64,000 bases of DNA from Rhodospirillaceae bacterium. GTDB taxonomy: Bacteria > Pseudomonadota > Alphaproteobacteria > UBA828. The position numbers were made by a program, and so were the translations under genes. The notes below the pieces were generated by a model. The model was not told the DNA's origin. It worked only from the letters and a program-made list of their open reading frames with translations, and did not search any database. Positions 1 through 64,000 of the stretch are shown here, in pieces; position 1 is the first letter of the stretch; every line of letters starts with the position of its first letter. Location: positions 62,001-126,000 of the forward strand of contig PBVE01000005.1 in NCBI GenBank assembly GCA_002728135.1, given 5' to 3'.

Positions 1-2
1 TA

Positions 3-239
3 GTAGAAAAACTCATGCAAATTTCAGGATGTAAGAAAGAAATTATAATAGAAAACTCTCGTATTAGACCTGAAAAATCTGAAGTTCGTGCTCTTGTCGC
101 TGATTCAAGTAAACTTAAAAAAATAACTGGTTGGAAATGTAACGTAACACTTGATAAAGGGGTTCATCAGACTCTGAATTGGTGGAAATCTAGAACTGAT
201 AACGTAACAATTAGGCGAAACCGAAAATTTGCTAAATAA
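3..239 (+). CDS. Nucleotide-sugar epimerase/dehydratase (SDR), C-terminal end only
   Basis: This is the last 78 or so codons of a gene cut by the left window edge. The frame is open to base 3, so the first ATG at 15 is internal. The visible part (RPEKSEVRALVADSSKLKKI, then GW, then a TLxWWK-like end) matches the C-terminal tail of extended SDR enzymes such as UDP-glucose 4-epimerases and GDP-mannose 4,6-dehydratases. In these the RPxxSEVxxLxxD segment lines the sugar-nucleotide pocket and the Leu-Gly-Trp helix closes the fold. The Rossmann domain and the catalytic Tyr-Lys lie outside the window, so the substrate cannot be told. It fits the glycan locus to its right. It converges with the regulator gene on the other strand. 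Confidence 0.6.
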   Translation, partial: VEKLMQISGCKKEIIIENSRIRPEKSEVRALVADSSKLKKITGWKCNVTLDKGVHQTLNWWKSRTDNVTIRRNRKFAK

Positions 240-285
240 AGTTTTAGTTTCTGTTTTCATTCTTTATATGACTAACAAATTTAAT

Positions 286-903
286 TTATATCATTATCTC
301 TTTATGTCTAACTGGTAGTAGATCAGGAACAAGAATCCTTTCTGGGGACATGCTATTAACAAGGCATAAATATTTTTTTTCTAAAGATTGTATTTCAGCC
401 AAAATCACAGCATCTATATCTAGATCTGTGTTCATTGACGATATCACTGGTAAACCGTGAAAAGTCTCACCATCATAGTCACTGCATATAACTGCAACTA
501 ATTTTATATCATGTTCTCGTGCATATAAGATTGCTATGTCTGCCAGTTCACTTACACCAGCAATTGCAACCCTGTTCCACCCATTCTTAGCACATAACTT
601 ATATAAATCACTATACTGAACTCTAGCTCTGCGAAAAAAAGAAAATGAGTCTGCAAGAAATTCTGCTGTTAAACGTGTTTTTTCAGTAAAACCTTGAGGT
701 GTTAGATAATATGCATAACGGTTGGGGGGGATTTGTGTAACTTTTATATATCCTTTTCTAACACATCTCTTTATATAGGCATTTGCCATACCGAGAGCTA
801 TGCCCAACTCCGTAGCAAGCTTCCTTTGATTAAGATTTTCTGTTTCGTCGATATGTATTAAGATATCGCGAATGATTTTATTGTCCTTAGTATTTTTGTT
901 CAT
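286..903 (-). CDS. EPS-associated MarR-like winged-helix regulator with Rossmann-like C-domain
   Basis: The protein has about 205 residues if it starts at the ATG at 903. A longer frame reaches 987, but its extra 28 residues are not protein-like and cover an ops element, so I prefer 903. The N-terminal ~95 residues form a winged helix (NQRKLATELGIALGMANAYI, then GYIKV and YYLTPQGFTEKTRLT) like the MarR-type regulators found beside exopolysaccharide loci. The C-terminal ~100 residues (WNRVAIAGVSELADIAILYA, then GLPVIS) resemble the small Rossmann domain of PglD-type sugar enzymes and could bind a nucleotide ligand; that is inference. It is divergent from the phosphonate operon, and two palindromes lie between them. 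No Shine-Dalgarno is visible before 903. Confidence 0.65.
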   Translation of the reverse strand: MNKNTKDNKIIRDILIHIDETENLNQRKLATELGIALGMANAYIKRCVRKGYIKVTQIPPNRYAYYLTPQGFTEKTRLTAEFLADSFSFFRRARVQYSDLYKLCAKNGWNRVAIAGVSELADIAILYAREHDIKLVAVICSDYDGETFHGLPVISSMNTDLDIDAVILAEIQSLEKKYLCLVNSMSPERILVPDLLPVRHKEIMI

Positions 904-934
904 TTCACTAGATATTGAAAATTTGAGAAATTTC

Positions 935-946
935 CACGCTACCGCC
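935..946 (-). promoter_or_regulatory. ops (RfaH recruitment) element, exact 12-base match
   Basis: Read on the minus strand this is GGCGGTAGCGTG, identical to the E. coli ops element that pauses RNA polymerase and recruits RfaH through the non-template strand. It lies 31 bases upstream of the preferred start codon of the regulator gene, in the transcribed sense. An RfaH-like gene lies 3.2 kb away. A chance 12/12 match in either strand of 64 kb is unlikely, and less likely still in AT-rich DNA. The match and position are seen; function is inferred. Confidence 0.6.
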
Positions 947-1027
947 AATCTGGGTGAAAGCCCAATATAGCATTCTCCCAGTATCATTAGTGATTCAGTA
1001 GTTTAATAAATCGAATCGATGGGAATT

Positions 1028-1042
1028 GTTCATAATATGAAC
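1028..1042. promoter_or_regulatory. Palindromic operator-like site 1
   Basis: GTTCATAATATGAAC has perfect 7-base arms around one central base. It is the reverse complement of the second site at 1060-1074, with centres 32 bp apart, about three helical turns. Dimer-sized palindromes of this kind are what a MarR/wHTH dimer binds, and the divergent regulator is the obvious candidate. Confidence 0.55.
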
Positions 1043-1059
1043 GATAATGCAACCTTTAT

Positions 1060-1074
1060 GTTCATATTATGAAC
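1060..1074. promoter_or_regulatory. Palindromic operator-like site 2
   Basis: GTTCATATTATGAAC has the same 7-base arms as site 1 and differs only in the central base (T instead of A). The pair sits between the regulator and pepM, so binding could control both directions. Confidence 0.55.
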
Positions 1075-1353
1075 AAAAAATTAGGCAGTAAATGTGAATT
1101 AGTTATAATTTATAGATTCAGTAGGCTTTTCATGAAATGCTTTTATAACTAAAGGGTTTGTGATTAATAACAAAAGAATTTAGGAAAAACTGATGAATAT
1201 TTATAGACTATGAAAATATTTAATAAATTTATATACAATTGAATGATTTAAATTTTTATAGTTAGTTTATAGAAATCCCTGCCTAAGCTTAAATAATAAA
1301 TAAAAACTCTAGATTTTGTATTTTAAGCACTAATATTTAAATTCGGAAATAAA

Positions 1354-2979
1354 ATGGTGAATATTGACAAAGCAGCAAAACTTAAAACCCTGCTAAAATC
1401 TAAAGATCTAACCTTTATTATGGAAGCTCATAACGGACTCTCCGCTAAGATTGTAGAAGAAGTTGGATTCCAAGGTATCTGGGCCTCAGGCTTATCAATG
1501 TCAACTGCATTGGGAGTTAGAGATAATAACGAAGCATCATGGACACAGGTTCTAGAGCAGCTTGAGTTTATGGCTGATGCCACATCTATACCTATTCTTG
1601 TTGACGGAGATACAGGTTATGGAAACTTTAACAATGTTCGCCGTTTAGTGGCAAAACTCTGTCAAAGGGATATAGCTGGAGTTTGTATTGAAGACAAATT
1701 ATTTCCAAAAACTAACTCCTTCATAGGAGAAAGTCAGCCACTAGCAGAAGTAGATGAATTTTGCGGTAGAATAAAAGCTGGGAAAGATACACAGAGTAAT
1801 TCAAATTTTTGCCTAGTTGCACGTGTAGAAGCATTAATCTCGGGTTGGCCTATGGAAGAAGCACATAAACGGGCAACTGCTTATGATGATGCTGGAGCAG
1901 ATGCTATACTGATACATTCAAAGAAATCTGATGCTAATGAAGTTATTGAATTTGCTTCTGCTTGGAATGGAAATGCACCATTAATAATTGTCCCAACTAT
2001 GTACTATAAGACTCCTACTGAAACTTTTCGAAATACCAAAATATCAACAATAATCTGGGCAAATCATAATATGAGAGCTGCAATTTCCTCCATGCGGAGG
2101 ATAAGCAAAATAATTTTTGACGAAAAATCCTTAGTTTCAGCTGAAGAGGAGATTGTTTCTGTTAAAGATGTATTTTCTCTAATGGAGCAAAAAGAGTTAG
2201 CTGAAGCAGAAAAGAAATACTTTAAGAGCACAGAAAAAGAAATAAGAGGAATTGTTTTAGCCGCAACTCAGGGAACTAAACTAGGCCCACTTACGAATGA
2301 TATTCCTAAATCTATGGTTGATGTTAGAGGAAAACCCCTCTTGGAACGCTTAACCAAAACTCTCAATGATTGTGGAATAAAGAATATTAGTGTGGTCTGC
2401 GGATTTAAAGCTGAGACCGTAAATATTAAAAATATTAATAAGGTTGAAAACTCTGATTATTCAGATACTGGTGAGGTAACCTCATTAATCTCAGCTATTG
2501 AAAATCTCTCTGGGCCTTGCATATTAACTTATAGAGACATTCTCTTCAGACCCTATATATTAGAGTCACTTCTCGCAGTAGATGGAGACATTGTTTGTGC
2601 TATAGACTCGATGTGGAAAAATATCGAGTTTCGTGATCCAAATAGAAATGCCGATCTCGTTAGGTGCTCTATACAATATACGGGGACGTATCTTGAAGAC
2701 GATACAACCCAAATTTTAAATTTTTTACCAAACAATAATAATTGTGATGCAGATGGTGAATTTATTGGTCTATTAAAACTTAGCGAAGTTGGCACTAAAA
2801 TAATTAAATCCAAACTAGATCAAGTTAAAAATAGTAAAGAATTTAAAAGTGCCGACCTGCCATACCTCTTGCAACAACTTATAGATGAAGGTAAATGCGT
2901 TAAGGGTCATTACTTTTCAGGACACTGGCTTGATTTAGATGATGCCTTTGACCTTGCCCGAATGAGAAACATGGTCTAA
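1354..2979 (+). CDS. pepM: PEP phosphomutase fused to a nucleotidyltransferase
   Basis: This 541-residue protein has two domains. Residues ~1-290 are phosphoenolpyruvate mutase, which makes phosphonopyruvate, the entry step to C-P compounds. The hallmark [10 protein letters not shown] (113-122) matches the PepM signature EDKxxxxxNS that separates mutases from isocitrate-lyase relatives, and the metal-binding DGDTGYG is also present. Residues ~299-541 are a sugar-nucleotidyltransferase-like domain ([13 protein letters not shown], then [15 protein letters not shown]), as in the PntC cytidylyltransferases that activate phosphonates. Its signature is altered: LAAGxGxRL reads LAATQGTKL. The phosphonopyruvate decarboxylase gene follows 22 bases downstream, so the two are surely one operon. 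The end product is not shown, because no aminotransferase or dehydrogenase for phosphonoacetaldehyde is in view. Confidence 0.88.
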
Positions 2980-3001
2980 GACCAAGATATGTTCGGAGGT
3001 T

Positions 3002-4141
3002 ATGATGATTTCTGCTGATGAGTTTTTGAATCCAGCAACAGAACTTGGTTTCAATTTTTTTACTGGGGTTCCCTGCTCATTCTTAACACCAATAATTAAT
3101 AAAGTAATTTCTGATAAATCCATAAATTATTTGCCTGCAACAAGTGAAGGAGAGGCAGTTTCTATAGCTGCTGGTGCATGGCTAGCAGGAAAAAAAACAA
3201 TAGTCATGTGCCAAAATTCAGGGCTAGGAAATACAGTAAACCCACTGACTTCACTTAATTATACTTTCAAAATTCCTACACTTCTTTTGGTGACTTGGCG
3301 AGGAGAACCAGGACAAAAAGATGAACCCCAACATGAATTAATGGGAGAGATAACACCCCAGTTACTTAATACAATAAAAATACCTTTTGAGTTATTTCCA
3401 AATAAACCAGAATTAATTCCTGAAGTTCTTCTTAAAGCAACGAGTCATATGAATAAAACAGATACTCCATTTGCATTACTGATGAAGAAAGGTAGTGTAA
3501 TTGATGATGGACTCAAAAACCCTTTACCCAAGCCAAAACTTCCAAATTATAAAATAAAAACTTCTGTATATAAAATAAATCTTACAAGAGCAAAAGCACT
3601 AAGAATTAGTCTAAAATATATCCCAAAGACTACCTCGATTATTGCTACAACGGGTAAAACTGGCCGTGAGCTTTTTACCATTTTAGATCAACCTCAGAAC
3701 TTTTATACTGTGGGATCCATGGGTTGTGCTAGTGCCATTGGGCTTGGTCTTTCAGTAAATACTTCCAAACCTGTGATAGTAATGGATGGTGACGGTGCTG
3801 CTCTGATGAAAATGGGAAATATTGCAACAATAGGTCACCACAGACCAGAAAATTTCGTACATTTGTTACTCGATAATGGAGCTCACGATTCTACAGGGGG
3901 ACAAAAAACTGTCTCTGAGAACGTTGACTTTTCTGAAATTGCCAATGCATGTGGATATTCTTCGTCAAGAACCTGTTACTCTGAAAATTGTTTAAAAGAT
4001 GGATTACTTTATGCATTCCAAAACAAAGGTCCACATATGATTCATGTAAAAATTCTAACTGGATCAATTGTTAATCTCGGAAGACCAACGATTAAACCAA
4101 ATGACGTTGCCCGACGTTTCAGAAAATTTGTTAATAAATAA
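3002..4141 (+). CDS. aepY: Phosphonopyruvate decarboxylase (ThDP-dependent)
   Basis: It decarboxylates phosphonopyruvate to phosphonoacetaldehyde, the step that pulls the unfavourable PEP mutase reaction forward. The protein has 379 residues, typical of the family. The conserved cofactor Glu is in LPATSEGEAVSIAAGAWLAG. The ThDP/Mg motif begins with GDG at 263-265 and continues through LLLDNGAHDSTGGQ. GGAGG at 2995-2999 fits the second ATG at 3005 (5-base spacing) better than the first at 3002. It follows pepM closely. Taurine/sulfopyruvate decarboxylases are related, but the PepM neighbour settles the substrate. Confidence 0.9.
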   Translation: MMISADEFLNPATELGFNFFTGVPCSFLTPIINKVISDKSINYLPATSEGEAVSIAAGAWLAGKKTIVMCQNSGLGNTVNPLTSLNYTFKIPTLLLVTWRGEPGQKDEPQHELMGEITPQLLNTIKIPFELFPNKPELIPEVLLKATSHMNKTDTPFALLMKKGSVIDDGLKNPLPKPKLPNYKIKTSVYKINLTRAKALRISLKYIPKTTSIIATTGKTGRELFTILDQPQNFYTVGSMGCASAIGLGLSVNTSKPVIVMDGDGAALMKMGNIATIGHHRPENFVHLLLDNGAHDSTGGQKTVSENVDFSEIANACGYSSSRTCYSENCLKDGLLYAFQNKGPHMIHVKILTGSIVNLGRPTIKPNDVARRFRKFVNK

Positions 4142-4162
4142 TATTATCCTCTTATTTATATT

Positions 4163-4660
4163 TTAAATCGCCGTTAAGTCTTGACTTGAGACAGAAGTCC
4201 TAACGTCTCTTCCCATAAGGTTAAGCAATACTAGAGCTCTTTCCGTATCTGATTCTATATGAAATACTGCCTCAAGATTAGAAAATGGACCAGCAGTTAT
4301 TATAACCTTCTCTCCTTTTACAAACTTTTTAGATTTAAGTTCAAAAATTCCATCATCACCTGCTCGACTTTTAATTCCTTCAACAACTTTATCATCTAGT
4401 TTATAGGGGCCATCTTTATCACCAACCATATTAGAAACGCCATAAGTTGAGAATATGACACGCCAAGGTTCATCTATTATGTTTACTCGAACAAAAATAT
4501 ATCGAGGAAACAATGGCTTCATTACTATCTCTTGTCTTCCAGCATGCCGGCGTTTTTTTCTATATTCAGGAAACCACACATCAAAGCCCTGACGCAAAAG
4601 GTTATCCTTTGCTCTTAGTTCTCCATTTGCGTGTGTGTGAACAACATACCAATGTTTCAT
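4163..4660 (-). CDS. rfaH: RfaH-like transcription antiterminator (NusG paralogue)
   Basis: The protein has 165 residues, close to E. coli RfaH (162). It has an N-terminal NGN domain (MKHWYVVHTHANGELRAKDN, then PLFPRYIFV) and a C-terminal KOW domain. The latter reads GEKVIITAGPFSNLEAVF, then LLNLMGRDVRTSV, close to the RfaH C-domain rather than to housekeeping NusG. RfaH proteins load on RNA polymerase at ops and let it read through long surface-polysaccharide operons; the C-domain also couples ribosomes. It lies inside the glycan locus on the opposite strand, converging with the decarboxylase gene (21-base gap). A perfect ops sequence lies at 935-946. The symbol reflects family, not proven orthology. 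Confidence 0.8.
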   Translation of the reverse strand: MKHWYVVHTHANGELRAKDNLLRQGFDVWFPEYRKKRRHAGRQEIVMKPLFPRYIFVRVNIIDEPWRVIFSTYGVSNMVGDKDGPYKLDDKVVEGIKSRAGDDGIFELKSKKFVKGEKVIITAGPFSNLEAVFHIESDTERALVLLNLMGRDVRTSVSSQDLTAI

Positions 4661-4763
4661 TTAAATAATTTAACATGCTCAATAAACAAAGGCTAATATC
4701 CCTACACTGGTTTAGTTAACAATAACGCGATAAAATTATGAAAATTTATTAACGATTAGTAAT

Positions 4764-5741
4764 ATGAAACAATCTTTTCACAGAATTTTTAGCATAATGA
4801 GAAAAAAAAGAACTTTGCTATTTAGTTTGAAATTAGCAATTTCTATTCCTCTGACTTGGTGGGTGTTAAGCCGTGTAAATATTGGTGATAGTGCAGAAAA
4901 AATTGAAAATTTAGATCTAAGCTGGGGTATACCTGCATTGATATGTTTTTTATTTATTATTTTAATCGGTGGATTACGTTGGTATATATTTTATAGAGCG
5001 TTATCAAGGACTGTATCACTAGATTTTTTAATGAAAATAAATTTTTCAGCTACATTCCTAGGACAAGTACTTCCTGCAGGTATTGGTTCTGATGCAGCAA
5101 AGATTTGGTTTCTTAGTAGAAAAGAAAGAAAGTTAAGCGTTTGTATATCTAGCGTCATACTGGATAGATTAATTGGACTTGCGTCCTTGTTAATTTTAAT
5201 CGCAATTTTTATTCCTATATCATTTACTTATATATCTAATGAAGATGCTAAATATGCTATAATAATAGCATTAGTTTGTGGTGGATTAGGTTTTGTTTTT
5301 TTATTGTTTCTAGCGTGTCTCCCAAATCTATTTAAAAATTTAAAAATTATTGCATCAATTGCAAATCATATAAATTTTGCCCGCAAAGAAGGTTTGTCAA
5401 TAAAGCCAGTATTTTTCTCTTTGTTACTTTCCTTTTTTTTACATCTCATGGCCGTTCTTGTAGTAAAGTTTCTTGCCAACAGTATAGGTTTAGAAATTGA
5501 CTTTATTTTATGTCTAGCATTAATCCCCACAGTAATGTTAATTGCTACACTTCCAATATCACTTGCAGGTTGGGGGATAAGAGAAGGAGCGATGGTAACT
5601 GCTTTTAGTTATGTGGATATTATACCTAGCGAAGCACTTGCACTTTCAGTTCTTTTTGGACTCCTTACTATCATAGCAAGTACTCCTGGAGCAATTACGT
5701 GGATACTTCAGACAAAGTTGTTGAAAAGAAATGCTAACTAA
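4764..5741 (+). CDS. Flippase-like integral membrane protein (LPG synthase TM / UPF0104 family)
   Basis: This 325-residue, strongly hydrophobic protein has about eight membrane segments and the family motifs GQVLPAGIGSDAAKIWFLSR near residue 100 and LPISLAGWGIREGAMVTAFS near 270. The fold is that of the MprF flippase domain and of AglD-like proteins, often encoded beside polyprenyl-glycosyltransferases. It begins a rightward run of genes: a methyltransferase-GT2 fusion follows after 20 bases. The likely role is moving or presenting a lipid-linked glycan intermediate; the substrate is unknown. Confidence 0.75.
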   Translation: MKQSFHRIFSIMRKKRTLLFSLKLAISIPLTWWVLSRVNIGDSAEKIENLDLSWGIPALICFLFIILIGGLRWYIFYRALSRTVSLDFLMKINFSATFLGQVLPAGIGSDAAKIWFLSRKERKLSVCISSVILDRLIGLASLLILIAIFIPISFTYISNEDAKYAIIIALVCGGLGFVFLLFLACLPNLFKNLKIIASIANHINFARKEGLSIKPVFFSLLLSFFLHLMAVLVVKFLANSIGLEIDFILCLALIPTVMLIATLPISLAGWGIREGAMVTAFSYVDIIPSEALALSVLFGLLTIIASTPGAITWILQTKLLKRNAN

Positions 5742-5761
5742 AATTTTAAAAACAGAAAAAA

Positions 5762-7234
5762 ATGAATAGTGATATTGAAAGTTTTGCTGATCGTAAATCA
5801 GCACGAAAAAATGCAATTTGTCGGCATTATGACAATCTTGCAATGAATCGTTCTACATGGATTAAAAAAAATAGTTTTTTTCATAAAGAGGATAGTGTTT
5901 ATCATCAATTTCTCATACCAAAAGGAGCAAAAATCCTTGATCTAGGATGTGGAACTGGGCAACTACTTGCAAGTCTTAATCCCTCTTATGGTGTAGGTAT
6001 AGATATTTCACAACGTATGATTGACGTAGCAAAAAATAACTACAAAGGTGATACACATACAAACCTAAATTTTATTGTGGGTGATGTGGAAGACCCCAAT
6101 GTCATAAGTTCACTTGATAATCATTTCGATGTTATAATTTTATCAGACACTATAGGTCTTTTGAACGATGTACAGAATTTTCTTAGCTCGCTTCACAAAC
6201 TATGTCACCCAGACACTAGAATAATCGTTTCATATTTTTCATGGCTATGGACTCCTGTTCTTCAAATTGCAGAACATTCTGGCCTAAAAATGAAACAAAT
6301 GCCTCTTAATAAATTATCCACAACTGATATCGAAAACATACTAAAACTAAGTGATTTTGACATCATTCGCCGTGATTGGAGACAACTGCTACCAAAGAAA
6401 AGCTTTGGTCTTGGAAGTTTAGTTAATAAATATATAGCCACATTACCATTAATACGAAAACTGTGTGTTCGCAACTTCGTAGTTGCCCGGTCATTAAACA
6501 AAATCAATAAAGATATTTCTTCTGTAAGTATAATTATTCCATGCCGCAATGAAAAAGGTAATATAAAACCGGCCATAAAACGACTACCAAAATTTAGCCC
6601 TAAAATGGAAATAATTTTCGTCGAGGGACATAGCAAAGATGATACACTTGAAGAAATTCAATTAACTATTCAAGAAAACTCTGAACTAAACATTAAATTA
6701 ATTGTTCAAGATGGTGTGGGCAAAGGAGATGCAGTACATAAGGCCTTTTCTGAGGCTTCTAACGAAGTTTTAATGATTCTTGATGCTGACCTTACTGTAC
6801 CTCCTGAAGATTTACCAAAGTTTTATAATGCCATAACTTCAGGAAAAGGCGAATTTATAAATGGTACACGTTTTATATATCCTATGGAAAAAGGTGCAAT
6901 GCGTTGGTTAAACATAGGTGGAAATCTGTTTTTTGCTTGGGTTTTTTCTTGGCTACTGAACCAACGATTTACCGATACGCTATGTGGAACAAAAGTGTTA
7001 ACTAAAGAGCACTATGAAAAAATTGCCAATAATCGCTCTTACTTTGGTAATTTCGATCCATTTGGCGATTTTGATCTTATTTTTGGAGCAACAAAACTGA
7101 ACCTCAAGGTTGTTGAAGTACCAATAAGATACGCTGAAAGAACCTATGGTACAACGCAAATATCACGATTTCGTCATGGTATATTACTTCTAAAAATGGT
7201 CATATTTGCATTCCGAAAACTCAAGGCAATTTGA
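5762..7234 (+). CDS. Fusion of SAM methyltransferase and family 2 glycosyltransferase
   Basis: The protein has 490 residues and two domains. Residues ~55-200 hold a class I methyltransferase with motif I ILDLGCGTGQLL and the acidic VGIDIS strand end. From ~254 a GT-A fold glycosyltransferase starts (VSIIIPCRNEKGN), with DADLT as the metal/nucleotide-binding DxD-like motif near 339. The tail (FTDTLCGTKVL, then FGDFDLIFGA and VPIRYAERTYGTT) matches the DPM1/GtrB-like branch that uses polyprenyl phosphate acceptors. That suggests it makes a polyprenyl-P-sugar donor for the GT-C enzyme downstream, with the methyltransferase acting on the same intermediate (inference). The stop overlaps the next start by one base. 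Confidence 0.8.
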   Translation: MNSDIESFADRKSARKNAICRHYDNLAMNRSTWIKKNSFFHKEDSVYHQFLIPKGAKILDLGCGTGQLLASLNPSYGVGIDISQRMIDVAKNNYKGDTHTNLNFIVGDVEDPNVISSLDNHFDVIILSDTIGLLNDVQNFLSSLHKLCHPDTRIIVSYFSWLWTPVLQIAEHSGLKMKQMPLNKLSTTDIENILKLSDFDIIRRDWRQLLPKKSFGLGSLVNKYIATLPLIRKLCVRNFVVARSLNKINKDISSVSIIIPCRNEKGNIKPAIKRLPKFSPKMEIIFVEGHSKDDTLEEIQLTIQENSELNIKLIVQDGVGKGDAVHKAFSEASNEVLMILDADLTVPPEDLPKFYNAITSGKGEFINGTRFIYPMEKGAMRWLNIGGNLFFAWVFSWLLNQRFTDTLCGTKVLTKEHYEKIANNRSYFGNFDPFGDFDLIFGATKLNLKVVEVPIRYAERTYGTTQISRFRHGILLLKMVIFAFRKLKAI

Positions 7235-7980
7235 TGTTAAGTGATATAAAACACGGTCAGAATTTGTCTAATCGTAATAACATTTGGAAAAAAAAACCTG
7301 TTTTACGTGAACTTTATAAACATTATTATAAGAAAATCATCAATTACACTGTGGCTGGAAAAACACTTGAGATAGGTGGAGGATCAGGAGACCTCAAAAA
7401 TTTTTGTGAAGAAACTATAGTTTCAGATATTCAACTAACTCATGGTTTAGATGTTGTTTCCGATGCACAATTTTTACCATTTGCAAATTCAACATTTGAC
7501 AATGTTATACTTTGTGATGTCCTGCATCATATCGAATCACCTCCTATGTTTTTTGATGAAGCTAAACGAGTTCTAAAATCAGGGGGTAGAATAGTGTTGC
7601 TTGAACCTGTGATAACCCCCATAAGCCATCTTGTTTTGGGACTTACACACCCTGAACCTATATATATGAAACATGATCCTTTTTATAAAGGACCAGTGAA
7701 CCCCAAAAAAAATCCATTTGATGCAAATCAAGCAATACCAACATTAATTTTTTGTCGCAAAAAAGGGCTTAAGCGATTCTCTATTGAAAACCCAGATCTA
7801 AATATTATCAGTTGTAAGTTACTCTCTTTATTTGCTTATCCTTTATCTGGTGGTTTTAGAGAATGGAACTTAATTCCTAAATCTTTCATAAAACCACTAT
7901 TAAGAGTTGAAAGTGTTCTCATGCCAATCCTTGGGCCAATTATGGCTTTTCGTGTACTTATAATTATTGAGAAAAATTAA
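7234..7980 (+). CDS. Class I SAM-dependent methyltransferase
   Basis: The frame is 248 residues from the ATG at 7234, which shares one base with the preceding TGA (TGATG). A TTG at 7231 extends it by one codon and is unlikely. Motif I is TLEIGGGSGDL, the post-I region leads to AQFLPFANSTFDNVILCDVL, and HHI plus GGRIVLLEPV match Methyltransf_11. It belongs to the same tightly packed run as the flippase-like and fusion genes, so a sugar or lipid-carrier intermediate is the probable substrate. The exact target is not visible. Confidence 0.75.
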   Translation: MLSDIKHGQNLSNRNNIWKKKPVLRELYKHYYKKIINYTVAGKTLEIGGGSGDLKNFCEETIVSDIQLTHGLDVVSDAQFLPFANSTFDNVILCDVLHHIESPPMFFDEAKRVLKSGGRIVLLEPVITPISHLVLGLTHPEPIYMKHDPFYKGPVNPKKNPFDANQAIPTLIFCRKKGLKRFSIENPDLNIISCKLLSLFAYPLSGGFREWNLIPKSFIKPLLRVESVLMPILGPIMAFRVLIIIEKN

Positions 7981-8075
7981 AAATTACTGTTATTGCAAAT
8001 GAATTACCACCAAGAGCAAAATATAGGATACCCTGAAAAATTGTTTAGGATACCTAAAAAAAGGTTAAAACTATA

Positions 8076-8918
8076 ATGCTGACTACACAGCAAAAAATTG
8101 CTTTTGTTCGCATAGTTTCAACTCCGGTGCGATTAATTAATACTATTTTTTATAAATCACCTATTCGTGTACGAAGACGCAAAATAAATTGGTGTCTAGA
8201 CCTCAACGAAGTAATTGATCTTGTAATTTATCTGATAGGTAATTTTGAACCGAAAACGATTCGCCAATATCAGCAAACGCTAAAATCAGGTGCTATAGTT
8301 TTTGATATTGGAGCAAACATTGGTTCCCATACCTTACCTTTAGCTAAAATAGTACAACCAAATGGGATGGTTTTCGCTTTTGAACCTACATTATATGCAG
8401 TTACTAAACTAAGAAATAACGTAGAAATAAATCCTACACTTTCTAAGTGTATTCAAGTTGAACAAATCCTTCTATCTGACCAAAAAAGCAGCTTAGAAGT
8501 TCATGAGATTGAATCTAGTTGGCCAATTAAAACTTCAAAAATAACTCATAATTTACATGGTGGGGAGGCTAAGTCTATAGCTGGATCTGAAGTAATAACA
8601 TTAGATACTTTTGTTATAAAAAACAAAGTTAATGTTTTAGATTTAATAAAAATCGATGTTGATGGAAATGAAATAAATATTTTAAAAGGAGGAATTAAAA
8701 CTATAAAAAAACTAAAACCTTTAATTATGTTTGAGTTGGCACCTTATGCTCTAAGAGAAAAGGGTCATAGCGGTGAAGAACTATTACAAATACTTAATGA
8801 ATTAGGATATAAAATCTATAAGAACCCAACTGGCTTACAAATTAATAAATCCAATAAAGAATTGTGTTTATCTGTACCGGAAGGAGCCAGCATAAATCTG
8901 TGGGGAGTGCCAGGGTGA
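8076..8918 (+). CDS. FkbM family methyltransferase
   Basis: The protein has 280 residues. The core FDIGANIGSHTLPLA is the FkbM SAM motif, followed by FAFEPT, then LIKIDVDGNEINILKGG (the family's IKIDVEGxExxVLxG box) and IMFELAPYAL. FkbM proteins methylate hydroxyls of polyketides, glycans and other surface molecules. An AAAAGG-like site precedes the ATG. The stop overlaps the GTG start of the next gene (GTGA), so translation is probably coupled. Confidence 0.8.
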   Translation: MLTTQQKIAFVRIVSTPVRLINTIFYKSPIRVRRRKINWCLDLNEVIDLVIYLIGNFEPKTIRQYQQTLKSGAIVFDIGANIGSHTLPLAKIVQPNGMVFAFEPTLYAVTKLRNNVEINPTLSKCIQVEQILLSDQKSSLEVHEIESSWPIKTSKITHNLHGGEAKSIAGSEVITLDTFVIKNKVNVLDLIKIDVDGNEINILKGGIKTIKKLKPLIMFELAPYALREKGHSGEELLQILNELGYKIYKNPTGLQINKSNKELCLSVPEGASINLWGVPG

Positions 8919-10327
8919 AATTAACTAAAAATCTTTTCGGTGAATTTGGAATAATTCTTTTTTTGGCTTTGGTGGTTAGGTTAGCTTACACGGTTGGACT
9001 ATATTTAGGTATGGGGCCGGAAGGCCTTTTAGTTGAAGACTCGACACTCTACCTTAAATCAGCAAACGATTTTCTAAAGAATGGCGATTTTGTAAAGAAT
9101 GTTTCAGATACGATTGTTGTTCCTGAAACTGAACGAATGCCTTTATACATTATTTTCCTCTCACTTCATCAATTCATCAGTGGCAATATTAATTCTCTTT
9201 TCCCTGCCTTAACCCAAGCTTTTATTGGTGCAGGGGCATGTGTTGTAATTGCAAAAATAGGTGCATTACTTAACCCAAAATTGGGTCAACCTGCAGGACT
9301 AATTGCAGCTTTCAATCCTACTTTAATTATTGTGGGGGCAAATATTTTAACAGATGGATTATTTTTTCTTCTAATTTCTCTGGGACTTCTTTTTTCAATT
9401 AAATGGTTGCGTTCACCATCATGGAAGTCTGCTTTGTATATTGGTATATTTTTAGCTCTAGCTATCTCCACAAGAGCAATGGCATTTCCATGGGCAATCT
9501 TTTGTATTTTAGCCCTACCAATTGGAGTTTTGTTTCTCCAGAAATTTAAATTTAAATATATATGGCACATGTTTCTTGCTGGTTTGATTATTGTAGTCTT
9601 TCAATCTCCAATAGTAATAAGAAATTTAGACAAATTTGATAGTTGGCATTTAACCTCACAAGGAGGAACATATGCCTTGAATTGGATTGTACCTTTGGTT
9701 TTAGAAGTAGATAGTGGAACACCTCAAGCAATTGGTTCTGCTAAGATGCGCGAGCTCCACTTGGATAAATACGGTGATAGTCTGTCTAGTAATCCTTTTG
9801 TACAATCAAAGCAAATGACTGATGTAGCCAAAATTGCCCTTTGGGAAACTGACTCCAAATCAATTATTAAGGCTTGGGTTATAGGTGCAGGTATAAATTT
9901 ATTTTCTCCAGCACCAATAGTTTCCCCACCGATTAAAGATATTCCACGTACAGGCTTTTATGACGTCCCTGGAGAAAATAAATTTAACAAGATTAAGTCA
10001 TTTATATTTAATAATGATAGCCCAATTTATTCATCAATTTTAGTCATAAGTTTAGTGGGAATAGTGATTGTGCGAATAGCACAGATTTTTGGATTAATAA
10101 GTATTTTTTCTTGCACAAAACACCTGTCTAATAAAAATGACAGGCTCTTTCAACGTATAGCTTTTTCTTTTCTCACTTTATGGGCATTTTATGTACTGCT
10201 TATCAATGGACCCATTGCATCACCCAAATATCGGATGCCTTTGGAGTCCGTGGCCATTATTTCTCTTGCCATGTTCTATGTTGGTTTTGCTTCCCATTGG
10301 ATGAAAAAGCTAAAACAATTGCTGTAA
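8915..10327 (+). CDS. GT-C (family 39-like) membrane glycosyltransferase
   Basis: The reading frame opens at 8864, but the GTG at 8915, overlapping the FkbM stop and preceded by GGGGAG, is the sensible start (470 residues). It has about ten membrane segments. The first luminal loop carries an acidic motif (LVEDSTLYLKSA), as in PMT/ArnT enzymes that use polyprenyl-phosphate sugars. PLYIIFLSLHQFI and TDGLFFLLISLGLLF are typical of the family. It probably adds a sugar, or a phosphonate-bearing group, on the periplasmic side. The 3' end overlaps the converging O-antigen ligase gene by 71 bases. Confidence 0.7.
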   Translation: MKLTKNLFGEFGIILFLALVVRLAYTVGLYLGMGPEGLLVEDSTLYLKSANDFLKNGDFVKNVSDTIVVPETERMPLYIIFLSLHQFISGNINSLFPALTQAFIGAGACVVIAKIGALLNPKLGQPAGLIAAFNPTLIIVGANILTDGLFFLLISLGLLFSIKWLRSPSWKSALYIGIFLALAISTRAMAFPWAIFCILALPIGVLFLQKFKFKYIWHMFLAGLIIVVFQSPIVIRNLDKFDSWHLTSQGGTYALNWIVPLVLEVDSGTPQAIGSAKMRELHLDKYGDSLSSNPFVQSKQMTDVAKIALWETDSKSIIKAWVIGAGINLFSPAPIVSPPIKDIPRTGFYDVPGENKFNKIKSFIFNNDSPIYSSILVISLVGIVIVRIAQIFGLISIFSCTKHLSNKNDRLFQRIAFSFLTLWAFYVLLINGPIASPKYRMPLESVAIISLAMFYVGFASHWMKKLKQLL

Positions 10328-11570
10328 TAATTAAAAACATTCCTTGCCACCAAGATGACCAAATAGAAAAATTGATCATTGATGAAGACCAAAATGCAGC
10401 AAAAATGGAAATTCCTGCAGAAACATCATATACCTTGCTTTGCCCAACCTTATGCCAACACCATAGCAATACAAATAATGATGTAACTAGTGCAAACAAG
10501 CCCAAAGCACCTGTCTCTAGAAAAACCTCAAGAAACCAACTGTGTGGATGACCCGGAATAAAAGCCTGATTAAATTGAGCAACTATGACCTGTGCTCCTG
10601 GCAAATAGTTGCTAACATCAATACCATAGCCAATCAGGGGAGATTTTAATGCTTGATCTAATGAAAATGCCCAAATATGCTGCCGATGTGTATCTAAAAT
10701 ATTTGGAGAAATAGAAGAACTGAATTCTCCTGTAAATAATTGTCCTTGGTGATCCGCCAAATTTGGTGTTGAAGGTAAGTTAGCCAAAAGAATAGAATAC
10801 AGAATTATAGCTAATATAAAGATCAAGGATATGCTCAACCCACTGATTCTTTTACTAAAAATTTTTGATTCAAAAATTACCAAGATACCGCATACAATAC
10901 CCGAGATTAGTGCTAACAATCCGGCATCACTATCAACAGAGAAGATAAGAATAATCCCAAGTGATACTTTCAATATTGCAAGGGCTCTCCAAATTCCAGA
11001 GAGTTTAAAGCCAGCCCAAAGAACAATGATACTCATACATCCTTCAACTGACCCATAATATTTTAACGTTTGTGTTGCGTTAATATAATCAACGCTATCT
11101 AACCTATAAATTGATAAAATTGGTGAATAAATATGAATTGATATTAATCCTACAAAACTTGAGACTAAACTTACGATCAGCAAGCTATTTAATACTAACC
11201 TCCTTCTTAAATTTGAACTTAAAAGAAAGAAATAAAACGTCGTGGCAACAATAATAAATCCTAATATTCTTAACCACACACCCAGTGATTTTACTATATC
11301 TACTGAGTCAAAAACAGCAGGAAGCCAAGCAAGAAAGAGAAAAATTACCACTAACCCTAAAGGCTTTGAAAACCCAGATAAGATAGAAAAAAATAAAATT
11401 TTTCTGCCAGGCAACAAAAGAATACATATAAATCCTAAAAATGCAGAAACACCCATAGCACTGGGACTTGAAGCAACAAGAGGAATACAAATCCCAATAA
11501 AAATGGACCCAAGAGCTGAAAATAGATTTTGGTATCGTTCTGTGATTATATTTTTATCTATATTGAACAA
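10257..11570 (-). CDS. O-antigen ligase / polymerase-like membrane protein
   Basis: The protein has 437 residues and about eleven membrane segments. The large periplasmic loop near residues 285-350 has HRQHIWAFSLDQALKSPLIG and GHPHSWFLEVFLETGALGL, the Wzy_C/WaaL signature (R/H-rich loop then H-x-H-N/S). These enzymes transfer or polymerise undecaprenyl-linked glycan. The start is TTG at 11570 with GGA about 10 bases upstream; no ATG is available in a sensible place. It is the only leftward glycan gene here and overlaps the GT-C gene tail by 71 bases, a long convergent overlap. Confidence 0.75.
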   Translation of the reverse strand: MFNIDKNIITERYQNLFSALGSIFIGICIPLVASSPSAMGVSAFLGFICILLLPGRKILFFSILSGFSKPLGLVVIFLFLAWLPAVFDSVDIVKSLGVWLRILGFIIVATTFYFFLLSSNLRRRLVLNSLLIVSLVSSFVGLISIHIYSPILSIYRLDSVDYINATQTLKYYGSVEGCMSIIVLWAGFKLSGIWRALAILKVSLGIILIFSVDSDAGLLALISGIVCGILVIFESKIFSKRISGLSISLIFILAIILYSILLANLPSTPNLADHQGQLFTGEFSSSISPNILDTHRQHIWAFSLDQALKSPLIGYGIDVSNYLPGAQVIVAQFNQAFIPGHPHSWFLEVFLETGALGLFALVTSLFVLLWCWHKVGQSKVYDVSAGISIFAAFWSSSMINFSIWSSWWQGMFLIITAIVLAFSSNGKQNQHRTWQEK

Positions 11571-11745
11571 CTTTTTTCCAAAACAGAGTTATTTATGTTA
11601 ATCATTAATAGTGATTTACCACCATGAACGCTCTTTCACCAGTAACGTTATATTAATCTAAAATATTTCTTTTATGATTGACTGAAAAATATACAAAATA
11701 CTAATTTAATTTCTCCAAGAATTTACTTACCGGACTCAGCTAACA

Positions 11746-13467
11746 ATGATTATTTTAGGCATTCATCCTGGCCAACATGAAGCTTCGGTTTGTATATTTA
11801 ATAACTATACTATGCTCTGTGCTGTTGCGTTAGAACGATTGACCAGAAAAAAAATTGACGGCGGGCGGATTCCTATTGAGTCTATCAATGAATGTCTATC
11901 AATTCAAAATATACAATCAAAAGATGTAGATGCCGTAGTACTAGGACGTGGATCTTTTCCCTGGTCATATTTTACTCATTTTAGAGGTAGTAGGCTTGCC
12001 GAAGGAATTGTTAGAAAAGCTTTAAAAGCCGAAAAGAATAAAAATATGGAGAGGGAGTTAGTAAGGTATGGACACTTTAATTCCGAGTCTATTTTTAATT
12101 CTAATAAATTTTTAAGTGATTATGGTTTTAGAAATAATATTCCTGTTAAGTTTTTTAATCACCATTTAGCTCATTCGTTACCTGCTTTATTTCACACAAA
12201 TTGGGATAGTGCATTACTTTATACTGCTGATGGTGGTGGAGACAATGTTCAGTATAGCCATCGAAATTTTAAAGAAGAGAAAATTGTAACCCTTTACGGT
12301 GACGATATAGAAATGACTAGGCCTATGCGCATCGATAGCCTAGGTCTAGCATACGGTTTTGCCACTCAAGCACTCGGGTATAAGATAAACCGGCATGAAG
12401 GTAAGTTAACTGGTCTCGCAGCATATGGAAAACCCGTTGCACAAGATGAGCTGGAAAATCATTTTAAAATCGATGAAAAAGGACAAATAAAAACTAAGTT
12501 TGTTAACAATTCTGCAATGCGCTCATTCATTTTTGATATAGCCATGCAAATATCTCCTGAAGATATGGCAGCATCTATTCAAGGTCTTCTTGAAAGTAGA
12601 ATTATTCATTCTCTTAAAAGTTTATCTTTAAAATACAATCAGACCCGTGTTGGTTTAGCTGGAGGAGTTTTTGGTAACGTTAGGTTAAACCAACAGCTTC
12701 TTGAAAAATTAGGCTTAACTGAAGTTTTTATATATCCAGCAATGAGCGATCAGGGTCTACCGGCAGGTGGAATCCTCCAATTTCTCTTGGAAAGAGATGG
12801 TTTGCAAGAATGGCTTAAAAACAGATATTCATTAGAAAATCTTTATTACGGAAGAGATTTTGGTTCTAAAATAGACGAATACTTGAGCAAAAATGATGAC
12901 ATAATGGCAATAACCGGTAATCCGAGTGCTAATGCCGCAAAACTTATTCATGATGGAAAAATTCTAGCTATATATACAAAGGGTATGGAATATGGCCCCA
13001 GAGCACTTGGTGCACGAAGCATTTTGGCAGCACCAATTGATTCAAAAATAAACGACACCCTCAATAATCGCCTTGGGCGCTCTGAATTTATGCCCTTTGC
13101 TCCAGTTGTAACAGAAGAAGAAGCTCAAAAGATTTTTGAAATAAATAATACAAATTCATATGCAGCTAGGTTTATGACTATAACCTGTAATGTGAACAAA
13201 GAATGGAGAAAGAAAATCCCTGCAGTAGTACATATTGACGGAACTGCTCGGCCACAAATAATCAAACATTCAATTAATCCACTATATTATGATATTTTGA
13301 AGTCATATACTGCTTTATCTGGAATACCTGTTTTAATTAATACAAGCTTTAATGCTCATGAAGAACCTATAATTAATGATCCAGAGGAATGTGCAAATGC
13401 ATTATTAAATAGTAGGGTTGATGCAGTAGTTACAGAAAAAATGGTCTACACACACAAAAAACAATGA
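11746..13467 (+). CDS. Carbamoyltransferase, NodU/CmcH family
   Basis: The protein has 573 residues. The N-terminal Kae1-like part starts MIILGIHPGQHEASVCIF and carries the metal-binding HHLAHS motif near residue 145. The C-terminal YrdC-like part has MEYGPRALGARSILA and MPFAPVV. Family members transfer carbamoyl from carbamoyl phosphate, through carbamoyladenylate, to a hydroxyl; NodU does so on Nod-factor sugars. In this locus the likely acceptor is a sugar of the surface glycan (inference). It ends 13 bases before a converging methyltransferase gene. Confidence 0.85.
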   Translation: MIILGIHPGQHEASVCIFNNYTMLCAVALERLTRKKIDGGRIPIESINECLSIQNIQSKDVDAVVLGRGSFPWSYFTHFRGSRLAEGIVRKALKAEKNKNMERELVRYGHFNSESIFNSNKFLSDYGFRNNIPVKFFNHHLAHSLPALFHTNWDSALLYTADGGGDNVQYSHRNFKEEKIVTLYGDDIEMTRPMRIDSLGLAYGFATQALGYKINRHEGKLTGLAAYGKPVAQDELENHFKIDEKGQIKTKFVNNSAMRSFIFDIAMQISPEDMAASIQGLLESRIIHSLKSLSLKYNQTRVGLAGGVFGNVRLNQQLLEKLGLTEVFIYPAMSDQGLPAGGILQFLLERDGLQEWLKNRYSLENLYYGRDFGSKIDEYLSKNDDIMAITGNPSANAAKLIHDGKILAIYTKGMEYGPRALGARSILAAPIDSKINDTLNNRLGRSEFMPFAPVVTEEEAQKIFEINNTNSYAARFMTITCNVNKEWRKKIPAVVHIDGTARPQIIKHSINPLYYDILKSYTALSGIPVLINTSFNAHEEPIINDPEECANALLNSRVDAVVTEKMVYTHKKQ

Positions 13468-13480
13468 TTATTTAACATTA

Positions 13481-14143
13481 CTATATATTTCTTTTATTAT
13501 GGCAAACCAAGAATACAGACCGACATCCACTAGTAAATTCTTTTCTCTCGACTGTATAACCTGCAGAGGATATTTTCTTACATAGGATTTTTAAAGAGTA
13601 ACCTCTATAACCTATTTCCCATTTATGAGGTTCCCATTTGTCTAAATCACCAGAAACACGGTATTTTTTAAGAAAACGTAATTTTCTAAAGAAACTCGAT
13701 CTTCTTATTTTGTAACGATTCAAGTATAAAGTAAAACCAAACTGAAAACCTTCATATGGGACAGATAAAATAAGCCATGGTACACCTGTTTCTGATAAGC
13801 GTTTAAGCACATTATCAACATTTGGCCAGGTAATATGCTCCAGCATTTCACAACAAATAATTACATCAAAACCAGTCAATTTTTCAATTGGTACATTGGT
13901 TATGTCTCCCTTAATATGAGATTTTGCTCCTATACTTGGAGATACACTATCAATATCCAAAGTTGTAACAGAATAACCTGCACTACCCAGCATGGCAGTA
14001 ACCAAACCAAGGTATGGACCAATTTCAAGAACATTTTTAACATCAAGACTTTTAAGAAGCTCGACTTGAAGCCATTGGTGAATAATACGCTTTTGACTAT
14101 AATAAGCATGCCATCTTTGACGAAATTTTTGATCTATTATCAT
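13481..14143 (-). CDS. Class I SAM-dependent methyltransferase
   Basis: The protein has 220 residues. NVLEIGPYLGLVTAMLG is a slightly unusual motif I (GPYLG instead of GxGxG). It is followed by VTTLDIDSVSPSIGAKSHIK and a post-motif DVIICCEMLEHITWP, typical of Methyltransf_11/UbiG-like enzymes. The C-terminal half is basic (RNRYKIRRSSFFRKLRFLKK region). It is transcribed alone toward the carbamoyltransferase and divergently from wbpL. Substrate unknown, presumably a glycan intermediate. Confidence 0.7.
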   Translation of the reverse strand: MIIDQKFRQRWHAYYSQKRIIHQWLQVELLKSLDVKNVLEIGPYLGLVTAMLGSAGYSVTTLDIDSVSPSIGAKSHIKGDITNVPIEKLTGFDVIICCEMLEHITWPNVDNVLKRLSETGVPWLILSVPYEGFQFGFTLYLNRYKIRRSSFFRKLRFLKKYRVSGDLDKWEPHKWEIGYRGYSLKILCKKISSAGYTVERKEFTSGCRSVFLVCHNKRNI

Positions 14144-14247
14144 ACAAATAAGCCTCAGTTTAACACTGAAAAATTTTCTCGATTATTTATAAATATGCAG
14201 ACTGACAGGAGAATAACTGAAGTTCATCTACCTGACGAGTCAGAAAA

Positions 14248-15267
14248 ATGAGTTGGCTGATTCTCATACTTATTGGTTTACTACCTATGTTATTCAGTGC
14301 CATTTCAACTGGTTTTTTCCTCAAATTTTTGCAGAAAAAAAATATTTTTGATCGACCTAACACAAGGTCAAGCCATAAAACTCCAACCCCAAGGGGTGGA
14401 GGAATACCTGTCATATTTATAATAATTATTACTTGGATTTTTCTATATTTTAGCCATTACGGTTTTAATGAAGGTAATACTTTTTGGATTGTAGTCGGAG
14501 GCATCTTGATGCTTGCTGTTATTTCTTGGATTGATGATATAAAAGGAGGAGTTTCACCAGTTTTGCGTCTGTGTGTGCAGGTCTTAGTAGTAAGTCTAAG
14601 TATTATTTTTCTCAATGATGACGCAATAGTTTTTCAGGGTTTAATTCCTGTATGGGCAGATCATCTGGTATTATCCTTATTATGGGTATGGTTTATAAAT
14701 TTATTCAACTTTATGGATGGTATAGATGGCATTGCAGGTACAAAAGTAATAACAATTGGGGTTGGAGTTTTTTTACTAAGTTTATGCTCAGATTCTCTAT
14801 CTCCTCTTGGGCTTCATGGACTTTCTATAGCCAGTGTAGCAATAGGATTTTTGCTATGGAATTGGCAACCCTCTAAAATATTTCTTGGGGATGTTGGAAG
14901 TATACCACTTGGCTATTTAATTGGCTGGCTATTAATATATATTGCTACAAATGGCTATTGGATAGAAGCACTATTACTTCCAGCTTATTATTTTGCCGAT
15001 GCAACAATTACACTTATAAGGAGGCTTATGGGAGGAAACAAACCTTGGATTGCCCATCGTGAACACGCTTACCAAGTGGCTGTAACACATGGGATGAGCC
15101 ATGCTAAAGTTTCACTGATGATTGGCCTTGTAGGTATGTTTCTTGTTGGTCTTGCACTAATAGTAAACGTTGGTGAAATTTTACCTTGGGTTGGGTTAAC
15201 TTTGGGTGCCATTCTGGTATTAGTTTTCATATATTATCTTCAAATACGAAGGATTGCCAAAAATTAA
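14248..15267 (+). CDS. wbpL: Undecaprenyl-phosphate sugar-1-phosphate transferase (WecA/WbpL-like, GT4)
   Basis: The 339-residue polytopic protein has the MraY/WecA family motifs: NTRSSHKTPTPRGGG in the first cytoplasmic loop, DDIKGG, FNFMDGIDGIAGT (DDxxD-like catalytic region), LGDVGSIPLGYLIG, and AHREHAYQ in the last loop. It loads the first sugar phosphate on the carrier lipid, starting O-antigen/EPS synthesis. The AHREHxYQ loop and the WbpM-type dehydratase 17 bases downstream point to the WbpL branch (UDP-6-deoxy-HexNAc donors) rather than MraY. Confidence 0.85.
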   Translation: MSWLILILIGLLPMLFSAISTGFFLKFLQKKNIFDRPNTRSSHKTPTPRGGGIPVIFIIIITWIFLYFSHYGFNEGNTFWIVVGGILMLAVISWIDDIKGGVSPVLRLCVQVLVVSLSIIFLNDDAIVFQGLIPVWADHLVLSLLWVWFINLFNFMDGIDGIAGTKVITIGVGVFLLSLCSDSLSPLGLHGLSIASVAIGFLLWNWQPSKIFLGDVGSIPLGYLIGWLLIYIATNGYWIEALLLPAYYFADATITLIRRLMGGNKPWIAHREHAYQVAVTHGMSHAKVSLMIGLVGMFLVGLALIVNVGEILPWVGLTLGAILVLVFIYYLQIRRIAKN

Positions 15268-15284
15268 ATATGGCTCATTAACCT

Positions 15285-17225
15285 ATGATAAGAATCAATA
15301 GAACTTATGCTGTAGCAGCCCATGATGTCGCCATGGGGGCATTGTCATTTGTTATAGCTCTAATTTTACGATGGGGACCAAACTCTTTTGCACATGAGTC
15401 CATTGGTTTTTTATTCGAAGGGATGATTATATTTTCAGCTGTTTGTGCCTTGGTTTTTTGGCGAACTCGAACCTATAGAGGCTTTTGGAAATATGCTTCA
15501 CTTCGCGATGTAATTAATATTGCTTGGGCAGTAAGTTTGACCATTTTAATTTTTTTACCAATACTGTTTGTTGCTACAAGGCTTGAAGCATTCCCCCGAT
15601 CAGCTCTATTTATAAATTGGTTTATATTATTAGCCCTACTTTTAGGCCCTCGACTTCTTTACAGAGCTATTATTGATGGAAGCTTGGGTGGAATATTACA
15701 ACGAACTACTATAAATGGAAAAATCCCAGTTATTTTAGTAGGAGCCGATGATAATGCGGAGCTATTTATTAGGGCTACTTCAAGCGGGGCTGCTTCAAAT
15801 TATAGGGTTGTAGCTATAATTGATGATGACCTAAATAAAAAGGATCAATATATACGTAATGTAAAAATATATGGACCTGGTAGTAAACTAGCTGAAATTT
15901 CTAAAGACCTTAAACGCCAAAATATTCAACCACAGAGGCTTATACTTACTTCCGAAATAACAGAACCGGATCGTTTAAAAGAGCTTCTTGCCGCAGCAGA
16001 TGGACTTAGCCTACCCCTATCTCGACTCCCCAAACTAACAGATTTTCAAAATAGTGAGAAAAAATCTATTGAGGTCAAACCAATTGCTATAGAAGATCTT
16101 CTAGGAAGACCCCAAGCGACTCTTGATATGGATTCTGTTGCTAAATTGGTTAAAGGTAGGAAAGTATGTATTACCGGAGCTGGCGGCACTATAGGATCAG
16201 AGCTTTGTAAACAAATCTCTGAGTTATTTCCCGCAAAACTAGTCTTAATTGATAATTCCGAATACAACCTATATTCAATTGATCAAAGTCTAGAGAAAAT
16301 TAATTGTAATATTGATAGAAAACTTTACCTTGCTGATATTCGAGATAAAAAACGCATTAAAGATACTTTTTCAAAAGAACATCCAGATGTTGTTTTTCAT
16401 GCCGCAGCCTTAAAACATGTTCCCATGGTCGAATCAAACCCAAATGAGGGCATTCTCACAAATATTATTGGAACAAGAAATGTAGCCGATGCATGTGTTG
16501 AGTTTGAAGTCGATAGTATGGTGCTAATTTCTACAGATAAAGCTGTCAACCCAACAAATGTTATGGGAGCCACAAAACGTGTTGCAGAGAGTTATTGTCA
16601 AGCATTAGGAGAAACTCTTCAAGTTAATCAAAACCCCTTAAAAATAGTTACTGTTAGATTTGGTAATGTTCTTGGTTCTTCTGGTTCTGTTGTACCACTT
16701 TTTCACAAACAGATATCTGAGGGAGGACCTGTTACTGTTACTCATAAAAAAATATCAAGGTTTTTTATGACCACACGAGAAGCTGTACAATTAGTGCTTC
16801 AAGCCTCTGCAAATATTAATATTGCCGCTAATGGTGGAATATGTGTTTTAGATATGGGAAAACCTATATTTATTAATGATCTTGCCCACCAAATGATTCG
16901 ACTTGCAGGCCATATTCCTGATGTTGATATAAATATCATATATACTGGATTAAGGCCTGGCGAAAAGTTATACGAAGAGTTATTTCATCCAGATGAAGCT
17001 ACCACTCCTACTTCTATACCAGGTGTCTTACTAGCTAAAATTAGATCTAATGATTATAGCCTTATATGCTCCGTAATTGAAAAAATGGAAAGCAAGGCCA
17101 TAGCTGGACAATCTATGGAAGCAATACTACTGATATCCTCACTGGTTCCAGAATACAAAATTACAAATAACTCTGATACACCAAATTTTTATAAAGAGCC
17201 AAGTGAAAATTTGGGAGAAAAATAA
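15285..17225 (+). CDS. wbpM: Membrane UDP-N-acetylglucosamine 4,6-dehydratase (WbpM/CapD-like)
   Basis: The protein has 646 residues: four N-terminal membrane helices (to ~130), a CoA-binding-like Rossmann domain (VILVGADDNAELFIRATSSG), then the catalytic SDR domain with TGAGGTIGSELCKQI from ~296. The active-site segment STDKAVNPTNVMGATKR (~416-432) has Met where ordinary SDRs have Tyr, as in the WbpM/FlaA1 group. It makes the 4-keto-6-deoxy sugar for QuiNAc/FucNAc-type residues. It follows wbpL and abuts purH with no gap. Confidence 0.88.
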   Translation: MIRINRTYAVAAHDVAMGALSFVIALILRWGPNSFAHESIGFLFEGMIIFSAVCALVFWRTRTYRGFWKYASLRDVINIAWAVSLTILIFLPILFVATRLEAFPRSALFINWFILLALLLGPRLLYRAIIDGSLGGILQRTTINGKIPVILVGADDNAELFIRATSSGAASNYRVVAIIDDDLNKKDQYIRNVKIYGPGSKLAEISKDLKRQNIQPQRLILTSEITEPDRLKELLAAADGLSLPLSRLPKLTDFQNSEKKSIEVKPIAIEDLLGRPQATLDMDSVAKLVKGRKVCITGAGGTIGSELCKQISELFPAKLVLIDNSEYNLYSIDQSLEKINCNIDRKLYLADIRDKKRIKDTFSKEHPDVVFHAAALKHVPMVESNPNEGILTNIIGTRNVADACVEFEVDSMVLISTDKAVNPTNVMGATKRVAESYCQALGETLQVNQNPLKIVTVRFGNVLGSSGSVVPLFHKQISEGGPVTVTHKKISRFFMTTREAVQLVLQASANINIAANGGICVLDMGKPIFINDLAHQMIRLAGHIPDVDINIIYTGLRPGEKLYEELFHPDEATTPTSIPGVLLAKIRSNDYSLICSVIEKMESKAIAGQSMEAILLISSLVPEYKITNNSDTPNFYKEPSENLGEK

Positions 17226-18806
17226 ATGACTAAAAACTTTCAAGTAAAAAAAATAAAACGAGCTTTAATCTCAGTATATGACAAAACTGAATTAATTCCT
17301 TTTTGTGAATTTTTATCTTCTCAGGGAGTAGAAATCCTCTCAACTGGCGGAACTTCTAGTGCCATTAAAAATGCTGGTTTGAAAATTACCGAAGTATCAG
17401 ATTATACGCTATCTCCAGAAATCCTTGGTGGACGTGTAAAAACTCTCCATCCTATGATTCATGGAGGTATACTAGCCAAGAGATCTGACTCTGAACATAT
17501 TGAGGAAATGAAAAGACAAAACATTCTCCCTATAGACCTTGTAGTTGTCAATTTATATCCATTTAAAAAAACAATAGACTCTCAGGCTGACTTTAATGAA
17601 TGCATTGAAAATATAGATATTGGAGGCCCAACCATGATTCGGGCTGCAGCAAAAAATTACATGGACGTAACAATTATTGTTCAACCATCAGATTACAAAT
17701 TTGTGAAAGATGAAATGCTTATGAATAACGGCGGTGTCAGTCGATATTTTAGAGAAAAACTTGCAGTTTCAGCTTTTTCTCACACTGCCGAATACGATGG
17801 TATAATTTCTAACTGGTTTCAATCCCAAGATACAGAAAATCCACCTAAACAGTTAAATATTGTTGCTAAACTCCGCCAAAAACTTAGGTATGGAGAAAAC
17901 CCCCATCTATCAGCAACATTTTATCATGATGGAACTAACCGTGCTGGTGTAGCGACTGCAAAACAATTACAGGGAAAAGAATTATCGTATAACAATATAA
18001 ATGATACTGATTCAGCTTTTGAGCTGGTTGCAGAATTTGATACACCAACCGTGGCAATAGTTAAACATGCAAATCCTTGTGGAGTTTCAAGTGCTGAGAA
18101 TATTGATGATGCATTTAATAAAGCTCTAGAATGTGACCCGGTAAGTGCATATGGGGGTATAATTGCATTAAATAGAAATGTAGACACTAAAATATCAGAA
18201 TTGATTAAAAATCATTTTGCTGAAGTATTAATAGCACCCAAAATAGATCCTCAAGCTTTAGAAATACTTTCTAGTAAGAAAAACCTTCGTATACTAATTA
18301 CAGGTGAACTACCAAATCCAAAGTCAAAAAATACTATGCTAAGGTCAGTATCTGGCGGGCTACTTATTCAGGATCGTGATTTTGGAAGTGTGTTACCTGA
18401 AAATTTAGAAACTGTGACTAAGTGCAAACCTAGTGATGATGAAATCAAAGATCTAATTTTTGCGTTTAAAGTTTGTAAACATACAAAATCTAACGCAATA
18501 GTTTATGCTAAAAATGAATCTACTGTTGGTATTGGTGCGGGTCAAATGAGTAGAGTGGATTCTTCAAAAATTGCTGCATGGAAAGCAGGACATGGTAATA
18601 GCACCCAGAATAATAAAGCGGCGGGCTCTGTAGTAGCTTCAGATGCTTTTTTTCCATTTGCTGATGGACTTTTAGCTGCCGCTGAAGCAGGCGTTACAGC
18701 AGTTATTCAACCAGGTGGGTCTATGAGAGACAAAGAGGTAATCGAAGCAGCAAACGAAAGAAATATTTCTATGGTCTTTACAGGATTGAGGCATTTTAGA
18801 CATTAA
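17226..18806 (+). CDS. purH: Bifunctional AICAR formyltransferase / IMP cyclohydrolase
   Basis: The 526-residue protein performs the last two steps of de novo IMP synthesis. The N-terminal cyclohydrolase (MGS fold) begins RALISVYDKTELIPFCEFL and has STGGTSSAIKNAGL, TLHPMIHGGILA and NLYPFKKT. The C-terminal formyltransferase has KLRYGENPH, KHANPCGVS with the catalytic Lys-His, and GAGQMSRVDS near the end, finishing GLRHFRH. Its ATG follows the wbpM stop directly (TAA-ATG), so it may be cotranscribed with the glycan genes, although it is a housekeeping gene. Confidence 0.95.
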   Translation: MTKNFQVKKIKRALISVYDKTELIPFCEFLSSQGVEILSTGGTSSAIKNAGLKITEVSDYTLSPEILGGRVKTLHPMIHGGILAKRSDSEHIEEMKRQNILPIDLVVVNLYPFKKTIDSQADFNECIENIDIGGPTMIRAAAKNYMDVTIIVQPSDYKFVKDEMLMNNGGVSRYFREKLAVSAFSHTAEYDGIISNWFQSQDTENPPKQLNIVAKLRQKLRYGENPHLSATFYHDGTNRAGVATAKQLQGKELSYNNINDTDSAFELVAEFDTPTVAIVKHANPCGVSSAENIDDAFNKALECDPVSAYGGIIALNRNVDTKISELIKNHFAEVLIAPKIDPQALEILSSKKNLRILITGELPNPKSKNTMLRSVSGGLLIQDRDFGSVLPENLETVTKCKPSDDEIKDLIFAFKVCKHTKSNAIVYAKNESTVGIGAGQMSRVDSSKIAAWKAGHGNSTQNNKAAGSVVASDAFFPFADGLLAAAEAGVTAVIQPGGSMRDKEVIEAANERNISMVFTGLRHFRH

Positions 18807-18956
18807 TGGTTGTAAAACTTAACTAATATTAATAATTTTAATTTTTATATGCGTATTCAAATCAGCTCGGATTTTCATAATGAAACATAAATAAAACTAC
18901 GATATCGCATATAATATTCTGTTTAACTTATTTAAAAATTTTTGATACTTGGCCAA

Positions 18957-19394
18957 ATGTTAGAAAATAAAATCAAATCTATTAAAACAGAAGCATTAAA
19001 TTCTAATAATATAAAAGCAAATCAAAATACTTTTGTTAACACAAGAAAACCAAAAGGTGTTGGTACACATTTAATTGTGGACATTTGGGGTGCTCAAAAA
19101 CTTACAGATCAAAAACATATTGAACAAACTATAAAAAAATGTGTGAAGGAGTCAGGTGCTACTCTACTACATTACCATACTCACAAGTTTGATCCTAATG
19201 GAGGAATATCAGGTGTGGCAATACTTGCAGAGTCTCACATCAGTATTCATACGTGGCCAGAAATAGACTACGCAGCATTTGATTTTTTTACTTGTGGATT
19301 AATTTCACCTGAGAGTGCATTACAAATATTACATGAATCATTAAAACCCAAAAAACTTAATTTTAAGAACTATAGTAGGGGTGCTCTAGAATGA
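18957..19394 (+). CDS. speD: S-adenosylmethionine decarboxylase proenzyme
   Basis: The small bacterial (SpeH-type) form makes the aminopropyl donor for spermidine. The self-cleavage site is in LAESHISIHTWPE: cleavage between Glu and Ser creates the pyruvoyl group. HYHTHKFDPNGGISG and FFTCG complete the active site. ATG at 18957 gives 145 residues; a TTG at 18942 would add five and is less likely. The N-terminal ~30 residues (Asn/Lys-rich) exceed the usual ~125-residue length. The stop overlaps the speE start (ATGA). Confidence 0.92.
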   Translation: MLENKIKSIKTEALNSNNIKANQNTFVNTRKPKGVGTHLIVDIWGAQKLTDQKHIEQTIKKCVKESGATLLHYHTHKFDPNGGISGVAILAESHISIHTWPEIDYAAFDFFTCGLISPESALQILHESLKPKKLNFKNYSRGALE

Positions 19395-20254
19395 AAAACT
19401 GGATGTATGAGAACCTGCATGAGGGTTTTAACTCTGGTTTTAGAGCAGAAAAAGTTCTCATTGATATAAAAACAGATTTTCAACATTTGGTTGTTTTTGA
19501 AAATGCCCTATTTGGCAAAGTAATGTTAATCGATGATGTGCTACAAACTACAGAAGCAGATGAATATATTTACCATGAATCTATCACTCATTTACCAATC
19601 TTTGCCCATGGTGAAGTCAAAAGAGTGCTTGTTATTGGGGGAGGGGATGGTGGTACAGCAGAGGAAGTTTTAAAACATAATAGTATCAAACACATAACAC
19701 TGGTTGAGATTGACTCAACAGTCATAGAAATATCAAAAAAGTATCTTCGTTGTATATGTAAAGATGCTTTTGAAGATAAAAGGTTAGAAGTGGTAATTTG
19801 TGATGCCAGAAAATTTGTCAAAAATTATTGTGGACTACCATATGATTTAATAATTATTGACTCCACAGATCCAATTGGTCCTGCTGTTAGTTTGTTCTCA
19901 GAGTCATTTTATATTGACTGTAAAAATTGTCTTGCCACAGGAGGAATTTTAATAACTCAAAATGGTGTGCCATTTCTGCAAAAAACAGAGCTATGTAATA
20001 CTTTAAAAGTGTTTAATAAACTGTTTTCTGACTCAACCTGTTATATAGCTAACATTCCTACTTACGTTGGGGGTCCGATGGCATTTGGGTGGGGAACTGA
20101 TAAGTTGAATACAAGAAAAACATCAAAACTAACAATTTATAATCGCTTAAAAATGTCCAAGATCATATTAAAACATTATAATGCTGACTGGCACAAATCA
20201 GCTTTTATACTACCAAATTATATTAAGGACCTAACTATAAATAAAAATTATTAG
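19391..20254 (+). CDS. speE: Spermidine synthase (polyamine aminopropyltransferase)
   Basis: The 287-residue protein transfers the aminopropyl group to putrescine and releases 5'-methylthioadenosine. Seen motifs: LMLIDDVLQTTEADEYIYHE-like N-domain, VLVIGGGDGGTAEEVLKH for decarboxylated-SAM binding, VEIDSTVIEISKKYL, and YDLIIIDSTDPIGPA carrying the catalytic Asp. It is translationally coupled to speD. A weak stem (TTATTAG...CTAATAA, 20248-20270) follows but lacks a T-run. MTA produced here could feed the mtnA/aldolase genes 2.4 kb away. Confidence 0.93.
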   Translation: MKNWMYENLHEGFNSGFRAEKVLIDIKTDFQHLVVFENALFGKVMLIDDVLQTTEADEYIYHESITHLPIFAHGEVKRVLVIGGGDGGTAEEVLKHNSIKHITLVEIDSTVIEISKKYLRCICKDAFEDKRLEVVICDARKFVKNYCGLPYDLIIIDSTDPIGPAVSLFSESFYIDCKNCLATGGILITQNGVPFLQKTELCNTLKVFNKLFSDSTCYIANIPTYVGGPMAFGWGTDKLNTRKTSKLTIYNRLKMSKIILKHYNADWHKSAFILPNYIKDLTINKNY

Positions 20255-20558
20255 CATTATTAACTAATAATATCACCTATACATCTATAGATAGATACAT
20301 AAAAATTTATAATATCATATCTAAATGGCATTAATAAGGTAATCAGATAGCCGCGATCGAAGAAAAATTATATAAAACCTATTATTAACTTTAAACCATA
20401 GACAGATAATTAAAAAATACAGTAATAGAAATAATCTTTTCATTCTCACTAATTAATGCTGTTCTATTAACAGATAATAATTATTATAACGTTTATTCGT
20501 TTTATTAAGCATAGTGGTTAAAATCTAGTAAAATTTTTTCATAAGCCGGGGGATTATA
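20255..20558. other. Intergenic spacer upstream of gdhA
   Basis: These 304 bases hold no gene or RNA structure that I recognise. The sequence is very AT-rich. A short region near 20325-20365 (GGCATTAATAAGG, AGATAGCCGCGATCGAAG) is less so, but does not match a riboswitch family I know. A strong GGGGGA Shine-Dalgarno sits at the right end, just before the gdhA ATG. A gdhA promoter must lie here, but I cannot point to it. Confidence 0.4.
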
Positions 20559-21929
20559 ATGTCTAAATTACATAGTGGGGCAAAAACAATGGAATATCTA
20601 GACCGTTATATGGAAGGCGTGGAAAAAAGAAATCCAGGTGAACCTGAGTTTGTTCAAGCTGTATATGAGGTAGCATCAACAATTTTTCCATATATTGCAG
20701 ACAAACCACAATATCATGAAATGCAAATTCTAGAAAGAATGGCGGAACCAGAGAGAATTATTTCTTTTAGAGTCCCTTGGACTGATGATGAAGGAAATAT
20801 CCGAACAAACCGCGGATGGCGTGTCCAGTTCAATAGTGCCATTGGCCCATACAAAGGCGGTATCAGATTCCATCCAAGCGTTAATCAAAGTATATTAAAA
20901 TTTTTAGGCTTTGAGCAAACCTTTAAAAATAGCCTTACAGGACTACCTATGGGTGGAGGAAAAGGTGGAGCAAATTTCAATCCTAAAGGGAAATCTAATA
21001 ATGAAGTTATGCGATTCTGCCAATCCTTTGTCACAGAACTATATAGACATATAGGTGAAGATACAGACGTCCCAGCGGGAGATATTGGCGTTGGCGGTAG
21101 AGAAATTGGGTACATGTTCGGACAATATAAACGTATTACAAATCGATTTGTTGGAGTGTTAACAGGAAAAGGCCTAGAGTTTGGTGGATCCAAAATGAGG
21201 ACTGAAGCAACCGGATATGGAACAATATTTTTTCTTAATAACATGCTCAATCATACATCCGAAGATCTAGATGGTAAGAAAGTAATAATATCTGGCTCAG
21301 GAAATGTTGCTACACATGCTGCAGAAAAGGTTTTGCAACTAGGTGGAAAACCTCTGACCCTATCTGACTCTGGTGGGTTTATCCACTGCTCGGATGGATT
21401 TACTCAAGAGCAAATAGATTGGATTAAAGTTCTAAAGGGTCAAAAAAGAGGAAGAATTTCTGAAACTGCTGATGAATTTAAAAACGTAGAATTCCATGAT
21501 GGAAAACGTCCCTGGGGTGTTGAAGCCGATTATGCTACACCTTGTGCTACACAAAATGAAATAAGCGGTAGTGACGCAGAAATCATGCTCAAAAACGGTA
21601 TAAAAGCAGTTGCTGAAGGTGCCAATATGCCAAGCGAGCAAGCAGCAGTTGATTTATTTCAAGAGGCCAAAATTTTATTTGGGCCTGCAAAAGCAGTGAA
21701 TGCAGGTGGTGTTGGAGTCTCAGGATTAGAAATGAGTCAAAATAGTGCAAGAATTGCCTGGGAAGATGATCATCTTCGCTCACTGTTAAAAAATATGATG
21801 AAAAATATTCATGACAGTTGCGTAAGGTATGGAACTGAAGATGACGGACATGTAAATTATCTAGCGGGTTCAAATATTGCAGGTTTTGTAAAAGTTGCAG
21901 ATGCAATGCTGGCTTACGGTCACGTATAA
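20559..21929 (+). CDS. gdhA: NADP-type glutamate dehydrogenase
   Basis: The 456-residue protein aminates 2-oxoglutarate to glutamate for ammonium assimilation. Length and N-terminus (about 55 residues before the substrate domain) fit the hexameric NADP(H) class. Catalytic regions seen: YKGGIRFHPSVN, LPMGGGKGGANFNPKG with the active-site Lys, TDVPAGDIGVGGREIGYM, and the dinucleotide site VIISGSGNVATHAAEK; AVNAGGVGVSGLEMSQN is near the C-terminus. Strong Shine-Dalgarno GGGGGA. It stands alone as a transcription unit and ends at a hairpin shared with the converging aldolase gene. Confidence 0.94.
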   Translation: MSKLHSGAKTMEYLDRYMEGVEKRNPGEPEFVQAVYEVASTIFPYIADKPQYHEMQILERMAEPERIISFRVPWTDDEGNIRTNRGWRVQFNSAIGPYKGGIRFHPSVNQSILKFLGFEQTFKNSLTGLPMGGGKGGANFNPKGKSNNEVMRFCQSFVTELYRHIGEDTDVPAGDIGVGGREIGYMFGQYKRITNRFVGVLTGKGLEFGGSKMRTEATGYGTIFFLNNMLNHTSEDLDGKKVIISGSGNVATHAAEKVLQLGGKPLTLSDSGGFIHCSDGFTQEQIDWIKVLKGQKRGRISETADEFKNVEFHDGKRPWGVEADYATPCATQNEISGSDAEIMLKNGIKAVAEGANMPSEQAAVDLFQEAKILFGPAKAVNAGGVGVSGLEMSQNSARIAWEDDHLRSLLKNMMKNIHDSCVRYGTEDDGHVNYLAGSNIAGFVKVADAMLAYGHV

Positions 21930-21952
21930 AATTAAATTTAACATTTGGAATT

Positions 21953-21989
21953 AAAATAGGTGTCTTATGATCTTCATAACATCTATTTT
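21953..21989. terminator. Bidirectional hairpin between gdhA and the aldolase gene
   Basis: The arm AAAATAGGTGTCTTATGA (21953-21970) pairs with TCATAACATCTATTTT (21974-21989) across a 3-base loop, with a 2-base bulge and one mismatch (a G-T pair on the RNA). The A/T flanks provide a U-tract in both directions. It lies between two converging genes, as expected for a shared terminator. Confidence 0.55.
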
Positions 21990-22011
21990 ACTTCCTTAAT
22001 TTTAAAATAAG

Positions 22012-22692
22012 TCATTCTTCATTTGGGAGAGATTTTCCCTCTTTATAAAATTTAAATCTTTTGACAATTTTTTCCATTTCTTTTTTTGACAAAATATTGG
22101 GGTTTGCAATTGTTAAAGCAGATAAGTACTGTGCTGCGAGAAGCTCAATTTCAATAGCGAGATCTACCGCGTTTTCAAGAGATTTTCCTAATGCAATGAC
22201 TCCATGATTTGATAACAAACAAGCATATCGGTTCTCCAAAGCCTTTAGTGCATATTTGGATAATCTTTGAGTTCCAAAGGTTGCATAACGTGCACAACGA
22301 ACATTATTACCACCCGCTATTGCAACCATGTAGTGGAATGATGGGATTTCAATCCCTAAACAGGATAGTGCTGTGGCCTTTACTGAGTGAGTATGAACAA
22401 TTGCATTTATTTCAGGACGGGCGATATATACGTCCCTATGAATTCGCCATTCACTCGATGGCTGAATATCTGTTAATTTTGTAACATTTCCCTTTTGGTC
22501 TAGGTTCAATATTTCTTTTGCTGTTATACTCTCATAATCTATCCCTGATGGTGTTATGAGAAACCCGAGGCCTTTCCTCACACTTATATTCCCAGATTTT
22601 GGGCCATTTATATTATTATTACCAAGAAATTTAGCAGCATCAACAATTGACCTTGAATTCTGAATAAATTTTTTTCTTTTAACCATTAACAC
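22012..22692 (-). CDS. Class II aldolase (adducin family), likely methylthioribulose-phosphate aldolase or dehydratase
   Basis: The 226-residue zinc aldolase-fold protein has GPKSGNISVRKG near the N-terminus, VHTHSVKATALSCLG with the metal-binding His-x-His, and SNHGVIALGKSL with the third His. Its start overlaps the mtnA stop, so both are made from one message. With MtnA, the substrate is probably 5-methylthioribulose-1-phosphate: either aldol cleavage to DHAP and methylthioacetaldehyde (DHAP shunt, Ald2) or dehydration (MtnB). No mtnC/mtnD partners are in view, which mildly favours the shunt. Fuculose- or ribulose-phosphate aldolase is the alternative. Confidence 0.75.
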   Translation of the reverse strand: MLMVKRKKFIQNSRSIVDAAKFLGNNNINGPKSGNISVRKGLGFLITPSGIDYESITAKEILNLDQKGNVTKLTDIQPSSEWRIHRDVYIARPEINAIVHTHSVKATALSCLGIEIPSFHYMVAIAGGNNVRCARYATFGTQRLSKYALKALENRYACLLSNHGVIALGKSLENAVDLAIEIELLAAQYLSALTIANPNILSKKEMEKIVKRFKFYKEGKSLPNEE

Positions 22693-23783
22693 TTCTCATG
22701 GATTTTTTTAAAATCTTCTAATCCTTGTTGTGAAGCATTAAAAATCCCTTCCTCAGTAATAAAACTTGTCACTAAATGAGCTGGAGTAACGTCAAAACTA
22801 TAGTTTGATGCTTTGCTATTTTCTGGAGCTAATTCGATTTGTCTAATTTTACCATTTTCAGCTAACCCACTTATAAAAAGAACTTCATCTTGATCTCTTT
22901 CTTCGATTGGAATTTCCTGTAAACCGTTTTTTATGGACCAATCAATAGTTGAAAAAGGTGTTGCAACATAAAATGGAACTTTGTTGTCATTCGCTGCCAA
23001 GGCTTTCAAATAGGTACCTATTTTATTACAAACATCTCCAGAGCTAGTAACTCTATCTGCACCAACAATACACATATCAATCAAACCTTTTTGCATTAAA
23101 TGGCCACCAGCATTATCAACTATAATTGTGTGAGGAATTTCTTTTTTTGATAATTCCCATGCAGTAAGAGCTGCACCCTGGTTACGCGGCCTAGTTTCAT
23201 CAACCCAGACATGAATATTACATCCGGCTTCATTTGCTTTATATATTGGTGAGAGTGCCGTACCCCACTCTACTGCAGCTAACCAGCCAGCATTACAGTG
23301 AGTTAGGATATTTAATGGTTCATTAGTTTTCTTTTTATCCCTTGTTTTGATAATTGACTCGTATCCATGCTCACCTATTCTCCGGCATGTAGTAATATCT
23401 CTATTAACCATTTCATCTGCAAAGTTAAAAGCTGCATGCTCTCTTTTAGAACGAGATAGTGATATGAGTTCTTTGAACATATGACCAAGTGCCCAGCGTA
23501 AATTTATAGCAGTCGGCCTTGTGTTTAATAGAGTTTGATAGGCAAATTTTAATCCTGAATCTGAATTGTCATTATTCATAGCTAGTGCTAGACCATAACA
23601 TGCAGTCACCCCTATTAAAGGAGCACCGCGGACTTTCATTTCTTTTATAGCTTTTCTGGCGGTATTTAGAGAGTTAATTTCATAAATAACTAAGCGGTGT
23701 GGTAAATGAGTTTGATCAATAATCTTTACGTCACCACCTCTTGTACGCCATATCGTTCTATTTGGTATATTTTTATTTTGCAT
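22686..23783 (-). CDS. mtnA: S-methyl-5-thioribose-1-phosphate isomerase
   Basis: The 365-residue protein isomerises MTR-1-P to methylthioribulose-1-P in salvage of methylthioadenosine. Signature regions: MKVRGAPLIGVTACYGLALA, LTHCNAGWLAAVEWGTALSP with the catalytic Cys, TRPRNQGAALTAWEL, and IVGADRVTSSGDVCNKIGTY with the catalytic Asp. It is related to eIF2B subunits, but these residues mark the enzyme. The gene precedes and overlaps the aldolase gene. MTA phosphorylase or nucleosidase/kinase genes are not in the window. Confidence 0.93.
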   Translation of the reverse strand: MQNKNIPNRTIWRTRGGDVKIIDQTHLPHRLVIYEINSLNTARKAIKEMKVRGAPLIGVTACYGLALAMNNDNSDSGLKFAYQTLLNTRPTAINLRWALGHMFKELISLSRSKREHAAFNFADEMVNRDITTCRRIGEHGYESIIKTRDKKKTNEPLNILTHCNAGWLAAVEWGTALSPIYKANEAGCNIHVWVDETRPRNQGAALTAWELSKKEIPHTIIVDNAGGHLMQKGLIDMCIVGADRVTSSGDVCNKIGTYLKALAANDNKVPFYVATPFSTIDWSIKNGLQEIPIEERDQDEVLFISGLAENGKIRQIELAPENSKASNYSFDVTPAHLVTSFITEEGIFNASQQGLEDFKKIHEKC

Positions 23784-23929
23784 TTATAAACAATGTGTAT
23801 GAACAAATATAATTTTTTTCGTGATTGAGTTTTTGTAAATAATCTAAAATATAAAACTAGATTAAGAAATTTAATTTTTTATAATATGGCAAAAGGGTAT
23901 ATACAAATTTGAGAACTTAATATTAAGCA

Positions 23930-25993
23930 CTAATTTAACCTAGACATTAGTTCATTAATATATGGCTTATAATTATTCCATGAAGTAAGACCCTTATCAT
24001 ATAATTTTTTTCGAACTTGTGTTTGACTAGCTGTCTGAACTGTACGTTCGGTATCATGAAACTCCATACATTTATCTTGCCACTCTAAATTACAAAATGA
24101 CAAAAGCAAACGAGTTTGTTCAGCTTGATCATTAATTATATTCTCATAATTAATGGTATATATTTTTTTATCAAAACGTTTCTTCCAATATTCCATTAAA
24201 TCAGAGTATAAATTGTAAAATGATACTATATGGTCCATATCATAGGCATATTGATTGCCACCCTTGGAAAAAAAAGTCTTAAAGATTGACCAACAAGTTG
24301 CTCTCGGATCACGCTCAACATGAACTATTTTAGATTCAGGAAATGCATTAATAATCAATTCAATCCACTTAAAATTAATGGGTAATTTGTCTGTCACTAA
24401 ATTTTCTTTTACTCTAAGACTATCTAAAGATTTGGTATATTCCTTCCGTATTTTTTTAATATCCTCAAAAGAAAGTTGGGTATGACCAGAAGATATTACC
24501 TTTTTTTCTTTGTTATAAATCATAGAACGGGAGATACCATGCATGAATGGTAATTCCCCAGCACCAAATACATGGGTATGGCTTGCTAAAATTTGTTCGA
24601 CAAGAGTTGTACCTGATCTAGGCATCCCCAATATGAATATTGGCGTATGATTCAGACTTACTAAGTCAGTATCTATTTTAGATTCAGGATTTTTTTCAAC
24701 AGATATGTTTTTTATATAAGAAAATTCTTTTTGTTCTTTATCCAGGTCAAAACTTAGAGATCTAGCATGTTCCAAATTAGCTTGTCTGAGATACGAAAAT
24801 GCTTCTGCATAATTTTTTGTATCATCGTAGGCCTTTGCCATTGCATAACAGAGTGCTATTCTATCTTCTAATTTTGTATTTGAATCTAATATTAATTCCT
24901 TCATAACTTTTATTTGTGGGTCAGATAAATCATAAGTTTTTACATTACTTAAGTTCCGGTGTGCCAAGGCATAATTAGGCCTAATTCTTAATGCTTCTTC
25001 ATAACTTTCATGTGCTTCTTTAAAGTTTCCAATGCTTGTATACAAATTACCTAGATTGTTATGTGCCTGGTAATATTTAGGATTGACTTCAACAGCTTTT
25101 TTATAACTTTTTGCTGCATCATGTGTTTGATTTCGTTTTCTTAACAAGTTACCTAATGCGAAATGTGCTTGTGAATGATTCGGTTCTACTTTTAGGGCTT
25201 GTATATAACACTCTTCTGCTTCATCAATTTGTCCAATGTTTAATAGAGCTGTGCCTAAGTTCGTGTATGCTTGTTTATAAGTTGGATTAATCGTTAAAGC
25301 TTCACGAAAACATTGAATAGCCTTTTGAGAACGAGAGATTTTTGCATATGCAGTACCAAGATTATTTAATGTTTCAGAGCTTTTTGGATTTTTGTCTAGT
25401 GATTTTTCAAAAGCTTTGATTGCCTCCTGAATCAATCCCGTACTAGTAAGTGCTAAGCCCAAATTATTATATGTTTCCCATTGATTTGGGTTTAGGTTTA
25501 CAGTGGAATTATAACTTATTATGGCACCCTCATAATTTCTAGAACTTAACTGCAAATCACCAAGGTTTTTATATGCTTGAGCGTGGGTTGGGTCAATTTC
25601 TATTGCTTTTTTAAAGTTTACATCGGCTAGGTTTATTTTGTTTATCTTAACATATAAAAGTCCTAGATTATTGTATGAATTAGAATGCTTAGGATTTAAT
25701 TTTATTGCTCTTTCTAAGCTTGTTATTGCACTTTCAAAATCGTTTAGTGCTAAATAAGCAACTCCCAAGTTGCTGTGTGCCTCAACATATTCCGGAGAAA
25801 TATCTATTGCATTTTTATAAGAATTTACTGCATCGTGAATTTGACCTCGAGCAAACAGGCACGCACCAAGAATATTAGGTAGAACTGCATTATTTGGATT
25901 AATTTGTATTAACTTTTTGGCTTCTTGTTCTGCCTTATATAAATTTCCACTAGAATAGGTGGCAATAAGCTGTTCAACTTCTTGTTTTTTCAT
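23930..25993 (-). CDS. TPR repeat protein with C-terminal sulfotransferase domain
   Basis: The protein has 687 residues. The first ~375 are about ten TPR units in 34-residue steps (for example AYNNLGLLYVKINKINLADV-like, ending in NLNP/EIDP turns). From ~440 comes a sulfotransferase: FILGMPRSGTTLVEQILASH is the PAPS 5'-phosphosulfate loop and KIVHVERDPRATCWSIFKTF the 3'-phosphate site. The layout matches tyrosylprotein-sulfotransferase-like proteins common in marine bacteria; TPRs probably hold the acceptor. No signal peptide is seen, so the donor would be cytosolic PAPS, made by CysD/CysNC encoded at 47-50 kb. Confidence 0.88.
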   Translation of the reverse strand: MKKQEVEQLIATYSSGNLYKAEQEAKKLIQINPNNAVLPNILGACLFARGQIHDAVNSYKNAIDISPEYVEAHSNLGVAYLALNDFESAITSLERAIKLNPKHSNSYNNLGLLYVKINKINLADVNFKKAIEIDPTHAQAYKNLGDLQLSSRNYEGAIISYNSTVNLNPNQWETYNNLGLALTSTGLIQEAIKAFEKSLDKNPKSSETLNNLGTAYAKISRSQKAIQCFREALTINPTYKQAYTNLGTALLNIGQIDEAEECYIQALKVEPNHSQAHFALGNLLRKRNQTHDAAKSYKKAVEVNPKYYQAHNNLGNLYTSIGNFKEAHESYEEALRIRPNYALAHRNLSNVKTYDLSDPQIKVMKELILDSNTKLEDRIALCYAMAKAYDDTKNYAEAFSYLRQANLEHARSLSFDLDKEQKEFSYIKNISVEKNPESKIDTDLVSLNHTPIFILGMPRSGTTLVEQILASHTHVFGAGELPFMHGISRSMIYNKEKKVISSGHTQLSFEDIKKIRKEYTKSLDSLRVKENLVTDKLPINFKWIELIINAFPESKIVHVERDPRATCWSIFKTFFSKGGNQYAYDMDHIVSFYNLYSDLMEYWKKRFDKKIYTINYENIINDQAEQTRLLLSFCNLEWQDKCMEFHDTERTVQTASQTQVRKKLYDKGLTSWNNYKPYINELMSRLN

Positions 25994-26142
25994 CTAATTA
26001 TTTTGCAAAACATATTCATGTTAGTGATTACAATGTTTAGATAAGAATATAATTGTTGAATAAAAAAAATTATGGCCATCTTGAAAATAAAAAACTATTT
26101 ACCTACAAAAATATCTAAATATTATTTTAAACATAACAAATA

Positions 26143-26217
26143 TGGAGCGGGCGATGAGATTCGAACTCACGACCCTAACCTTGGCAAGGTTATGCTCTAC
26201 CCCTGAGCTACGCCCGC
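26143..26217 (-). tRNA. tRNA-Gly (anticodon GCC)
   Basis: On the minus strand 75 bases fold as a complete cloverleaf: acceptor GCGGGCG/CGCCCGC, D-arm GCUC/GAGC, anticodon stem UAACC/GGUUA with loop UUGCCAA, and a T-arm with UUCGAAU. The 3' CCA is encoded. The anticodon GCC reads GGC/GGU glycine codons. It stands alone between the sulfotransferase and ProX genes. Confidence 0.95.
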
Positions 26218-26285
26218 CCATTATACAAATGGCGATCTTACGCTGATATAAATTACTTTCAAGAGTCTATTAGGAGTATTAAAAA

Positions 26286-26789
26286 ATTAATATACCAGCT
26301 AAACCAGAAGATTTATTTAAAAGACTGGATTTCTTAGGAATTGAAAGTCATACAAAGACGCACCCTGCAGTTTATACTACCGAAGAAGCTTCTAAATACT
26401 GTTCAAATATGCCAGGTGCACACTGTAAGACTCTATTTTTAAAAGATAAAAAGGGCGAACTATGGTTAGTCATGTCGTTAGATTATCGACGCATAAATAT
26501 GAAAAAACTTCAGAATCTTCTGGGTTCAGCAAGACTTTCCTTTGGAAAACCTGATTTATTATATGATATCCTAGGCGTAAAACCAGGTTCTGTCACTCCA
26601 TTTTCCCTAATAAATGATACTAATCATATGATAAAACCAATATTAGATGAGGGCATAATAAACTCAGAGGTAGCAAATTTTCATCCATTAACAAATACTA
26701 TGACAACGGCTATAAAACCTTCAGATTTAAAGTTATTTATTGCTGACTGTGGTCATACTATCCGTATAATTGACTTAGATCTCGCTTAA
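26286..26789 (+). CDS. Prolyl-tRNA editing protein, ProX/YbaK-like, apparent ATT start
   Basis: The deacylase fold clears misacylated tRNA-Pro. Conserved text: KTHPAVYTTEEASKY, MPGAHCKTLFLKDKKGELWL, and LLGVKPGSVTPFSLINDT-like, with Lys in CKTLFLKD. The family N-terminus (PAKPEDLFKRLDFLGIESHT) lies upstream of the first ATG (26409), and an in-frame TAA at 26280 closes the frame. Between them the only possible starts are ATT 26286, ATA 26292 and CTG 26325. GGAG at 26273-26276 is 9 bases from ATT, which gives MNIPAKPEDLF and a 167-residue protein of normal length. Starting at 26409 would remove about 41 conserved residues. Confidence 0.8.
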   Translation: MNIPAKPEDLFKRLDFLGIESHTKTHPAVYTTEEASKYCSNMPGAHCKTLFLKDKKGELWLVMSLDYRRINMKKLQNLLGSARLSFGKPDLLYDILGVKPGSVTPFSLINDTNHMIKPILDEGIINSEVANFHPLTNTMTTAIKPSDLKLFIADCGHTIRIIDLDLA

Positions 26790-26920
26790 TGAAGTAAAAT
26801 ATGAACCAAAAAAATTTAATTTGATAAGAAATTACACTTGCGTTGAAAAAAAACAACTGCCATTTAGATGAAACCAAACAATTTATGGTCTAAAATACTA
26901 ACTTTTTAGGAATATGAGCT

Positions 26921-27838
26921 ATGGAATCAATAATTGGTCAAGCCGGAAATAGTGGAGAACAAAACCTAGACCTTGTTAAGGAGAGCTCTACAGCCAACTT
27001 TGCTGACGATGTGATTCAAGCCTCAGCCGAATTACCTGTTTTAGTCGATTTTTGGGCACCCTGGTGCGGACCCTGTAAACAATTAACTCCCGTTTTAGAA
27101 AAATTAGTAAGAGCCGCATCAGGGAAAATCCGGCTTGTAAAAATTAATATTGACGAGAATCAGGAGCTCGCCACACAGCTACAAGTGCAGTCTATTCCAA
27201 TGGTTTATGCTTTTAAAGATGGCCAACCAGTGGATGGCTTCATGGGTGCACTTCCTGAAAGTCAGATTCGTGATTTTATTGAAAAGTTGATTGGGCCAGT
27301 AGGTCCATCTCCCAGCGAGGAAGTTATGAATATGGCAAAAGAAGCATTTTCTCAAGAAGACTTTAAAACGGCAGCAAATTTATTTTCTCAGGTAATGCAA
27401 AATAATCCGGGCGAAGCCGCAGCAATAGCTGGACTTACAAAGTGCTATATTGGTATGGGTGAAGCTGATCAAGCCCGTGAAATAATTGATTCTTTGGATG
27501 AAGAGACATCTTCTCACCCCGAGGTTTCTAGTGCCATAGCAGCTCTGAATCTAAAGGAGCAAAGTTCCAATAATAATGATGATGTTTCCAAACTAGAAAA
27601 AGATTTAACTGATGACCCAAACAACCACCAAGCTCGCTATGATTTAGCCACAGCACTTTCTAGTTCTGGGAGTCATGAAGCAGCAATTGATCATTTAGTA
27701 GAAATAATTAAACATAATCGTAAATGGAATGAAGATCAGGCACGAGAACAACTTCTGAAAATCTTTGAGGCTCTTGGCCCAACAGACCCCATTACCGTTG
27801 CTGGTAGAAGGAAACTATCAACAGTTCTTTTTTCGTAA
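26921..27838 (+). CDS. ybbN: Thioredoxin-TPR co-chaperone (YbbN/CnoX-like)
   Basis: The 305-residue protein starts with a thioredoxin fold (residues ~22-125; VDFWAPWCGPCKQLTPVLEK) followed by TPR-like helices (EEVMNMAKEAFSQEDFKTAA onward). YbbN/CnoX proteins guard clients from oxidation and hand them to GroEL. Here the motif is a full CGPC, as in redox-active thioredoxins, whereas E. coli CnoX has lost one Cys; redox activity is therefore likely. The Lon-N domain gene follows after 23 bases. Confidence 0.87.
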   Translation: MESIIGQAGNSGEQNLDLVKESSTANFADDVIQASAELPVLVDFWAPWCGPCKQLTPVLEKLVRAASGKIRLVKINIDENQELATQLQVQSIPMVYAFKDGQPVDGFMGALPESQIRDFIEKLIGPVGPSPSEEVMNMAKEAFSQEDFKTAANLFSQVMQNNPGEAAAIAGLTKCYIGMGEADQAREIIDSLDEETSSHPEVSSAIAALNLKEQSSNNNDDVSKLEKDLTDDPNNHQARYDLATALSSSGSHEAAIDHLVEIIKHNRKWNEDQAREQLLKIFEALGPTDPITVAGRRKLSTVLFS

Positions 27839-27861
27839 ATATATTAGGAGATAAAGTTACC

Positions 27862-28512
27862 TTGAATAACTTATCACTTGAAGATTTTCCCTCAGTGCTA
27901 CCTATATTTCCTTTATCTGGTGTACTTCTTCTGCCTCATGGGAAATTACCACTAAATATTTTTGAACCTCGCTATCTTCAGATGATAGAGGACTCCATGT
28001 CTTCACATAGAATGATTGGAATGGTTCAACCTATTAATTCTAAAGATATTGATCATATTCCAAGAACATATCCAACAGGATGTCTTGGTAAAATAACTAG
28101 CTTTTCTGAAGTTGAAGATAATCGTTACTACATAACACTTACTGGAATAGTTCGTTTCAAAATCATTAATGAAATGCCATTTAGAGACCTTCTTTATCGC
28201 CAAGTAAATGTAAGTTACACTGATTTTCAAAGTGATTTACTTAAGCCTTCAGAGATCGGACTTAACCGTGAGATTTTACTCCCTGCATTGAAAAATTTCT
28301 TTAAAATGAGAGGCCTATCGGCAAATTGGGATGTTATCAATCAATCAAATGATTCAGAACTACTGGTCAGCCTTGCAATGATTTGCCCTTTCTCATCAAC
28401 TGAAAAGCAGGCATTATTGGAATGTTCAAATTCTGAGACAAGATCTGAGATGCTCCTTACTTTGATTGAAATGGCACAGCATGAAACAAGATCTAAAAAA
28501 GGGCTTCACTAA
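27862..28512 (+). CDS. Lon N-terminal (LON substrate-binding) domain protein
   Basis: The 216-residue stand-alone Lon-N domain begins LEDFPSVLPIFPLSGVLLLP, then LPLNIFEPRYLQMIEDSM and GCLGKITSFSEVEDNRYYITLTG-like strands. There is no AAA+ or protease part. The start is TTG at 27862, with AGGAG 11 bases upstream and no ATG nearby. It probably forms an operon with ybbN, as in other alphaproteobacteria, suggesting a proteostasis role. The molecular function of stand-alone Lon-N proteins is unclear. Confidence 0.82.
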   Translation: MNNLSLEDFPSVLPIFPLSGVLLLPHGKLPLNIFEPRYLQMIEDSMSSHRMIGMVQPINSKDIDHIPRTYPTGCLGKITSFSEVEDNRYYITLTGIVRFKIINEMPFRDLLYRQVNVSYTDFQSDLLKPSEIGLNREILLPALKNFFKMRGLSANWDVINQSNDSELLVSLAMICPFSSTEKQALLECSNSETRSEMLLTLIEMAQHETRSKKGLH

Positions 28513-28568
28513 ATTAACCATAGATCAAATAAACTAATGTGTGATTGGTTTTTAAAATAGGAGACACA

Positions 28569-28757
28569 ATGAATAGTAATTCAATAGACTCAAAGTTACT
28601 AGAAGTTTTAGTTTGTCCACTTTCAAAAGGTCCTTTAGTCTATGACACGAAAATGCAAGAGCTTATTAGTGAGAGTGCTGGTCTTGCCTATCCAGTAAGA
28701 GATGGTATACCAATTATGTTGGTAGAAGAAGCGCGCAAACTTGAAAATAATAAATAA
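28569..28757 (+). CDS. Trm112/UPF0434-like small protein
   Basis: A 62-residue protein from the ATG at 28569 with AGGAG at 28559-28563; the frame opens at 28545, but those codons are leader. [17 protein letters not shown], then [20 protein letters not shown], is the Trm112p-like family (YcaR). Members often have four zinc cysteines; this one keeps only one Cys (VCPLS), like many bacterial forms. Homologues activate methyltransferases in eukaryotes; the bacterial role is not settled. Confidence 0.82.
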
Positions 28758-28762
28758 TAAAA

Positions 28763-29143
28763 ATGGATAAATCTTTATCACCATTCAAAACACAATCTTG
28801 GCCCACAGAAATTAGATATAAGAAAAAACTCAATACTCTTGAAATTGATTTTGATGACGGTGTTTCATATTCTTATTCAGCAGAATTACTAAGAGTTGAG
28901 TCCCCTAGTGCAGAGATTCGTGGCCACGATGGAGAAAAAAAAATCATAGGTGGATGTATAAATGTATCAATAAAAGACATCCAATCTGTAGGAAATTATG
29001 CAATCCGTCTAGTTTTCAATGATGGACACGACACAGGTATATTTTCGTGGAGCTACTTGCGTTATTTAGGCGATAATCGTGATAAAATCTGGGCAAAATA
29101 TTTGAACGAGCTAGAAAAGAATGGTCAAAGCAGAGATCTATAG
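28763..29143 (+). CDS. DUF971 (GBBH-like N-terminal) domain protein
   Basis: This 126-residue protein consists of the domain found at the N-terminus of gamma-butyrobetaine hydroxylase: SWPTEIRYKKKLNTLEIDFD, LLRVESPSAEIRGHDG, then VGNYAIRLVFNDGHDTGIFS and YLRYLG. Alone it is often linked to Fe-S (Mrp/ApbC) genes, but none is here. It lies 5 bases after the Trm112-like gene, so it is probably the last gene of the ybbN-lonN-trm112 run. Function not known. Confidence 0.8.
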   Translation: MDKSLSPFKTQSWPTEIRYKKKLNTLEIDFDDGVSYSYSAELLRVESPSAEIRGHDGEKKIIGGCINVSIKDIQSVGNYAIRLVFNDGHDTGIFSWSYLRYLGDNRDKIWAKYLNELEKNGQSRDL

Positions 29144-29158
29144 CTGAATATAATTCAG
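29144..29158. terminator. Short hairpin between converging DUF971 and msrA genes
   Basis: CTGAAT-ATA-ATTCAG forms a 6-bp stem with a 3-base loop directly after the DUF971 stop, followed by an A/T-rich stretch. The stem is weak and low in GC, so this is only a possible terminator. Confidence 0.3.
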
Positions 29159-29182
29159 TTATAAAATAGTGAGTTAAATTAA

Positions 29183-29641
29183 TTATCTCCGCTGTGATTT
29201 TTCATAATATTGCTGATGGTATTCTTCTGCAGGCCAGAATGTCTCCATTGATACTATTTCAGTTACAACTTCACTTGTAAAAATACCTGAATCTTGGACA
29301 TTTACCATACTTTCATGGGCAATCTCTTTTTCCTCATCTGTTTGATAAAAAATTACTGAACGGTATTGGCTACCGATGTCTAATCCTTGTCTATTAAGTT
29401 GTGTTGGATCGTGCATTTTCCAAAATTCAACGAGTAAACTCTCAAAATTTACTAGTTTAGGGTCATAAGTTATTTGAACAACCTCAGCATGACCAGTTTT
29501 GTCAGAACACACTTGTTCATAGGTTGGGTTGTCAGTAGCACCCCCCATATATCCAACTTTTGTTTTAATTACACCTTCAATTTGGCGAAAAAGAAACTCA
29601 GGTTTCCAAAAACACCCTGCTCCAAAAGTTGCTATAGCCAT
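29183..29641 (-). CDS. msrA: Peptide-methionine (S)-S-oxide reductase
   Basis: The 152-residue enzyme repairs oxidised methionine. [10 protein letters not shown] holds the catalytic Cys near residue 10, followed by [26 protein letters not shown] and [20 protein letters not shown]. The chain ends right after EEYHQQYY, without the C-terminal Gly-rich tail that carries the recycling cysteines in longer MsrA proteins, so regeneration must use the remaining Cys or an external thiol. Its start is 42 bases downstream of the ubiH-like stop. Confidence 0.93.
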
Positions 29642-29683
29642 CCAATCTCTCTTTCTCTGTGTGATAACTTTGTTGATTACATA

Positions 29684-30895
29684 TTAAATTTGTTCCCCAC
29701 GAACTAATCTTGGAAGATCACCCACAAGGCCCATTGCATGCCGCATAAAAAAACGTTTGATTGGAGGAGCTTGGTTTACAGCACTAAGGCCCATTCCTCG
29801 AACAACCTGCAACGCACCACTATGGTTTGAAAAAAGATGATTAAGTCCATGTGTTACAGCTATCATCATTACTGAGTCAAAACGTCGATAGCTTTGATAT
29901 TTCTTTAATAATTCATCATTACCCAAATCCAATCCTAAGCGACAGTTTTCAACAATAAATTCAGCAAGTATAGCACAATCGCGAATTCCAAGATTGAATC
30001 CTTGTCCTGCAATAGGGTGAATACTATGGGCGGCATCACCAATTAAGGCAAGTCGCCTTGAAACGTAATTATTTGCATGACATAAAGATAGGGGATAACT
30101 CCAACGTGATCCCACTAGATCTATCCTCCCAAGAAAATTGCCAAACCTTTCTCTAAGCTCATTCATAAAATCTTGAGGTTTTAGATTTAATATTTTTGGA
30201 GCAATAGAATTCTTTTCAGTCCAAACAATGGAGGAGCAGTTATTTGCTAAGGGCAAAATAGCAAATGGACCCGAAGGTAAAAATCTTTCATGAGCAATTC
30301 CTTGATGTGAGTATTCATGTTTTACAGTACAAACTATCCCTGTCTGTTTATATGGTATCTCGGTAACTTTTATAGCAGCCTGTTGTCTCATAAATGAATT
30401 GCGCCCATCTGCTGCAACAGCCAAGGATGATTCTATCTTGTCCCCATTAGAAAGATTAAAAATTACAAAATTATTTCTAAAATCAACAGATTTTACTGAG
30501 ATTGGTACATATTGTTTTATATTGGGATATTCTTTGATTTTTTGCAGTAAACTTTGCCTTAACGAACGATTTTCAACCATCCAACCTAAGGGGTCATCAC
30601 CGACATCAAGATGGTCATAATGCAGAAAAAAAGGAGAGTTGCCATCAGAAACTCTAATTTGCAAAATTGGTTGTGCCTGTGATTTTATATTAGACCAAAC
30701 ACCAATTGTATCTAGTAAGTTTTTGGAACCTAACGCAATCGAGGAGGCTCTTCCATCAAACTCTTTGCTTAAGTAATTATCAAGAGGTATTGAGTCAATA
30801 ATTGCAGTTTCTACACCATATTGGCCTAATGCAACACCAAGTGTGAGGCCAACTAAACCGCCACCACATATTACTACATCAAATCTTTTGTTCAT
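29684..30895 (-). CDS. FAD-dependent UbiH/UbiF/COQ6 family hydroxylase
   Basis: The protein has about 403 residues from the ATG at 30895 (the frame can start six codons earlier at 30913). It is a flavoprotein monooxygenase with DVVICGGGLVGLTLGVALGQ for FAD binding, AADGRNSFMRQQAAI (the DG motif), and LIGDAAHSIHPIAGQGFNLG (the GD motif typical of ubiquinone hydroxylases). It probably hydroxylates the ubiquinone ring; which position (C1, C5 or C6) cannot be told, because alphaproteobacterial UbiL/UbiM/UbiH overlap. Confidence 0.85.
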   Translation of the reverse strand: MNKRFDVVICGGGLVGLTLGVALGQYGVETAIIDSIPLDNYLSKEFDGRASSIALGSKNLLDTIGVWSNIKSQAQPILQIRVSDGNSPFFLHYDHLDVGDDPLGWMVENRSLRQSLLQKIKEYPNIKQYVPISVKSVDFRNNFVIFNLSNGDKIESSLAVAADGRNSFMRQQAAIKVTEIPYKQTGIVCTVKHEYSHQGIAHERFLPSGPFAILPLANNCSSIVWTEKNSIAPKILNLKPQDFMNELRERFGNFLGRIDLVGSRWSYPLSLCHANNYVSRRLALIGDAAHSIHPIAGQGFNLGIRDCAILAEFIVENCRLGLDLGNDELLKKYQSYRRFDSVMMIAVTHGLNHLFSNHSGALQVVRGMGLSAVNQAPPIKRFFMRHAMGLVGDLPRLVRGEQI

Positions 30896-30974
30896 ATTAT
30901 ATAACTCAAACATTTATTAAAGATAAAATGATTTATAAATAGGTATCATAACTAAATTACAATAGGTAAATTTT

Positions 30975-32354
30975 ATGAATGAAAATTGGCACATGACAAG
31001 CGCCATAGAATTAGGCTTAGCGATAGAAAAGGGATATATAGACCCTCGCGAACTTACAGAATATTTTCTTGACCGTATAAGTAAATTAGATCCACATAAT
31101 AAGATCTATTTACGTACAACTACAGATCGAGCGAGAACGGCAGCAAGATCTGCCTTCTCTAGATCAAAATCAGGTCTTAGACTCTCAATACTAGATGGGG
31201 TTCCCATTTCATGGAAAGATCTTTTTGATACTAATGGAGATATTACAAGTCATGGATCACCTATATTAATAAATCGTATAGCAAAACAAGATGCAATTGT
31301 AGTTGAAAGAGCTGAGCTTGCTGGTTTGGTTTGTTTAGGTAAAACAAACCAAACAGAATATGCCTTTTCTATTTTGGGATTAAACCCCCACTTTGGAACA
31401 CCTTCAAATCCATTTGATAATGTAACAGAACGTTTGCCTGGGGGCTCAACATCAGGTGGAGCTGTTTCAGTATCATCAGGATTAGCTGCAGCCGCTATTG
31501 GATCTGATACTGGAGGGTCTGTGAGAGTTCCTTCTGCATGGAATGGTCTTGTGGGTTTGAAAACAAGCTTTGGCAGACTTCCATTACAAGGTGTTTTACC
31601 TTTATCTACAAGCTTAGATACAGTTGGGCCATTAACCCGCAATGTAGATGATGCAGCTGCAATATTTAGTATTTTAGATGGAAAATCGAGTACAAATGTT
31701 AAACCTTGGATTAACATTTTTGGTATTTCACCAAAATTAATTCAATTAGTTTGTCCTAAAGGTTTTGTATGGGAAAAATTAACCCCAGATATTGAGTCCG
31801 TTACTATAAATGCTATTGAGAAAATTTCTTCTTCTGGAGTAACAATCACTACTAAAGAAGTCAAAGAGCTATCAGAGGTAGATTCCCTCATAAATCATTT
31901 TGGTCCATACCACGCTTCAGAGTGTCATGCTATATGGGGTTCGCAAATTGAAAATAATCCCAACCTAGTTTACCCACCAATCTTAGAACGTATACGTCTA
32001 GGTGGAAAAATGACAGCTAGCTCAGTAGAACAAATAAAAAATAAGCTCCAAATAGCTACCAATTCATTACATGGATGGATGAAAGAACATGGTATTCTTG
32101 TATGTCCTACAGTCCCTATAACCCCGCCAAGTATAAAAGAGGTTGAAAAAAACTTCGAATTTTGGAAAAAAACAAATAGTGAAGTATTGAGAAATACTAG
32201 ACTTGGTAATTTTCTAAATTGTTGTGCCATTACTTTGCCATGTGGAAAAGATAATAATGGTATTCCGATTGGCTTAATGCTTATGGCTCCTTGGGGTGAT
32301 GATGAACTTCTTTTAGAGGTTGCAGCAACAATTGAAAGAATTCTTAATTCTTAA
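30975..32354 (+). CDS. Amidase signature (AS) family hydrolase
   Basis: The 459-residue protein has the Ser-cisSer-Lys triad regions: GVPISWKDLFDT with the Lys, GGSTSGGAVSVSSGLAAAAI with the cis-Ser, and GSDTGGSVRVPSAWNGLVGL with the nucleophile Ser. It acts on amide bonds, probably cytosolic; the substrate is unknown. It is not convincingly GatA, because gatB and gatC are absent and the C-terminal half differs. It stands alone between divergent ubiH and ftsK. Confidence 0.85.
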   Translation: MNENWHMTSAIELGLAIEKGYIDPRELTEYFLDRISKLDPHNKIYLRTTTDRARTAARSAFSRSKSGLRLSILDGVPISWKDLFDTNGDITSHGSPILINRIAKQDAIVVERAELAGLVCLGKTNQTEYAFSILGLNPHFGTPSNPFDNVTERLPGGSTSGGAVSVSSGLAAAAIGSDTGGSVRVPSAWNGLVGLKTSFGRLPLQGVLPLSTSLDTVGPLTRNVDDAAAIFSILDGKSSTNVKPWINIFGISPKLIQLVCPKGFVWEKLTPDIESVTINAIEKISSSGVTITTKEVKELSEVDSLINHFGPYHASECHAIWGSQIENNPNLVYPPILERIRLGGKMTASSVEQIKNKLQIATNSLHGWMKEHGILVCPTVPITPPSIKEVEKNFEFWKKTNSEVLRNTRLGNFLNCCAITLPCGKDNNGIPIGLMLMAPWGDDELLLEVAATIERILNS

Positions 32355-32518
32355 AAGTAATAGTTTTATTTTTAATTATCAAAACCAACACTATCTTGAT
32401 TAACCAATATTTTTAACTGCTAAACTTTGACCATATTGGGAGGATATTAAATATGCCGATACTATGAGACAAACTTCAAGTTTTGAAGATCAACACAAAA
32501 TTGGTATAAATATATTTG

Positions 32519-34969
32519 ATGGCTATGAAAAACAAAAATAATAATCGTGCACCTTTTTTGCCCCAGGCAATGAGTCGTTTCATAAAAAACAGAGCTATCG
32601 AGCTCTGGGGCCTTACTTTTGTTATAATAGCTATACTTGTATGTATTTCTCTAGCTTCATTTAGCCAAAATGACACATCATTTAATTCTACTGGTTTTGG
32701 GCCTACAGAAAATTTACTTGGTCAACCAGGCGCATATCTTGCTGACCTATTGTTACAAGGTTTTGGTTTAGGATCATGTCTACTGATACTAGTTTTTTTA
32801 GCTTGGGGCTGGGTGTTTATTACACATCAAAGATTTAAATTGATTTGGCTTAGAATAACTCTGACACCCATAGTGTTAATTTGTTTTGCTGTTGGGCTTT
32901 CAAGTTCAGGAGAACCTATTATTTGGCCTACAAATTCTGGGCTTGGAGGAGTTGGGGGGTTTGTGATTTCCAATCAATTGCAAAACCTCATTGGAAATTC
33001 TCTTGGTGCTCTTATCGGCCTTAGTTCTGTTTCCTTCATTCTAGGTTGTTTAACTTTTGTGGGGTCAAGTGGATTAAAACGTAAAGAATGGCTATTACTT
33101 TTTAAAATGTTATGGAATTTTATAAAGTTTATAGGAAAAATAAATCGTAAATTAGTGGGATGGTTATTCATTAACAATTTAAAACTTGAAACAGATAAAA
33201 ATAATGAGCTTAAGTCAGGTGATCCAGATCTTAATCAAAATACCAATAAAACAAACAAATTTTCTTTTTGGAAATATTTTATAGCTAGTTCTTCAAGTAA
33301 TTTTAAGACCGAGCCTAAACTTTATAAAAATAGTTTAGATCCTAATCGAGAAACGAAATCTATTTCCTCAAACAATAATGGGATAGTTAAGCAAAAAGTG
33401 AAGTCCCCAAAACCCAGTAACCGTGGAATTCGTGAAGGGCAAAGAACACTTGATTTGACAGCTGGCGCTGAGTATGAGCTTCCAGCTCTATCTTTATTAG
33501 CAGAATCAAAACAAAAGAAATTAACTAAATTATATTCAGAAGAATCCTTAGAACAAAATGCTAAACTTTTATTATCAGTATTAGATGATTTTGGCGTATA
33601 TGGTGAAATACAGAAGGTACATCCAGGGCCGGTAGTTACACTATATGAGTTTGTACCTCAAGCAGGCACCCGCACCTCAAGGGTTATTGGCTTAGCAGAT
33701 GACATAGCGAGATCAATGAGTGCAATTTCTGTCAGGGTTGCAACAATACCTGGAAAAAATGTCATAGGTATCGAACTCCCTAATTCAGAAAGAGAAGGTG
33801 TTTTGCTTCGTGAATTACTCGGTAGCGAAGCATATGAAAACACTTCTGCTAAATTAGCCCTAGCTCTAGGAAAAACAATATCTGGAGAACCATTGATAGC
33901 TGACTTAGCTAGAATGCCACATCTCTTAGTTGCAGGCACCACTGGTTCTGGTAAATCAGTGGCTGTAAATAGTATGATTCTCTCTTTACTATACAGACTA
34001 TCTCCTGAGCAATGTCGATTAATATTAATTGACCCAAAAATGTTAGAACTATCTGTTTATGATGACATACCTCATCTTTTAACCCCAGTAGTAACTGACC
34101 CAAGTAAAGCAGTAGTTGCCCTTAAATGGGTAGTAAGAGAGATGGAAAATAGATATCAAGCAATGTCTAAGCTAGGTGTAAGGAATATTACTGGCTACAA
34201 CAAACGCCTAGCTGATGCTCGCAAAAAAGAAGAAACCTTGAGTCGTCGTGTTCAAGTAGGACTTGATAGTGAAACAGGCCAGCCATTATACGAGGAACAA
34301 GGGCTAGATTTGTGTCCTATGCCATATATTGTTGTAGTAGTAGATGAAATGGCAGATTTAATGCTCGTTGCAGGTAAAGATATTGAAGGAGCAGTGCAAA
34401 GGCTTGCACAAATGGCACGGGCAGCAGGTATTCATTTGATTATGGCAACACAACGCCCTTCAGTAGATGTCATCACAGGCACAATTAAAGCTAACTTTCC
34501 TTCGAGAATAAGCTTTCAAGTCACATCTAAAATTGATAGTCGAACTATTTTAGGCGAAGCAGGTGCTGAGCAGCTTCTTGGCCAAGGTGATATGTTACTT
34601 CTTGAAGGTGGAGGTCGCTTAACTAGGGTTCATGGACCCCTTGTAACTGATAATGAAGTTGAAAAGGTAATAAAATCCCTTAGAGCACAAGGAGTAGCTG
34701 ATTACAAATCAGAGGTTATAGAAGAAGTTAATACTGGCGAAACTCTTTTAGCAGAAAATACTAATGATGATCCATTATATGATCAAGCCGTTGCATTAGT
34801 TGCAAGAGAACGCAAGGCATCTACTAGTTTTGTTCAACGTCACCTTCAGATCGGATATAATCGTGCTGCCCGAATTGTTGAACAAATGGAGTCTGAAGGT
34901 ATTATTAGTCAAGCAAATCACGTAGGCAAACGGGAAGTGCTGATTAGTGATTATTCAGGAAACAATTGA
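32519..34969 (+). CDS. ftsK: DNA translocase FtsK
   Basis: The ~816-residue protein pumps chromosome termini through the division septum toward dif. It has four to five N-terminal membrane helices (to ~185), a short linker (~190-310), then the motor: GTTGSGKSVAVNSMILSLLY is Walker A near 473-480, VVVVDEMADLMLVAGKD Walker B, and MATQRPSVDVITGTIKANFP follows. The C-terminal gamma winged helix (YDQAVALVARERKASTSFVQ) binds KOPS. The linker is short compared with E. coli. ATG at 32519 is preferred; 32525 is possible. lolA follows. Confidence 0.95.
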   Translation: MAMKNKNNNRAPFLPQAMSRFIKNRAIELWGLTFVIIAILVCISLASFSQNDTSFNSTGFGPTENLLGQPGAYLADLLLQGFGLGSCLLILVFLAWGWVFITHQRFKLIWLRITLTPIVLICFAVGLSSSGEPIIWPTNSGLGGVGGFVISNQLQNLIGNSLGALIGLSSVSFILGCLTFVGSSGLKRKEWLLLFKMLWNFIKFIGKINRKLVGWLFINNLKLETDKNNELKSGDPDLNQNTNKTNKFSFWKYFIASSSSNFKTEPKLYKNSLDPNRETKSISSNNNGIVKQKVKSPKPSNRGIREGQRTLDLTAGAEYELPALSLLAESKQKKLTKLYSEESLEQNAKLLLSVLDDFGVYGEIQKVHPGPVVTLYEFVPQAGTRTSRVIGLADDIARSMSAISVRVATIPGKNVIGIELPNSEREGVLLRELLGSEAYENTSAKLALALGKTISGEPLIADLARMPHLLVAGTTGSGKSVAVNSMILSLLYRLSPEQCRLILIDPKMLELSVYDDIPHLLTPVVTDPSKAVVALKWVVREMENRYQAMSKLGVRNITGYNKRLADARKKEETLSRRVQVGLDSETGQPLYEEQGLDLCPMPYIVVVVDEMADLMLVAGKDIEGAVQRLAQMARAAGIHLIMATQRPSVDVITGTIKANFPSRISFQVTSKIDSRTILGEAGAEQLLGQGDMLLLEGGGRLTRVHGPLVTDNEVEKVIKSLRAQGVADYKSEVIEEVNTGETLLAENTNDDPLYDQAVALVARERKASTSFVQRHLQIGYNRAARIVEQMESEGIISQANHVGKREVLISDYSGNN

Positions 34970-35009
34970 AAATGATATTTGAATACATTTAAGCTAATGG
35001 AAAAATATT

Positions 35010-35693
35010 TTGTATTTTCTAATACGTAAAAAATCAAAAAATAAAAAGAGCGTATATGGATATTTCTTACATGCTTCTTTGATAATTATCATGCCAATGT
35101 GCATCTTGTTTGATGTAAGTGCACAAGAAGTAGAATCATTTGAGGACGATCATAAAAATATAGCAAAAATAAAAAATATTGAAGACTATATGAATAGTAT
35201 TAAAACTCTAAAAGCTAGGTTTTTGCAGATTTCTTCAGAAGGAGAGTTTTCTGAAGGAACTTTTTATCTCAAACGTCCAGGGAAAATTCGAGTTGAATAT
35301 GATCCTCCTTCACCAATTCTTATAGTTGGTGATGGATTTTTGCTTCATTATCATGATAGGGAGCTTGGGCAAATAAACGATTGGCCCATATTTGATACTC
35401 CTCTTGGAGCCTTAAGCGATGATTACATTAAATTGAACGATCAACTGTTAATAACCAGTTTTAAGTATACCCCCGGCGTTATTAAATTACGTCTAGTACA
35501 ACGAGATGATCCTGAAATTGGTGGAATTACATTAGTTTTCACTGAGTCACCTCTAGCTTTAAGGCAGTGGGAAATAGATGATTCTCAAGGTCTTACGACG
35601 CAGATAGATTTATTTGATATAAGTACAAATCTAAAATTAGATCCAAGGCTTTTTATATTTGATGACCCAAGAAAAGAAACAAATATACGTTGA
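35010..35693 (+). CDS. lolA: Outer-membrane lipoprotein carrier LolA
   Basis: The periplasmic chaperone carries lipoproteins from LolCDE to LolB or its equivalent. A signal peptide is seen (basic KKSKNKKS, hydrophobic ASLIIIMPMCILFDV, cleavage after SAQ), then the LolA fold: MNSIKTLKARFLQISSEGEF, GTFYLKRPGKIRVEYDPPSP, and LITSFKYTPGVIKLRL-like strands. The frame begins with TTG at 35010 without a clear Shine-Dalgarno, so the start is uncertain. It lies downstream of ftsK, the standard alphaproteobacterial order. Confidence 0.88.
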   Translation: MYFLIRKKSKNKKSVYGYFLHASLIIIMPMCILFDVSAQEVESFEDDHKNIAKIKNIEDYMNSIKTLKARFLQISSEGEFSEGTFYLKRPGKIRVEYDPPSPILIVGDGFLLHYHDRELGQINDWPIFDTPLGALSDDYIKLNDQLLITSFKYTPGVIKLRLVQRDDPEIGGITLVFTESPLALRQWEIDDSQGLTTQIDLFDISTNLKLDPRLFIFDDPRKETNIR

Positions 35694-35810
35694 TTCATAA
35701 CATAACCCTATTTGGAATTTATGCGAATATCCTATTTATGTGAGTGTTTTAGTAGATAAAAGATTTTTCACTAAAAATTGAAGGTAAAATTCTGTAAAGA
35801 TAAGAAATTA

Positions 35811-36575
35811 ATGAGAATAAATAAAACACACAGGCCAATAATTGGCTTACCAGCATGTATAAAAAATCTTGATGACCAGCGTTTTCATGCTGTTGGTGAA
35901 AAATATCTGACCAGTATTGTTGATGGCATGGGTGGTATACCCATAATTTTTCCTGCTTTGGGAAATTCTATTGAAACAAGTAGACTCCTTCAATCGGTAG
36001 ATGGCTTGTTATTCACAGGAAGTATAAGCAACGTTCACCCATCAAATTTCAAAAAACCTATTTATTCAAAAAAACTTCTTACCGACACTGACAGGGATGC
36101 AACTACTTTGCCGTTAATTAAATCAGCAATATTAATGAAAATACCTATTTTATGTATATGCAGAGGAATGCAAGAACTAAACGTAGCTTTTGGCGGTACC
36201 CTTTTCCAACATTTACCACATGTTCTTGGAAGAATGGAGCATGATGTTGATCGCTCCCTTACTATTTCTGACCAATATTTACCTCGCCATCCAGTTTATC
36301 TGGAGCCTGACGGTTTATTATCAAAATTGCATCAATCAAGTAGTAATCCTATGGTTAATTCATTACATAGCCAAGGTGTAGATAAGTTGGGTGATGGTTT
36401 AAAGGTTGAAGCTATTGCCCCTGATGGACAAGTTGAAGCTATCACTTATACAAAATCTGATACATTTGCGCTTGGAGTGCAATGGCATCCAGAATGGGAG
36501 GTAAAAAAGAATCCATTTTATTTGTCTATTTTCAATAGTTTTTTGAAAAACATAAAAGCACAAAAATTATATTAG
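35811..36575 (+). CDS. Gamma-glutamyl-GABA hydrolase-like class I glutamine amidotransferase (PuuD family)
   Basis: From the ATG at 35811 the protein has 254 residues; the frame opens at 35778, but the family begins RPIIGLPACI. The nucleophile Cys is in IPILCICRGMQELNVAFGGT, and the His-Glu pair is in FALGVQWHPEW. DGLLFTGSISNVHP replaces the usual DGxLLPGGxDVxP. In E. coli PuuD releases GABA in the putrescine pathway, which would fit polyamine use in this genome, but no other puu genes are nearby. Confidence 0.83.
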   Translation: MRINKTHRPIIGLPACIKNLDDQRFHAVGEKYLTSIVDGMGGIPIIFPALGNSIETSRLLQSVDGLLFTGSISNVHPSNFKKPIYSKKLLTDTDRDATTLPLIKSAILMKIPILCICRGMQELNVAFGGTLFQHLPHVLGRMEHDVDRSLTISDQYLPRHPVYLEPDGLLSKLHQSSSNPMVNSLHSQGVDKLGDGLKVEAIAPDGQVEAITYTKSDTFALGVQWHPEWEVKKNPFYLSIFNSFLKNIKAQKLY

Positions 36576-36624
36576 AATTAGGTTCACTTTTTAATTTATA
36601 ATTTAATAAAACTAAAAGGTTATA

Positions 36625-37422
36625 ATGCGTGTTGCTTCTTGGAATATAAACTCTGTTCGAATGCGTATTGATCTAGTTAAAAAGTTTATAGATCAATATA
36701 ATCCAGATATTCTTTGTCTACAGGAAATAAAAGTCGAAAGTAATTTATTTCCTTTATCTACTTTCAAAAAAATGGGCTTTGAATATAACGAAATTTTTGG
36801 TCAGAAAGGCTATCACGGTGTTTCGACACATTCTAAATTTCCTATTATTTACTCCAACAAGAATTATTGGTGCAATATAGAAGAAAGCCGTCATCTTCAT
36901 ATACAATTATCTAATGGCATAGATATACATAATTTTTATGTTCCTGCAGGTGGAGATAAACCAGATCCACAAAAAAATAAAAAATTTGCACAAAAACTTG
37001 AATTTCTTAGAGAAATGGAAAGATGGTCAAAAACAATAGACATCTCGCAAGCTACAATTCTTCTTGGAGATCTTAATGTTGCACCCCTGCAAACCGACGT
37101 CTGGTCACACAAGCAACTTCTTAAGGTAGTATCCCACACACCAATTGAGGTAGACCTTTTTTCTAAAGTTAAGAATGTATGTTGGGTAGATGCAATTCGT
37201 GAGATAATACCCGAAGATGAAAAATTATTTTCTTGGTGGAGTTACAGATCACCAAATTGGGAAGCAGCCAATAAAGGTCGAAGATTAGATCATTTGTGGA
37301 TAACTCAGCCTCTTGTTAAATCTCTTGTAGATGCAATTATTATAAGATCTATTCGTGGATGGGAAAGACCTTCAGATCATGTCCCAATTATAGCTGATTT
37401 TAATTGGCCTAGGTCTTTATAG
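36625..37422 (+). CDS. xth: Exodeoxyribonuclease III / AP endonuclease
   Basis: The 265-residue EEP-fold nuclease works in base-excision repair. Motifs in order: ASWNINSVRMR, DILCLQEIKVE (metal Glu), NFYVPAGGDKPD, ILLGDLNVAP (Asp-Asn pair), SWWSYRSPNWEAANKGRRLD and SDHVPIIADF (catalytic Asp-His). Full length for XthA. The 3' end overlaps the converging cNMP-binding gene by 14 bases. Confidence 0.94.
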   Translation: MRVASWNINSVRMRIDLVKKFIDQYNPDILCLQEIKVESNLFPLSTFKKMGFEYNEIFGQKGYHGVSTHSKFPIIYSNKNYWCNIEESRHLHIQLSNGIDIHNFYVPAGGDKPDPQKNKKFAQKLEFLREMERWSKTIDISQATILLGDLNVAPLQTDVWSHKQLLKVVSHTPIEVDLFSKVKNVCWVDAIREIIPEDEKLFSWWSYRSPNWEAANKGRRLDHLWITQPLVKSLVDAIIIRSIRGWERPSDHVPIIADFNWPRSL

Positions 37423-37861
37423 TTAATTCTTGCAGCCTTCGGTTTGTTTTTTCAAGTCTGAATGCAAGTTCTCTCATAACTTCTAACGCCATTTCAGGAA
37501 ATTGAGTCACAAGTTGAAAAAAAATTTCCTTCGTAATTTCTAAGGTTAGAAGTTCTGTTTTTGCTCTCACAGTAGCCGTACGAGGCACATCACACAGTAT
37601 AGCTATTTCACCGACCAAATCATTTTTTTTTACTTTTGCTATCTCTATTTGGGTATCAGAGTTTGTATAAATTAACACCGATGCTTCTCCCTCAATAATG
37701 ATAAATGCTGAATCTCCATAATCACCCTGAACAAAAAGATTTTCGTTCGCTTTGAATTGAAGGCGCTGACTTGTAAAAGCAATCAGTTTTAATTTCCTAG
37801 AATCAATATTTCGGAATAAAGGTATATTCCTGAGTAAATCTACATCTTGTTGAAGATCCAT
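37409..37861 (-). CDS. Cyclic nucleotide-binding domain protein
   Basis: This 150-residue protein is a single cNMP-binding beta-roll: LLRNIPLFRNIDSRKLKLIA, NLFVQGDYGDSAFIIIEGEA, and the phosphate-binding cassette VGEIAILCDVPRTATVRA, which keeps the Glu and Arg that contact cyclic nucleotide. No DNA-binding HTH follows, so it is not a CRP-type regulator. It lies 27 bases downstream of the unusual ABC exporter gene on the same strand and probably acts as its regulatory subunit (inference from operon). Confidence 0.82.
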   Translation of the reverse strand: MDLQQDVDLLRNIPLFRNIDSRKLKLIAFTSQRLQFKANENLFVQGDYGDSAFIIIEGEASVLIYTNSDTQIEIAKVKKNDLVGEIAILCDVPRTATVRAKTELLTLEITKEIFFQLVTQFPEMALEVMRELAFRLEKTNRRLQELTIKT

Positions 37862-37888
37862 TATCTACTCCAAGTATTCAAAAAAATT

Positions 37889-40573
37889 TTAATGTTGTTC
37901 CAGCAACTCATTAAAAAAACTTCCATCTCTTTTAAGTTGATCATACGTACCCTGTTCAATGATATTTCCGTTTTTCATAACTATAATTATGTCAAAGTAT
38001 TTTGCTAACTCTGGCCGGTGGAGTGACCAGATGACCCCACGTTTTGAAAAAACTTTCATAATATTTTTAAGAATTCTTTTTTGAGAAGCACCATCTAATG
38101 AAGCTGTTGCCTCTGAAAGAATTAGTATATCAGGATTTTTTAAACAAGTACGTGCTATCGCTAATTTTTGACGTTGTGATCCAGATAGTTTTGTTCCACC
38201 TAAACCTGCGTGATGAGCTAAACCAACTTCTAAAATATTAGTATATAAACCGCAATCGTTAACAACCTCCTCTATTAGCTTACCAACCTTATCTTTTGCA
38301 TGTGCCTGACCATAAGCAACCCTTCCAAAAAGTATGTTATCTTGAACTGAAGCAGCTGGATTATATTTATTTGTTTCAAACCTGTTAATACGTTTAGCCA
38401 TGTATTGCGGTAAATCTTGATAAAATAATTCCCTAGCAATTAGAATTTTTGCTTCCATGTCTTTACTGATTAGATTCAACCTGTGTTTAGCAGTTACCAA
38501 TTTGAAAGGAAGGGCCATTAGTAACTTTCTATCATTCTTATCGAGATTACCTAAATTTGTCTTGTTTATTCTGTTCATTAATCCCTGATATATAGGGAGG
38601 TTTTCTGCAGAAATAAAACTAAATCTCTGATAAAGCTCATGCTCGGAAGGTAAGTCAGAAAATAATTCAATCATAGTTGCTGCTAATTGATAACCACATT
38701 CTGTAAAGTCTGATACTAAATCAGCCTTTTTTAAAACCTCTAATATATAAATATTATCGATATAATTATCACCTTCAAAAACTTCATCACATGAAGTGCC
38801 AAATATCAAATTTTCGAAAAGAGAAGCATTAGTATTATATTTTTGTGAGTCGAATAGCTCTACCAGTCCTTGAAATTCCTTTTTGTGGAGTTTTTTTTCA
38901 AGCACCTTGCGTGCTTCTAACATTTTTTCAATTGATTCTTTGTCTTTGTCAAGATTTAAACTTCCACGTAAACCATACATATACACTTCACTTGTCATAT
39001 CAGCTATATCTATAGATTTTAGTATTGGATCTATAACTTCAGTGGAATTATTTATTCCCAATTGATCATAATTAACCCATTCTGCATTGATATCTAATGT
39101 TGAATTACCTGCTTTTTCTGCCTCTTCAATCCATTCCTGTTGTTGATTTATATTTAAATCGCCAGAGCTTTTATTTCCCTTTACTGGTCTATATTTGAGA
39201 CCATAAAGTAGATTTTCTTTTAATGTAGATGAAAATATATACGCATTTTGACTTACAAAACCAATCCGGCGACCTGTAACTGCTTGTGGCATGGTATGTA
39301 AGTCATATTTACCTGCTAGAATTTTACCCTGAGATGGATCAATGAGCCTTGCCAGCATTAACATCAGCTCTTCTTTTCCACTCCCAGAAGTGCCAACAAC
39401 TGCTACTTTTTTGTTCAAATGTATTTTTGCTGTTAAGCCACTAACGATTGAAACCTCATCATCATCCCTAAGTGTGAGATTTGATATTAAAAGGTCACCA
39501 CTAATATTAGGAAAAGAGTCCGGTTCACTGAGCTGTTTTTTCTCATCCATTAAATTTTTGGGTTCAAATTGGCTTATTACCTGTTCATATTTTATTCTAA
39601 CATCTTCTTTTATCTGATAAAAATTCAAAAGCTCCATCCAAGGAGGTGATAGATCTTTATATGCAGCAAGAACTGCTACAAGAGAGCCAAGTGTTAAATC
39701 ACCTATAATTACTAAATAGCCCCCAATTGTGAAAAAGAAAAATGGTGTAAGCTGAGCTAAAAAAAGATTTAGAAATTTAATAAAATATTTTTTATTATAT
39801 ATTTTGTAACGAATTCCATAAATATTACCTAAGCGCCTAGAAAAATCTGCAAGCTCTAATTGGGCTGTACCATTTGAATGAACTTCCTGAACTCCTGCTA
39901 CAGTCTCTTCTATACGTTCTGACAAATTCCTTACTTCATACACCCTTTCCTTAGCATGAAGATTTACCCTTTGCTGAAGCTTAGGGATTAAATATGCTTG
40001 TATTGGATAAAGGGCTATTGCAGCAACACCCATAAGGGGATCTTGAGAAAAGATATAAATAAGGGCGGTTAAAAGCAATCCGCCCTGAAAGGCTGGCAAG
40101 GCAAATGCATCACCTATGAAGTTACCTATAGGTTCAACCTCTGCGGTAATCATCGAAATTAACTCAGCAGAAGAAACTTTACGAAAATGGGGAAGAGGAA
40201 ACCTTAATATACGTGAATAAAGTATAAAGCGTAAACGCCTCAACATTCTCTCACCTATACGGCCCTTATAAAAGTTTATATATATTCTAAAAGAACCGTT
40301 AATACAGACTAAAAAGAGAAATATAATACAAAGAGTAAACAATAATGTTATTTGATCTAAGTTTCCAAATTCAATCCCTAAAATGCTGAGTGGTCTGGGA
40401 AAGTCATCAGCTATTATTGTTGGGTCATCAGATTCTAATGCTGTGTTAACAATTAGTTTTGGTATATCGAGAGATATATAATAAAAAGGTAGAGAAACAG
40501 CTGTAATAAACAAAACAAAAAGCTGTTGTGGTCTAGTATGACGAAGGATGAACTTATAAATGTTTTTGTCCAT
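37889..40573 (-). CDS. Unusual ABC exporter: TMD plus degenerate ATPase with triplicated Q-loop-like modules
   Basis: The protein has 894 residues, about 300 more than a normal half-exporter. Residues 1-~330 are a type IV transmembrane domain with six helices. The ATPase starts near 355. Walker A is GTSGSGKE (394-401), Glu replacing Ser/Thr; Gln442 is the Q-loop; the signature is LSGSQ (796-800); Walker B reads ILILSE (816-821), Ser replacing Asp; His852 is the switch His. Between Q-loop and signature about 350 residues contain three copies of the post-Q-loop motif: SSTLKENLLYGL (448), NASLFENLIFGT (582), AASVQDNILFGR (739). It may need a partner ATPase or work atypically. Its neighbours (cNMP-binding protein, glycosyltransferase, deacetylase) suggest a surface-polymer role. 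Confidence 0.8.
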   Translation of the reverse strand: MDKNIYKFILRHTRPQQLFVLFITAVSLPFYYISLDIPKLIVNTALESDDPTIIADDFPRPLSILGIEFGNLDQITLLFTLCIIFLFLVCINGSFRIYINFYKGRIGERMLRRLRFILYSRILRFPLPHFRKVSSAELISMITAEVEPIGNFIGDAFALPAFQGGLLLTALIYIFSQDPLMGVAAIALYPIQAYLIPKLQQRVNLHAKERVYEVRNLSERIEETVAGVQEVHSNGTAQLELADFSRRLGNIYGIRYKIYNKKYFIKFLNLFLAQLTPFFFFTIGGYLVIIGDLTLGSLVAVLAAYKDLSPPWMELLNFYQIKEDVRIKYEQVISQFEPKNLMDEKKQLSEPDSFPNISGDLLISNLTLRDDDEVSIVSGLTAKIHLNKKVAVVGTSGSGKEELMLMLARLIDPSQGKILAGKYDLHTMPQAVTGRRIGFVSQNAYIFSSTLKENLLYGLKYRPVKGNKSSGDLNINQQQEWIEEAEKAGNSTLDINAEWVNYDQLGINNSTEVIDPILKSIDIADMTSEVYMYGLRGSLNLDKDKESIEKMLEARKVLEKKLHKKEFQGLVELFDSQKYNTNASLFENLIFGTSCDEVFEGDNYIDNIYILEVLKKADLVSDFTECGYQLAATMIELFSDLPSEHELYQRFSFISAENLPIYQGLMNRINKTNLGNLDKNDRKLLMALPFKLVTAKHRLNLISKDMEAKILIARELFYQDLPQYMAKRINRFETNKYNPAASVQDNILFGRVAYGQAHAKDKVGKLIEEVVNDCGLYTNILEVGLAHHAGLGGTKLSGSQRQKLAIARTCLKNPDILILSEATASLDGASQKRILKNIMKVFSKRGVIWSLHRPELAKYFDIIIVMKNGNIIEQGTYDQLKRDGSFFNELLEQH

Positions 40574-40742
40574 AATTTGTCAAAACTCCACTAAAAACAA
40601 ATAAAATTTATTTTTTTAGGCCATTAAAAATTTAATTTATGGTTAAACGATCAATATAAAATGCAATGTAAATTCTATTAACTAGAGTAAAATAGAAAAA
40701 AGTAATTTATTCCAAAATCAATTATTAAACAAAGATACAATA

Positions 40743-41894
40743 ATGCGTATAGCTTTTTATCCTCTAAAAGAATTCCCTAATCATCCAAATACATTAACCG
40801 AGCAGGTGATTATGGAATCTCTGATTAAAACGCTGCAATTAGATAACAATATATTTTTAATTCCTAATGAATTTAATGGTTCTGATAATAAAAGATACGA
40901 AAAAAAGGATAAGTCTCCGTCTATAGACGGAGAGCGAGAAGCAAACAATAAAATTAGAAAATTAAAAAGACTTCCAGTAAATCAAAGACCTCAAATTTGG
41001 ATTACATACAATCTTAATGTCTTGTCTCCGGATTCGCTAGGTCCTAAAATATCTTCTGCCCTTAATATTCCATATATAATAATTGGAGCTAAGTATTCTA
41101 AAAAACATTTAAACAGCTCAAATACACAAAATCTCACCGTAATAGCACAACAAATCTCACATGCCGATGTATTACTGTCATTTTCATATGAAGAAACGAG
41201 CACCCTTATACCTATTAAAAGTTCTAAAACAAAAATTATTGATCTACCGCCATTCGTAGATTTCTCCATTTATGAAAAATTACGGGAAAAGCGTGTCGAA
41301 ATAAGACAAAGAATTTCAAAAAAATATAACCTTTGTATATCAAGACCATGGCTCGTAACTGTTGCAATGTTAAACCCTGGAAATAATTTAGCCTCATATC
41401 GATTATTAGGACGTTCTTTGTGGCTTATTAATAAGCCTAATTTTAACCTTTTAATTGTAGGAGAAGGCCCAGCTCAAAAACTTGTTAAAGAATCTTTTAA
41501 AGATCTTGAGGTAGGGATAGTTGCATGGATCGGAAAGCAAGGAAAAAGTAATATACTCGAAATATTGACTGCATGTGATATTTATGTTTGGCCCGGATAT
41601 AATGAATATTGCCCTATACAATTTCTCATGTCTCAAGCAGCAGGGTTACCCGTTATTACTGGTGGATTTCCAGGAGCAACAAAAATTATTCAAAACAGTA
41701 AGACTGGAAATATTATTATACCTTGGGACGATGCTGATTTTGCAGAATCTATTGTGAGAATATGTGATGATAAATCATCTAGAGAAAAAATGTCATCATC
41801 TGCAATCAAAATGGTAAGAGAAAATCATAGCCTATCTATTGCAAAAAAAATATTAAACCAAGCTATGAGCGATGCTTTTAAAAACAAAAATTAG
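40743..41894 (+). CDS. Glycosyltransferase, GT4/GT1-like
   Basis: The 383-residue GT-B fold protein begins MRIAFYPLKEFPNHPN. Its C-domain has PWLVTVAMLNPGNNLASYRL, LLIVGEGPAQKLV, and ACDIYVWPGYNEYCPIQFLM followed by AAGLPVIT and GNIIIPWDDADFAESI, which is the nucleotide-sugar-binding region. The usual EX7E motif is present only loosely (one Glu in GYNEYCPI). It is divergent from the ABC gene and 12 bases before a deacetylase-like gene, so it probably works on the same polymer. Confidence 0.8.
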   Translation: MRIAFYPLKEFPNHPNTLTEQVIMESLIKTLQLDNNIFLIPNEFNGSDNKRYEKKDKSPSIDGEREANNKIRKLKRLPVNQRPQIWITYNLNVLSPDSLGPKISSALNIPYIIIGAKYSKKHLNSSNTQNLTVIAQQISHADVLLSFSYEETSTLIPIKSSKTKIIDLPPFVDFSIYEKLREKRVEIRQRISKKYNLCISRPWLVTVAMLNPGNNLASYRLLGRSLWLINKPNFNLLIVGEGPAQKLVKESFKDLEVGIVAWIGKQGKSNILEILTACDIYVWPGYNEYCPIQFLMSQAAGLPVITGGFPGATKIIQNSKTGNIIIPWDDADFAESIVRICDDKSSREKMSSSAIKMVRENHSLSIAKKILNQAMSDAFKNKN

Positions 41895-41906
41895 GGTTTT
41901 ATTTTA

Positions 41907-42686
41907 ATGATAGAATATAGTTGGGATGACCTTATATACGAAATAAATTCTAATATTGATATAGGGCTACCTGTTGAGTTCTGGTGGAGAAACGATGGTG
42001 TTTATTCAAAAAGTAATGATTTACGGCAACTTAGCTCATTAGCATCAAACGAAGGCGTTCCCGTAGCAATTTCTGTCATACCAGAAAAAATGAGAGATGA
42101 TATAGTTTTCCACATCAAGAATTTTGATAATCATTTTGTGATACAACATGGCTATGCTCATAAAAATCATGCTCATATATCTGAACAAAAAAATGAGCTA
42201 AGCCTTAATCGTCCAATAAAAGATAGTTTAAAAGACCTAAGTATTGGTTTTAGAAATTTGTCCTCAGAGTTTGAATGTAAATTTTTACCTATTTTAGTTC
42301 CACCTTGGAATCGTCTTTCAACCCAGATTATTCCACACTTGAATAGCCTAGGACTAATGGGGTTAAGTTGTTTAGGTGGAAGAAATTTTCCTAATCCTGT
42401 GTCAAATATTTTCCAAACCAATACTCATATTGATTTAATTGATTGGAAGGGAACAAATCGTTTTATAGGCACAGGTGCAGCTATTGCTTTTGCATGCAAA
42501 CATCTTTCTGATAAACGCAACGGTAAAGCAGACCCATTTGAGCCCACTGGTCTACTTACTCACCATATGAGGATGGATTTTTCTTCGTGGGCGTTTATTG
42601 GAACATTTATTAGAAAAACAAAAACAATATCTGATGTCCAATGGCCTTCTATACAAGATATTTTTAAGGATAGATCCATTGTCTGA
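41907..42686 (+). CDS. Polysaccharide deacetylase-like (NodB-fold) protein
   Basis: The 259-residue protein starts with VEFWWRNDGVYSKSNDL, where RNDG takes the place of the catalytic/metal Asp-Asp motif (xDD). HFVIQHGYAHKNHA carries the His-x3-His metal site, and VPPWNRLSTQIIPHLNSLGL is the RPP-like motif 3. It is a shortened COG3233-type deacetylase, probably cytosolic since no signal peptide is seen. It is cotranscribed with the GT4 gene and converges with an MBL hydrolase gene. Confidence 0.75.
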   Translation: MIEYSWDDLIYEINSNIDIGLPVEFWWRNDGVYSKSNDLRQLSSLASNEGVPVAISVIPEKMRDDIVFHIKNFDNHFVIQHGYAHKNHAHISEQKNELSLNRPIKDSLKDLSIGFRNLSSEFECKFLPILVPPWNRLSTQIIPHLNSLGLMGLSCLGGRNFPNPVSNIFQTNTHIDLIDWKGTNRFIGTGAAIAFACKHLSDKRNGKADPFEPTGLLTHHMRMDFSSWAFIGTFIRKTKTISDVQWPSIQDIFKDRSIV

Positions 42687-42732
42687 TAAAAACTTCTATA
42701 ATTATCAATTTGAACCCTCTAACAAAAAATTG

Positions 42733-43581
42733 TCATAATTTTAAAATTAATCCTTCTTTTGCAACTAATGAATTTTTACGAATTCTTTTCAATTTTTTTG
42801 AAACATTATCCATAAATTTATCATCATGACTAGGATCATGGTGAAAAGCTACATAGGTTTTAGCACATGCATCATCACAAAGCCGAACACCTTCTTCCCA
42901 TGTAGAATGTCCCCAACCCATACGTTCAGCATATTCTTCATTAGTATATGTTGCGTCATATATCACTATGTCTGCATTAGATACAAACTCAACTAATTTA
43001 TTGTAGATTGTCTTATTATTATGCTCGTGATCAGTGAGATAGCATATACTTTTTCCATTATACTGAATTCTGTATCCAACAGCTTTATCAGGGTGGCTAA
43101 GTTCAGTTGTTAGTATGTTTATTTTTTCTGTTAAAGTAATGCTTTTACCAACAATAAATTCTGAAAAATTTAATTCGGCTTTCATTGTATCTAGATTGAC
43201 AGGGGTCTTTTTGTTCTCCAGAGACTTCATTAGAACTTTTTCAGGTGGTAATCTCATATCTGAAGCTGCTGCATATATATTAATTTTAGTAGTCTTTCTT
43301 AGTGCAGGCTCGAAGAATGGCCATCCCCAGATATGGTCATAATGAAAGTGAGTTAAAAATAAATTTAAATTTAAATTATTATTTTTCGAAAGGGCTTGAC
43401 CTAATTGACAAAGACCAGTTCCTGCATCAAAAATTAATGTTGTATCTGCAATTCCAATTTCTAGACAGGAAGTATTTCCACCATATTTTATAGTTGAACT
43501 CCCAGGACATGGAATACTTCCACGAACACCCCAAAATTTTACAAAAAAATTATCTTTTAGGTCAGTCAAAAAAAACTCCAT
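42733..43581 (-). CDS. Metallo-beta-lactamase-fold hydrolase (PhnP/phosphodiesterase-like)
   Basis: From the ATG at 43581 the protein has 282 residues (a start at 43599 adds six). FVKFWGVRGSIPCPGSSTIK, YGGNTSCLEI and LIFDAGTGL precede the metal motif LTHFHYDHIWGWPFF; ELSHPDKAVGYRI, YLTDHEH and YDATYT supply the remaining ligands. This WGVRGSIP subgroup of MBL proteins includes phosphodiesterases and related hydrolases. The substrate is unknown; a cyclic nucleotide would be attractive with the cNMP-binding protein nearby, but that is speculation. Confidence 0.8.
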   Translation of the reverse strand: MEFFLTDLKDNFFVKFWGVRGSIPCPGSSTIKYGGNTSCLEIGIADTTLIFDAGTGLCQLGQALSKNNNLNLNLFLTHFHYDHIWGWPFFEPALRKTTKINIYAAASDMRLPPEKVLMKSLENKKTPVNLDTMKAELNFSEFIVGKSITLTEKINILTTELSHPDKAVGYRIQYNGKSICYLTDHEHNNKTIYNKLVEFVSNADIVIYDATYTNEEYAERMGWGHSTWEEGVRLCDDACAKTYVAFHHDPSHDDKFMDNVSKKLKRIRKNSLVAKEGLILKL

Positions 43582-43828
43582 AAAAATTATTAAAAACAAA
43601 TTAAATTATCGTATATTTTATTTCTACTTTTAAAAGAAATCTTTGATTCGTTTTTTATCAAATTGTTGAATATCATTTATCAATTTTCAGAAATATATAG
43701 TTTAAGCTAATCTTCTCTAGTTAAAATATTCTTTTTTACTGCTATCCATCAAACCCTTCTCCAAATACTGTTATGGTTCACATAATTAATGATTAATATT
43801 TTCTGAACTGCAAAAGCTTTGATTGAAA

Positions 43829-45076
43829 ATGAAAGATAATTCAAAAATTAGTTCAAAAATTTTATCAGATAATTTAAAAACTCGTACTGCTTGGTTTGGA
43901 GTCTTCTTAGGTCTGTCCGCTGGGGCACTTGCAGCCTTCCATCAATTCAAAATACCCCCTGCAATGCCACTGTTATTGGAAACATATAATTATGATTTAA
44001 CATTAGCTGGTGGATTTATGTCAGTATATGCCGTTTTAGGTATTGCTACATCTGCTTTTCTTGGTATTTGGCTCGAGAAATTTGGAATAAAAATTTATGC
44101 TCTTGGAGCAGGTATACTGCTAATAGTTGGCTCCTTAGTTACTATAAGTTGGCCAAATAATCCTGAAATAGTATTGTTATCAAGAGGTATCGAAGGACTT
44201 GGATTCGCTATTTTAGCAATCATTGGACCAATAATTGCAATTCAAAACGCAACAGAAAAGCATCGTCCCTTAGCCATTGCTATCTTCGCAAGCTGGATAC
44301 CTGTTGGACAATTGAGTGCTCTTGGTGTTGCCCAGCCCGCTATTGCATCAGGACAATGGAGATTTATTTGGTGGATTGGTATAATATTAACTATATTAGT
44401 TGTCTTAGGTTTATGGCTGAAATATAAAAATAACCAAGAAAATAATCCCGTATCATCATCAAAAATAGATAATCAGGTATTATTGAAATCTCACCGTATT
44501 TCTTTACTGCTTGCAGCAGGAATTTTCACACTTTGGGCTGCACAGTATTTAGCTATGTCAACTTGGTTACCCCAATACTTAGTTACAGAACGTGGGTTTT
44601 CACCTACAAATGCTCTAGTGCCTTATGCTATACCAACAGTAATAATAATTTTTTTTAATCTTGTTGGTGGATTTATAATACGTTGGGGGATTCCAATTTT
44701 TCCTATCCTCGCATTTGTTTTATCTGTTCAAGCAAGCTTATGGATAATTTTTGATTCTCTTTCTTCAACATTTTCTGGGATTTTGGCATTAGTGATTTAT
44801 GGTGCAGCAGCTGGTATAACCCCAACTTGCCTATTTTCTATGCCCAATACAATTTTAGGAAAACATGGAAACAACGGTCCAGCATTTGGAATTATCATGA
44901 CAGGTCGTCATCTTGGTGTCTTAGCTGGCCCAATCTTACTTCCTCAACTAATACTTATAAATGGTGATTGGGGGTCTGCAGGTTTATTTTTTGGTTTAAT
45001 AACATTTTTTGCAAGTACTATTACACTAGGACTTGCAATAATATTTTTCAGAACAAAAAATAAACTTCAAGATTAG
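43829..45076 (+). CDS. Major facilitator superfamily transporter
   Basis: The ~415-residue protein has twelve predicted membrane segments. The first loop region (YNYDLTLAGGFMSVYAVLGI) and IWLEKFGIKIYALGAGILLI resemble the A motif, and GLGFAILAIIGPIIAI the helix 4 signature. It is of the CynX/NimT-like or NarK-like broad group. ATG at 43829 is the start; a TTG two codons earlier is unlikely. The last 4 bases overlap the converging response-regulator gene. Substrate not deducible. Confidence 0.78.
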   Translation: MKDNSKISSKILSDNLKTRTAWFGVFLGLSAGALAAFHQFKIPPAMPLLLETYNYDLTLAGGFMSVYAVLGIATSAFLGIWLEKFGIKIYALGAGILLIVGSLVTISWPNNPEIVLLSRGIEGLGFAILAIIGPIIAIQNATEKHRPLAIAIFASWIPVGQLSALGVAQPAIASGQWRFIWWIGIILTILVVLGLWLKYKNNQENNPVSSSKIDNQVLLKSHRISLLLAAGIFTLWAAQYLAMSTWLPQYLVTERGFSPTNALVPYAIPTVIIIFFNLVGGFIIRWGIPIFPILAFVLSVQASLWIIFDSLSSTFSGILALVIYGAAAGITPTCLFSMPNTILGKHGNNGPAFGIIMTGRHLGVLAGPILLPQLILINGDWGSAGLFFGLITFFASTITLGLAIIFFRTKNKLQD

Positions 45077-45759
45077 CACATCAACTTGTATCCCTCAGTT
45101 CCAGTTACAACAATTAAAGCATTAGATGGGTTTTTTTCTAATTTTTTTCTTAATCGGTAAATATGTGTTTCAAGTGTATGTGTGGTCACTTTTGAATTAT
45201 AACCCCAGATCTCTTTTAGCAGAGTTTCTTTAGATACATAGCTACCGTTCGCCCTTGATAAAAGTTTTATTATATCAGTCTCTTTTTCGGTTAATTTTAT
45301 AACCTTTTGAAATCCTCTTTCCTTTATTTCTCCTGAGGCAGGAAAAAAATCGTATCTTCCAATTTTAATTACTAAATCTCTGCTTTGTTCATAATTACTA
45401 ATTTGATTTTTTATTTCCCTTAATAGCTCACTAAAACGTATTGGTTTTTTGATATATAGATTCACCCTTTCTTCAAAAATAACGCTAATCTCATCATTTG
45501 TATCCATGAGGCAGATAATTGGTATTTTAGACTTACTCATGAGAATTGATTCTCTAAATTTCTTTTGATTAGCATGTAAAAGTTTTAAATCTGCAATGAA
45601 TAAATCAAACGTTTTCATTTTAAGATGTTCAAGCACCTCGTGAAATGTATGTGCCTCAATAGCTGTAAACTCTTTTTCAATCTCTAACTGTTCCATGAGC
45701 GAATAACGCAATGACTCGTCATTTTCAGTGATTAAAATTTTCTTATTAAGATTCATCAA
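45073..45759 (-). CDS. OmpR/PhoB-type response regulator with atypical receiver
   Basis: The 228-residue protein has an N-terminal receiver domain and a C-terminal winged helix (VIKLTEKETDIIKLLSRANG, then ETLLKEIWGYNSKVTTHTLE and THIYRLRKKLEK). The phosphoacceptor Asp is kept in FDLFIADLKLL and the Lys in LYIKKP, but the acidic pair reads TEND and the conserved Thr/Ser position is Met (IICLMD). The receiver may respond poorly to phosphorylation. No histidine kinase gene is nearby. It converges with the MFS gene, overlapping by 4 bases. Confidence 0.85.
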   Translation of the reverse strand: MMNLNKKILITENDESLRYSLMEQLEIEKEFTAIEAHTFHEVLEHLKMKTFDLFIADLKLLHANQKKFRESILMSKSKIPIICLMDTNDEISVIFEERVNLYIKKPIRFSELLREIKNQISNYEQSRDLVIKIGRYDFFPASGEIKERGFQKVIKLTEKETDIIKLLSRANGSYVSKETLLKEIWGYNSKVTTHTLETHIYRLRKKLEKNPSNALIVVTGTEGYKLMC

Positions 45760-45880
45760 CTTAAACTTTATAGTTAAGATTACATCTGGAATAAAAAGAT
45801 TCAGTTATTGCCTTATGCTAATCCTTAAATAATAACTAATGGTTATTTGTCATTTGACTTAAATTAATTTTTAATTATTT

Positions 45881-46576
45881 CTACTTATTACGAGATACAA
45901 AAATAGCTGATCCAACCCTAACCTGAGTAGCACCAAAGCTTATAGCTGTTTGATAATCTCGACTCATTCCCATACTTAATTCAGCAAGTTTATTTTTTTT
46001 TGCAATTTCAAATAAAAAAGCAAAGTATGGCCCTGGGTCTTTATCTGCTGGAGGAATGCACATCAAACCTATAACAGGGATCTTATGTTCATTAATACAA
46101 AATTTTACAAATTCATTCGTTTGATTCGGGGAAATTCCAGTTTTTTGAGATTCTTCACCTATGTTTACCTGCACGAAACATTCCAATCGATTACCAGTTC
46201 TATCAAATTCTTTTGCTAAAACCTCTGCAAGTTTTCTCCTGTCTAATGAATGAATTGTATTAAATATTGATACGGCATCACGAACCTTGTTCGTCTGTAA
46301 TGGCCCTATTAAATGTAGTTTTATATCTGGGTGTTTTTTACAAATATCTGGCCACTTCGATAAAGTTTCTTGAACACGATTTTCTCCAAAGTCCCTGTGT
46401 CCACTTTTTATAACATCCAAGATTTTGTTAGATTCAACATTTTTTGAAACTGCTATTAGTTTTATTCTATCTTGATTCCTATTAGCCTGTATTTTAGCAG
46501 ATTCAATTGTTTCTAGGATTGGACTTATTAATGATGTACTATCGTAAAAATCAGATTGCACCTTTTCTAAAGACAT
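45881..46576 (-). CDS. YggS-family PLP homeostasis protein
   Basis: The 231-residue single-domain PLP protein resembles the alanine racemase N-domain. IKLIAVSKNVESNKILDVIK carries the PLP Lys, followed by FGENRVQETLSKWPDI, LHLIGPLQTNKVRDAV, VQVNIGEESQKTG and LSMGMSRDYQTAISFGATQV with VRVGSAIF. It buffers PLP and affects amino-acid metabolism. GAGG precedes the ATG. It is divergent from the ThiE-like gene with a 42-base spacer. Confidence 0.93.
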   Translation of the reverse strand: MSLEKVQSDFYDSTSLISPILETIESAKIQANRNQDRIKLIAVSKNVESNKILDVIKSGHRDFGENRVQETLSKWPDICKKHPDIKLHLIGPLQTNKVRDAVSIFNTIHSLDRRKLAEVLAKEFDRTGNRLECFVQVNIGEESQKTGISPNQTNEFVKFCINEHKIPVIGLMCIPPADKDPGPYFAFLFEIAKKNKLAELSMGMSRDYQTAISFGATQVRVGSAIFVSRNK

Positions 46577-46618
46577 GTCAGCCTCACACTAAAAACCTAA
46601 ATAGGGTATTTTGATACT

Positions 46619-47233
46619 ATGACGTTAACAGAGGTTTCTACACAGCTCAATTCTATAAACAACAATAAATTACCACCAATATTTTTTTTAACTGATATGA
46701 ATAAATTTAAAAATCCTGAGGTAATATGTCAGCAATTACCAACTGGAAGTGGGGTGATTTTTAGAGATTACGAGATTTCTGATAGAAAACTTAGAGCAAA
46801 TACTTTAGCTAAAGTTTGTGCAGAACACGGGCTAATTTTGTTTATTGGTGAAGATAGGGACTTAGCTCTTTCTGTAGGAGCTGATGGTGTGCATTATAAA
46901 GAAAATACAATTACATCAGCTCTTAAGAGCATGAAAGATAAAAAATTAATTGTAACTGCTGCTACTCATACGTTTAATTCAATACTCATGGCTAAGAAAG
47001 CAGGTGCCGATGCCGTTCTACTATCACCTGTATTTAGAACCAAATCTCATCCAGAAGCTACGCCCTTGGGAATCTCAAAGTTTCGTGATTGGACTAATAG
47101 ATCTCCATTGCCGGTGTATGCTCTAGGGGGGATAAGTTCAGATAACGCTCATAAATTATTATCAACTAAAGCGATCGGCATAGCAGCCATTGAAGGAGTA
47201 ATTAGAGAGTTTTATCCTTCTGAGAAGTCTTGA
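46619..47233 (+). CDS. Thiamine phosphate synthase-like (ThiE/TenI family)
   Basis: The 204-residue TIM barrel shows [50 protein letters not shown] and [20 protein letters not shown] with GIAAIEG. The family norm INDRxxLAxxxGADGVHLGQ is altered (EDRD and VHYKEN), so a TenI-like thiazole tautomerase or a stand-alone ThiE both fit. No other thiamine genes are in the window. The 3' end overlaps cysNC by 22 bases on the opposite strand. Confidence 0.78.
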
Positions 47234-49146
47234 AATTTTCTCAAAATGTATTGGACAAGAACATCAACGCTTTGCTCTAATGACTGATCATCTGTATCAA
47301 CAATTAAATCTGGTTTTTCAGGTTCTTCATAAGGTGCTGAAATACCAGTAAAATCACTTACCTCTCCTGCTCTAGCCCGCTTATAAAGACCTTTTGGATC
47401 TCTTTCTTCACAAACTTCTAGAGATGCTCTAACAAATACCTCATGAAATGGGCCCTCGCTATTGATTCTTTCCATAGCCCCACGTGCTCGATCTCTATCT
47501 GCTCTATATGGTGAAATAAATGCTGTAATTACAACCATTCCAGCATCAGCAAATAAGGCTGCAACTTCTCCTACTCTACGTATATTCTCGGCCCTGTCCT
47601 CAGGAGAAAATGAAAGATTTGAGTTCAAACCCGAACGTACGTTGTCACCGTCAAGAAGATAAACACTATACCCCTTTTTGAATAGTAATCGTTCTGCCTC
47701 AAGAGCAATACTTGATTTTCCTGCTCCGGAAAGGCCCGTCAGCCAAACAACACCTCCATAGTGACCGTTTCTCTGTACACGTGTCACAACAGGAACTCTA
47801 TGTCCTACAGCATACAGGTTTGTCCCTTTTTCTGTGATTAAATCACGTTGATCAGGATAACCCTTCATGCTGATAACACCACCAGCAACTATATCATTAG
47901 AATTAAGTAGTACAAAACGACCAGTGTGTTTATTTTTAGAAAATTCATCTATTGCAAGCATCGAGCGTGATCTAAAAATTACCTCTGCAATATCATTACG
48001 TTTTACTTGAAGATGTTCTGTGATTTCTTTTCCTGCAGATAAATCATCCGTATCAATTACTCTATCAATTTCTTGTACTTTTACAGACGTCTCAAAAGTA
48101 TTAATTCGTAGTTTATATTCTTCACCAACCTTAAGAGGTTTTTGTGCTAACCAAAATAGATGGGACCGGAAAACATTACTTTCTAACGGCGGGCTTGAGA
48201 TATGGCTCATTAATTCTCCACGCTCAATAAATAACTGTTCCTTAAGAGTTATACCTACAGATTCACCTTGTTTAGCTCTACTTTTTGAAAAGTCCTCTGG
48301 CCAAGTAATTATATTTTTTATTTGAGCTTTACGATTCGAAGGAGAAAAAATCACATTATCTCCTGATTTTAAAACTCCACATGTAACTTTTCCAGCTATG
48401 ATTCTTCTAGAGTCAAAATGATAAATATCTTGTACTGGCATTCTTAAAGGTGAGTTTTCAAGATCATTCAAGATTTCGAGTGTATCAAAAGATTCTAAGA
48501 CTGTAGGGCCTACATACCAACTCATCTTTTTTGATTTTTGAACTATATTATCTCCCTCACGGGCTATTATTGGAACAATACTAATTACTTTTAATCCCAA
48601 ATTATCAAAATATTCTTTGACTTCCTTTTGAACTCTATCAAATTCACTTTGATTATATTGAACCAGATCCATTTTATTTACAGCAACAACAACATTACTT
48701 ATACCGAGCATATTTAGGATATATGTATGCCGACGTGATTGCTCTCGAAGACCCTCAGAACCGTCTATTACAAGTAAAGCCACGTCGCAACTTGCAGAAC
48801 CAGAAATCATATTTTTGATAAATTCTTTATGGCCTGGTGCATCTACAATCACGTAATTTCTTTTTGTAGATTTAAACCAGATATGTGCTGCATCAATTGT
48901 TATAGCCTGATCTCGCTCAGCTTGAAAGGCATCCATCACAAAAGCAAATTCAAAAGGCATTCCTCTACGTTCTGACATTGCCTTAATTGCTTCAAATTTT
49001 CCCTCTGGTAACGATCCCGTATCATGTAAAAGTCTACCAACTAGTGTACTTTTGCCATGGTCAACGTGACCAACAATTGCAATTTTAACCTGATGGAGAG
49101 TTTGATTCTTAGGTAGTTTTATTGATTTTTTTTTGTTTTTATTCAT
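47212..49146 (-). CDS. cysNC: Bifunctional sulfate adenylyltransferase large subunit / APS kinase (CysNC)
   Basis: The protein has 644 residues. The N-terminal ~430 are the CysN GTPase: [37 protein letters not shown] and AVNKMDLV are the G1, G3 and G4 motifs; beta-barrel domains follow. The C-terminal ~190 are APS kinase: [20 protein letters not shown] is the P-loop, with [12 protein letters not shown] and [20 protein letters not shown]. It completes PAPS synthesis. cysD lies 12 bases upstream. With no assimilatory reductase (cysH/I) here and a sulfotransferase next door, the PAPS is probably meant for sulfation as well as assimilation. Confidence 0.94.
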
Positions 49147-49158
49147 GGTTTTGAAACT

Positions 49159-49956
49159 CTACATATAACCATCTGCTCTGAGTCGCTCAAAGGCATCTTC
49201 TGATTCATGGTCCATAGCTCTACCAGATCTTTCTGCGGTTCTTGTTGTCTTAAGTTCCTCTATAACCTCACTAACTGTTTGTGCATTACTTTCTATTGGG
49301 TGTGTAATGTCTGAGTCACCCAATGACCTATATCTCTTGCCTTTATTTGCAAAATATAAAGAAATCATTGGAAGTCCTTCTCGTTCTGAATAACGCCAAA
49401 TGTCTAACTCTGACCAATGTAACAACGGATGAATTCTGATGTGTGTATCGTCTGGAAAATCAGTTTTATATTGATCCCAAAATTCTGGGGGCTGATCTTT
49501 AAAATTCCAATTTCCTTCTCCACCCCTTGGACTAAAATATCGCTCCTTAGACCTAGTGCTCTCCTCGTCCCTTCTTATGCCCGCAAAAAGGCCTTTATAT
49601 CCCTCTTGTTCTATCAATAATTTCAGCCCTGCTGTTTTCCTGGCAGCCGACCTAGCAGCTGGTGGCAAACTTGGATCAATTTCTGATACTGGTGGGCACA
49701 TGGAAGTAACAAGGTTCAAATTCCATTCTTTTGAATAGAAATCTCTAAATTGATACATTTCCTTAAATTTCTTCCCTGTATCAACATGACATACGGGAAA
49801 GGGTACATTGCCAAAAAAAGCTTTACGACACAACCAAACCATGACGTTAGAATCTTTTCCAAGAGACCATAGTAGGGCTAGTTTATCAATTCGATTAAAT
49901 GCTTCCCTAATTATGTAAATACTTTGGCTTTCAAGAGAATCCAGATGATCCATCAT
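49159..49956 (-). CDS. cysD: Sulfate adenylyltransferase small subunit
   Basis: The 265-residue PP-loop ATP sulfurylase subunit makes APS from sulfate and ATP with CysN. LALLWSLGKDSNVMVWLCRK holds the PP-loop SxGKDS; FPVCHVDTGKKFKEMYQFRD, GIRRDEESTRSKERYFSPRG and HPLLHWSELDIWRYSERE match CysD. The shorter length (E. coli has 302) is due to a compact middle. The gene starts MMDHLDSLE; the second Met is equally possible. It forms an operon with cysNC, and the sulfotransferase ends 81 bases upstream. Confidence 0.94.
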   Translation of the reverse strand: MMDHLDSLESQSIYIIREAFNRIDKLALLWSLGKDSNVMVWLCRKAFFGNVPFPVCHVDTGKKFKEMYQFRDFYSKEWNLNLVTSMCPPVSEIDPSLPPAARSAARKTAGLKLLIEQEGYKGLFAGIRRDEESTRSKERYFSPRGGEGNWNFKDQPPEFWDQYKTDFPDDTHIRIHPLLHWSELDIWRYSEREGLPMISLYFANKGKRYRSLGDSDITHPIESNAQTVSEVIEELKTTRTAERSGRAMDHESEDAFERLRADGYM

Positions 49957-50037
49957 CTTATATTTTACCTTATAAAAGTGCTAATTATAATTATATAACA
50001 TAAAACTTATGTTTATAAAGTATTAACATAAAAATTT

Positions 50038-50874
50038 TTAAAAACCATCAGGTATATAATTAAATCTCAACATCTGCTCCCTATGAGCTTTTATGACCTC
50101 CTTTACCTGATCATCAGATAGAGTTTTACGCCATCCATCAGCCGTTCCTTGCCTAAAAAACATATCTTGAACTGGTGTACGTTCTATAAAACCTTTTCTT
50201 TTTTCCTGAGCTTTCAAAATTTTAAAAGATGAAAATTTAATTGCTCTTTTTAATCGATCACGGGGTGGGTTTAGACCCATAAACTTTGCAACATTTCCAA
50301 ATGTTTGAGTTGGCCTCATTTGCATATCTTCATATTTAATAACATGAAGTAACTCACTACTCATTTGTGTCCAACTTTTCACATGAGTAGACCAATCACA
50401 ATAAATCTCCGGAACATGTGTTTCACTTCTAGGCGATTGAAAATTCGGTGTAGACATTCCTTCAATCATTTTATTTATACTGACACCTAAATGATCAGCG
50501 TAAGAAATAACAATATCGAGAGGATTCCTTACAATATATATAGCGGCATCCGACAAATGAGGAGTAATCATTGGTACTCCAGCATTTTCAACCATTGCGT
50601 TATGGGTTTTAACCAACACTGAGTCTGTTGAAAGGGATGCAATACGTGCGTGTGCTTTAGGCCGTTGTTCTGCAATCTCACTTGGGGATAATTCTGATAG
50701 AGTTGATTTGTCGCCCAACCGAAACCACTTACCGTTGCTATCACCATGTGTGAGTTCAGACATCTGATTAATGTCAAAGGGTTGTTTTGCATTGGTGAGT
50801 AGATTATGCATAAAAGCCCTTAGCCACGTATTTCCTGATTTTGGATAAGAAGCTAGCCACAAAATGCCATTCAT
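50038..50874 (-). CDS. Sulfotransferase domain protein
   Basis: The 278-residue protein resembles cytosolic/aryl sulfotransferases. LWLASYPKSGNTWLRAFMHN is the PAPS phosphosulfate loop near the N-terminus, VLVKTHNAMVENAG supplies the next conserved Lys-Thr-His, YIVRNPLDIVISYADHLG the 3'-phosphate site, and the C-terminal FRQGTADGWRKTLSDDQVKE the GxxGxWK-like PAPS-binding box. It is in the same direction as cysD-cysNC and probably uses their PAPS. The acceptor (glycan, lipid or small molecule) is unknown. Confidence 0.88.
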   Translation of the reverse strand: MNGILWLASYPKSGNTWLRAFMHNLLTNAKQPFDINQMSELTHGDSNGKWFRLGDKSTLSELSPSEIAEQRPKAHARIASLSTDSVLVKTHNAMVENAGVPMITPHLSDAAIYIVRNPLDIVISYADHLGVSINKMIEGMSTPNFQSPRSETHVPEIYCDWSTHVKSWTQMSSELLHVIKYEDMQMRPTQTFGNVAKFMGLNPPRDRLKRAIKFSSFKILKAQEKRKGFIERTPVQDMFFRQGTADGWRKTLSDDQVKEVIKAHREQMLRFNYIPDGF

Positions 50875-50986
50875 TTTTTTCCCCTATGCAAAAAACATCG
50901 TAAAATATGAAGAATTTACACTCTGTATATTTTACCACTGAATTAAACTTAGATTCAGTCATCTATATTTAATTGAGATCTAAATG

Positions 50987-51014
50987 AAAAAAGAGGCGGC
51001 TTTCGCCGCCTCTT
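50987..51014 (-). terminator. Strong intrinsic terminator of the porin gene
   Basis: A 10-bp GC-rich stem (AAGAGGCGGC, loop TTTC, GCCGCCTCTT; 50991-51014) is followed, in the minus-strand sense, by a T-run formed by the A-tract at 50987-50992. It lies 27 bases downstream of the porin stop. It is the only classic intrinsic terminator that I see in the window, consistent with a highly transcribed gene. Confidence 0.92.
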
Positions 51015-51040
51015 CCTAATGAATTCATATACTTGATGTA

Positions 51041-52177
51041 TTAGAATCCGATGGATGTTCCGATAAGAATGGAAGTCCAACTGTTGTCATTGTTGTCACC
51101 AGCTGTCTCATCGTCAAACTCACCTGAACGAAGAGCTGCCTGGACATCAATTCCTGGGCCTAAGACGTAACTTGCAGCAAGCTCATAAAGGTCAAGCTCG
51201 TCTGTGCTCAAGTCAGTATTCTCAACTTCTGAATGTCCCCAACCTAAGCTGATTGAAGTTCCATTACCTAAGTTGTAGCTTGCACCAACATGATGATCGT
51301 TACGTTCTCGGTCGTTACCGTTTGTGTCTTGTGTAACCTGACTTGTAGAGAGTGTATCCATAGCAATAGTCACGCTACCGAAGGTAACAGCACCACCAAG
51401 GTTTACTGACTCTGGGTTGTCATTACAAGTCTGTGTAGCGGCTGAAGCATTACAACGCTCCAATACATAGGATTCAAAACCACTGCGAATAGTTACGCTT
51501 CCACCACCGAAGTCAGCTGTATAGTTAGCTCCGACAGCAAAGTTGTTTTGAACTCCACCTGCTACATCAATAGTATTCCCACCATATTGCTGGTCTCCAG
51601 TGTCGTTTGGAGCATATGAAACAGCAAGATTTAAACCATTAAAGGATGGAAGTGCATAACGAATTTTGAAGTTATCGTCATCACCGATACCATCATCATT
51701 AGTTCGGGTGAAGAGGTTACCACCACCGTTACCGAAGATGAAGAATGGTGAGTTAACACCAAAGTTAGAAGCAGCACCACCACCAAAGGTAACACCGTTT
51801 CTCTGACGTGCACTTTCAACTTTACCAACTTCTAAAGAACCGAATGCACCGGAGATATACATGTGGGCTTCGTCAAAAGCTTCACTGTCTGTTGATTCTC
51901 CATTACCTTCGAGCTGAGCTGAAAAACCAACTGTTAGCCCATTATCAAGAGTAGTTGAACCACTTAAAGTCATTTCTACGTCATGTCCGACTGCGTGACT
52001 ATTACGCGCATCGGAAAGATTGCCATCATCATTGTCTTCGTTGATCATGGCCATGGCATTTTTCCAATAACCGTTGATACCAACGGAAATAGGATCAGCA
52101 GCATTAGCAGTAGCAGCGCTTCCAGCTACGAAGCCAGCTACAGCAATCGCTGTTGTGCCGAGTAATACTTTCTTCAT
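51041..52177 (-). CDS. Outer-membrane porin (Gram-negative porin family)
   Basis: The 378-residue precursor has a Sec signal peptide (MKKVLLGTTAIAVAGFVAGS, cleavage after ATANA) and a beta-barrel rich in Gly, Asn and Asp. It starts ADPISVGINGYWKNAM and ends with an aromatic C-terminal residue (ILIGTSIGF), as BAM substrates require. FGSLEVGKVESARQRNGVTF and NLAVSYAPNDT are typical of porin_4. Two Cys in one loop (ERCNASAATQTCNDN) could form a disulfide. Base composition is visibly richer in G+C than neighbouring genes, and a perfect AGGAGG lies 8 bases before the ATG, signs of high expression. Confidence 0.9.
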   Translation of the reverse strand: MKKVLLGTTAIAVAGFVAGSAATANAADPISVGINGYWKNAMAMINEDNDDGNLSDARNSHAVGHDVEMTLSGSTTLDNGLTVGFSAQLEGNGESTDSEAFDEAHMYISGAFGSLEVGKVESARQRNGVTFGGGAASNFGVNSPFFIFGNGGGNLFTRTNDDGIGDDDNFKIRYALPSFNGLNLAVSYAPNDTGDQQYGGNTIDVAGGVQNNFAVGANYTADFGGGSVTIRSGFESYVLERCNASAATQTCNDNPESVNLGGAVTFGSVTIAMDTLSTSQVTQDTNGNDRERNDHHVGASYNLGNGTSISLGWGHSEVENTDLSTDELDLYELAASYVLGPGIDVQAALRSGEFDDETAGDNNDNSWTSILIGTSIGF

Positions 52178-52526
52178 ATTGTTTCCCTCCTAAGGAGTCC
52201 TAAATTTAGTTCATTAAACCAATACCCGATTAACATATAGGAACTGGCTTTGCATACACCCAGCGAAAATAGATCCGCTAAAGATGAACACATAAACAAA
52301 TTACTAAAGCATCGTATAGGTTCAAGCACTTATGGGCAGATATGCAACATTTTTGAGTTATTGTTGCAATATTGCACCAATTTTAGGCCTTAACTCCAGC
52401 TTATTATTAATAGAAAGATTTGGCGAGCAGTAAATCCTGTGTTATGTCCACTGTTTAATAACAAAAAAATAGTTTAATGTATGCTTGTAATAGCTTTTAG
52501 ATCATTACTTAAAATCTTGGGTTTTC
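52178..52526. promoter_or_regulatory. Divergent spacer between porin and DUF3576 genes, with palindromic TTGCA sites
   Basis: This 349-base spacer contains a perfect 12-bp palindrome TGCAATATTGCA at 52365-52376 and a related half-site TGCAACAT at 52343-52350, about 170-190 bases upstream of the porin start. These repeated TTGCA words look like operator half-sites. No tRNA, small ORF or known riboswitch was recognised. The porin promoter should lie to the left of these sites; TTGAAC near 52319-52324 (minus) is a possible -35, without a clean -10. Confidence 0.4.
52186..52191 (-). promoter_or_regulatory. Porin Shine-Dalgarno AGGAGG within a small palindrome
   Basis: On the minus strand AGGAGG sits 8 bases from the ATG. 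It is the right half of CTCCTTAGGAG, so CTCC could pair with GGAG (4 bp, 3-base loop) and hide the site. The hairpin is weak; its effect is conjecture. Confidence 0.6.
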
Positions 52527-53081
52527 ATGATAATACTAAATTCAACAAAAATAAGAATATTTATAGTATCCATCACTCTTCTACTCTTTACTCTGGTTAT
52601 GTATGGATGTGGCTCACAGGCAACTGATGAAAAGTATCTTGAAGGTGATGCTAGAGACCGTTCAAACCCCTTGTTTGGTGAAAGTATTTTTGGTGAAGGG
52701 GGACTGCAGCTTTTTGGCGGTGACAGTGTTTGGGGAGACGATAATCAAGGAAGTGGAATAGGTGTCAATAGTTTTCTTTGGAGAGCAAGCCTAGATGCAA
52801 TGTCGTTCATGCCTCTTTCTTCCGCCGACCCTTTCGGTGGAGTGATAATAACAGAATGGTTTGGTCCTCCAGATGTTGAGGGCGAACGTTTTAAAATGAC
52901 AGTATACATACTAGGCAGAGTTTTAAGAGCAGATGCTCTAAAAGTATCTCTTTTTAGGCAAATTAAATCCCAGTCAGGAGATTGGGCAGATGCAAAAGTT
53001 AGTCCAGAAACGATAACCAATCTTGAAAATAGAATTCTTGAAAGAGCAAGGCAGCTAAAAACTGTCCAGGCTGACAATTAA
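52527..53081 (+). CDS. DUF3576 lipoprotein
   Basis: The 184-residue protein has a signal sequence ending in a lipobox (LVMYGC, then GSQ), so it is predicted to be lipidated. The mature part has SIFGEGGLQLFGGDS, FLWRASLDAMSFMPLSSADP, GGVIITEWF and YILGRVLRADALKV, the DUF3576 domain of alphaproteobacteria. It is regularly encoded just before leuS and lptE. It probably sits at the outer membrane. Function unknown. Confidence 0.85.
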   Translation: MIILNSTKIRIFIVSITLLLFTLVMYGCGSQATDEKYLEGDARDRSNPLFGESIFGEGGLQLFGGDSVWGDDNQGSGIGVNSFLWRASLDAMSFMPLSSADPFGGVIITEWFGPPDVEGERFKMTVYILGRVLRADALKVSLFRQIKSQSGDWADAKVSPETITNLENRILERARQLKTVQADN

Positions 53082-53185
53082 TGGTTGGTATGACATTGCG
53101 TAAATTATAATACTATCATATTTGCTAGAATTTAATCCGGTTAACTCCCCAGTTAATTTAGTAAAAATAAGAAATCATTAGAAAT

Positions 53186-55744
53186 ATGGACGATCGATAT
53201 AACCCCCAAGCTATTGAAACTAAATGGCAAAAGAAATGGAAAGAATCGAACGCATTTAGTGCGAGCGACAATTCTGATCACAGCGATTACTATGTACTTG
53301 AAATGTTTCCCTACCCCTCTGGGAGGATTCATATGGGTCATGTACGAAATTACACAATGGGTGATGTAGTCGCACGCTATAAAAAAGCAAATGGTTTCAA
53401 TGTTTTACACCCTATGGGATGGGATGCTTTTGGCCTTCCGGCGGAGAATGCAGCAATTGAAAGAAGTATTCATCCACGTGAATGGACTTATGACAATATT
53501 AAGTCCATGCGGGAGCAATTAGAACGGTTGGGACTAGCTATAGATTGGAGCAGGGAAGTAGCAACATGCCATCCCGAATATTACAAGCATCAACAGCAAA
53601 TTTTCCTTGATTTCTATAAGAATAACTTAGCTTACAGGCGTAAATCATGGGTTAACTGGGATCCAGTAGATAACACTGTTCTTGCGAACGAACAAGTAAT
53701 TGAAGGACGTGGATGGAGATCAGGGGCACTAATTGAGAAAAAAGAACTTTCACAATGGTTTTTAAGAATAACCGACTTTTCTGACGAATTACTTGAAGAT
53801 ATTACACAATTAAGTCGTTGGCCCGAAAAAGTTCAACTGATGCAACAAAATTGGATAGGTAAATCAGAAGGTGCAATGGTTACTTTTCCAATATGTGATC
53901 AAAAAGAAAATTTGGAAATCTTTACAACTCGTCCCGATACTCTTTTTGGTGCTTCTTTTTGTGCAATTTCACCAAACCATCCTTTATGTATCGAGTTAGC
54001 TGCAGAAAATGAAATTATCAGAAATTTCATATCTGATTGTAATCAATCTGGAACTAGCCTTGTTGATATAGAGGGTGGTGAAAAAAAGGGTGTAGATACA
54101 GGTTTAAGTGCTATACATCCTTTGGATTCAAATATCCAAATACCTATTTATATAGCTAATTTTGTTCTAATGGAATACGGTAGTGGAGCTATTTTTGGTT
54201 GCCCAGCACATGACCAGAGAGATCTTGATTTTGCACTCAAATACAACCTTCCCGTGATCACAGTCGTGTGCCCAAGCGACAAAAACCCTAGTAATTTTTC
54301 TGTAAAAAATACTGCATTTACCGGCTCTGGAACTTTAATCAACTCTGGTTTTTTAAATGGACTTAATGTTGATAAAGCCAAGGAAGCGGTTGTAAAGGAG
54401 CTAATTTCTTTGGGTTTAGGACATGCAACTACCACCTATAGATTAAGAGATTGGGGTATATCTAGACAGAGATATTGGGGCTGTCCGATACCAATGGTTC
54501 ATTGTGACAGATGTGGGATTGTGCCAGTACCTATATCTTACCTACCGGTAACACTTCCTGATAATGTTGATTTTGATAAACCAGGTAACCCTCTGGCAAA
54601 CCACACTAAATGGAAAAAGACATATTGTCCAAAATGTGGGAAGAAAGCTCAACGAGATACTGATACAATGGATACTTTCGTTGACTCGTCATGGTATTTC
54701 CTCAGGTTTTGCTCAGCACGTGCAGATACACCTTTTTTGGAGGAAGATCTTAAAAGATGGATGCCTGTTGCTCAATATATTGGTGGTGTGGAACATGCAA
54801 TTTTACATTTACTCTATTCCCGTTTCTTTACAAGGGCACTAAAACGCTGTGGTTATTTAAATTTTGATGAACCATTTAATGGCCTGTTTACACAGGGAAT
54901 GGTATGTCATGAAACCTACAAGGATCAAAGTGGACAATGGATGTACCCTGAAGAGGTAGAGTTTGATAGCAATAATTCTGCAAAGTCGGTTTCTACCGGT
55001 GAAAAAATTATTGTCGGTCGTTCAGAGTCTATGAGTAAATCTAAGAGAAATGTAGTCGACCCTGAAATGATTATAAAAGGATATGGTGCAGATACAGCAA
55101 GACTATTTATGTTATCTGACTCTCCGCCAGAAAGAGATCTGGAATGGACGGAAGCAGGTATTCGTGGTGCATGGCGTTACTTGAGTGCTGTATGGAGACT
55201 TGTTTTGGATATAGCTAAATCAACACAAAACAATTCAAATGTGGAAACTTTTGAAATAAATAATAAGCATATACGAGCTATTCACTGTGCTGTTCACGGT
55301 GTTACAAACGACCTTGAAAAGTTTCATTTTAATCGGGCAGTTGCAAGAATAAGGGAACTTACAAATACTCTACAATCACTAGATTTGGACATAAAAGAGG
55401 AAGCAAACATAGCCAGACAAGGTGCAAAAAATTTAATCCAGCTTCTATCCCCTATGGTGCCTCATATAGCAGAAGAACTATGGACATTAATTGGAGAAAA
55501 AGAAAGTATATATGAAACATCATGGCCTGTTGCTGATGAAAAATACTTAACAAATACAAATGTGACTGTAGGTGTTCAAGTAAACGGAAAAAAACGTGGG
55601 GTGATTAATTTACCAGAGAATCATGATGAAGAATTGGCTAAAAAACTTGCGTTGTCTGAAACATCAGTTTTAAGAGCCATAGATGGAAAAAACATAAAGA
55701 AAATAATTGTAGTCCAAGGTAAAATTGTAAATATTGTAATTTAA
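53186..55744 (+). CDS. leuS: Leucyl-tRNA synthetase
   Basis: The 852-residue class Ia synthetase begins [17 protein letters not shown]. The HIGH-type motif is [15 protein letters not shown] (~44-58), the CP1 editing domain includes [12 protein letters not shown], and [11 protein letters not shown] near 616 is the KMSKS loop. CxxC pairs in the zinc region ([16 protein letters not shown]) are present. The C-terminal tRNA-binding domain ends with VQVNGKKRG. lptE starts 2 bases after its stop. Confidence 0.97.
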
Positions 55745-55746
55745 CT

Positions 55747-56292
55747 GTGAATGATCTGCATCAAATGAAATTTACTAAAAATAATGGTATTATAGCATCT
55801 ACTTTATGTATGATAGTTATTTTAAGTGCATGTGGATTCGAACCCGTATATAAAAATGCCGCTAACCATAGCATTCATAAGAATGAGTTAAACTCAGAGC
55901 TTAATCAAATTTCTATTGACACCATACCTGGTCGAGTGGGTCACCAACTTCGTAAAAATCTGGTCTATAAATTTGGATCAAACTCAAATCTGCTCAATCA
56001 AAAATATAACCTGGTTATTAATTTGGACTCTGATAAGAGCCCTCTTTTAATTCAAGACGATGAAAAAGTTTCCAGATATAATCTTAGTTTAATAGCCTCT
56101 TTTATGCTTGCTGACAGTAATAGCAAAACAATATATGAAGGACATGCAAGGAGTGTAGGGAGTTTTAATGTTGTTACATCTGAATTTGCTACCTTGATGG
56201 CTGAAAGAGATGCAGAAGATCGAGCAGCTAGTGAGTTAAGTGCTGAAATTAATGGACTATTGATAGATTACTTTGCAAGAAAAATTCAATGA
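55747..56292 (+). CDS. lptE: LPS-assembly lipoprotein LptE
   Basis: The 181-residue protein starts at GTG 55747, directly after the leuS stop; an ATG at 55765 is an alternative. N-terminal signal and lipobox IVILSAC, then GFEPVYK, are the LptE hallmark, with VGHQLRKNLVYKFG and YNLSLIASFMLADSNSK-like strands. It plugs LptD and delivers LPS to the surface. Its place between leuS and holA is conserved in Proteobacteria. Confidence 0.88.
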   Translation: MNDLHQMKFTKNNGIIASTLCMIVILSACGFEPVYKNAANHSIHKNELNSELNQISIDTIPGRVGHQLRKNLVYKFGSNSNLLNQKYNLVINLDSDKSPLLIQDDEKVSRYNLSLIASFMLADSNSKTIYEGHARSVGSFNVVTSEFATLMAERDAEDRAASELSAEINGLLIDYFARKIQ

Positions 56293-56305
56293 ATTATTGG
56301 TGTAA

Positions 56306-57349
56306 ATGAAGATAAAGCCAAACCGAATCAGCACATTTATTACAACTGAGTTAAATACAGTTTCAGCAATCCTTATTTATGGTCCTAATGAAGGACTTAT
56401 TCGCGAATACTCAAGAAATGCAAGAGAAAACGTAAATAAAAATTATAATGATCCCTTTGTTTCAGCAAATATAACAGGTGACCAGCTAAAAGAATATCCA
56501 GGACTATTAGTTGATGAAGTTAAGGCTTTGAGTTTCTCAATGGAGAGGAGAATTCTCAGAGTTTTTAATATTAGCGATAGCGTTTGTTTAGCTTTTGAAA
56601 ATCTTTTTAAAAACAAAATTAAACCTGAGGACGCACTGGTGGTCTGTGAAGGGTCTGATTTTGGACCCAGATCTAAATTACGAAAATTATTCGAAAATCT
56701 AGAGGTTGCTGCTGCTATACCCTGTTATGATTATGGCCCAAGGGAGATTCAAAAAAAGGCTCAACTTATCTTTAAAAATTTTAATATTGAAGTTGAAAAG
56801 GAAGCTCTGGCTTGGCTAGTAGACAGATCAGGAAACGATAGTGCCCAGATTTCGAGTGAGATTGACAAAATAATTTTATACGTTGGGAGTAAAGGAAATA
56901 TTAATCTAAAAGAAATGATGCTATTGATCGGGGATTCTTCTGAAATTGAGCTTGAAGAAGTATGTTTTGCCGTTGCTGGTGGCAATTTAAGTTTAGTAGA
57001 TAAGGCATTGTATAAACTTTTTTCTGACGGCGTTGCTCCAGTTAGAGTTTTAAGAGCTGTTAGTCGTCATTTTTTCAGATTGCAAACAGCTGTCACAGCT
57101 AAATATTCAGGCCTTGATGTTACTTCTGCTATCAATACTCTAAGACCACCTATTTTTTTCAAAGATAAAGAAAAATTTATGAAACAAGTACAAAATTGGA
57201 CACCAGAAAAATTAGAAGATGTATTAATTTTATTAGCAGAAGCAGAAAGGGGATGCAAAACTAGTCTAATACCTGCGAAACCCTTATGCTCAAGAGTGCT
57301 TTTAAATGCAGCTACAGAAGGAAAGCGTCTGTCAGTAAAAATATCTTAA
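56306..57349 (+). CDS. holA: DNA polymerase III subunit delta
   Basis: The 347-residue clamp-loader subunit has AILIYGPNEGLIREYSRNAR in the N-domain, LVDEVKALSFSMERRILRVF, then AAIPCYDYGPREIQKKAQLI and WLVDRSGNDSAQISSEIDKI (the HolA delta fold). It opens the beta clamp. It follows lptE by 13 bases. Its stop overlaps the parB stop on the other strand by 4 bases. Confidence 0.9.
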   Translation: MKIKPNRISTFITTELNTVSAILIYGPNEGLIREYSRNARENVNKNYNDPFVSANITGDQLKEYPGLLVDEVKALSFSMERRILRVFNISDSVCLAFENLFKNKIKPEDALVVCEGSDFGPRSKLRKLFENLEVAAAIPCYDYGPREIQKKAQLIFKNFNIEVEKEALAWLVDRSGNDSAQISSEIDKIILYVGSKGNINLKEMMLLIGDSSEIELEEVCFAVAGGNLSLVDKALYKLFSDGVAPVRVLRAVSRHFFRLQTAVTAKYSGLDVTSAINTLRPPIFFKDKEKFMKQVQNWTPEKLEDVLILLAEAERGCKTSLIPAKPLCSRVLLNAATEGKRLSVKIS

Positions 57350-58233
57350 CTTAATCGCCTAATAAAAGCTTCTAATTGCTCAAGATTCTTATATTCCACA
57401 CTCAATGAGCCAGAATTACCCCTATCTGTAATTTTTACCTTTAGGCCCAATTTATTGGACAGGTCTTTCTCTAATCTCAAAATATTAGGATCTTTCCCAA
57501 TCTTGGGTTTTTGATAGTTAACATTTCCTGAATATTTTTTTACACTAACAAGAGCTTCTGTTTGCCGCACATTTAGGTTTTTTTTAATCACTATTTCTGC
57601 AGCTACAATTGGGTCTTCTGCGGCTAGCAGGGCTCGTGCATGTCCAGCTGTAATTTTTTTCTCTGAAAGCATCACTTTAACCTTAACAGGCAAACCCATT
57701 AACCGTAGAGTATTAGAAATATAACTTCTACTTTTACCAACAGAATCAGCCACCGCATCATGACTGTTGCCGTACTGGTTAACTAATAAATCATATGCAG
57801 CTGCTTCTTCTATAGGATCAAGGTCTTCTCTTTGCAAATTTTCTACTAAAGCAACTTCCATTGCCGACTGATCATCAAGATGCTTAACAACTACTGGCAC
57901 TTCATGCAAGCCAGCAAATTGTGCTGCACGCCAACGCCTTTCACCTGCAATTATTTCAAATTCTTCGCTTTTTCCGATTTGTTTTGATGGCCTAACAATC
58001 AAAGGCTGCACGATACCCTGATTTTTAAGAGAGGATGCTAAACTTTCAATATCTTTTTGATTAAAATTTTTTCTTGGTTGAGATTGTCTTGGCGAAATAG
58101 TGTGAATTGGCAAAAATATTAGTCCATTATCAGCAGTTTGAGATACTGATTCTTCGGGTGCTTCTCCTAAAAGCATTGCTAAACCCTTGCCTAAACCCCT
58201 CTGTCTACCAGTATTAAAATCCTCTCCACTCAT
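57346..58233 (-). CDS. parB: Chromosome-partitioning protein ParB
   Basis: The 295-residue CTP-dependent clamp binds parS. N-terminal RGLGKGLAMLLGE is the ParA-interacting stretch. SLKNQGIVQPLIVRP, then GERRWRAAQFAG (CTP/box II) and VALVENLQREDLDPIEEAAA, form the N-domain; the HTH has VADSVGKSRSYISNTLRLMG. The C-terminal dimerisation segment ends LEAFIRRLS. Its start overlaps the parA stop (ATGA). Two parS sites lie 1.4-1.5 kb upstream. Confidence 0.95.
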   Translation of the reverse strand: MSGEDFNTGRQRGLGKGLAMLLGEAPEESVSQTADNGLIFLPIHTISPRQSQPRKNFNQKDIESLASSLKNQGIVQPLIVRPSKQIGKSEEFEIIAGERRWRAAQFAGLHEVPVVVKHLDDQSAMEVALVENLQREDLDPIEEAAAYDLLVNQYGNSHDAVADSVGKSRSYISNTLRLMGLPVKVKVMLSEKKITAGHARALLAAEDPIVAAEIVIKKNLNVRQTEALVSVKKYSGNVNYQKPKIGKDPNILRLEKDLSNKLGLKVKITDRGNSGSLSVEYKNLEQLEAFIRRLS

Positions 58234-59099
58234 GACACACCAATTAAATCAGTGTTTGTTTTTTCTCTTCGTAAAAGTTCTCCTGCCAAGTGGACATAGG
58301 CCTGCGAACCTGCACAATGAAAGTCATATAATAAAGCAGGTCGCCCAAACGAAGGTGCTTCTGATACACGAACATTCCTTGGAATGACTGTATCATAAAC
58401 TAGATCTCCCAAATGACTTCTGACATCTTGTGCTACCTGATCTGACAAATTATTTCTTTTATCAAACATTGTTAGCACTACACCTTGTATTTTTAATTTT
58501 GGGTTAAATGCTATCTTTATTTTTTCAACTGCTGCCAATAATTGCGTGAGGCCTTCGAGTGCGAAAAACTCGCATTGCAGAGGCACTAGAACTGCATCAG
58601 CCAAAACCATTGCATTAACAGTCAACATTCCGAGAGCTGGCGGACAATCAACCAGAACGTAATCCCAGTTGGATAAAATGTTATTTGTATTCTCTTGATT
58701 ATTTTCAGAAAAGGTTTTTTCGATAAGTGCCTTTCTGAGACGAAACTGCGGATCTTCTGTTTCAATCAATTCAATTTCCAATCCTGCAAGATCCGGAGAA
58801 GAAGGAACTACACCTAAACCAGGAATATCGCTTTCTACAATAACTCTGTTAAGGGCTTCACCATGGAATAGTCCATAGCTTCCAATACCTCGTCTTTTTG
58901 GTTGAATTCCTAGTCCTGTACTTGCATTTCCCTGAGGATCAATATCCAAAATTAAGACTTTTTTACCTGTAGCTGCAAGTGCTGTTGCTAAATTTATAGC
59001 CGTCGTAGTTTTACCAACACCACCCTTTTGGTTTGCAATAGCAATTATCCTGCTTGCACCGATCCCCATTTGAACAATTTCATTCAACTTCTGATTCAT
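58230..59099 (-). CDS. parA: Chromosome-partitioning ATPase ParA (Soj)
   Basis: The 289-residue deviant-Walker ATPase has IANQKGGVGKTTTAINLATA (P-loop 25-32), LILDIDPQGNASTGLG, and VLVDCPPALGMLTVNA. It forms the gradient that moves ParB-parS complexes. The start at 59099 overlaps rsmG by 20 bases; Met-11 (59069) is possible. The operon order rsmG-parA-parB is standard near alphaproteobacterial origins. Confidence 0.95.
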   Translation of the reverse strand: MNQKLNEIVQMGIGASRIIAIANQKGGVGKTTTAINLATALAATGKKVLILDIDPQGNASTGLGIQPKRRGIGSYGLFHGEALNRVIVESDIPGLGVVPSSPDLAGLEIELIETEDPQFRLRKALIEKTFSENNQENTNNILSNWDYVLVDCPPALGMLTVNAMVLADAVLVPLQCEFFALEGLTQLLAAVEKIKIAFNPKLKIQGVVLTMFDKRNNLSDQVAQDVRSHLGDLVYDTVIPRNVRVSEAPSFGRPALLYDFHCAGSQAYVHLAGELLRREKTNTDLIGVS

Positions 59100-59736
59100 T
59101 TCGGCAAACCTCGTTCAATATTATAATTTTTCCACTTTCCGATGTTTGACTATCCAAGGTCTGTAATTCAAACTTCCAACTAACACGAGCATTCAAAATT
59201 TCTTCATTAAATTTTTCTCCTTTCAGGAGTATACAACATGTTGTTGGAGAAATCACGGGAAAAACAATATCTAGAAGTTTTGGTAACGGTGCCAGCGCTC
59301 GAGCAAAAATAACTGATGCTTCAGGATAAATGTTTTGTTGGGCATCTTTCGGTAAATGGGCATTGATAACATTTGCATTCACCTCAGTTTGTCTAACAAC
59401 TTCACGCAAAAATGTGCATTTGCGGGTATCACTATCAATCAAATTGACATTTTTTACACCCATGATAGATAACACTAAACCGGGAAAACCAGCTCCTGTA
59501 CCGACATCATAGATTTGCCCAGAATGAAGTTTTTGGGGTATGTATTGCATAAGCTGAGCACTATCTAAAAAATGACGCTCCCATAGGTTATATATTGTAC
59601 TTGGTCCAATCAGGTTAATTTTTTTCTGCCATTTGCTTAATAACTCCTGATAAACCATAAATTTTTCTAGTGTTTCACGTGAAACATTTGCGGTTTTTGC
59701 AAAATTTTCTGCATCATTTACTAATTTTTTGTTCAT
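59080..59736 (-). CDS. rsmG: 16S rRNA (guanine-N7) methyltransferase
   Basis: The 218-residue SAM enzyme methylates G527 of 16S rRNA. YQELLSKWQKKINLIGPST, ERHFLDSAQLMQYI, YDVGTGAGFPGLVLSI (SAM motif) and NLIDSDTRKCTFLREVVRQT are diagnostic. The N-terminal ANVSRETLEKF is encoded by DNA containing a perfect parS. It overlaps parA. Confidence 0.94.
   Translation of the reverse strand: MNKKLVNDAENFAKTANVSRETLEKFMVYQELLSKWQKKINLIGPSTIYNLWERHFLDSAQLMQYIPQKLHSGQIYDVGTGAGFPGLVLSIMGVKNVNLIDSDTRKCTFLREVVRQTEVNANVINAHLPKDAQQNIYPEASVIFARALAPLPKLLDIVFPVISPTTCCILLKGEKFNEEILNARVSWKFELQTLDSQTSESGKIIILNEVCRNESEVE
59671..59686. promoter_or_regulatory. parS centromere site, perfect, within rsmG
   Basis: TGTTTCACGTGAAACA is a 16/16 match to the consensus parS palindrome. 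On the rsmG strand it encodes the VSRET part of the protein. Confidence 0.95.
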
Positions 59737-59759
59737 GCATTACTCTGTATTCAAAATCT

Positions 59760-59775
59760 CGTTTCACGTGAAACA
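59760..59775. promoter_or_regulatory. Second parS site between rsmG and mnmG
   Basis: CGTTTCACGTGAAACA matches the parS consensus at 15 of 16 positions (the outer base differs). It lies 89 bp from the perfect site, in the short rsmG-mnmG gap. Confidence 0.9.
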
Positions 59776-59790
59776 CTATTATTTATTTTC

Positions 59791-61683
59791 CTAGTAAACC
59801 TCCTTGCGGCGTACATAACCGAGTAAAGCTATCAATGCCGCTGGGGGAACACCAGGAATACGTGCAGCTGCTCCTATTGTCTCTGGTCTGACTTTAATTA
59901 GTTTTTCTATGGCCTCTGATGACAAACCTCCAATACGAGAATAATCAATTGTTGTTGGTATCTTGAGTCCTTCATCTCGTCTAAATGTTTCTATGTCAAC
60001 TCTTTGGCGCTCTAAATATGTTGCGTAACGTGCTTGAATTTCCAACTGTTTCTTTTCCTCTAATGATAATTCTGTTAACTCGGGCCACAATTCATTTAAT
60101 TTTCTAATACTCATCCCTGGATAGCCTAATAAATCCCATGCGGAACGACGGCGACCATCTAATTTGATTTGTAGATTATATTTAGCAAATTCATTTGGGG
60201 TTGCGGTGATGTTTTGAAGCTTTTCCCTTGACTTCGCAATAGCTTTCGCTTTGCTTTGAAAAGCTCGTGCCCTATTTAAGCTAACCAAACCAAGTGAGAT
60301 GCCCTTTTCCGTTAATCTAAGATCAGCATTATCTGGTCTTAATAACAAACGATACTCTGCCCTAGAAGTAAACATTCGATATGGTTCGGATGTGCCAAGA
60401 TTTGTAAGATCATCGATCATAACACCTGTAAGTGATTCTGTACGATCCATTATGAATGATCTTTGGTTTATTGGATTTATAGAATGGTCGCCTCCGAAAT
60501 TACCAGCCAATATTGCTGCGTTTGCACCCGCTACTAAACCTTGAGCAGCAGCTTCTTCATATCCCGTCGTTCCATTTATTTGACCTGCAAGAAAAAATCC
60601 TTCTATACGTATGGTTTCCAAATTTTGTTTGAGTTCTCGGGGGTCTACATAATCATATTCTACTGCATATCCCGGTTGTGTTATTTTTGCATTTTCTAGA
60701 CCTGGTATGCTTTTTATGAAGGATTCTTGGGTTTCCCTAGGAAGAGAAGTAGAAATCCCATTTGGATATATGGTTGAAACGTCAAGACCCTCAGGCTCAA
60801 GAAAAATCTGATGTGAAGACTTTTCTGAAAACCTTACTAATTTATCTTCAATAGATGGACAGTACCTCGGTCCAGTACCTTTAATGGCTCCTGAATACAT
60901 TGCTGATTTTTCAAGGTCTGAAAAAATAATTTTATGGGTTTTTTCATTAGTGTGCGTTATATGACAGAAAATCTGCTCATTATCCAATTTTGTTGTTAGA
61001 TATGAAAATGGTTCTGGGGGATTGTCGCCCTTTTGGATTTCTAAACTCTGCCAGTTTATTGTTTTTCCATCAAGTCTGGGTGGGGTGCCAGTTTTTAAGC
61101 GACCCATTTCAAAACCATAGCACTCTAGTGCTTTAGCCATTCCAACAGCTGGCTCTTCCCCTATTCGCCCTGCATTAAATTTCTCTTGTCCTATGTGAAT
61201 TAGTCCACGTAAAAATGTTCCTGTCGTCAAAACAACAGTTCTTGATTTTATTCTTGTCCCATCTCCTAAGATAACACCACAAACGCGAGCAATATCTTCG
61301 TTATTTTCAATTATAAGATCCTCAACAATTGCTGGTAGAATTTTTAGATTAGATTGGTCTAACAATAAATTCTGAACTGATTCTCTATAAATTTTTCTGT
61401 CCTGTTGAGCTCTAGGGCCCCTTACAGCTGGACCTTTGCTCCTATTTAACACTCTAAATTGTATTCCGCCTTGATCAGCAGCTCGTGCCATTATGCCGTC
61501 TAAAGCATCAATCTCCCTAACTAAAGTGCCTTTTGCTAGACCGCCAATTGCTGGATTACATGACATTTCTCCTATAGTCTTAGGATCACTAGTGATTAGA
61601 GCAGTTTTAGCACCAATTCTTGCTGCTGCTGAAGCTGCTTCACAACCTGCGTGTCCTCCACCAACTATAACTACATCATACAT
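59791..61683 (-). CDS. mnmG: tRNA uridine 5-carboxymethylaminomethyl modification enzyme MnmG (GidA)
   Basis: From the ATG at 61683 (GGAG 7 bases upstream; a start at 61695 adds four residues) the protein has 630 residues. [20 protein letters not shown] binds FAD, then [40 protein letters not shown] and [20 protein letters not shown]; the C-terminal helical MnmE-binding part has [15 protein letters not shown]. With MnmE it modifies wobble U34. mnmE is 43 bases upstream. Confidence 0.96.
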
Positions 61684-61726
61684 TTTAAACTCCATACTAG
61701 ATGCTCGAATGGCCAGATATAATAAC

Positions 61727-63052
61727 TTACTTTCCTATACAAAAATCTTTGAAAACAATATCGAGAACATCTTCTATATCAATTCTTCCTGTAATACGTG
61801 CTAAAGAGTTTGATGCTTGACGTAAATCCTCAGCCTTGAGCTCAATCTCTGTTATTAAAAGAGAACGCTTTAGTGCCTCATAACATTCTGATACTGCTAA
61901 GCGGTGTCTTTCTCTTGTAATTAAAGGATTATCTCCAAGTTCATAACGATTTTTAACCATTTCTGTCAATTGATTCATAAACTCTGGAATACCAGATAAT
62001 GTTAAACATGAAATAGACAATGGAGTTTTTTTAACAATTTTTTCTTTTACATTTTTTACTAAATCAGATTTATTTAGAATTATTATTGTATCATCATCAA
62101 AAAGTTCAATTATTTCTGAAGGTATCTCAGGCCATTTCTCTCCATCTAAAATCATTATTTTTATATCAGAAATTTTTGCTTCTTTATGAGATCTCCTTAT
62201 ACCTTCTTTTTCAATTTCTTCTGTTGCATTGTGTATACCAGCTGTGTCACAAATATTCGCGGGAATACCATCCAAATCTAAGCTTATCTCAATAATATCA
62301 CGCGTTGTACCAGATATATTTGAAACAATAGCAACATCTCTTCCTGCAAGTATATTCATCAGGCTTGATTTTCCAGAATTTGGGGGGCCAAGCAAAACAA
62401 CCCTTATACCTTCACGTAATTTTTGACCTTTTTTGTTATCATTAAGATGATTTTTAATTTCTGATAATAGATCCTCTGTTTCTGAACATATAACTGAATT
62501 TAAGTCCGTTGGTAAGTCTTCGTCAGAGAAATCAATCTCTGCCTCTATCTTAGCCAGCAAACTAACTAGTTTTTGCCGCCATCTTTCATAAAGCTCCTTC
62601 AGACTTCCTCCCATTTGGCGTAAAGCCTGAATTCTCTGGCTTTCAGTTTCAGCAGCGACAAGATCCGCAACTCCTTCTGCTTCTGTCAGGTCTATTCTTC
62701 CTGCCATAAATGCACGCGCAGAAAATTCACCTGGCTCGGCCAATCTTATACCTTTGAGAGAAAGTATTGCTCTTAATGTAGCCTCACGCACGGCTCGACC
62801 ACCATGAGTATGAATCTCCAAAACATCTTCACCGGTGAAGCTATTAGGACTTGAAAACCACAAAAACAGTGAGACATCAATTATTTTGCCTCTTTCAGGG
62901 TCATATAATTCATGTATAACTGCAGTTCTTGGGCTAGGAAGTTTTTTTTTCACTAAACGCGTATATGTATTCTCTGCTAAACTACCAGAAATTCTAAATA
63001 CCGCTATTGAACCGCGCCCTGATGGGGTTAATTCAGCTAAGATTGTGTCATT
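61727..63052 (-). CDS. mnmE: tRNA modification GTPase MnmE (TrmE), start codon unclear
   Basis: G-domain: [20 protein letters not shown] (P-loop), ISGTTRD, DTAG and NKSD; the C-terminus is the conserved FCIGK with its Cys. A GTG at 62953 gives only 408 residues and cuts the formyl-THF-binding N-domain. In the same frame, 33 codons further upstream spell the true N-terminus ([20 protein letters not shown], then ISG; 63052 leftward), giving about 442 residues, close to E. coli (454). No ATG, GTG or TTG precedes it in frame. Candidates are ATC 63070 and ATT 63079. An out-of-frame ATG at 63051 would serve if one base were missing from the sequence. Confidence 0.88.
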
Positions 63053-63131
63053 TTTATTTCGAAAATAGATATCAAAAATCCAATTATTACAATTAGTTAA
63101 AATAAATGTGTAAATACACTTAATAATTTTA

Positions 63132-63485
63132 TTAGTTTTTAATTTCTTCTTGATTAGCTGTCAGGGCAAGACGTTTTACTACGTTTCCACCAATAATGTG
63201 ATCTTGGATTATCTCATCTATATCTACAATAGAACTATAATTATACCAGATATTGTCAGGATAAATAACTATTGTAGGGCCTAGTTCACATCTGTCTAAA
63301 CAACCCGAAGTGTTAATTCTTATATTTTTAATGCCAAACTCTTTGATTTTAGCCTTCATATATGCACGTATTTTCAATGCATTTTTTTCCGCACAACAAC
63401 CTCTTGGATGCCCTGGTTTACGTTCATTAGTACAGAAAAAAATGTGTTTAGAATAAAAACCATATTCTTCTGTTTCATTTTCCAT
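63132..63485 (-). CDS. Thioredoxin-like [2Fe-2S] ferredoxin
   Basis: From the ATG at 63485 (TGAGG 6 bases upstream) the protein has 117 residues; the frame extends to a GTG at 63497. HIFFCTNERKPGHPRGCCAE, then NTSGCLDRCELGPTIVIYPD and YSSIVDIDEII, match (2Fe-2S) ferredoxin domain proteins with the C-x8-12-C ... C-x3-C pattern. Electron partner unknown. It ends about 80 bases before the conserved mnmE N-terminus on the same strand and may be cotranscribed with it. Confidence 0.85.
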   Translation of the reverse strand: MENETEEYGFYSKHIFFCTNERKPGHPRGCCAEKNALKIRAYMKAKIKEFGIKNIRINTSGCLDRCELGPTIVIYPDNIWYNYSSIVDIDEIIQDHIIGGNVVKRLALTANQEEIKN

Positions 63486-63649
63486 AACAAACCTCACATT
63501 AATTTCTTAATACACTAAAAAGATCATCTATCAAAATATCGTCATCTATTCATATCTAATTTAAGGTCTTATGTTGAAAGTTATTTTGTTTTTATTATTT
63601 GATCCATTAGTTTTATTTTCAAATTTACAATTTTGATGAGTTATTTTAT

Positions 63650-64000
63650 ATGAATCATGCTCTAGAAATCATTACCATTTTAGGACCTATTGTAATAAAA
63701 TCTGATGGATATGCGATTACTTCACTAAATTTTGGCCAAATAAGATCCAAAACACCACAGAAAACCTTACCTGTTTTAAATGAAGCCTCTAAACAATTAT
63801 ATTCTTATTTCAAAAATATATCCTTTAAATTTACAGTTCCAATTAATCCTTCTGGCACTGACTTTCAATTAAATGTATGGAACTACCTTTCAAATATTCC
63901 TTACGGAGAAACTAAAACATATGGTGCAATTGCAAATATATTAAATACAAGTCCGAGAGCAATTGGGGCTGCTTGTTCTAGGAACCCAATATTAATTGTT
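63650..64000 (+). CDS. ogt: Methylated-DNA-protein cysteine methyltransferase (Ogt-like), N-terminal part
   Basis: The frame opens at the ATG at 63650 and runs off the right window edge without a stop, so 117 residues are visible. LNFGQIRSKTP and LYSYFKNISFKFTVPINPSG form the N-domain; GTDFQLNVWNYLSNIPYGET, KTYGAIANILNTSPRAIGAA and CSRNPILIV match the DNA-binding HTH and the Asn hinge before the active site. The catalytic PCHR Cys would come next, just outside. It repairs O6-alkylguanine by suicidal transfer. It is divergent from the ferredoxin gene. Confidence 0.85.
   Translation, partial: MNHALEIITILGPIVIKSDGYAITSLNFGQIRSKTPQKTLPVLNEASKQLYSYFKNISFKFTVPINPSGTDFQLNVWNYLSNIPYGETKTYGAIANILNTSPRAIGAACSRNPILIV

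Follow-up and report, generated by a model that had tools for sequence, protein, structure and literature searches.

In bacteria, recruitment of a specialized NusG paralogue by a DNA signal is known in detail for Escherichia coli RfaH alone, and how paralogues encoded in operons are recruited has been called unknown (PMC7593976). A leader in which a stem-loop precedes the RfaH signal, ops, has been described as JUMPstart (Rfam RF01707) and is listed for the gamma-Proteobacteria (PMC2864571); our literature search turned up nothing on ops in Alphaproteobacteria apart from the phylogeny of PMC7593976. Here we analyse a 64,000-nucleotide (nt) stretch of an alphaproteobacterial genome (hereafter, the window), in which minus-strand positions 935–946 form a functional-looking ops element, as judged from sequence, in a conserved hairpin–ops leader that would belong to an RfaH-type system.

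The ops element and its leader

A direct read of the window and a motif scan both show that the minus strand at 935–946 is exactly GGCGGTAGCGTG, the E. coli ops, carried on the non-template strand. It ends 31 bases before the regulator start codon (ATG, 903–901), and the next-best matches in the window have two mismatches. These points agree with a previous sequence-only reading of this DNA, which proposed an exact E. coli ops 31 bases ahead of a regulator gene and no second full copy in the window. The uniqueness extends to the 2.14-Mb genome, where 935–946 is the sole site with at most one mismatch to the 12-mer; composition predicts 0.0007 exact copies per window and 0.022 per genome. The same reading also noted that the regulator has no visible Shine–Dalgarno sequence. 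The observation is correct but carries no weight, because most window genes lack a strong one (6 of the 36 open reading frames of at least 250 amino acids have it), and we dropped it as a sign of RfaH-type ribosome recruitment.

The elements of the leader and the gene that follows it are, in transcriptional order:

1060–1074, no strand assigned: operator 1 (predicted), GTTCATATTATGAAC, upstream of the regulator −35 and shortly before the divergent promoter at 1082–1109
1025–1052, minus strand: candidate regulator promoter, −35-like TTGCAT (1052–1047) and −10-like AACAAT (1030–1025), a weak match
1028–1042, no strand assigned: operator 2 (predicted), GTTCATAATATGAAC, between the regulator −35 and −10
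950–981, minus strand: RNA hairpin from aligned contexts and folding, 5′ arm CTGGG (981–977), 3′ arm CCCAG (954–950)
935–946, minus strand: ops element, GGCGGTAGCGTG, identical to E. coli ops, its 11-mer invariant in family leaders
286–903, minus strand: MarR_EPS-like regulator (PF13412; TIGR04176, 59 bits), its start backed by in-frame stops in relatives' leaders

Regulator orthologues were assembled from nine genomes of the family, the window bacterium's own included. All nine carry GGCGGTAGCGT at 40–115 nt upstream, with G at position 12 in four (the exact 12-mer) and C in five. The sequence-only reading had named conservation of the 12-mer upstream of orthologous regulators as its check, which the site therefore passes, give or take the last base. 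In E. coli, C at position 12 abolishes the U11 pause and leaves recruitment intact (PMC5995543). The family leaders vary from 28 to 61% GC and in length, and their flanks are poorly conserved around the invariant 11-mer; common to all nine are GTTC-N7-GAAC palindromes, the TTG of the −35, the motif CACC[C/T][G/A]G and ops. With operators and a conserved TTG on its 5′ side, a start codon on its 3′ side and an unconserved reading frame, 935–946 has the setting predicted for a leader element.

The stem lies directly 5′ of ops, with arms CCGGG(U)/(A)CCCGG in relatives, CTGGG/CCCAG in the window and CACCCGG(AC) as the usual 3′ arm. Summed over 41 non-redundant sites, the stem score reaches 671.5, compared with 502.6 ± 14.9 when shuffling is confined to the part 5′ of the final 14 nt. 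Complementary arms covary in distant loci, being GGCGG/CCGCC in G183, CTCGGG/CCCTGAG in L182 and GTTTGG/CCAAAC in L187. Both the minimum free energy and the centroid structure of the window leader contain the hairpin, although total leader folding energies are just mildly below those of shuffles (z about −1.4 to −2.2).

Upstream of the hairpin lie a weak promoter and palindromic operators of the form GTTCA-N5-TGAAC. A generic promoter scan called the divergent promoter at 1082–1109 and four other, chance-level sites and did not call the regulator promoter, which we therefore infer; the TTG of its −35 is kept in all nine family leaders. Each of the 79 class-wide loci carries GTTC-N7-GAAC ahead of the regulator, usually as pairs about 22–24 bp apart (32–34 bp in the own family), and the strict GTTCA-N5-TGAAC occurs at two places in the own genome, both of them here. 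Palindromes in the regulator's own promoter are the arrangement of a MarR-type autoregulator, to which this protein would conform, and GTTC-N7-GAAC is the predicted binding site of a little-studied regulator family. The conserved hairpin and operators had been overlooked by the sequence-only reading, which had correctly paired ops with an RfaH-like gene.

The target operon and its neighbours

Three genes flank the regulator in the window:

1–239, plus strand: 3′ part of the gene for a LegB-like NAD-dependent 4,6-dehydratase (L092, 6194–7240; TIGR04180, 407 bits, cut-off 475)
1354–2979, plus strand: PEP mutase carrying a fused nucleotidyltransferase domain (TIGR02320, 385 bits; PF13714, PF12804), divergent from the regulator
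3002–4141, plus strand: phosphonopyruvate decarboxylase (TIGR03297, 433 bits), in one operon with the mutase

The divergent operon (1354–4141) encodes phosphonate-glycan precursor genes, is kept in the family and shares its operator region with the regulator. From this arrangement, the regulator probably controls both its own gene and the mutase–decarboxylase operon.

In several relatives, the regulator is followed by structural genes. Open reading frames in GC-rich relatives were screened by codon-position GC and family models, as antisense frames are present. The regulator overlaps or abuts rmlB, followed by rmlA, in G004, G006 and G014 (rmlB matching TIGR01181 in G004 and G014); G009 has rmlB and then a broken rmlA, and in G002 the same-strand run of regulator, rmlB and rmlA extends into further glycan genes. 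G010 retains operators, hairpin and ops intact, but of its regulator just a short piece is left ahead of a structural operon; a genome completeness of 67% limits the weight of this case. Three genomes, those of the window species, G001 and G016, lack rmlBA here; their regulator stands by itself, facing a convergent LegB-like gene, and the window genome has rmlB elsewhere. The sequence-only reading had the antiterminator driving a regulator in place of a long structural operon. As worded, that proposal is not supported, given the regulator–rmlB–rmlA order in relatives and the polysaccharide operons that ops usually heads across the class. It holds literally just for the derived form; a transcript limited to the regulator is a locally derived state. 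The broader proposal, an ops/RfaH-like pair in a regulator leader of an alphaproteobacterium, is supported by the conserved leader and the nearby paralogue, from which we infer pausing and recruitment.

The LegB-like gene stands between the regulator and a further minus-strand operon to the left of the window (L092, 287–6066), which encodes an APS kinase, ATP sulfurylase, pyruvate kinase, a sulfatase-family protein and a DegT aminotransferase. Conceivably, the leader serves this operon, and not the regulator, through long antisense read-through of the convergent gene: no terminator-like site lies between the regulator and that gene, minus-strand sulfate-activation and sugar genes come after it, and E. 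coli RfaH shields untranslated RNA from Rho. Against this, about 1.2 kb of antisense transcription would be needed, and the operon could have its own promoter in the 128 bp that separate the divergent legB-like and APS-kinase genes; we consider read-through unlikely.

Class-wide linkage and the RfaH-like paralogue

A scan based on the regulator alignment yielded 80 loci in alphaproteobacterial metagenome genomes, a few records bearing other taxon labels. In nearly all of them an rfaH-like gene follows the regulator within about 15–110 bp, and the hairpin–ops usually lies 75–130 bp downstream of that gene, at the head of a polysaccharide operon. The first genes after ops encode mainly sugar or polysaccharide functions, such as DegT aminotransferase, 4,6-dehydratases, epimerases and glycosyltransferase. 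Of 66 testable loci, 31 carry the core GCGGTAGC and 27 the full KGCGGTAGCNTG downstream of rfaH, on its strand and no more than 260 bp away; the other 39 lack the full motif in this interval. Across the 80 loci, the density of KGCGGTAGCNTG is 1.59 per kb in this interval versus 0.0045 elsewhere, and reversed or shuffled 8-mers show no comparable enrichment there. The order seen in the window, ops before regulator, is found in its own family and in L159, L178 and G183.

Linkage extends to whole genomes. A site model (R1) was run on 191 genomes with a match threshold of E up to 0.0021, and of the 30 genomes that matched, 28 have an RfaH-like paralogue, versus 26 of the 161 that did not (Fisher 2e-16; 9e-14 excluding the own family), an association that is partly circular because R1 was trained on regulator-linked sites. 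Its informative part is the matches away from the regulator, together with the near-absence of matches in paralogue-free genomes.

Other arrangements were also seen. Ops leaders without an adjacent regulator exist, those in G055 and G168 having the same operators; the leader is apparently a portable cassette, because an operator pair plus hairpin–ops heads regulator-less operon starts in L241 and L242. G187 has two rfaH-like genes (C9:42562–43194 and C3:349037–349685; L244, L245), each followed at about 130–145 bp by its own hairpin–ops and a sugar-nucleotide gene. L165 and L188 have the order rfaH-like gene, regulator, ops, with different sequence upstream of ops, which may be a gammaproteobacterial version.

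The paralogue of the window is encoded 3.2 kb from ops:

4163–4660, minus strand: RfaH-like NusG paralogue (specialized NusG), from PF02357, TIGR01955 (129 bits), homology to E. coli RfaH and an AF2 model

Among NusG-type NCBIfam models, RfaH (TIGR01955) is its best match, with 129.4 bits over residues 4–162, below the equivalog cut-off of 144.5, and it is homologous to E. coli RfaH across residues 1–161, bearing out the earlier statement that it is RfaH-like over its whole length. In E. coli RfaH, K10, H20, R23 and R73 contact the ops bases (PMC5995543). The paralogue has H10, N20, R23 and Y73 at these positions, so that three of the four differ; the pocket residue Q24 is also kept. Among class-wide RfaH-like proteins, R23 is found in 61 of 77 and Q24 in 71 of 77, position 20 is H (about half) or N, and position 73 is mostly hydrophobic. 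AF2 predicts the C-terminal domain as a β-barrel (pLDDT 90), not the autoinhibitory helical hairpin, in one alignment-driven prediction with which fold switching is still compatible; the best whole-length RfaH structure match of the model is the fully recruited state, 8phk.

A 2026 preprint reports constitutive activity, and a location within or close to operons, for homologues predicted in the fully recruited state (PMC13015549). The predicted β-barrel would suit such operon-adjacent homologues without a need for ops, and thus the idea that the leader works on its own as an RNA or pause element (an attenuator, or a consensus pause responsive to NusG or NusA) beside which the paralogue loads non-specifically in cis. 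Ops-like sequences strongly pause diverse RNA polymerases (PMC7593976), and the hairpin is as conserved as ops. Yet C3, G4, G5, A7 and G8, which E. coli RfaH needs, are dispensable for pausing (PMC5995543), and GCGGTAGC is invariant in 45 of 45 aligned contexts while the pause-relevant positions 10 and 12 vary. The strong co-occurrence of motif and paralogue also speaks against a self-standing element, and we regard it as quite unlikely. If the paralogue is constitutively active, a strictly conserved ops beside such a protein would be unexpected and worth testing.

The regulator itself scores 59.3 bits against TIGR04176, below the cut-off of 88 for curated MarR_EPS members. It shares with that family a winged-helix N-terminus and a polysaccharide-cluster context, and differs in about 100 extra residues that form a second domain. 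Its AF2 model (pLDDT 90) combines a winged helix with a long helix and an uncharacterized C-terminal α/β domain (286–600, about residues 107–200), confidently folded and without a clear solved relative, which is a candidate ligand-sensing domain on the basis of the model. A plasmid search returned only distant regulators.

Mechanism and comparison with known systems

Two further readings are rejected, each with negligible probability. In one, the site is part of the coding sequence of a longer regulator that would start at 987; the sequence-only reading had named conservation of this long form as refuting its own ops proposal. The frame is open in the window species, but it is not conserved: G001, G004, G003 and G006 have stops in this frame between ops and ATG, and the ops–ATG spacing varies out of frame. 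Elsewhere, the same hairpin–ops lies between genes. A chance 12-mer without function is refuted by the 11-mer upstream of nine of nine family regulators, at a site with 0.022 copies expected in the genome; raw 12-mer counts in the 191 genomes do not exceed a control pattern in large, GC-rich relatives, so it is sequence context, and not the 12-mer alone, that carries the argument.

In the reading that we favour, and consider probable, 935–946 serves an alphaproteobacterial RfaH/ops system as its RNA polymerase loading signal and lies in the leader of a regulator-first operon. This reading would tie the observed sequence, conservation, leader architecture, hairpin signal, rfaH linkage and operator conservation into one course of events, whose pausing, recruitment and direction of regulation are predicted from sequence. 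The regulator would bind the two GTTCA-N5-TGAAC operators and control initiation at its own promoter. Polymerase transcribing the leader would then pause at ops, with the hairpin forming just behind it; the RfaH-like paralogue would bind the exposed non-template ops strand and displace NusG, and polymerase, probably with a first ribosome, would proceed through the operon. The ancestral operon would have comprised the regulator and sugar-nucleotide genes. Because the regulator alone remains on this strand before the convergent gene, the loop may now mainly gate the regulator itself. Three altered ops contacts of four, the predicted β-barrel C-terminal domain and C at position 12 in five of the nine family leaders count against the favoured reading.

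More tentatively, the leader may be a portable two-gate device, in which an operator pair read by a MarR_EPS-like regulator governs initiation and hairpin–ops governs elongation, closed in the window lineage into an RfaH–regulator loop. Its details are just as speculative: the RfaH-like protein might have an altered ops pocket, possibly without fold-switch autoinhibition, and the second gate might throttle the regulator of the first.

Alphaproteobacterial hairpin–ops elements beside rfaH-like genes offer a natural target set for studying the evolution of ops recognition, autoinhibition and operon choice, and the window family illustrates how a leader of this kind may come to govern mainly a regulator. 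Naming an operator for this widespread and little-studied family of regulators also makes it possible to predict whole polysaccharide regulons.

Compared with the enterobacterial RfaH/ops system, this locus has the identical 12-base ops in a leader, polysaccharide genes and a NusG paralogue of the RfaH kind. Enterobacterial rfaH is remote from its targets, whereas here the rfaH-like gene adjoins the target in most loci; the ops contacts and the predicted C-terminal fold differ as described above, and class-wide the first ops base is G or T and base 10 is free. JUMPstart has the same order of stem-loop and ops in polysaccharide-cluster leaders, whereas the hairpin here is (U)UCACCCGG-based, and the RF01707 covariance model matched neither the window leader (to E = 10) nor six class loci (at the gathering threshold). 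As with UpxY, LoaP and TaA, a specialized NusG is encoded at the operon that it probably serves; unlike in those systems, a conserved sequence that would act as its recruitment signal is visible here.

Follow-up and report, generated by a model that had tools for sequence, protein, structure and literature searches.

An alphaproteobacterial family of type IV ABC exporter-like proteins with a tripled ATPase segment, altered Mg2+-ligand positions and a cNMP-binding partner

The exporter gene and its neighbours

The window analysed here, a 64,000-nucleotide stretch of a Rhodospirillaceae genome, carries on its minus strand a gene for an ABC exporter-like protein, followed at once by a gene for a small cNMP-binding protein and preceded by a divergent glycosyltransferase gene. 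These genes, and the parts of the exporter that lie outside its unusual central region, are as follows.

37409-37861, minus strand: stand-alone cNMP-binding protein, 150 amino acids (PF00027, E 1e-18), 27 bp downstream of the ABC gene
37889-40573, minus strand: ABC exporter-like gene, 894 amino acids
40743-41894, plus strand: GT4-type glycosyltransferase (PF00534, E 3.4e-21), divergent from the ABC gene
39584-40573, minus strand: transmembrane domain, residues 1-330, the family's best conserved part
39371-39394, minus strand: Walker A GTSGSGKE (394-401), Glu replacing Ser/Thr
38165-38188, minus strand: signature region LSGSQRQK (796-803), with RQK strongly conserved
38111-38128, minus strand: Walker B ILILSE (816-821), Ser replacing Asp

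The frame, its coordinates and its motifs are those given by a sequence-only reading that preceded this analysis: GTSGSGKE at 394-401, Q442, LSGSQ at 796-800, ILILSE at 816-821 and H852. Pfam places ABC_membrane (PF00664) at 71-302, ahead of an ABC_tran domain (PF00005) that is split in two, the order of domains expected of the type IV exporter fold. The best NCBIfam match is TIGR02203, MsbA (E 1e-61), at 209.2 bits against an equivalog cut-off of 602, and the protein is not assigned as MsbA. The distance from Q442 to the signature at 796 is 354 residues, where exporters have about 100 or fewer; this spacing is conserved, and it agrees with the roughly 350 residues first noticed.

Homologous segments ahead of a single signature

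Between the Q-loop and the signature, the protein is built from the following segments.

38963-39262, minus strand: copy 1 (438-537), Q-loop strand, KENLLYG and helix; its Q-loop matches ordinary exporters and it matches copies 2 and 3
38882-38941, minus strand: linker helix between copies 1 and 2 (545-564)
38684-38881, minus strand: copy 2 (565-630), FDSQKYN..FENLIFG..helix; matches copy 3
38474-38683, minus strand: unique stretch (631-700) with ELFxDLP, FSFISA, LPFK and KHRL; no Pfam match
38408-38467, minus strand: linker helix between copies 2 and 3 (703-722), from profile comparison of the linker regions
38213-38407, minus strand: copy 3 (723-787), running into the signature

For segment homology, 105 full-length relatives were aligned with MAFFT and sub-profiles of the alignment were compared with hhalign. 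Segment 2 (565-629) aligned to segment 3 (723-786) with a probability of 98.5 (E ~3e-15), segment 1 (442-536) to segment 2 at E ~1e-7, and segment 1 (437-537) to segment 3 (729-787) at E ~3e-6. In a control, 110-residue windows were scanned across the whole protein, self windows being left out of the ranking; among 31-33 non-overlapping windows of the family alignment, the best matches of each segment were the other two (E 3e-6 to 2e-16), which rules out a coincidental likeness of motifs. The three segments are homologous, removing one of the two grounds on which the sequence-only reading had said that it could fail. Its three motif copies also stand, as ENLLYG (453-458), ENLIFG (587-592) and DNILFG (745-750), the positions it had given (448, 582 and 739) marking the start of the motif context rather than the motif itself.

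When compared with ordinary exporters, segment 1 matched at the Q-loop (E 2.9e-9) and segment 2 only weakly (E 0.001), whereas the match of segment 3 began at the Q-loop strand and ran past the signature as far as Walker B (E 4.5e-24). The repeat unit thus has three elements, namely the Q-loop strand, the ENxxxG turn and the helical subdomain's first helix. Regions 530-592 and 688-752, the linkers, match each other at E 4e-18, and both contain a helix with the consensus 'ILxAR' followed by 'FD..YN..ENLLFG', and by profile comparison the repeated unit also includes the linker helix between copies. Within the family alignment, no repeat of the signature helix was detectable by the same means. 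The signature occurs once and its region has no match in the linkers, so that a repeat of the whole Q-loop-to-signature module is not supported; of the "triplicated Q-loop-to-signature module" originally described, the three homologous segments survive and the full module does not.

Segments 2 and 3 are present in all 105 relatives and segment 1 is filled in 104, while the motif Asn is found in all three copies in 103. Residues 631-700 are particular to copy 2 and well conserved, and no Pfam model matched the insert better than E 0.03. In three close relatives (L013, 4428-7301; L014; L015), the copy 1 loop carries a long low-complexity insertion of PET/PEAP-type repeats and lysine-rich runs.

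Distribution, selection and motor residues

The profile search that had been proposed as a measure of how widespread the tripling is was carried out with the insert as the only query. Matches were found in 131 of 385 sampled alphaproteobacterial genomes, about a third, including 118 of 315 good-quality genomes and 87 of 277 genera of the class. In a phylum sample of 398 genomes, whose class make-up is not shown, all 31 matches were alphaproteobacterial, and a tally of 254 plasmid records named ten groups, again all alphaproteobacterial, Rhizobium, Sinorhizobium, Azospirillum, Methylobacterium and Ruegeria among them. One MAG record labelled Gammaproteobacteria (L011) has the family gene, and its label may be wrong. 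The family is class-wide in Alphaproteobacteria and no local oddity. Its alignment is automatic and includes one very long-branch outlier (L217), a doubtful member that may not belong.

An assembly artefact or a decaying pseudogene has virtually no probability left. The same layout recurs in all 105 relatives, from independent genomes, which refutes the artefact and also disposes of the assembly-induced duplication that was the second ground for failure. Estimates of dN/dS (Nei-Gojobori) are well below 1, at ~0.05-0.2 in most of ten pairs and lowest in the membrane domain, with values of 0.3-0.66 in the ATPase core or the insert in three of the ten. The membrane domain has a mean column entropy of 1.49 bits, and other parts of the protein have 1.8-2.2. 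Taken together, dN/dS and column entropy indicate that the family protein is maintained by purifying selection and that its membrane part is the most constrained.

Two members have unusual frames. In Sinorhizobium meliloti 1021 (L221, pSymB 836000-852000; 5685-8436), the family gene appears as two overlapping frames, whereas in strain R14 it is a single frame of 2712 bases, the split being a frameshift or a sequencing error. At L170 (3485-7504), the family frame is 1340 amino acids long and no cNMP domain was found in it; the extra N-terminal part resembles an upstream GC-rich open frame, not a domain.

Six catalytic residues were scored across the family, namely the Walker A Lys and Ser/Thr, the Q-loop Gln, the Walker B Asp, the catalytic Glu and the switch His, and none of the 105 members has all six. 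The substitutions that the sequence-only reading had seen in Walker A (Glu for Ser/Thr) and Walker B (Ser for Asp) proved to be family-wide losses: Ser/Thr at 401 is kept in only 6 of 105, with an acidic residue in 85, and Asp820 in only 17. Lys400 is present in 60 (Lys or Arg in 89), the Q-loop Gln in 23, the catalytic Glu in 58 and the switch His in 34. The catalytic Glu and switch His were said to remain, which is true of the window protein and not of the family as a whole. In the window protein Lys, Gln, Glu and His are intact, and what it lacks is exactly the two Mg2+ ligands that the Walker motifs of an exporter should hold, having Glu at 401 and Ser at 820. Outside the six, the D-loop Asp is found in 88 of 105 and the signature-helix Arg801 in 100, and acidic residues (Asp/Glu at 370-371) lie in the A-loop region.

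Given the loss of both Mg2+ ligands, ordinary ATP hydrolysis by the family is unlikely. Some nucleotide binding or turnover may persist in the window member, which retains four of the six (Walker A Lys, Q-loop Gln, catalytic Glu, switch His), and the conserved signature Arg-Gln-Lys and D-loop Asp suggest continued dimer contact between the ATPase domains. It is conceivable, if on the whole unlikely, that the family is still an ATP-driven exporter in which the Walker A acid takes the place of the Walker B Asp in Mg2+ coordination and the extra modules tune turnover. Such a swap of ligands would fit the conservation of the P-loop Gly399 (99 of 105) and Lys/Arg400 beside the acid at 401, most acid-bearing members having Ser or Asn at 820, and five of the six members with Ser/Thr401 keep Asp820. 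The link between 401 and 820 is suggestive but based on very few lineages, and the frequent loss of the Q-loop Gln, catalytic Glu and switch His, together with the acidic A-loop region, argues against it.

Heterodimeric exporters in which one site is degenerate are a familiar class; TM287/288, TAP and BmrCD retain both the Walker A Ser/Thr and the Walker B Asp, and the partner of the degenerate half is a canonical one. The family resembles them in having lost some catalytic residues and differs in mostly lacking precisely those two. Each of 57 comparison exporters, a set chosen by Walker A and signature in which most resemble degenerate-site halves, keeps four to six of the six catalytic residues, and 41 of the 57 retain the Mg2+ ligands while having lost Glu/His, mostly the reverse of what is found in the family. 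In addition, a neighbour of half-transporter length with canonical Walker A and signature was found in only 2 of 87 loci (L214 and L220). These results make it quite improbable that the family supplies one, degenerate, side of an exporter heterodimer whose other side is a canonical half-transporter.

The cNMP-binding partner, the glycosyltransferases and a putative gated exporter

The protein encoded downstream of the ABC gene scores 67.5 bits against PF00027, whose gathering score is 27.5, and its phosphate-binding stretch, GEIAILCDVPRTATV, is conserved. Its position just downstream, already pointed out from the window, proved relevant: 64 of 87 loci have a cNMP-binding gene downstream in the same orientation. 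In this set of 87, one locus is counted twice (L010 = L146), loci L078-L086 and L126-L140 are short enough that neighbour genes fall outside them, and gene calls in GC-rich loci come from a simple ORF rule. The cNMP-binding gene is the next gene in 63 loci, with a median gap of 25 bp. In 11 sequences the cNMP domain is instead fused to the C-terminus of the family protein (model E 1e-20 to 1e-50), as Pfam confirms for five of them, and the fused members, which all fall to one side of a branch in a membrane-domain tree, need a single change (support 90). Fifteen of the 87 loci have none of the four syntenic partner groups, and 8 of these 15 carry the fused domain. Fusion and adjacency provide strong evidence that the ABC protein and the cNMP protein work together, the latter being a conserved partner of the family and, in one clade, a domain of it.

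The partners from the window and from Rhizobium johnstonii (150-155 amino acids) show PF00027 only, and no DNA-binding domain was found in them. The S. meliloti R14 partner (L225, 8372-8836) is annotated as a Crp/Fnr transcription regulator; it is of similar length, with little room for a DNA-binding domain, and the annotation is not borne out by the window and R. johnstonii proteins, in which no C-terminal HTH is found.

Nearby genes include GT4-type glycosyltransferases in 60 of 87 loci, GT28-like ones in 54 and a Methyltransf_17 enzyme in 39, the glycosyltransferases lying mostly upstream and divergent, on the strand opposite to the family gene. The glycosyltransferase at 40743-41894 is the one member of this usual upstream cluster retained in the window, and one GT28-like member that was tested had no match in the host genome. 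On R. johnstonii pRL11, the cNMP protein, the ABC protein and three glycosyltransferases are encoded on one strand, followed by the genes of another ABC transporter.

A degenerate motor, an expanded cytoplasmic lobe, a cNMP protein and glycosyltransferase synteny might also be expected of a membrane-anchored signalling scaffold, one that lets nothing across the membrane and uses its cNMP partner and triplicated lobe to recruit glycosyltransferases in the cytoplasm or to regulate them. We regard this as unlikely, given that no other part is as well conserved as the transmembrane domain or has so low a dN/dS, as expected if a substrate is handled.

The account we prefer, at slightly less than an even chance, is that of a cyclic-nucleotide- or alarmone-gated exporter or flippase of a surface saccharide or glycolipid that hydrolyses ATP poorly or not at all. 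The tripling, the family-wide motif loss, the purifying selection, the cNMP partnership and the glycosyltransferase synteny are evident from the sequences themselves, while gating, substrate, the absence of hydrolysis and the energy source are what we infer from them. In this model, a family of type IV (MsbA/ABCB-like) exporters would have turned its ATPase domain into a regulatory or structural module, with two extra copies of the Q-loop-to-first-helix unit and a unique conserved stretch placed ahead of the signature. The ligand of the cNMP-binding protein, whether encoded downstream or in cis, would be a cyclic nucleotide or a nucleotide of another kind, for instance ppGpp. Acting through the enlarged helical lobe, this protein would determine which conformation the half-transporter dimer adopts, and with it whether a path is open or closed to the glycolipid or saccharide that the neighbouring glycosyltransferases make. 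A stricter version, in which a cyclic-nucleotide-gated family dispenses with ATP hydrolysis altogether and acts through its tripled helical lobe as a ligand-gated flippase or channel, is rather doubtful. In support of a gated exporter, the phosphate-binding stretch of the partner is conserved, one class III nucleotide cyclase is encoded by the host, and a precedent exists in HetC of Nostoc, an ABC exporter that cannot do without its ppGpp-binding N-terminal cNMP domain (PMC10986499).

HetC and the family are alike in tying an ABC exporter to a cyclic-nucleotide-binding domain. In HetC this domain is N-terminal, a C39 peptidase is present and a catalytic ATPase residue is needed (PMC10986499), whereas the family has its cNMP unit downstream or at the C-terminus, lacks a peptidase and carries a degenerate ATPase. 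With MsbA/ABCB-type exporters the family shares the fused TMD-NBD half-transporter, and its PDB profile matches include ABCB4/ABCB1, TM287/288, PCAT1 and MsbA; it differs from them in some 250 extra residues between Q-loop and signature, in its lost Mg2+ ligands and in its cNMP partner. Large insertions in the helical subdomain region also occur in the ABC ATPases SMC/Rad50 and UvrA; these enzymes are soluble, act on DNA and have active sites, and their inserts are unrelated. That no described exporter has such a layout, as initially supposed, agrees with searches of Pfam, NCBIfam, PDB sequences and papers. By fold the family is a type IV ABC exporter; its ATPase layout, residue-loss pattern and cNMP partnership match no family found, and the part of the literature covered holds no matching description, an earlier one being possible.

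Present in about a third of the sampled alphaproteobacterial species, the family is widespread and undescribed, and as a transporter it is probably signal-gated. Very few ABC transporters do anything other than pump by ATP hydrolysis, the usual examples being CFTR and SUR. This would be a conserved ABC family whose motor has been rebuilt by internal triplication, with its Mg2+ ligands gone and its membrane part the most constrained, and which a cyclic-nucleotide sensor would serve as subunit or fused domain. As its members include genes of rhizobia that can be cultured and manipulated genetically, the question of whether a second messenger controls the export of surface glycans is open to direct test. 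Two rhizobial genes, the root-colonisation gene pRL110056 (PMC11103875) and the msbA homologue SMb20813 (PMC10945364), may lie at the family locus.

Several further genes were observed beside members of the family. In the window, a 259-residue protein with no Pfam or NCBIfam match is encoded at 41907-42686, beside the glycosyltransferase, and its cluster occurs near the family gene in two other loci. In Rhizobium and Azospirillum (L222, 13379-16001; L223, 7966-12866), the permeases and substrate-binding protein of another ABC transporter, in L223 with its ATPase too, adjoin the family gene or its glycosyltransferases, and a functional link is possible.
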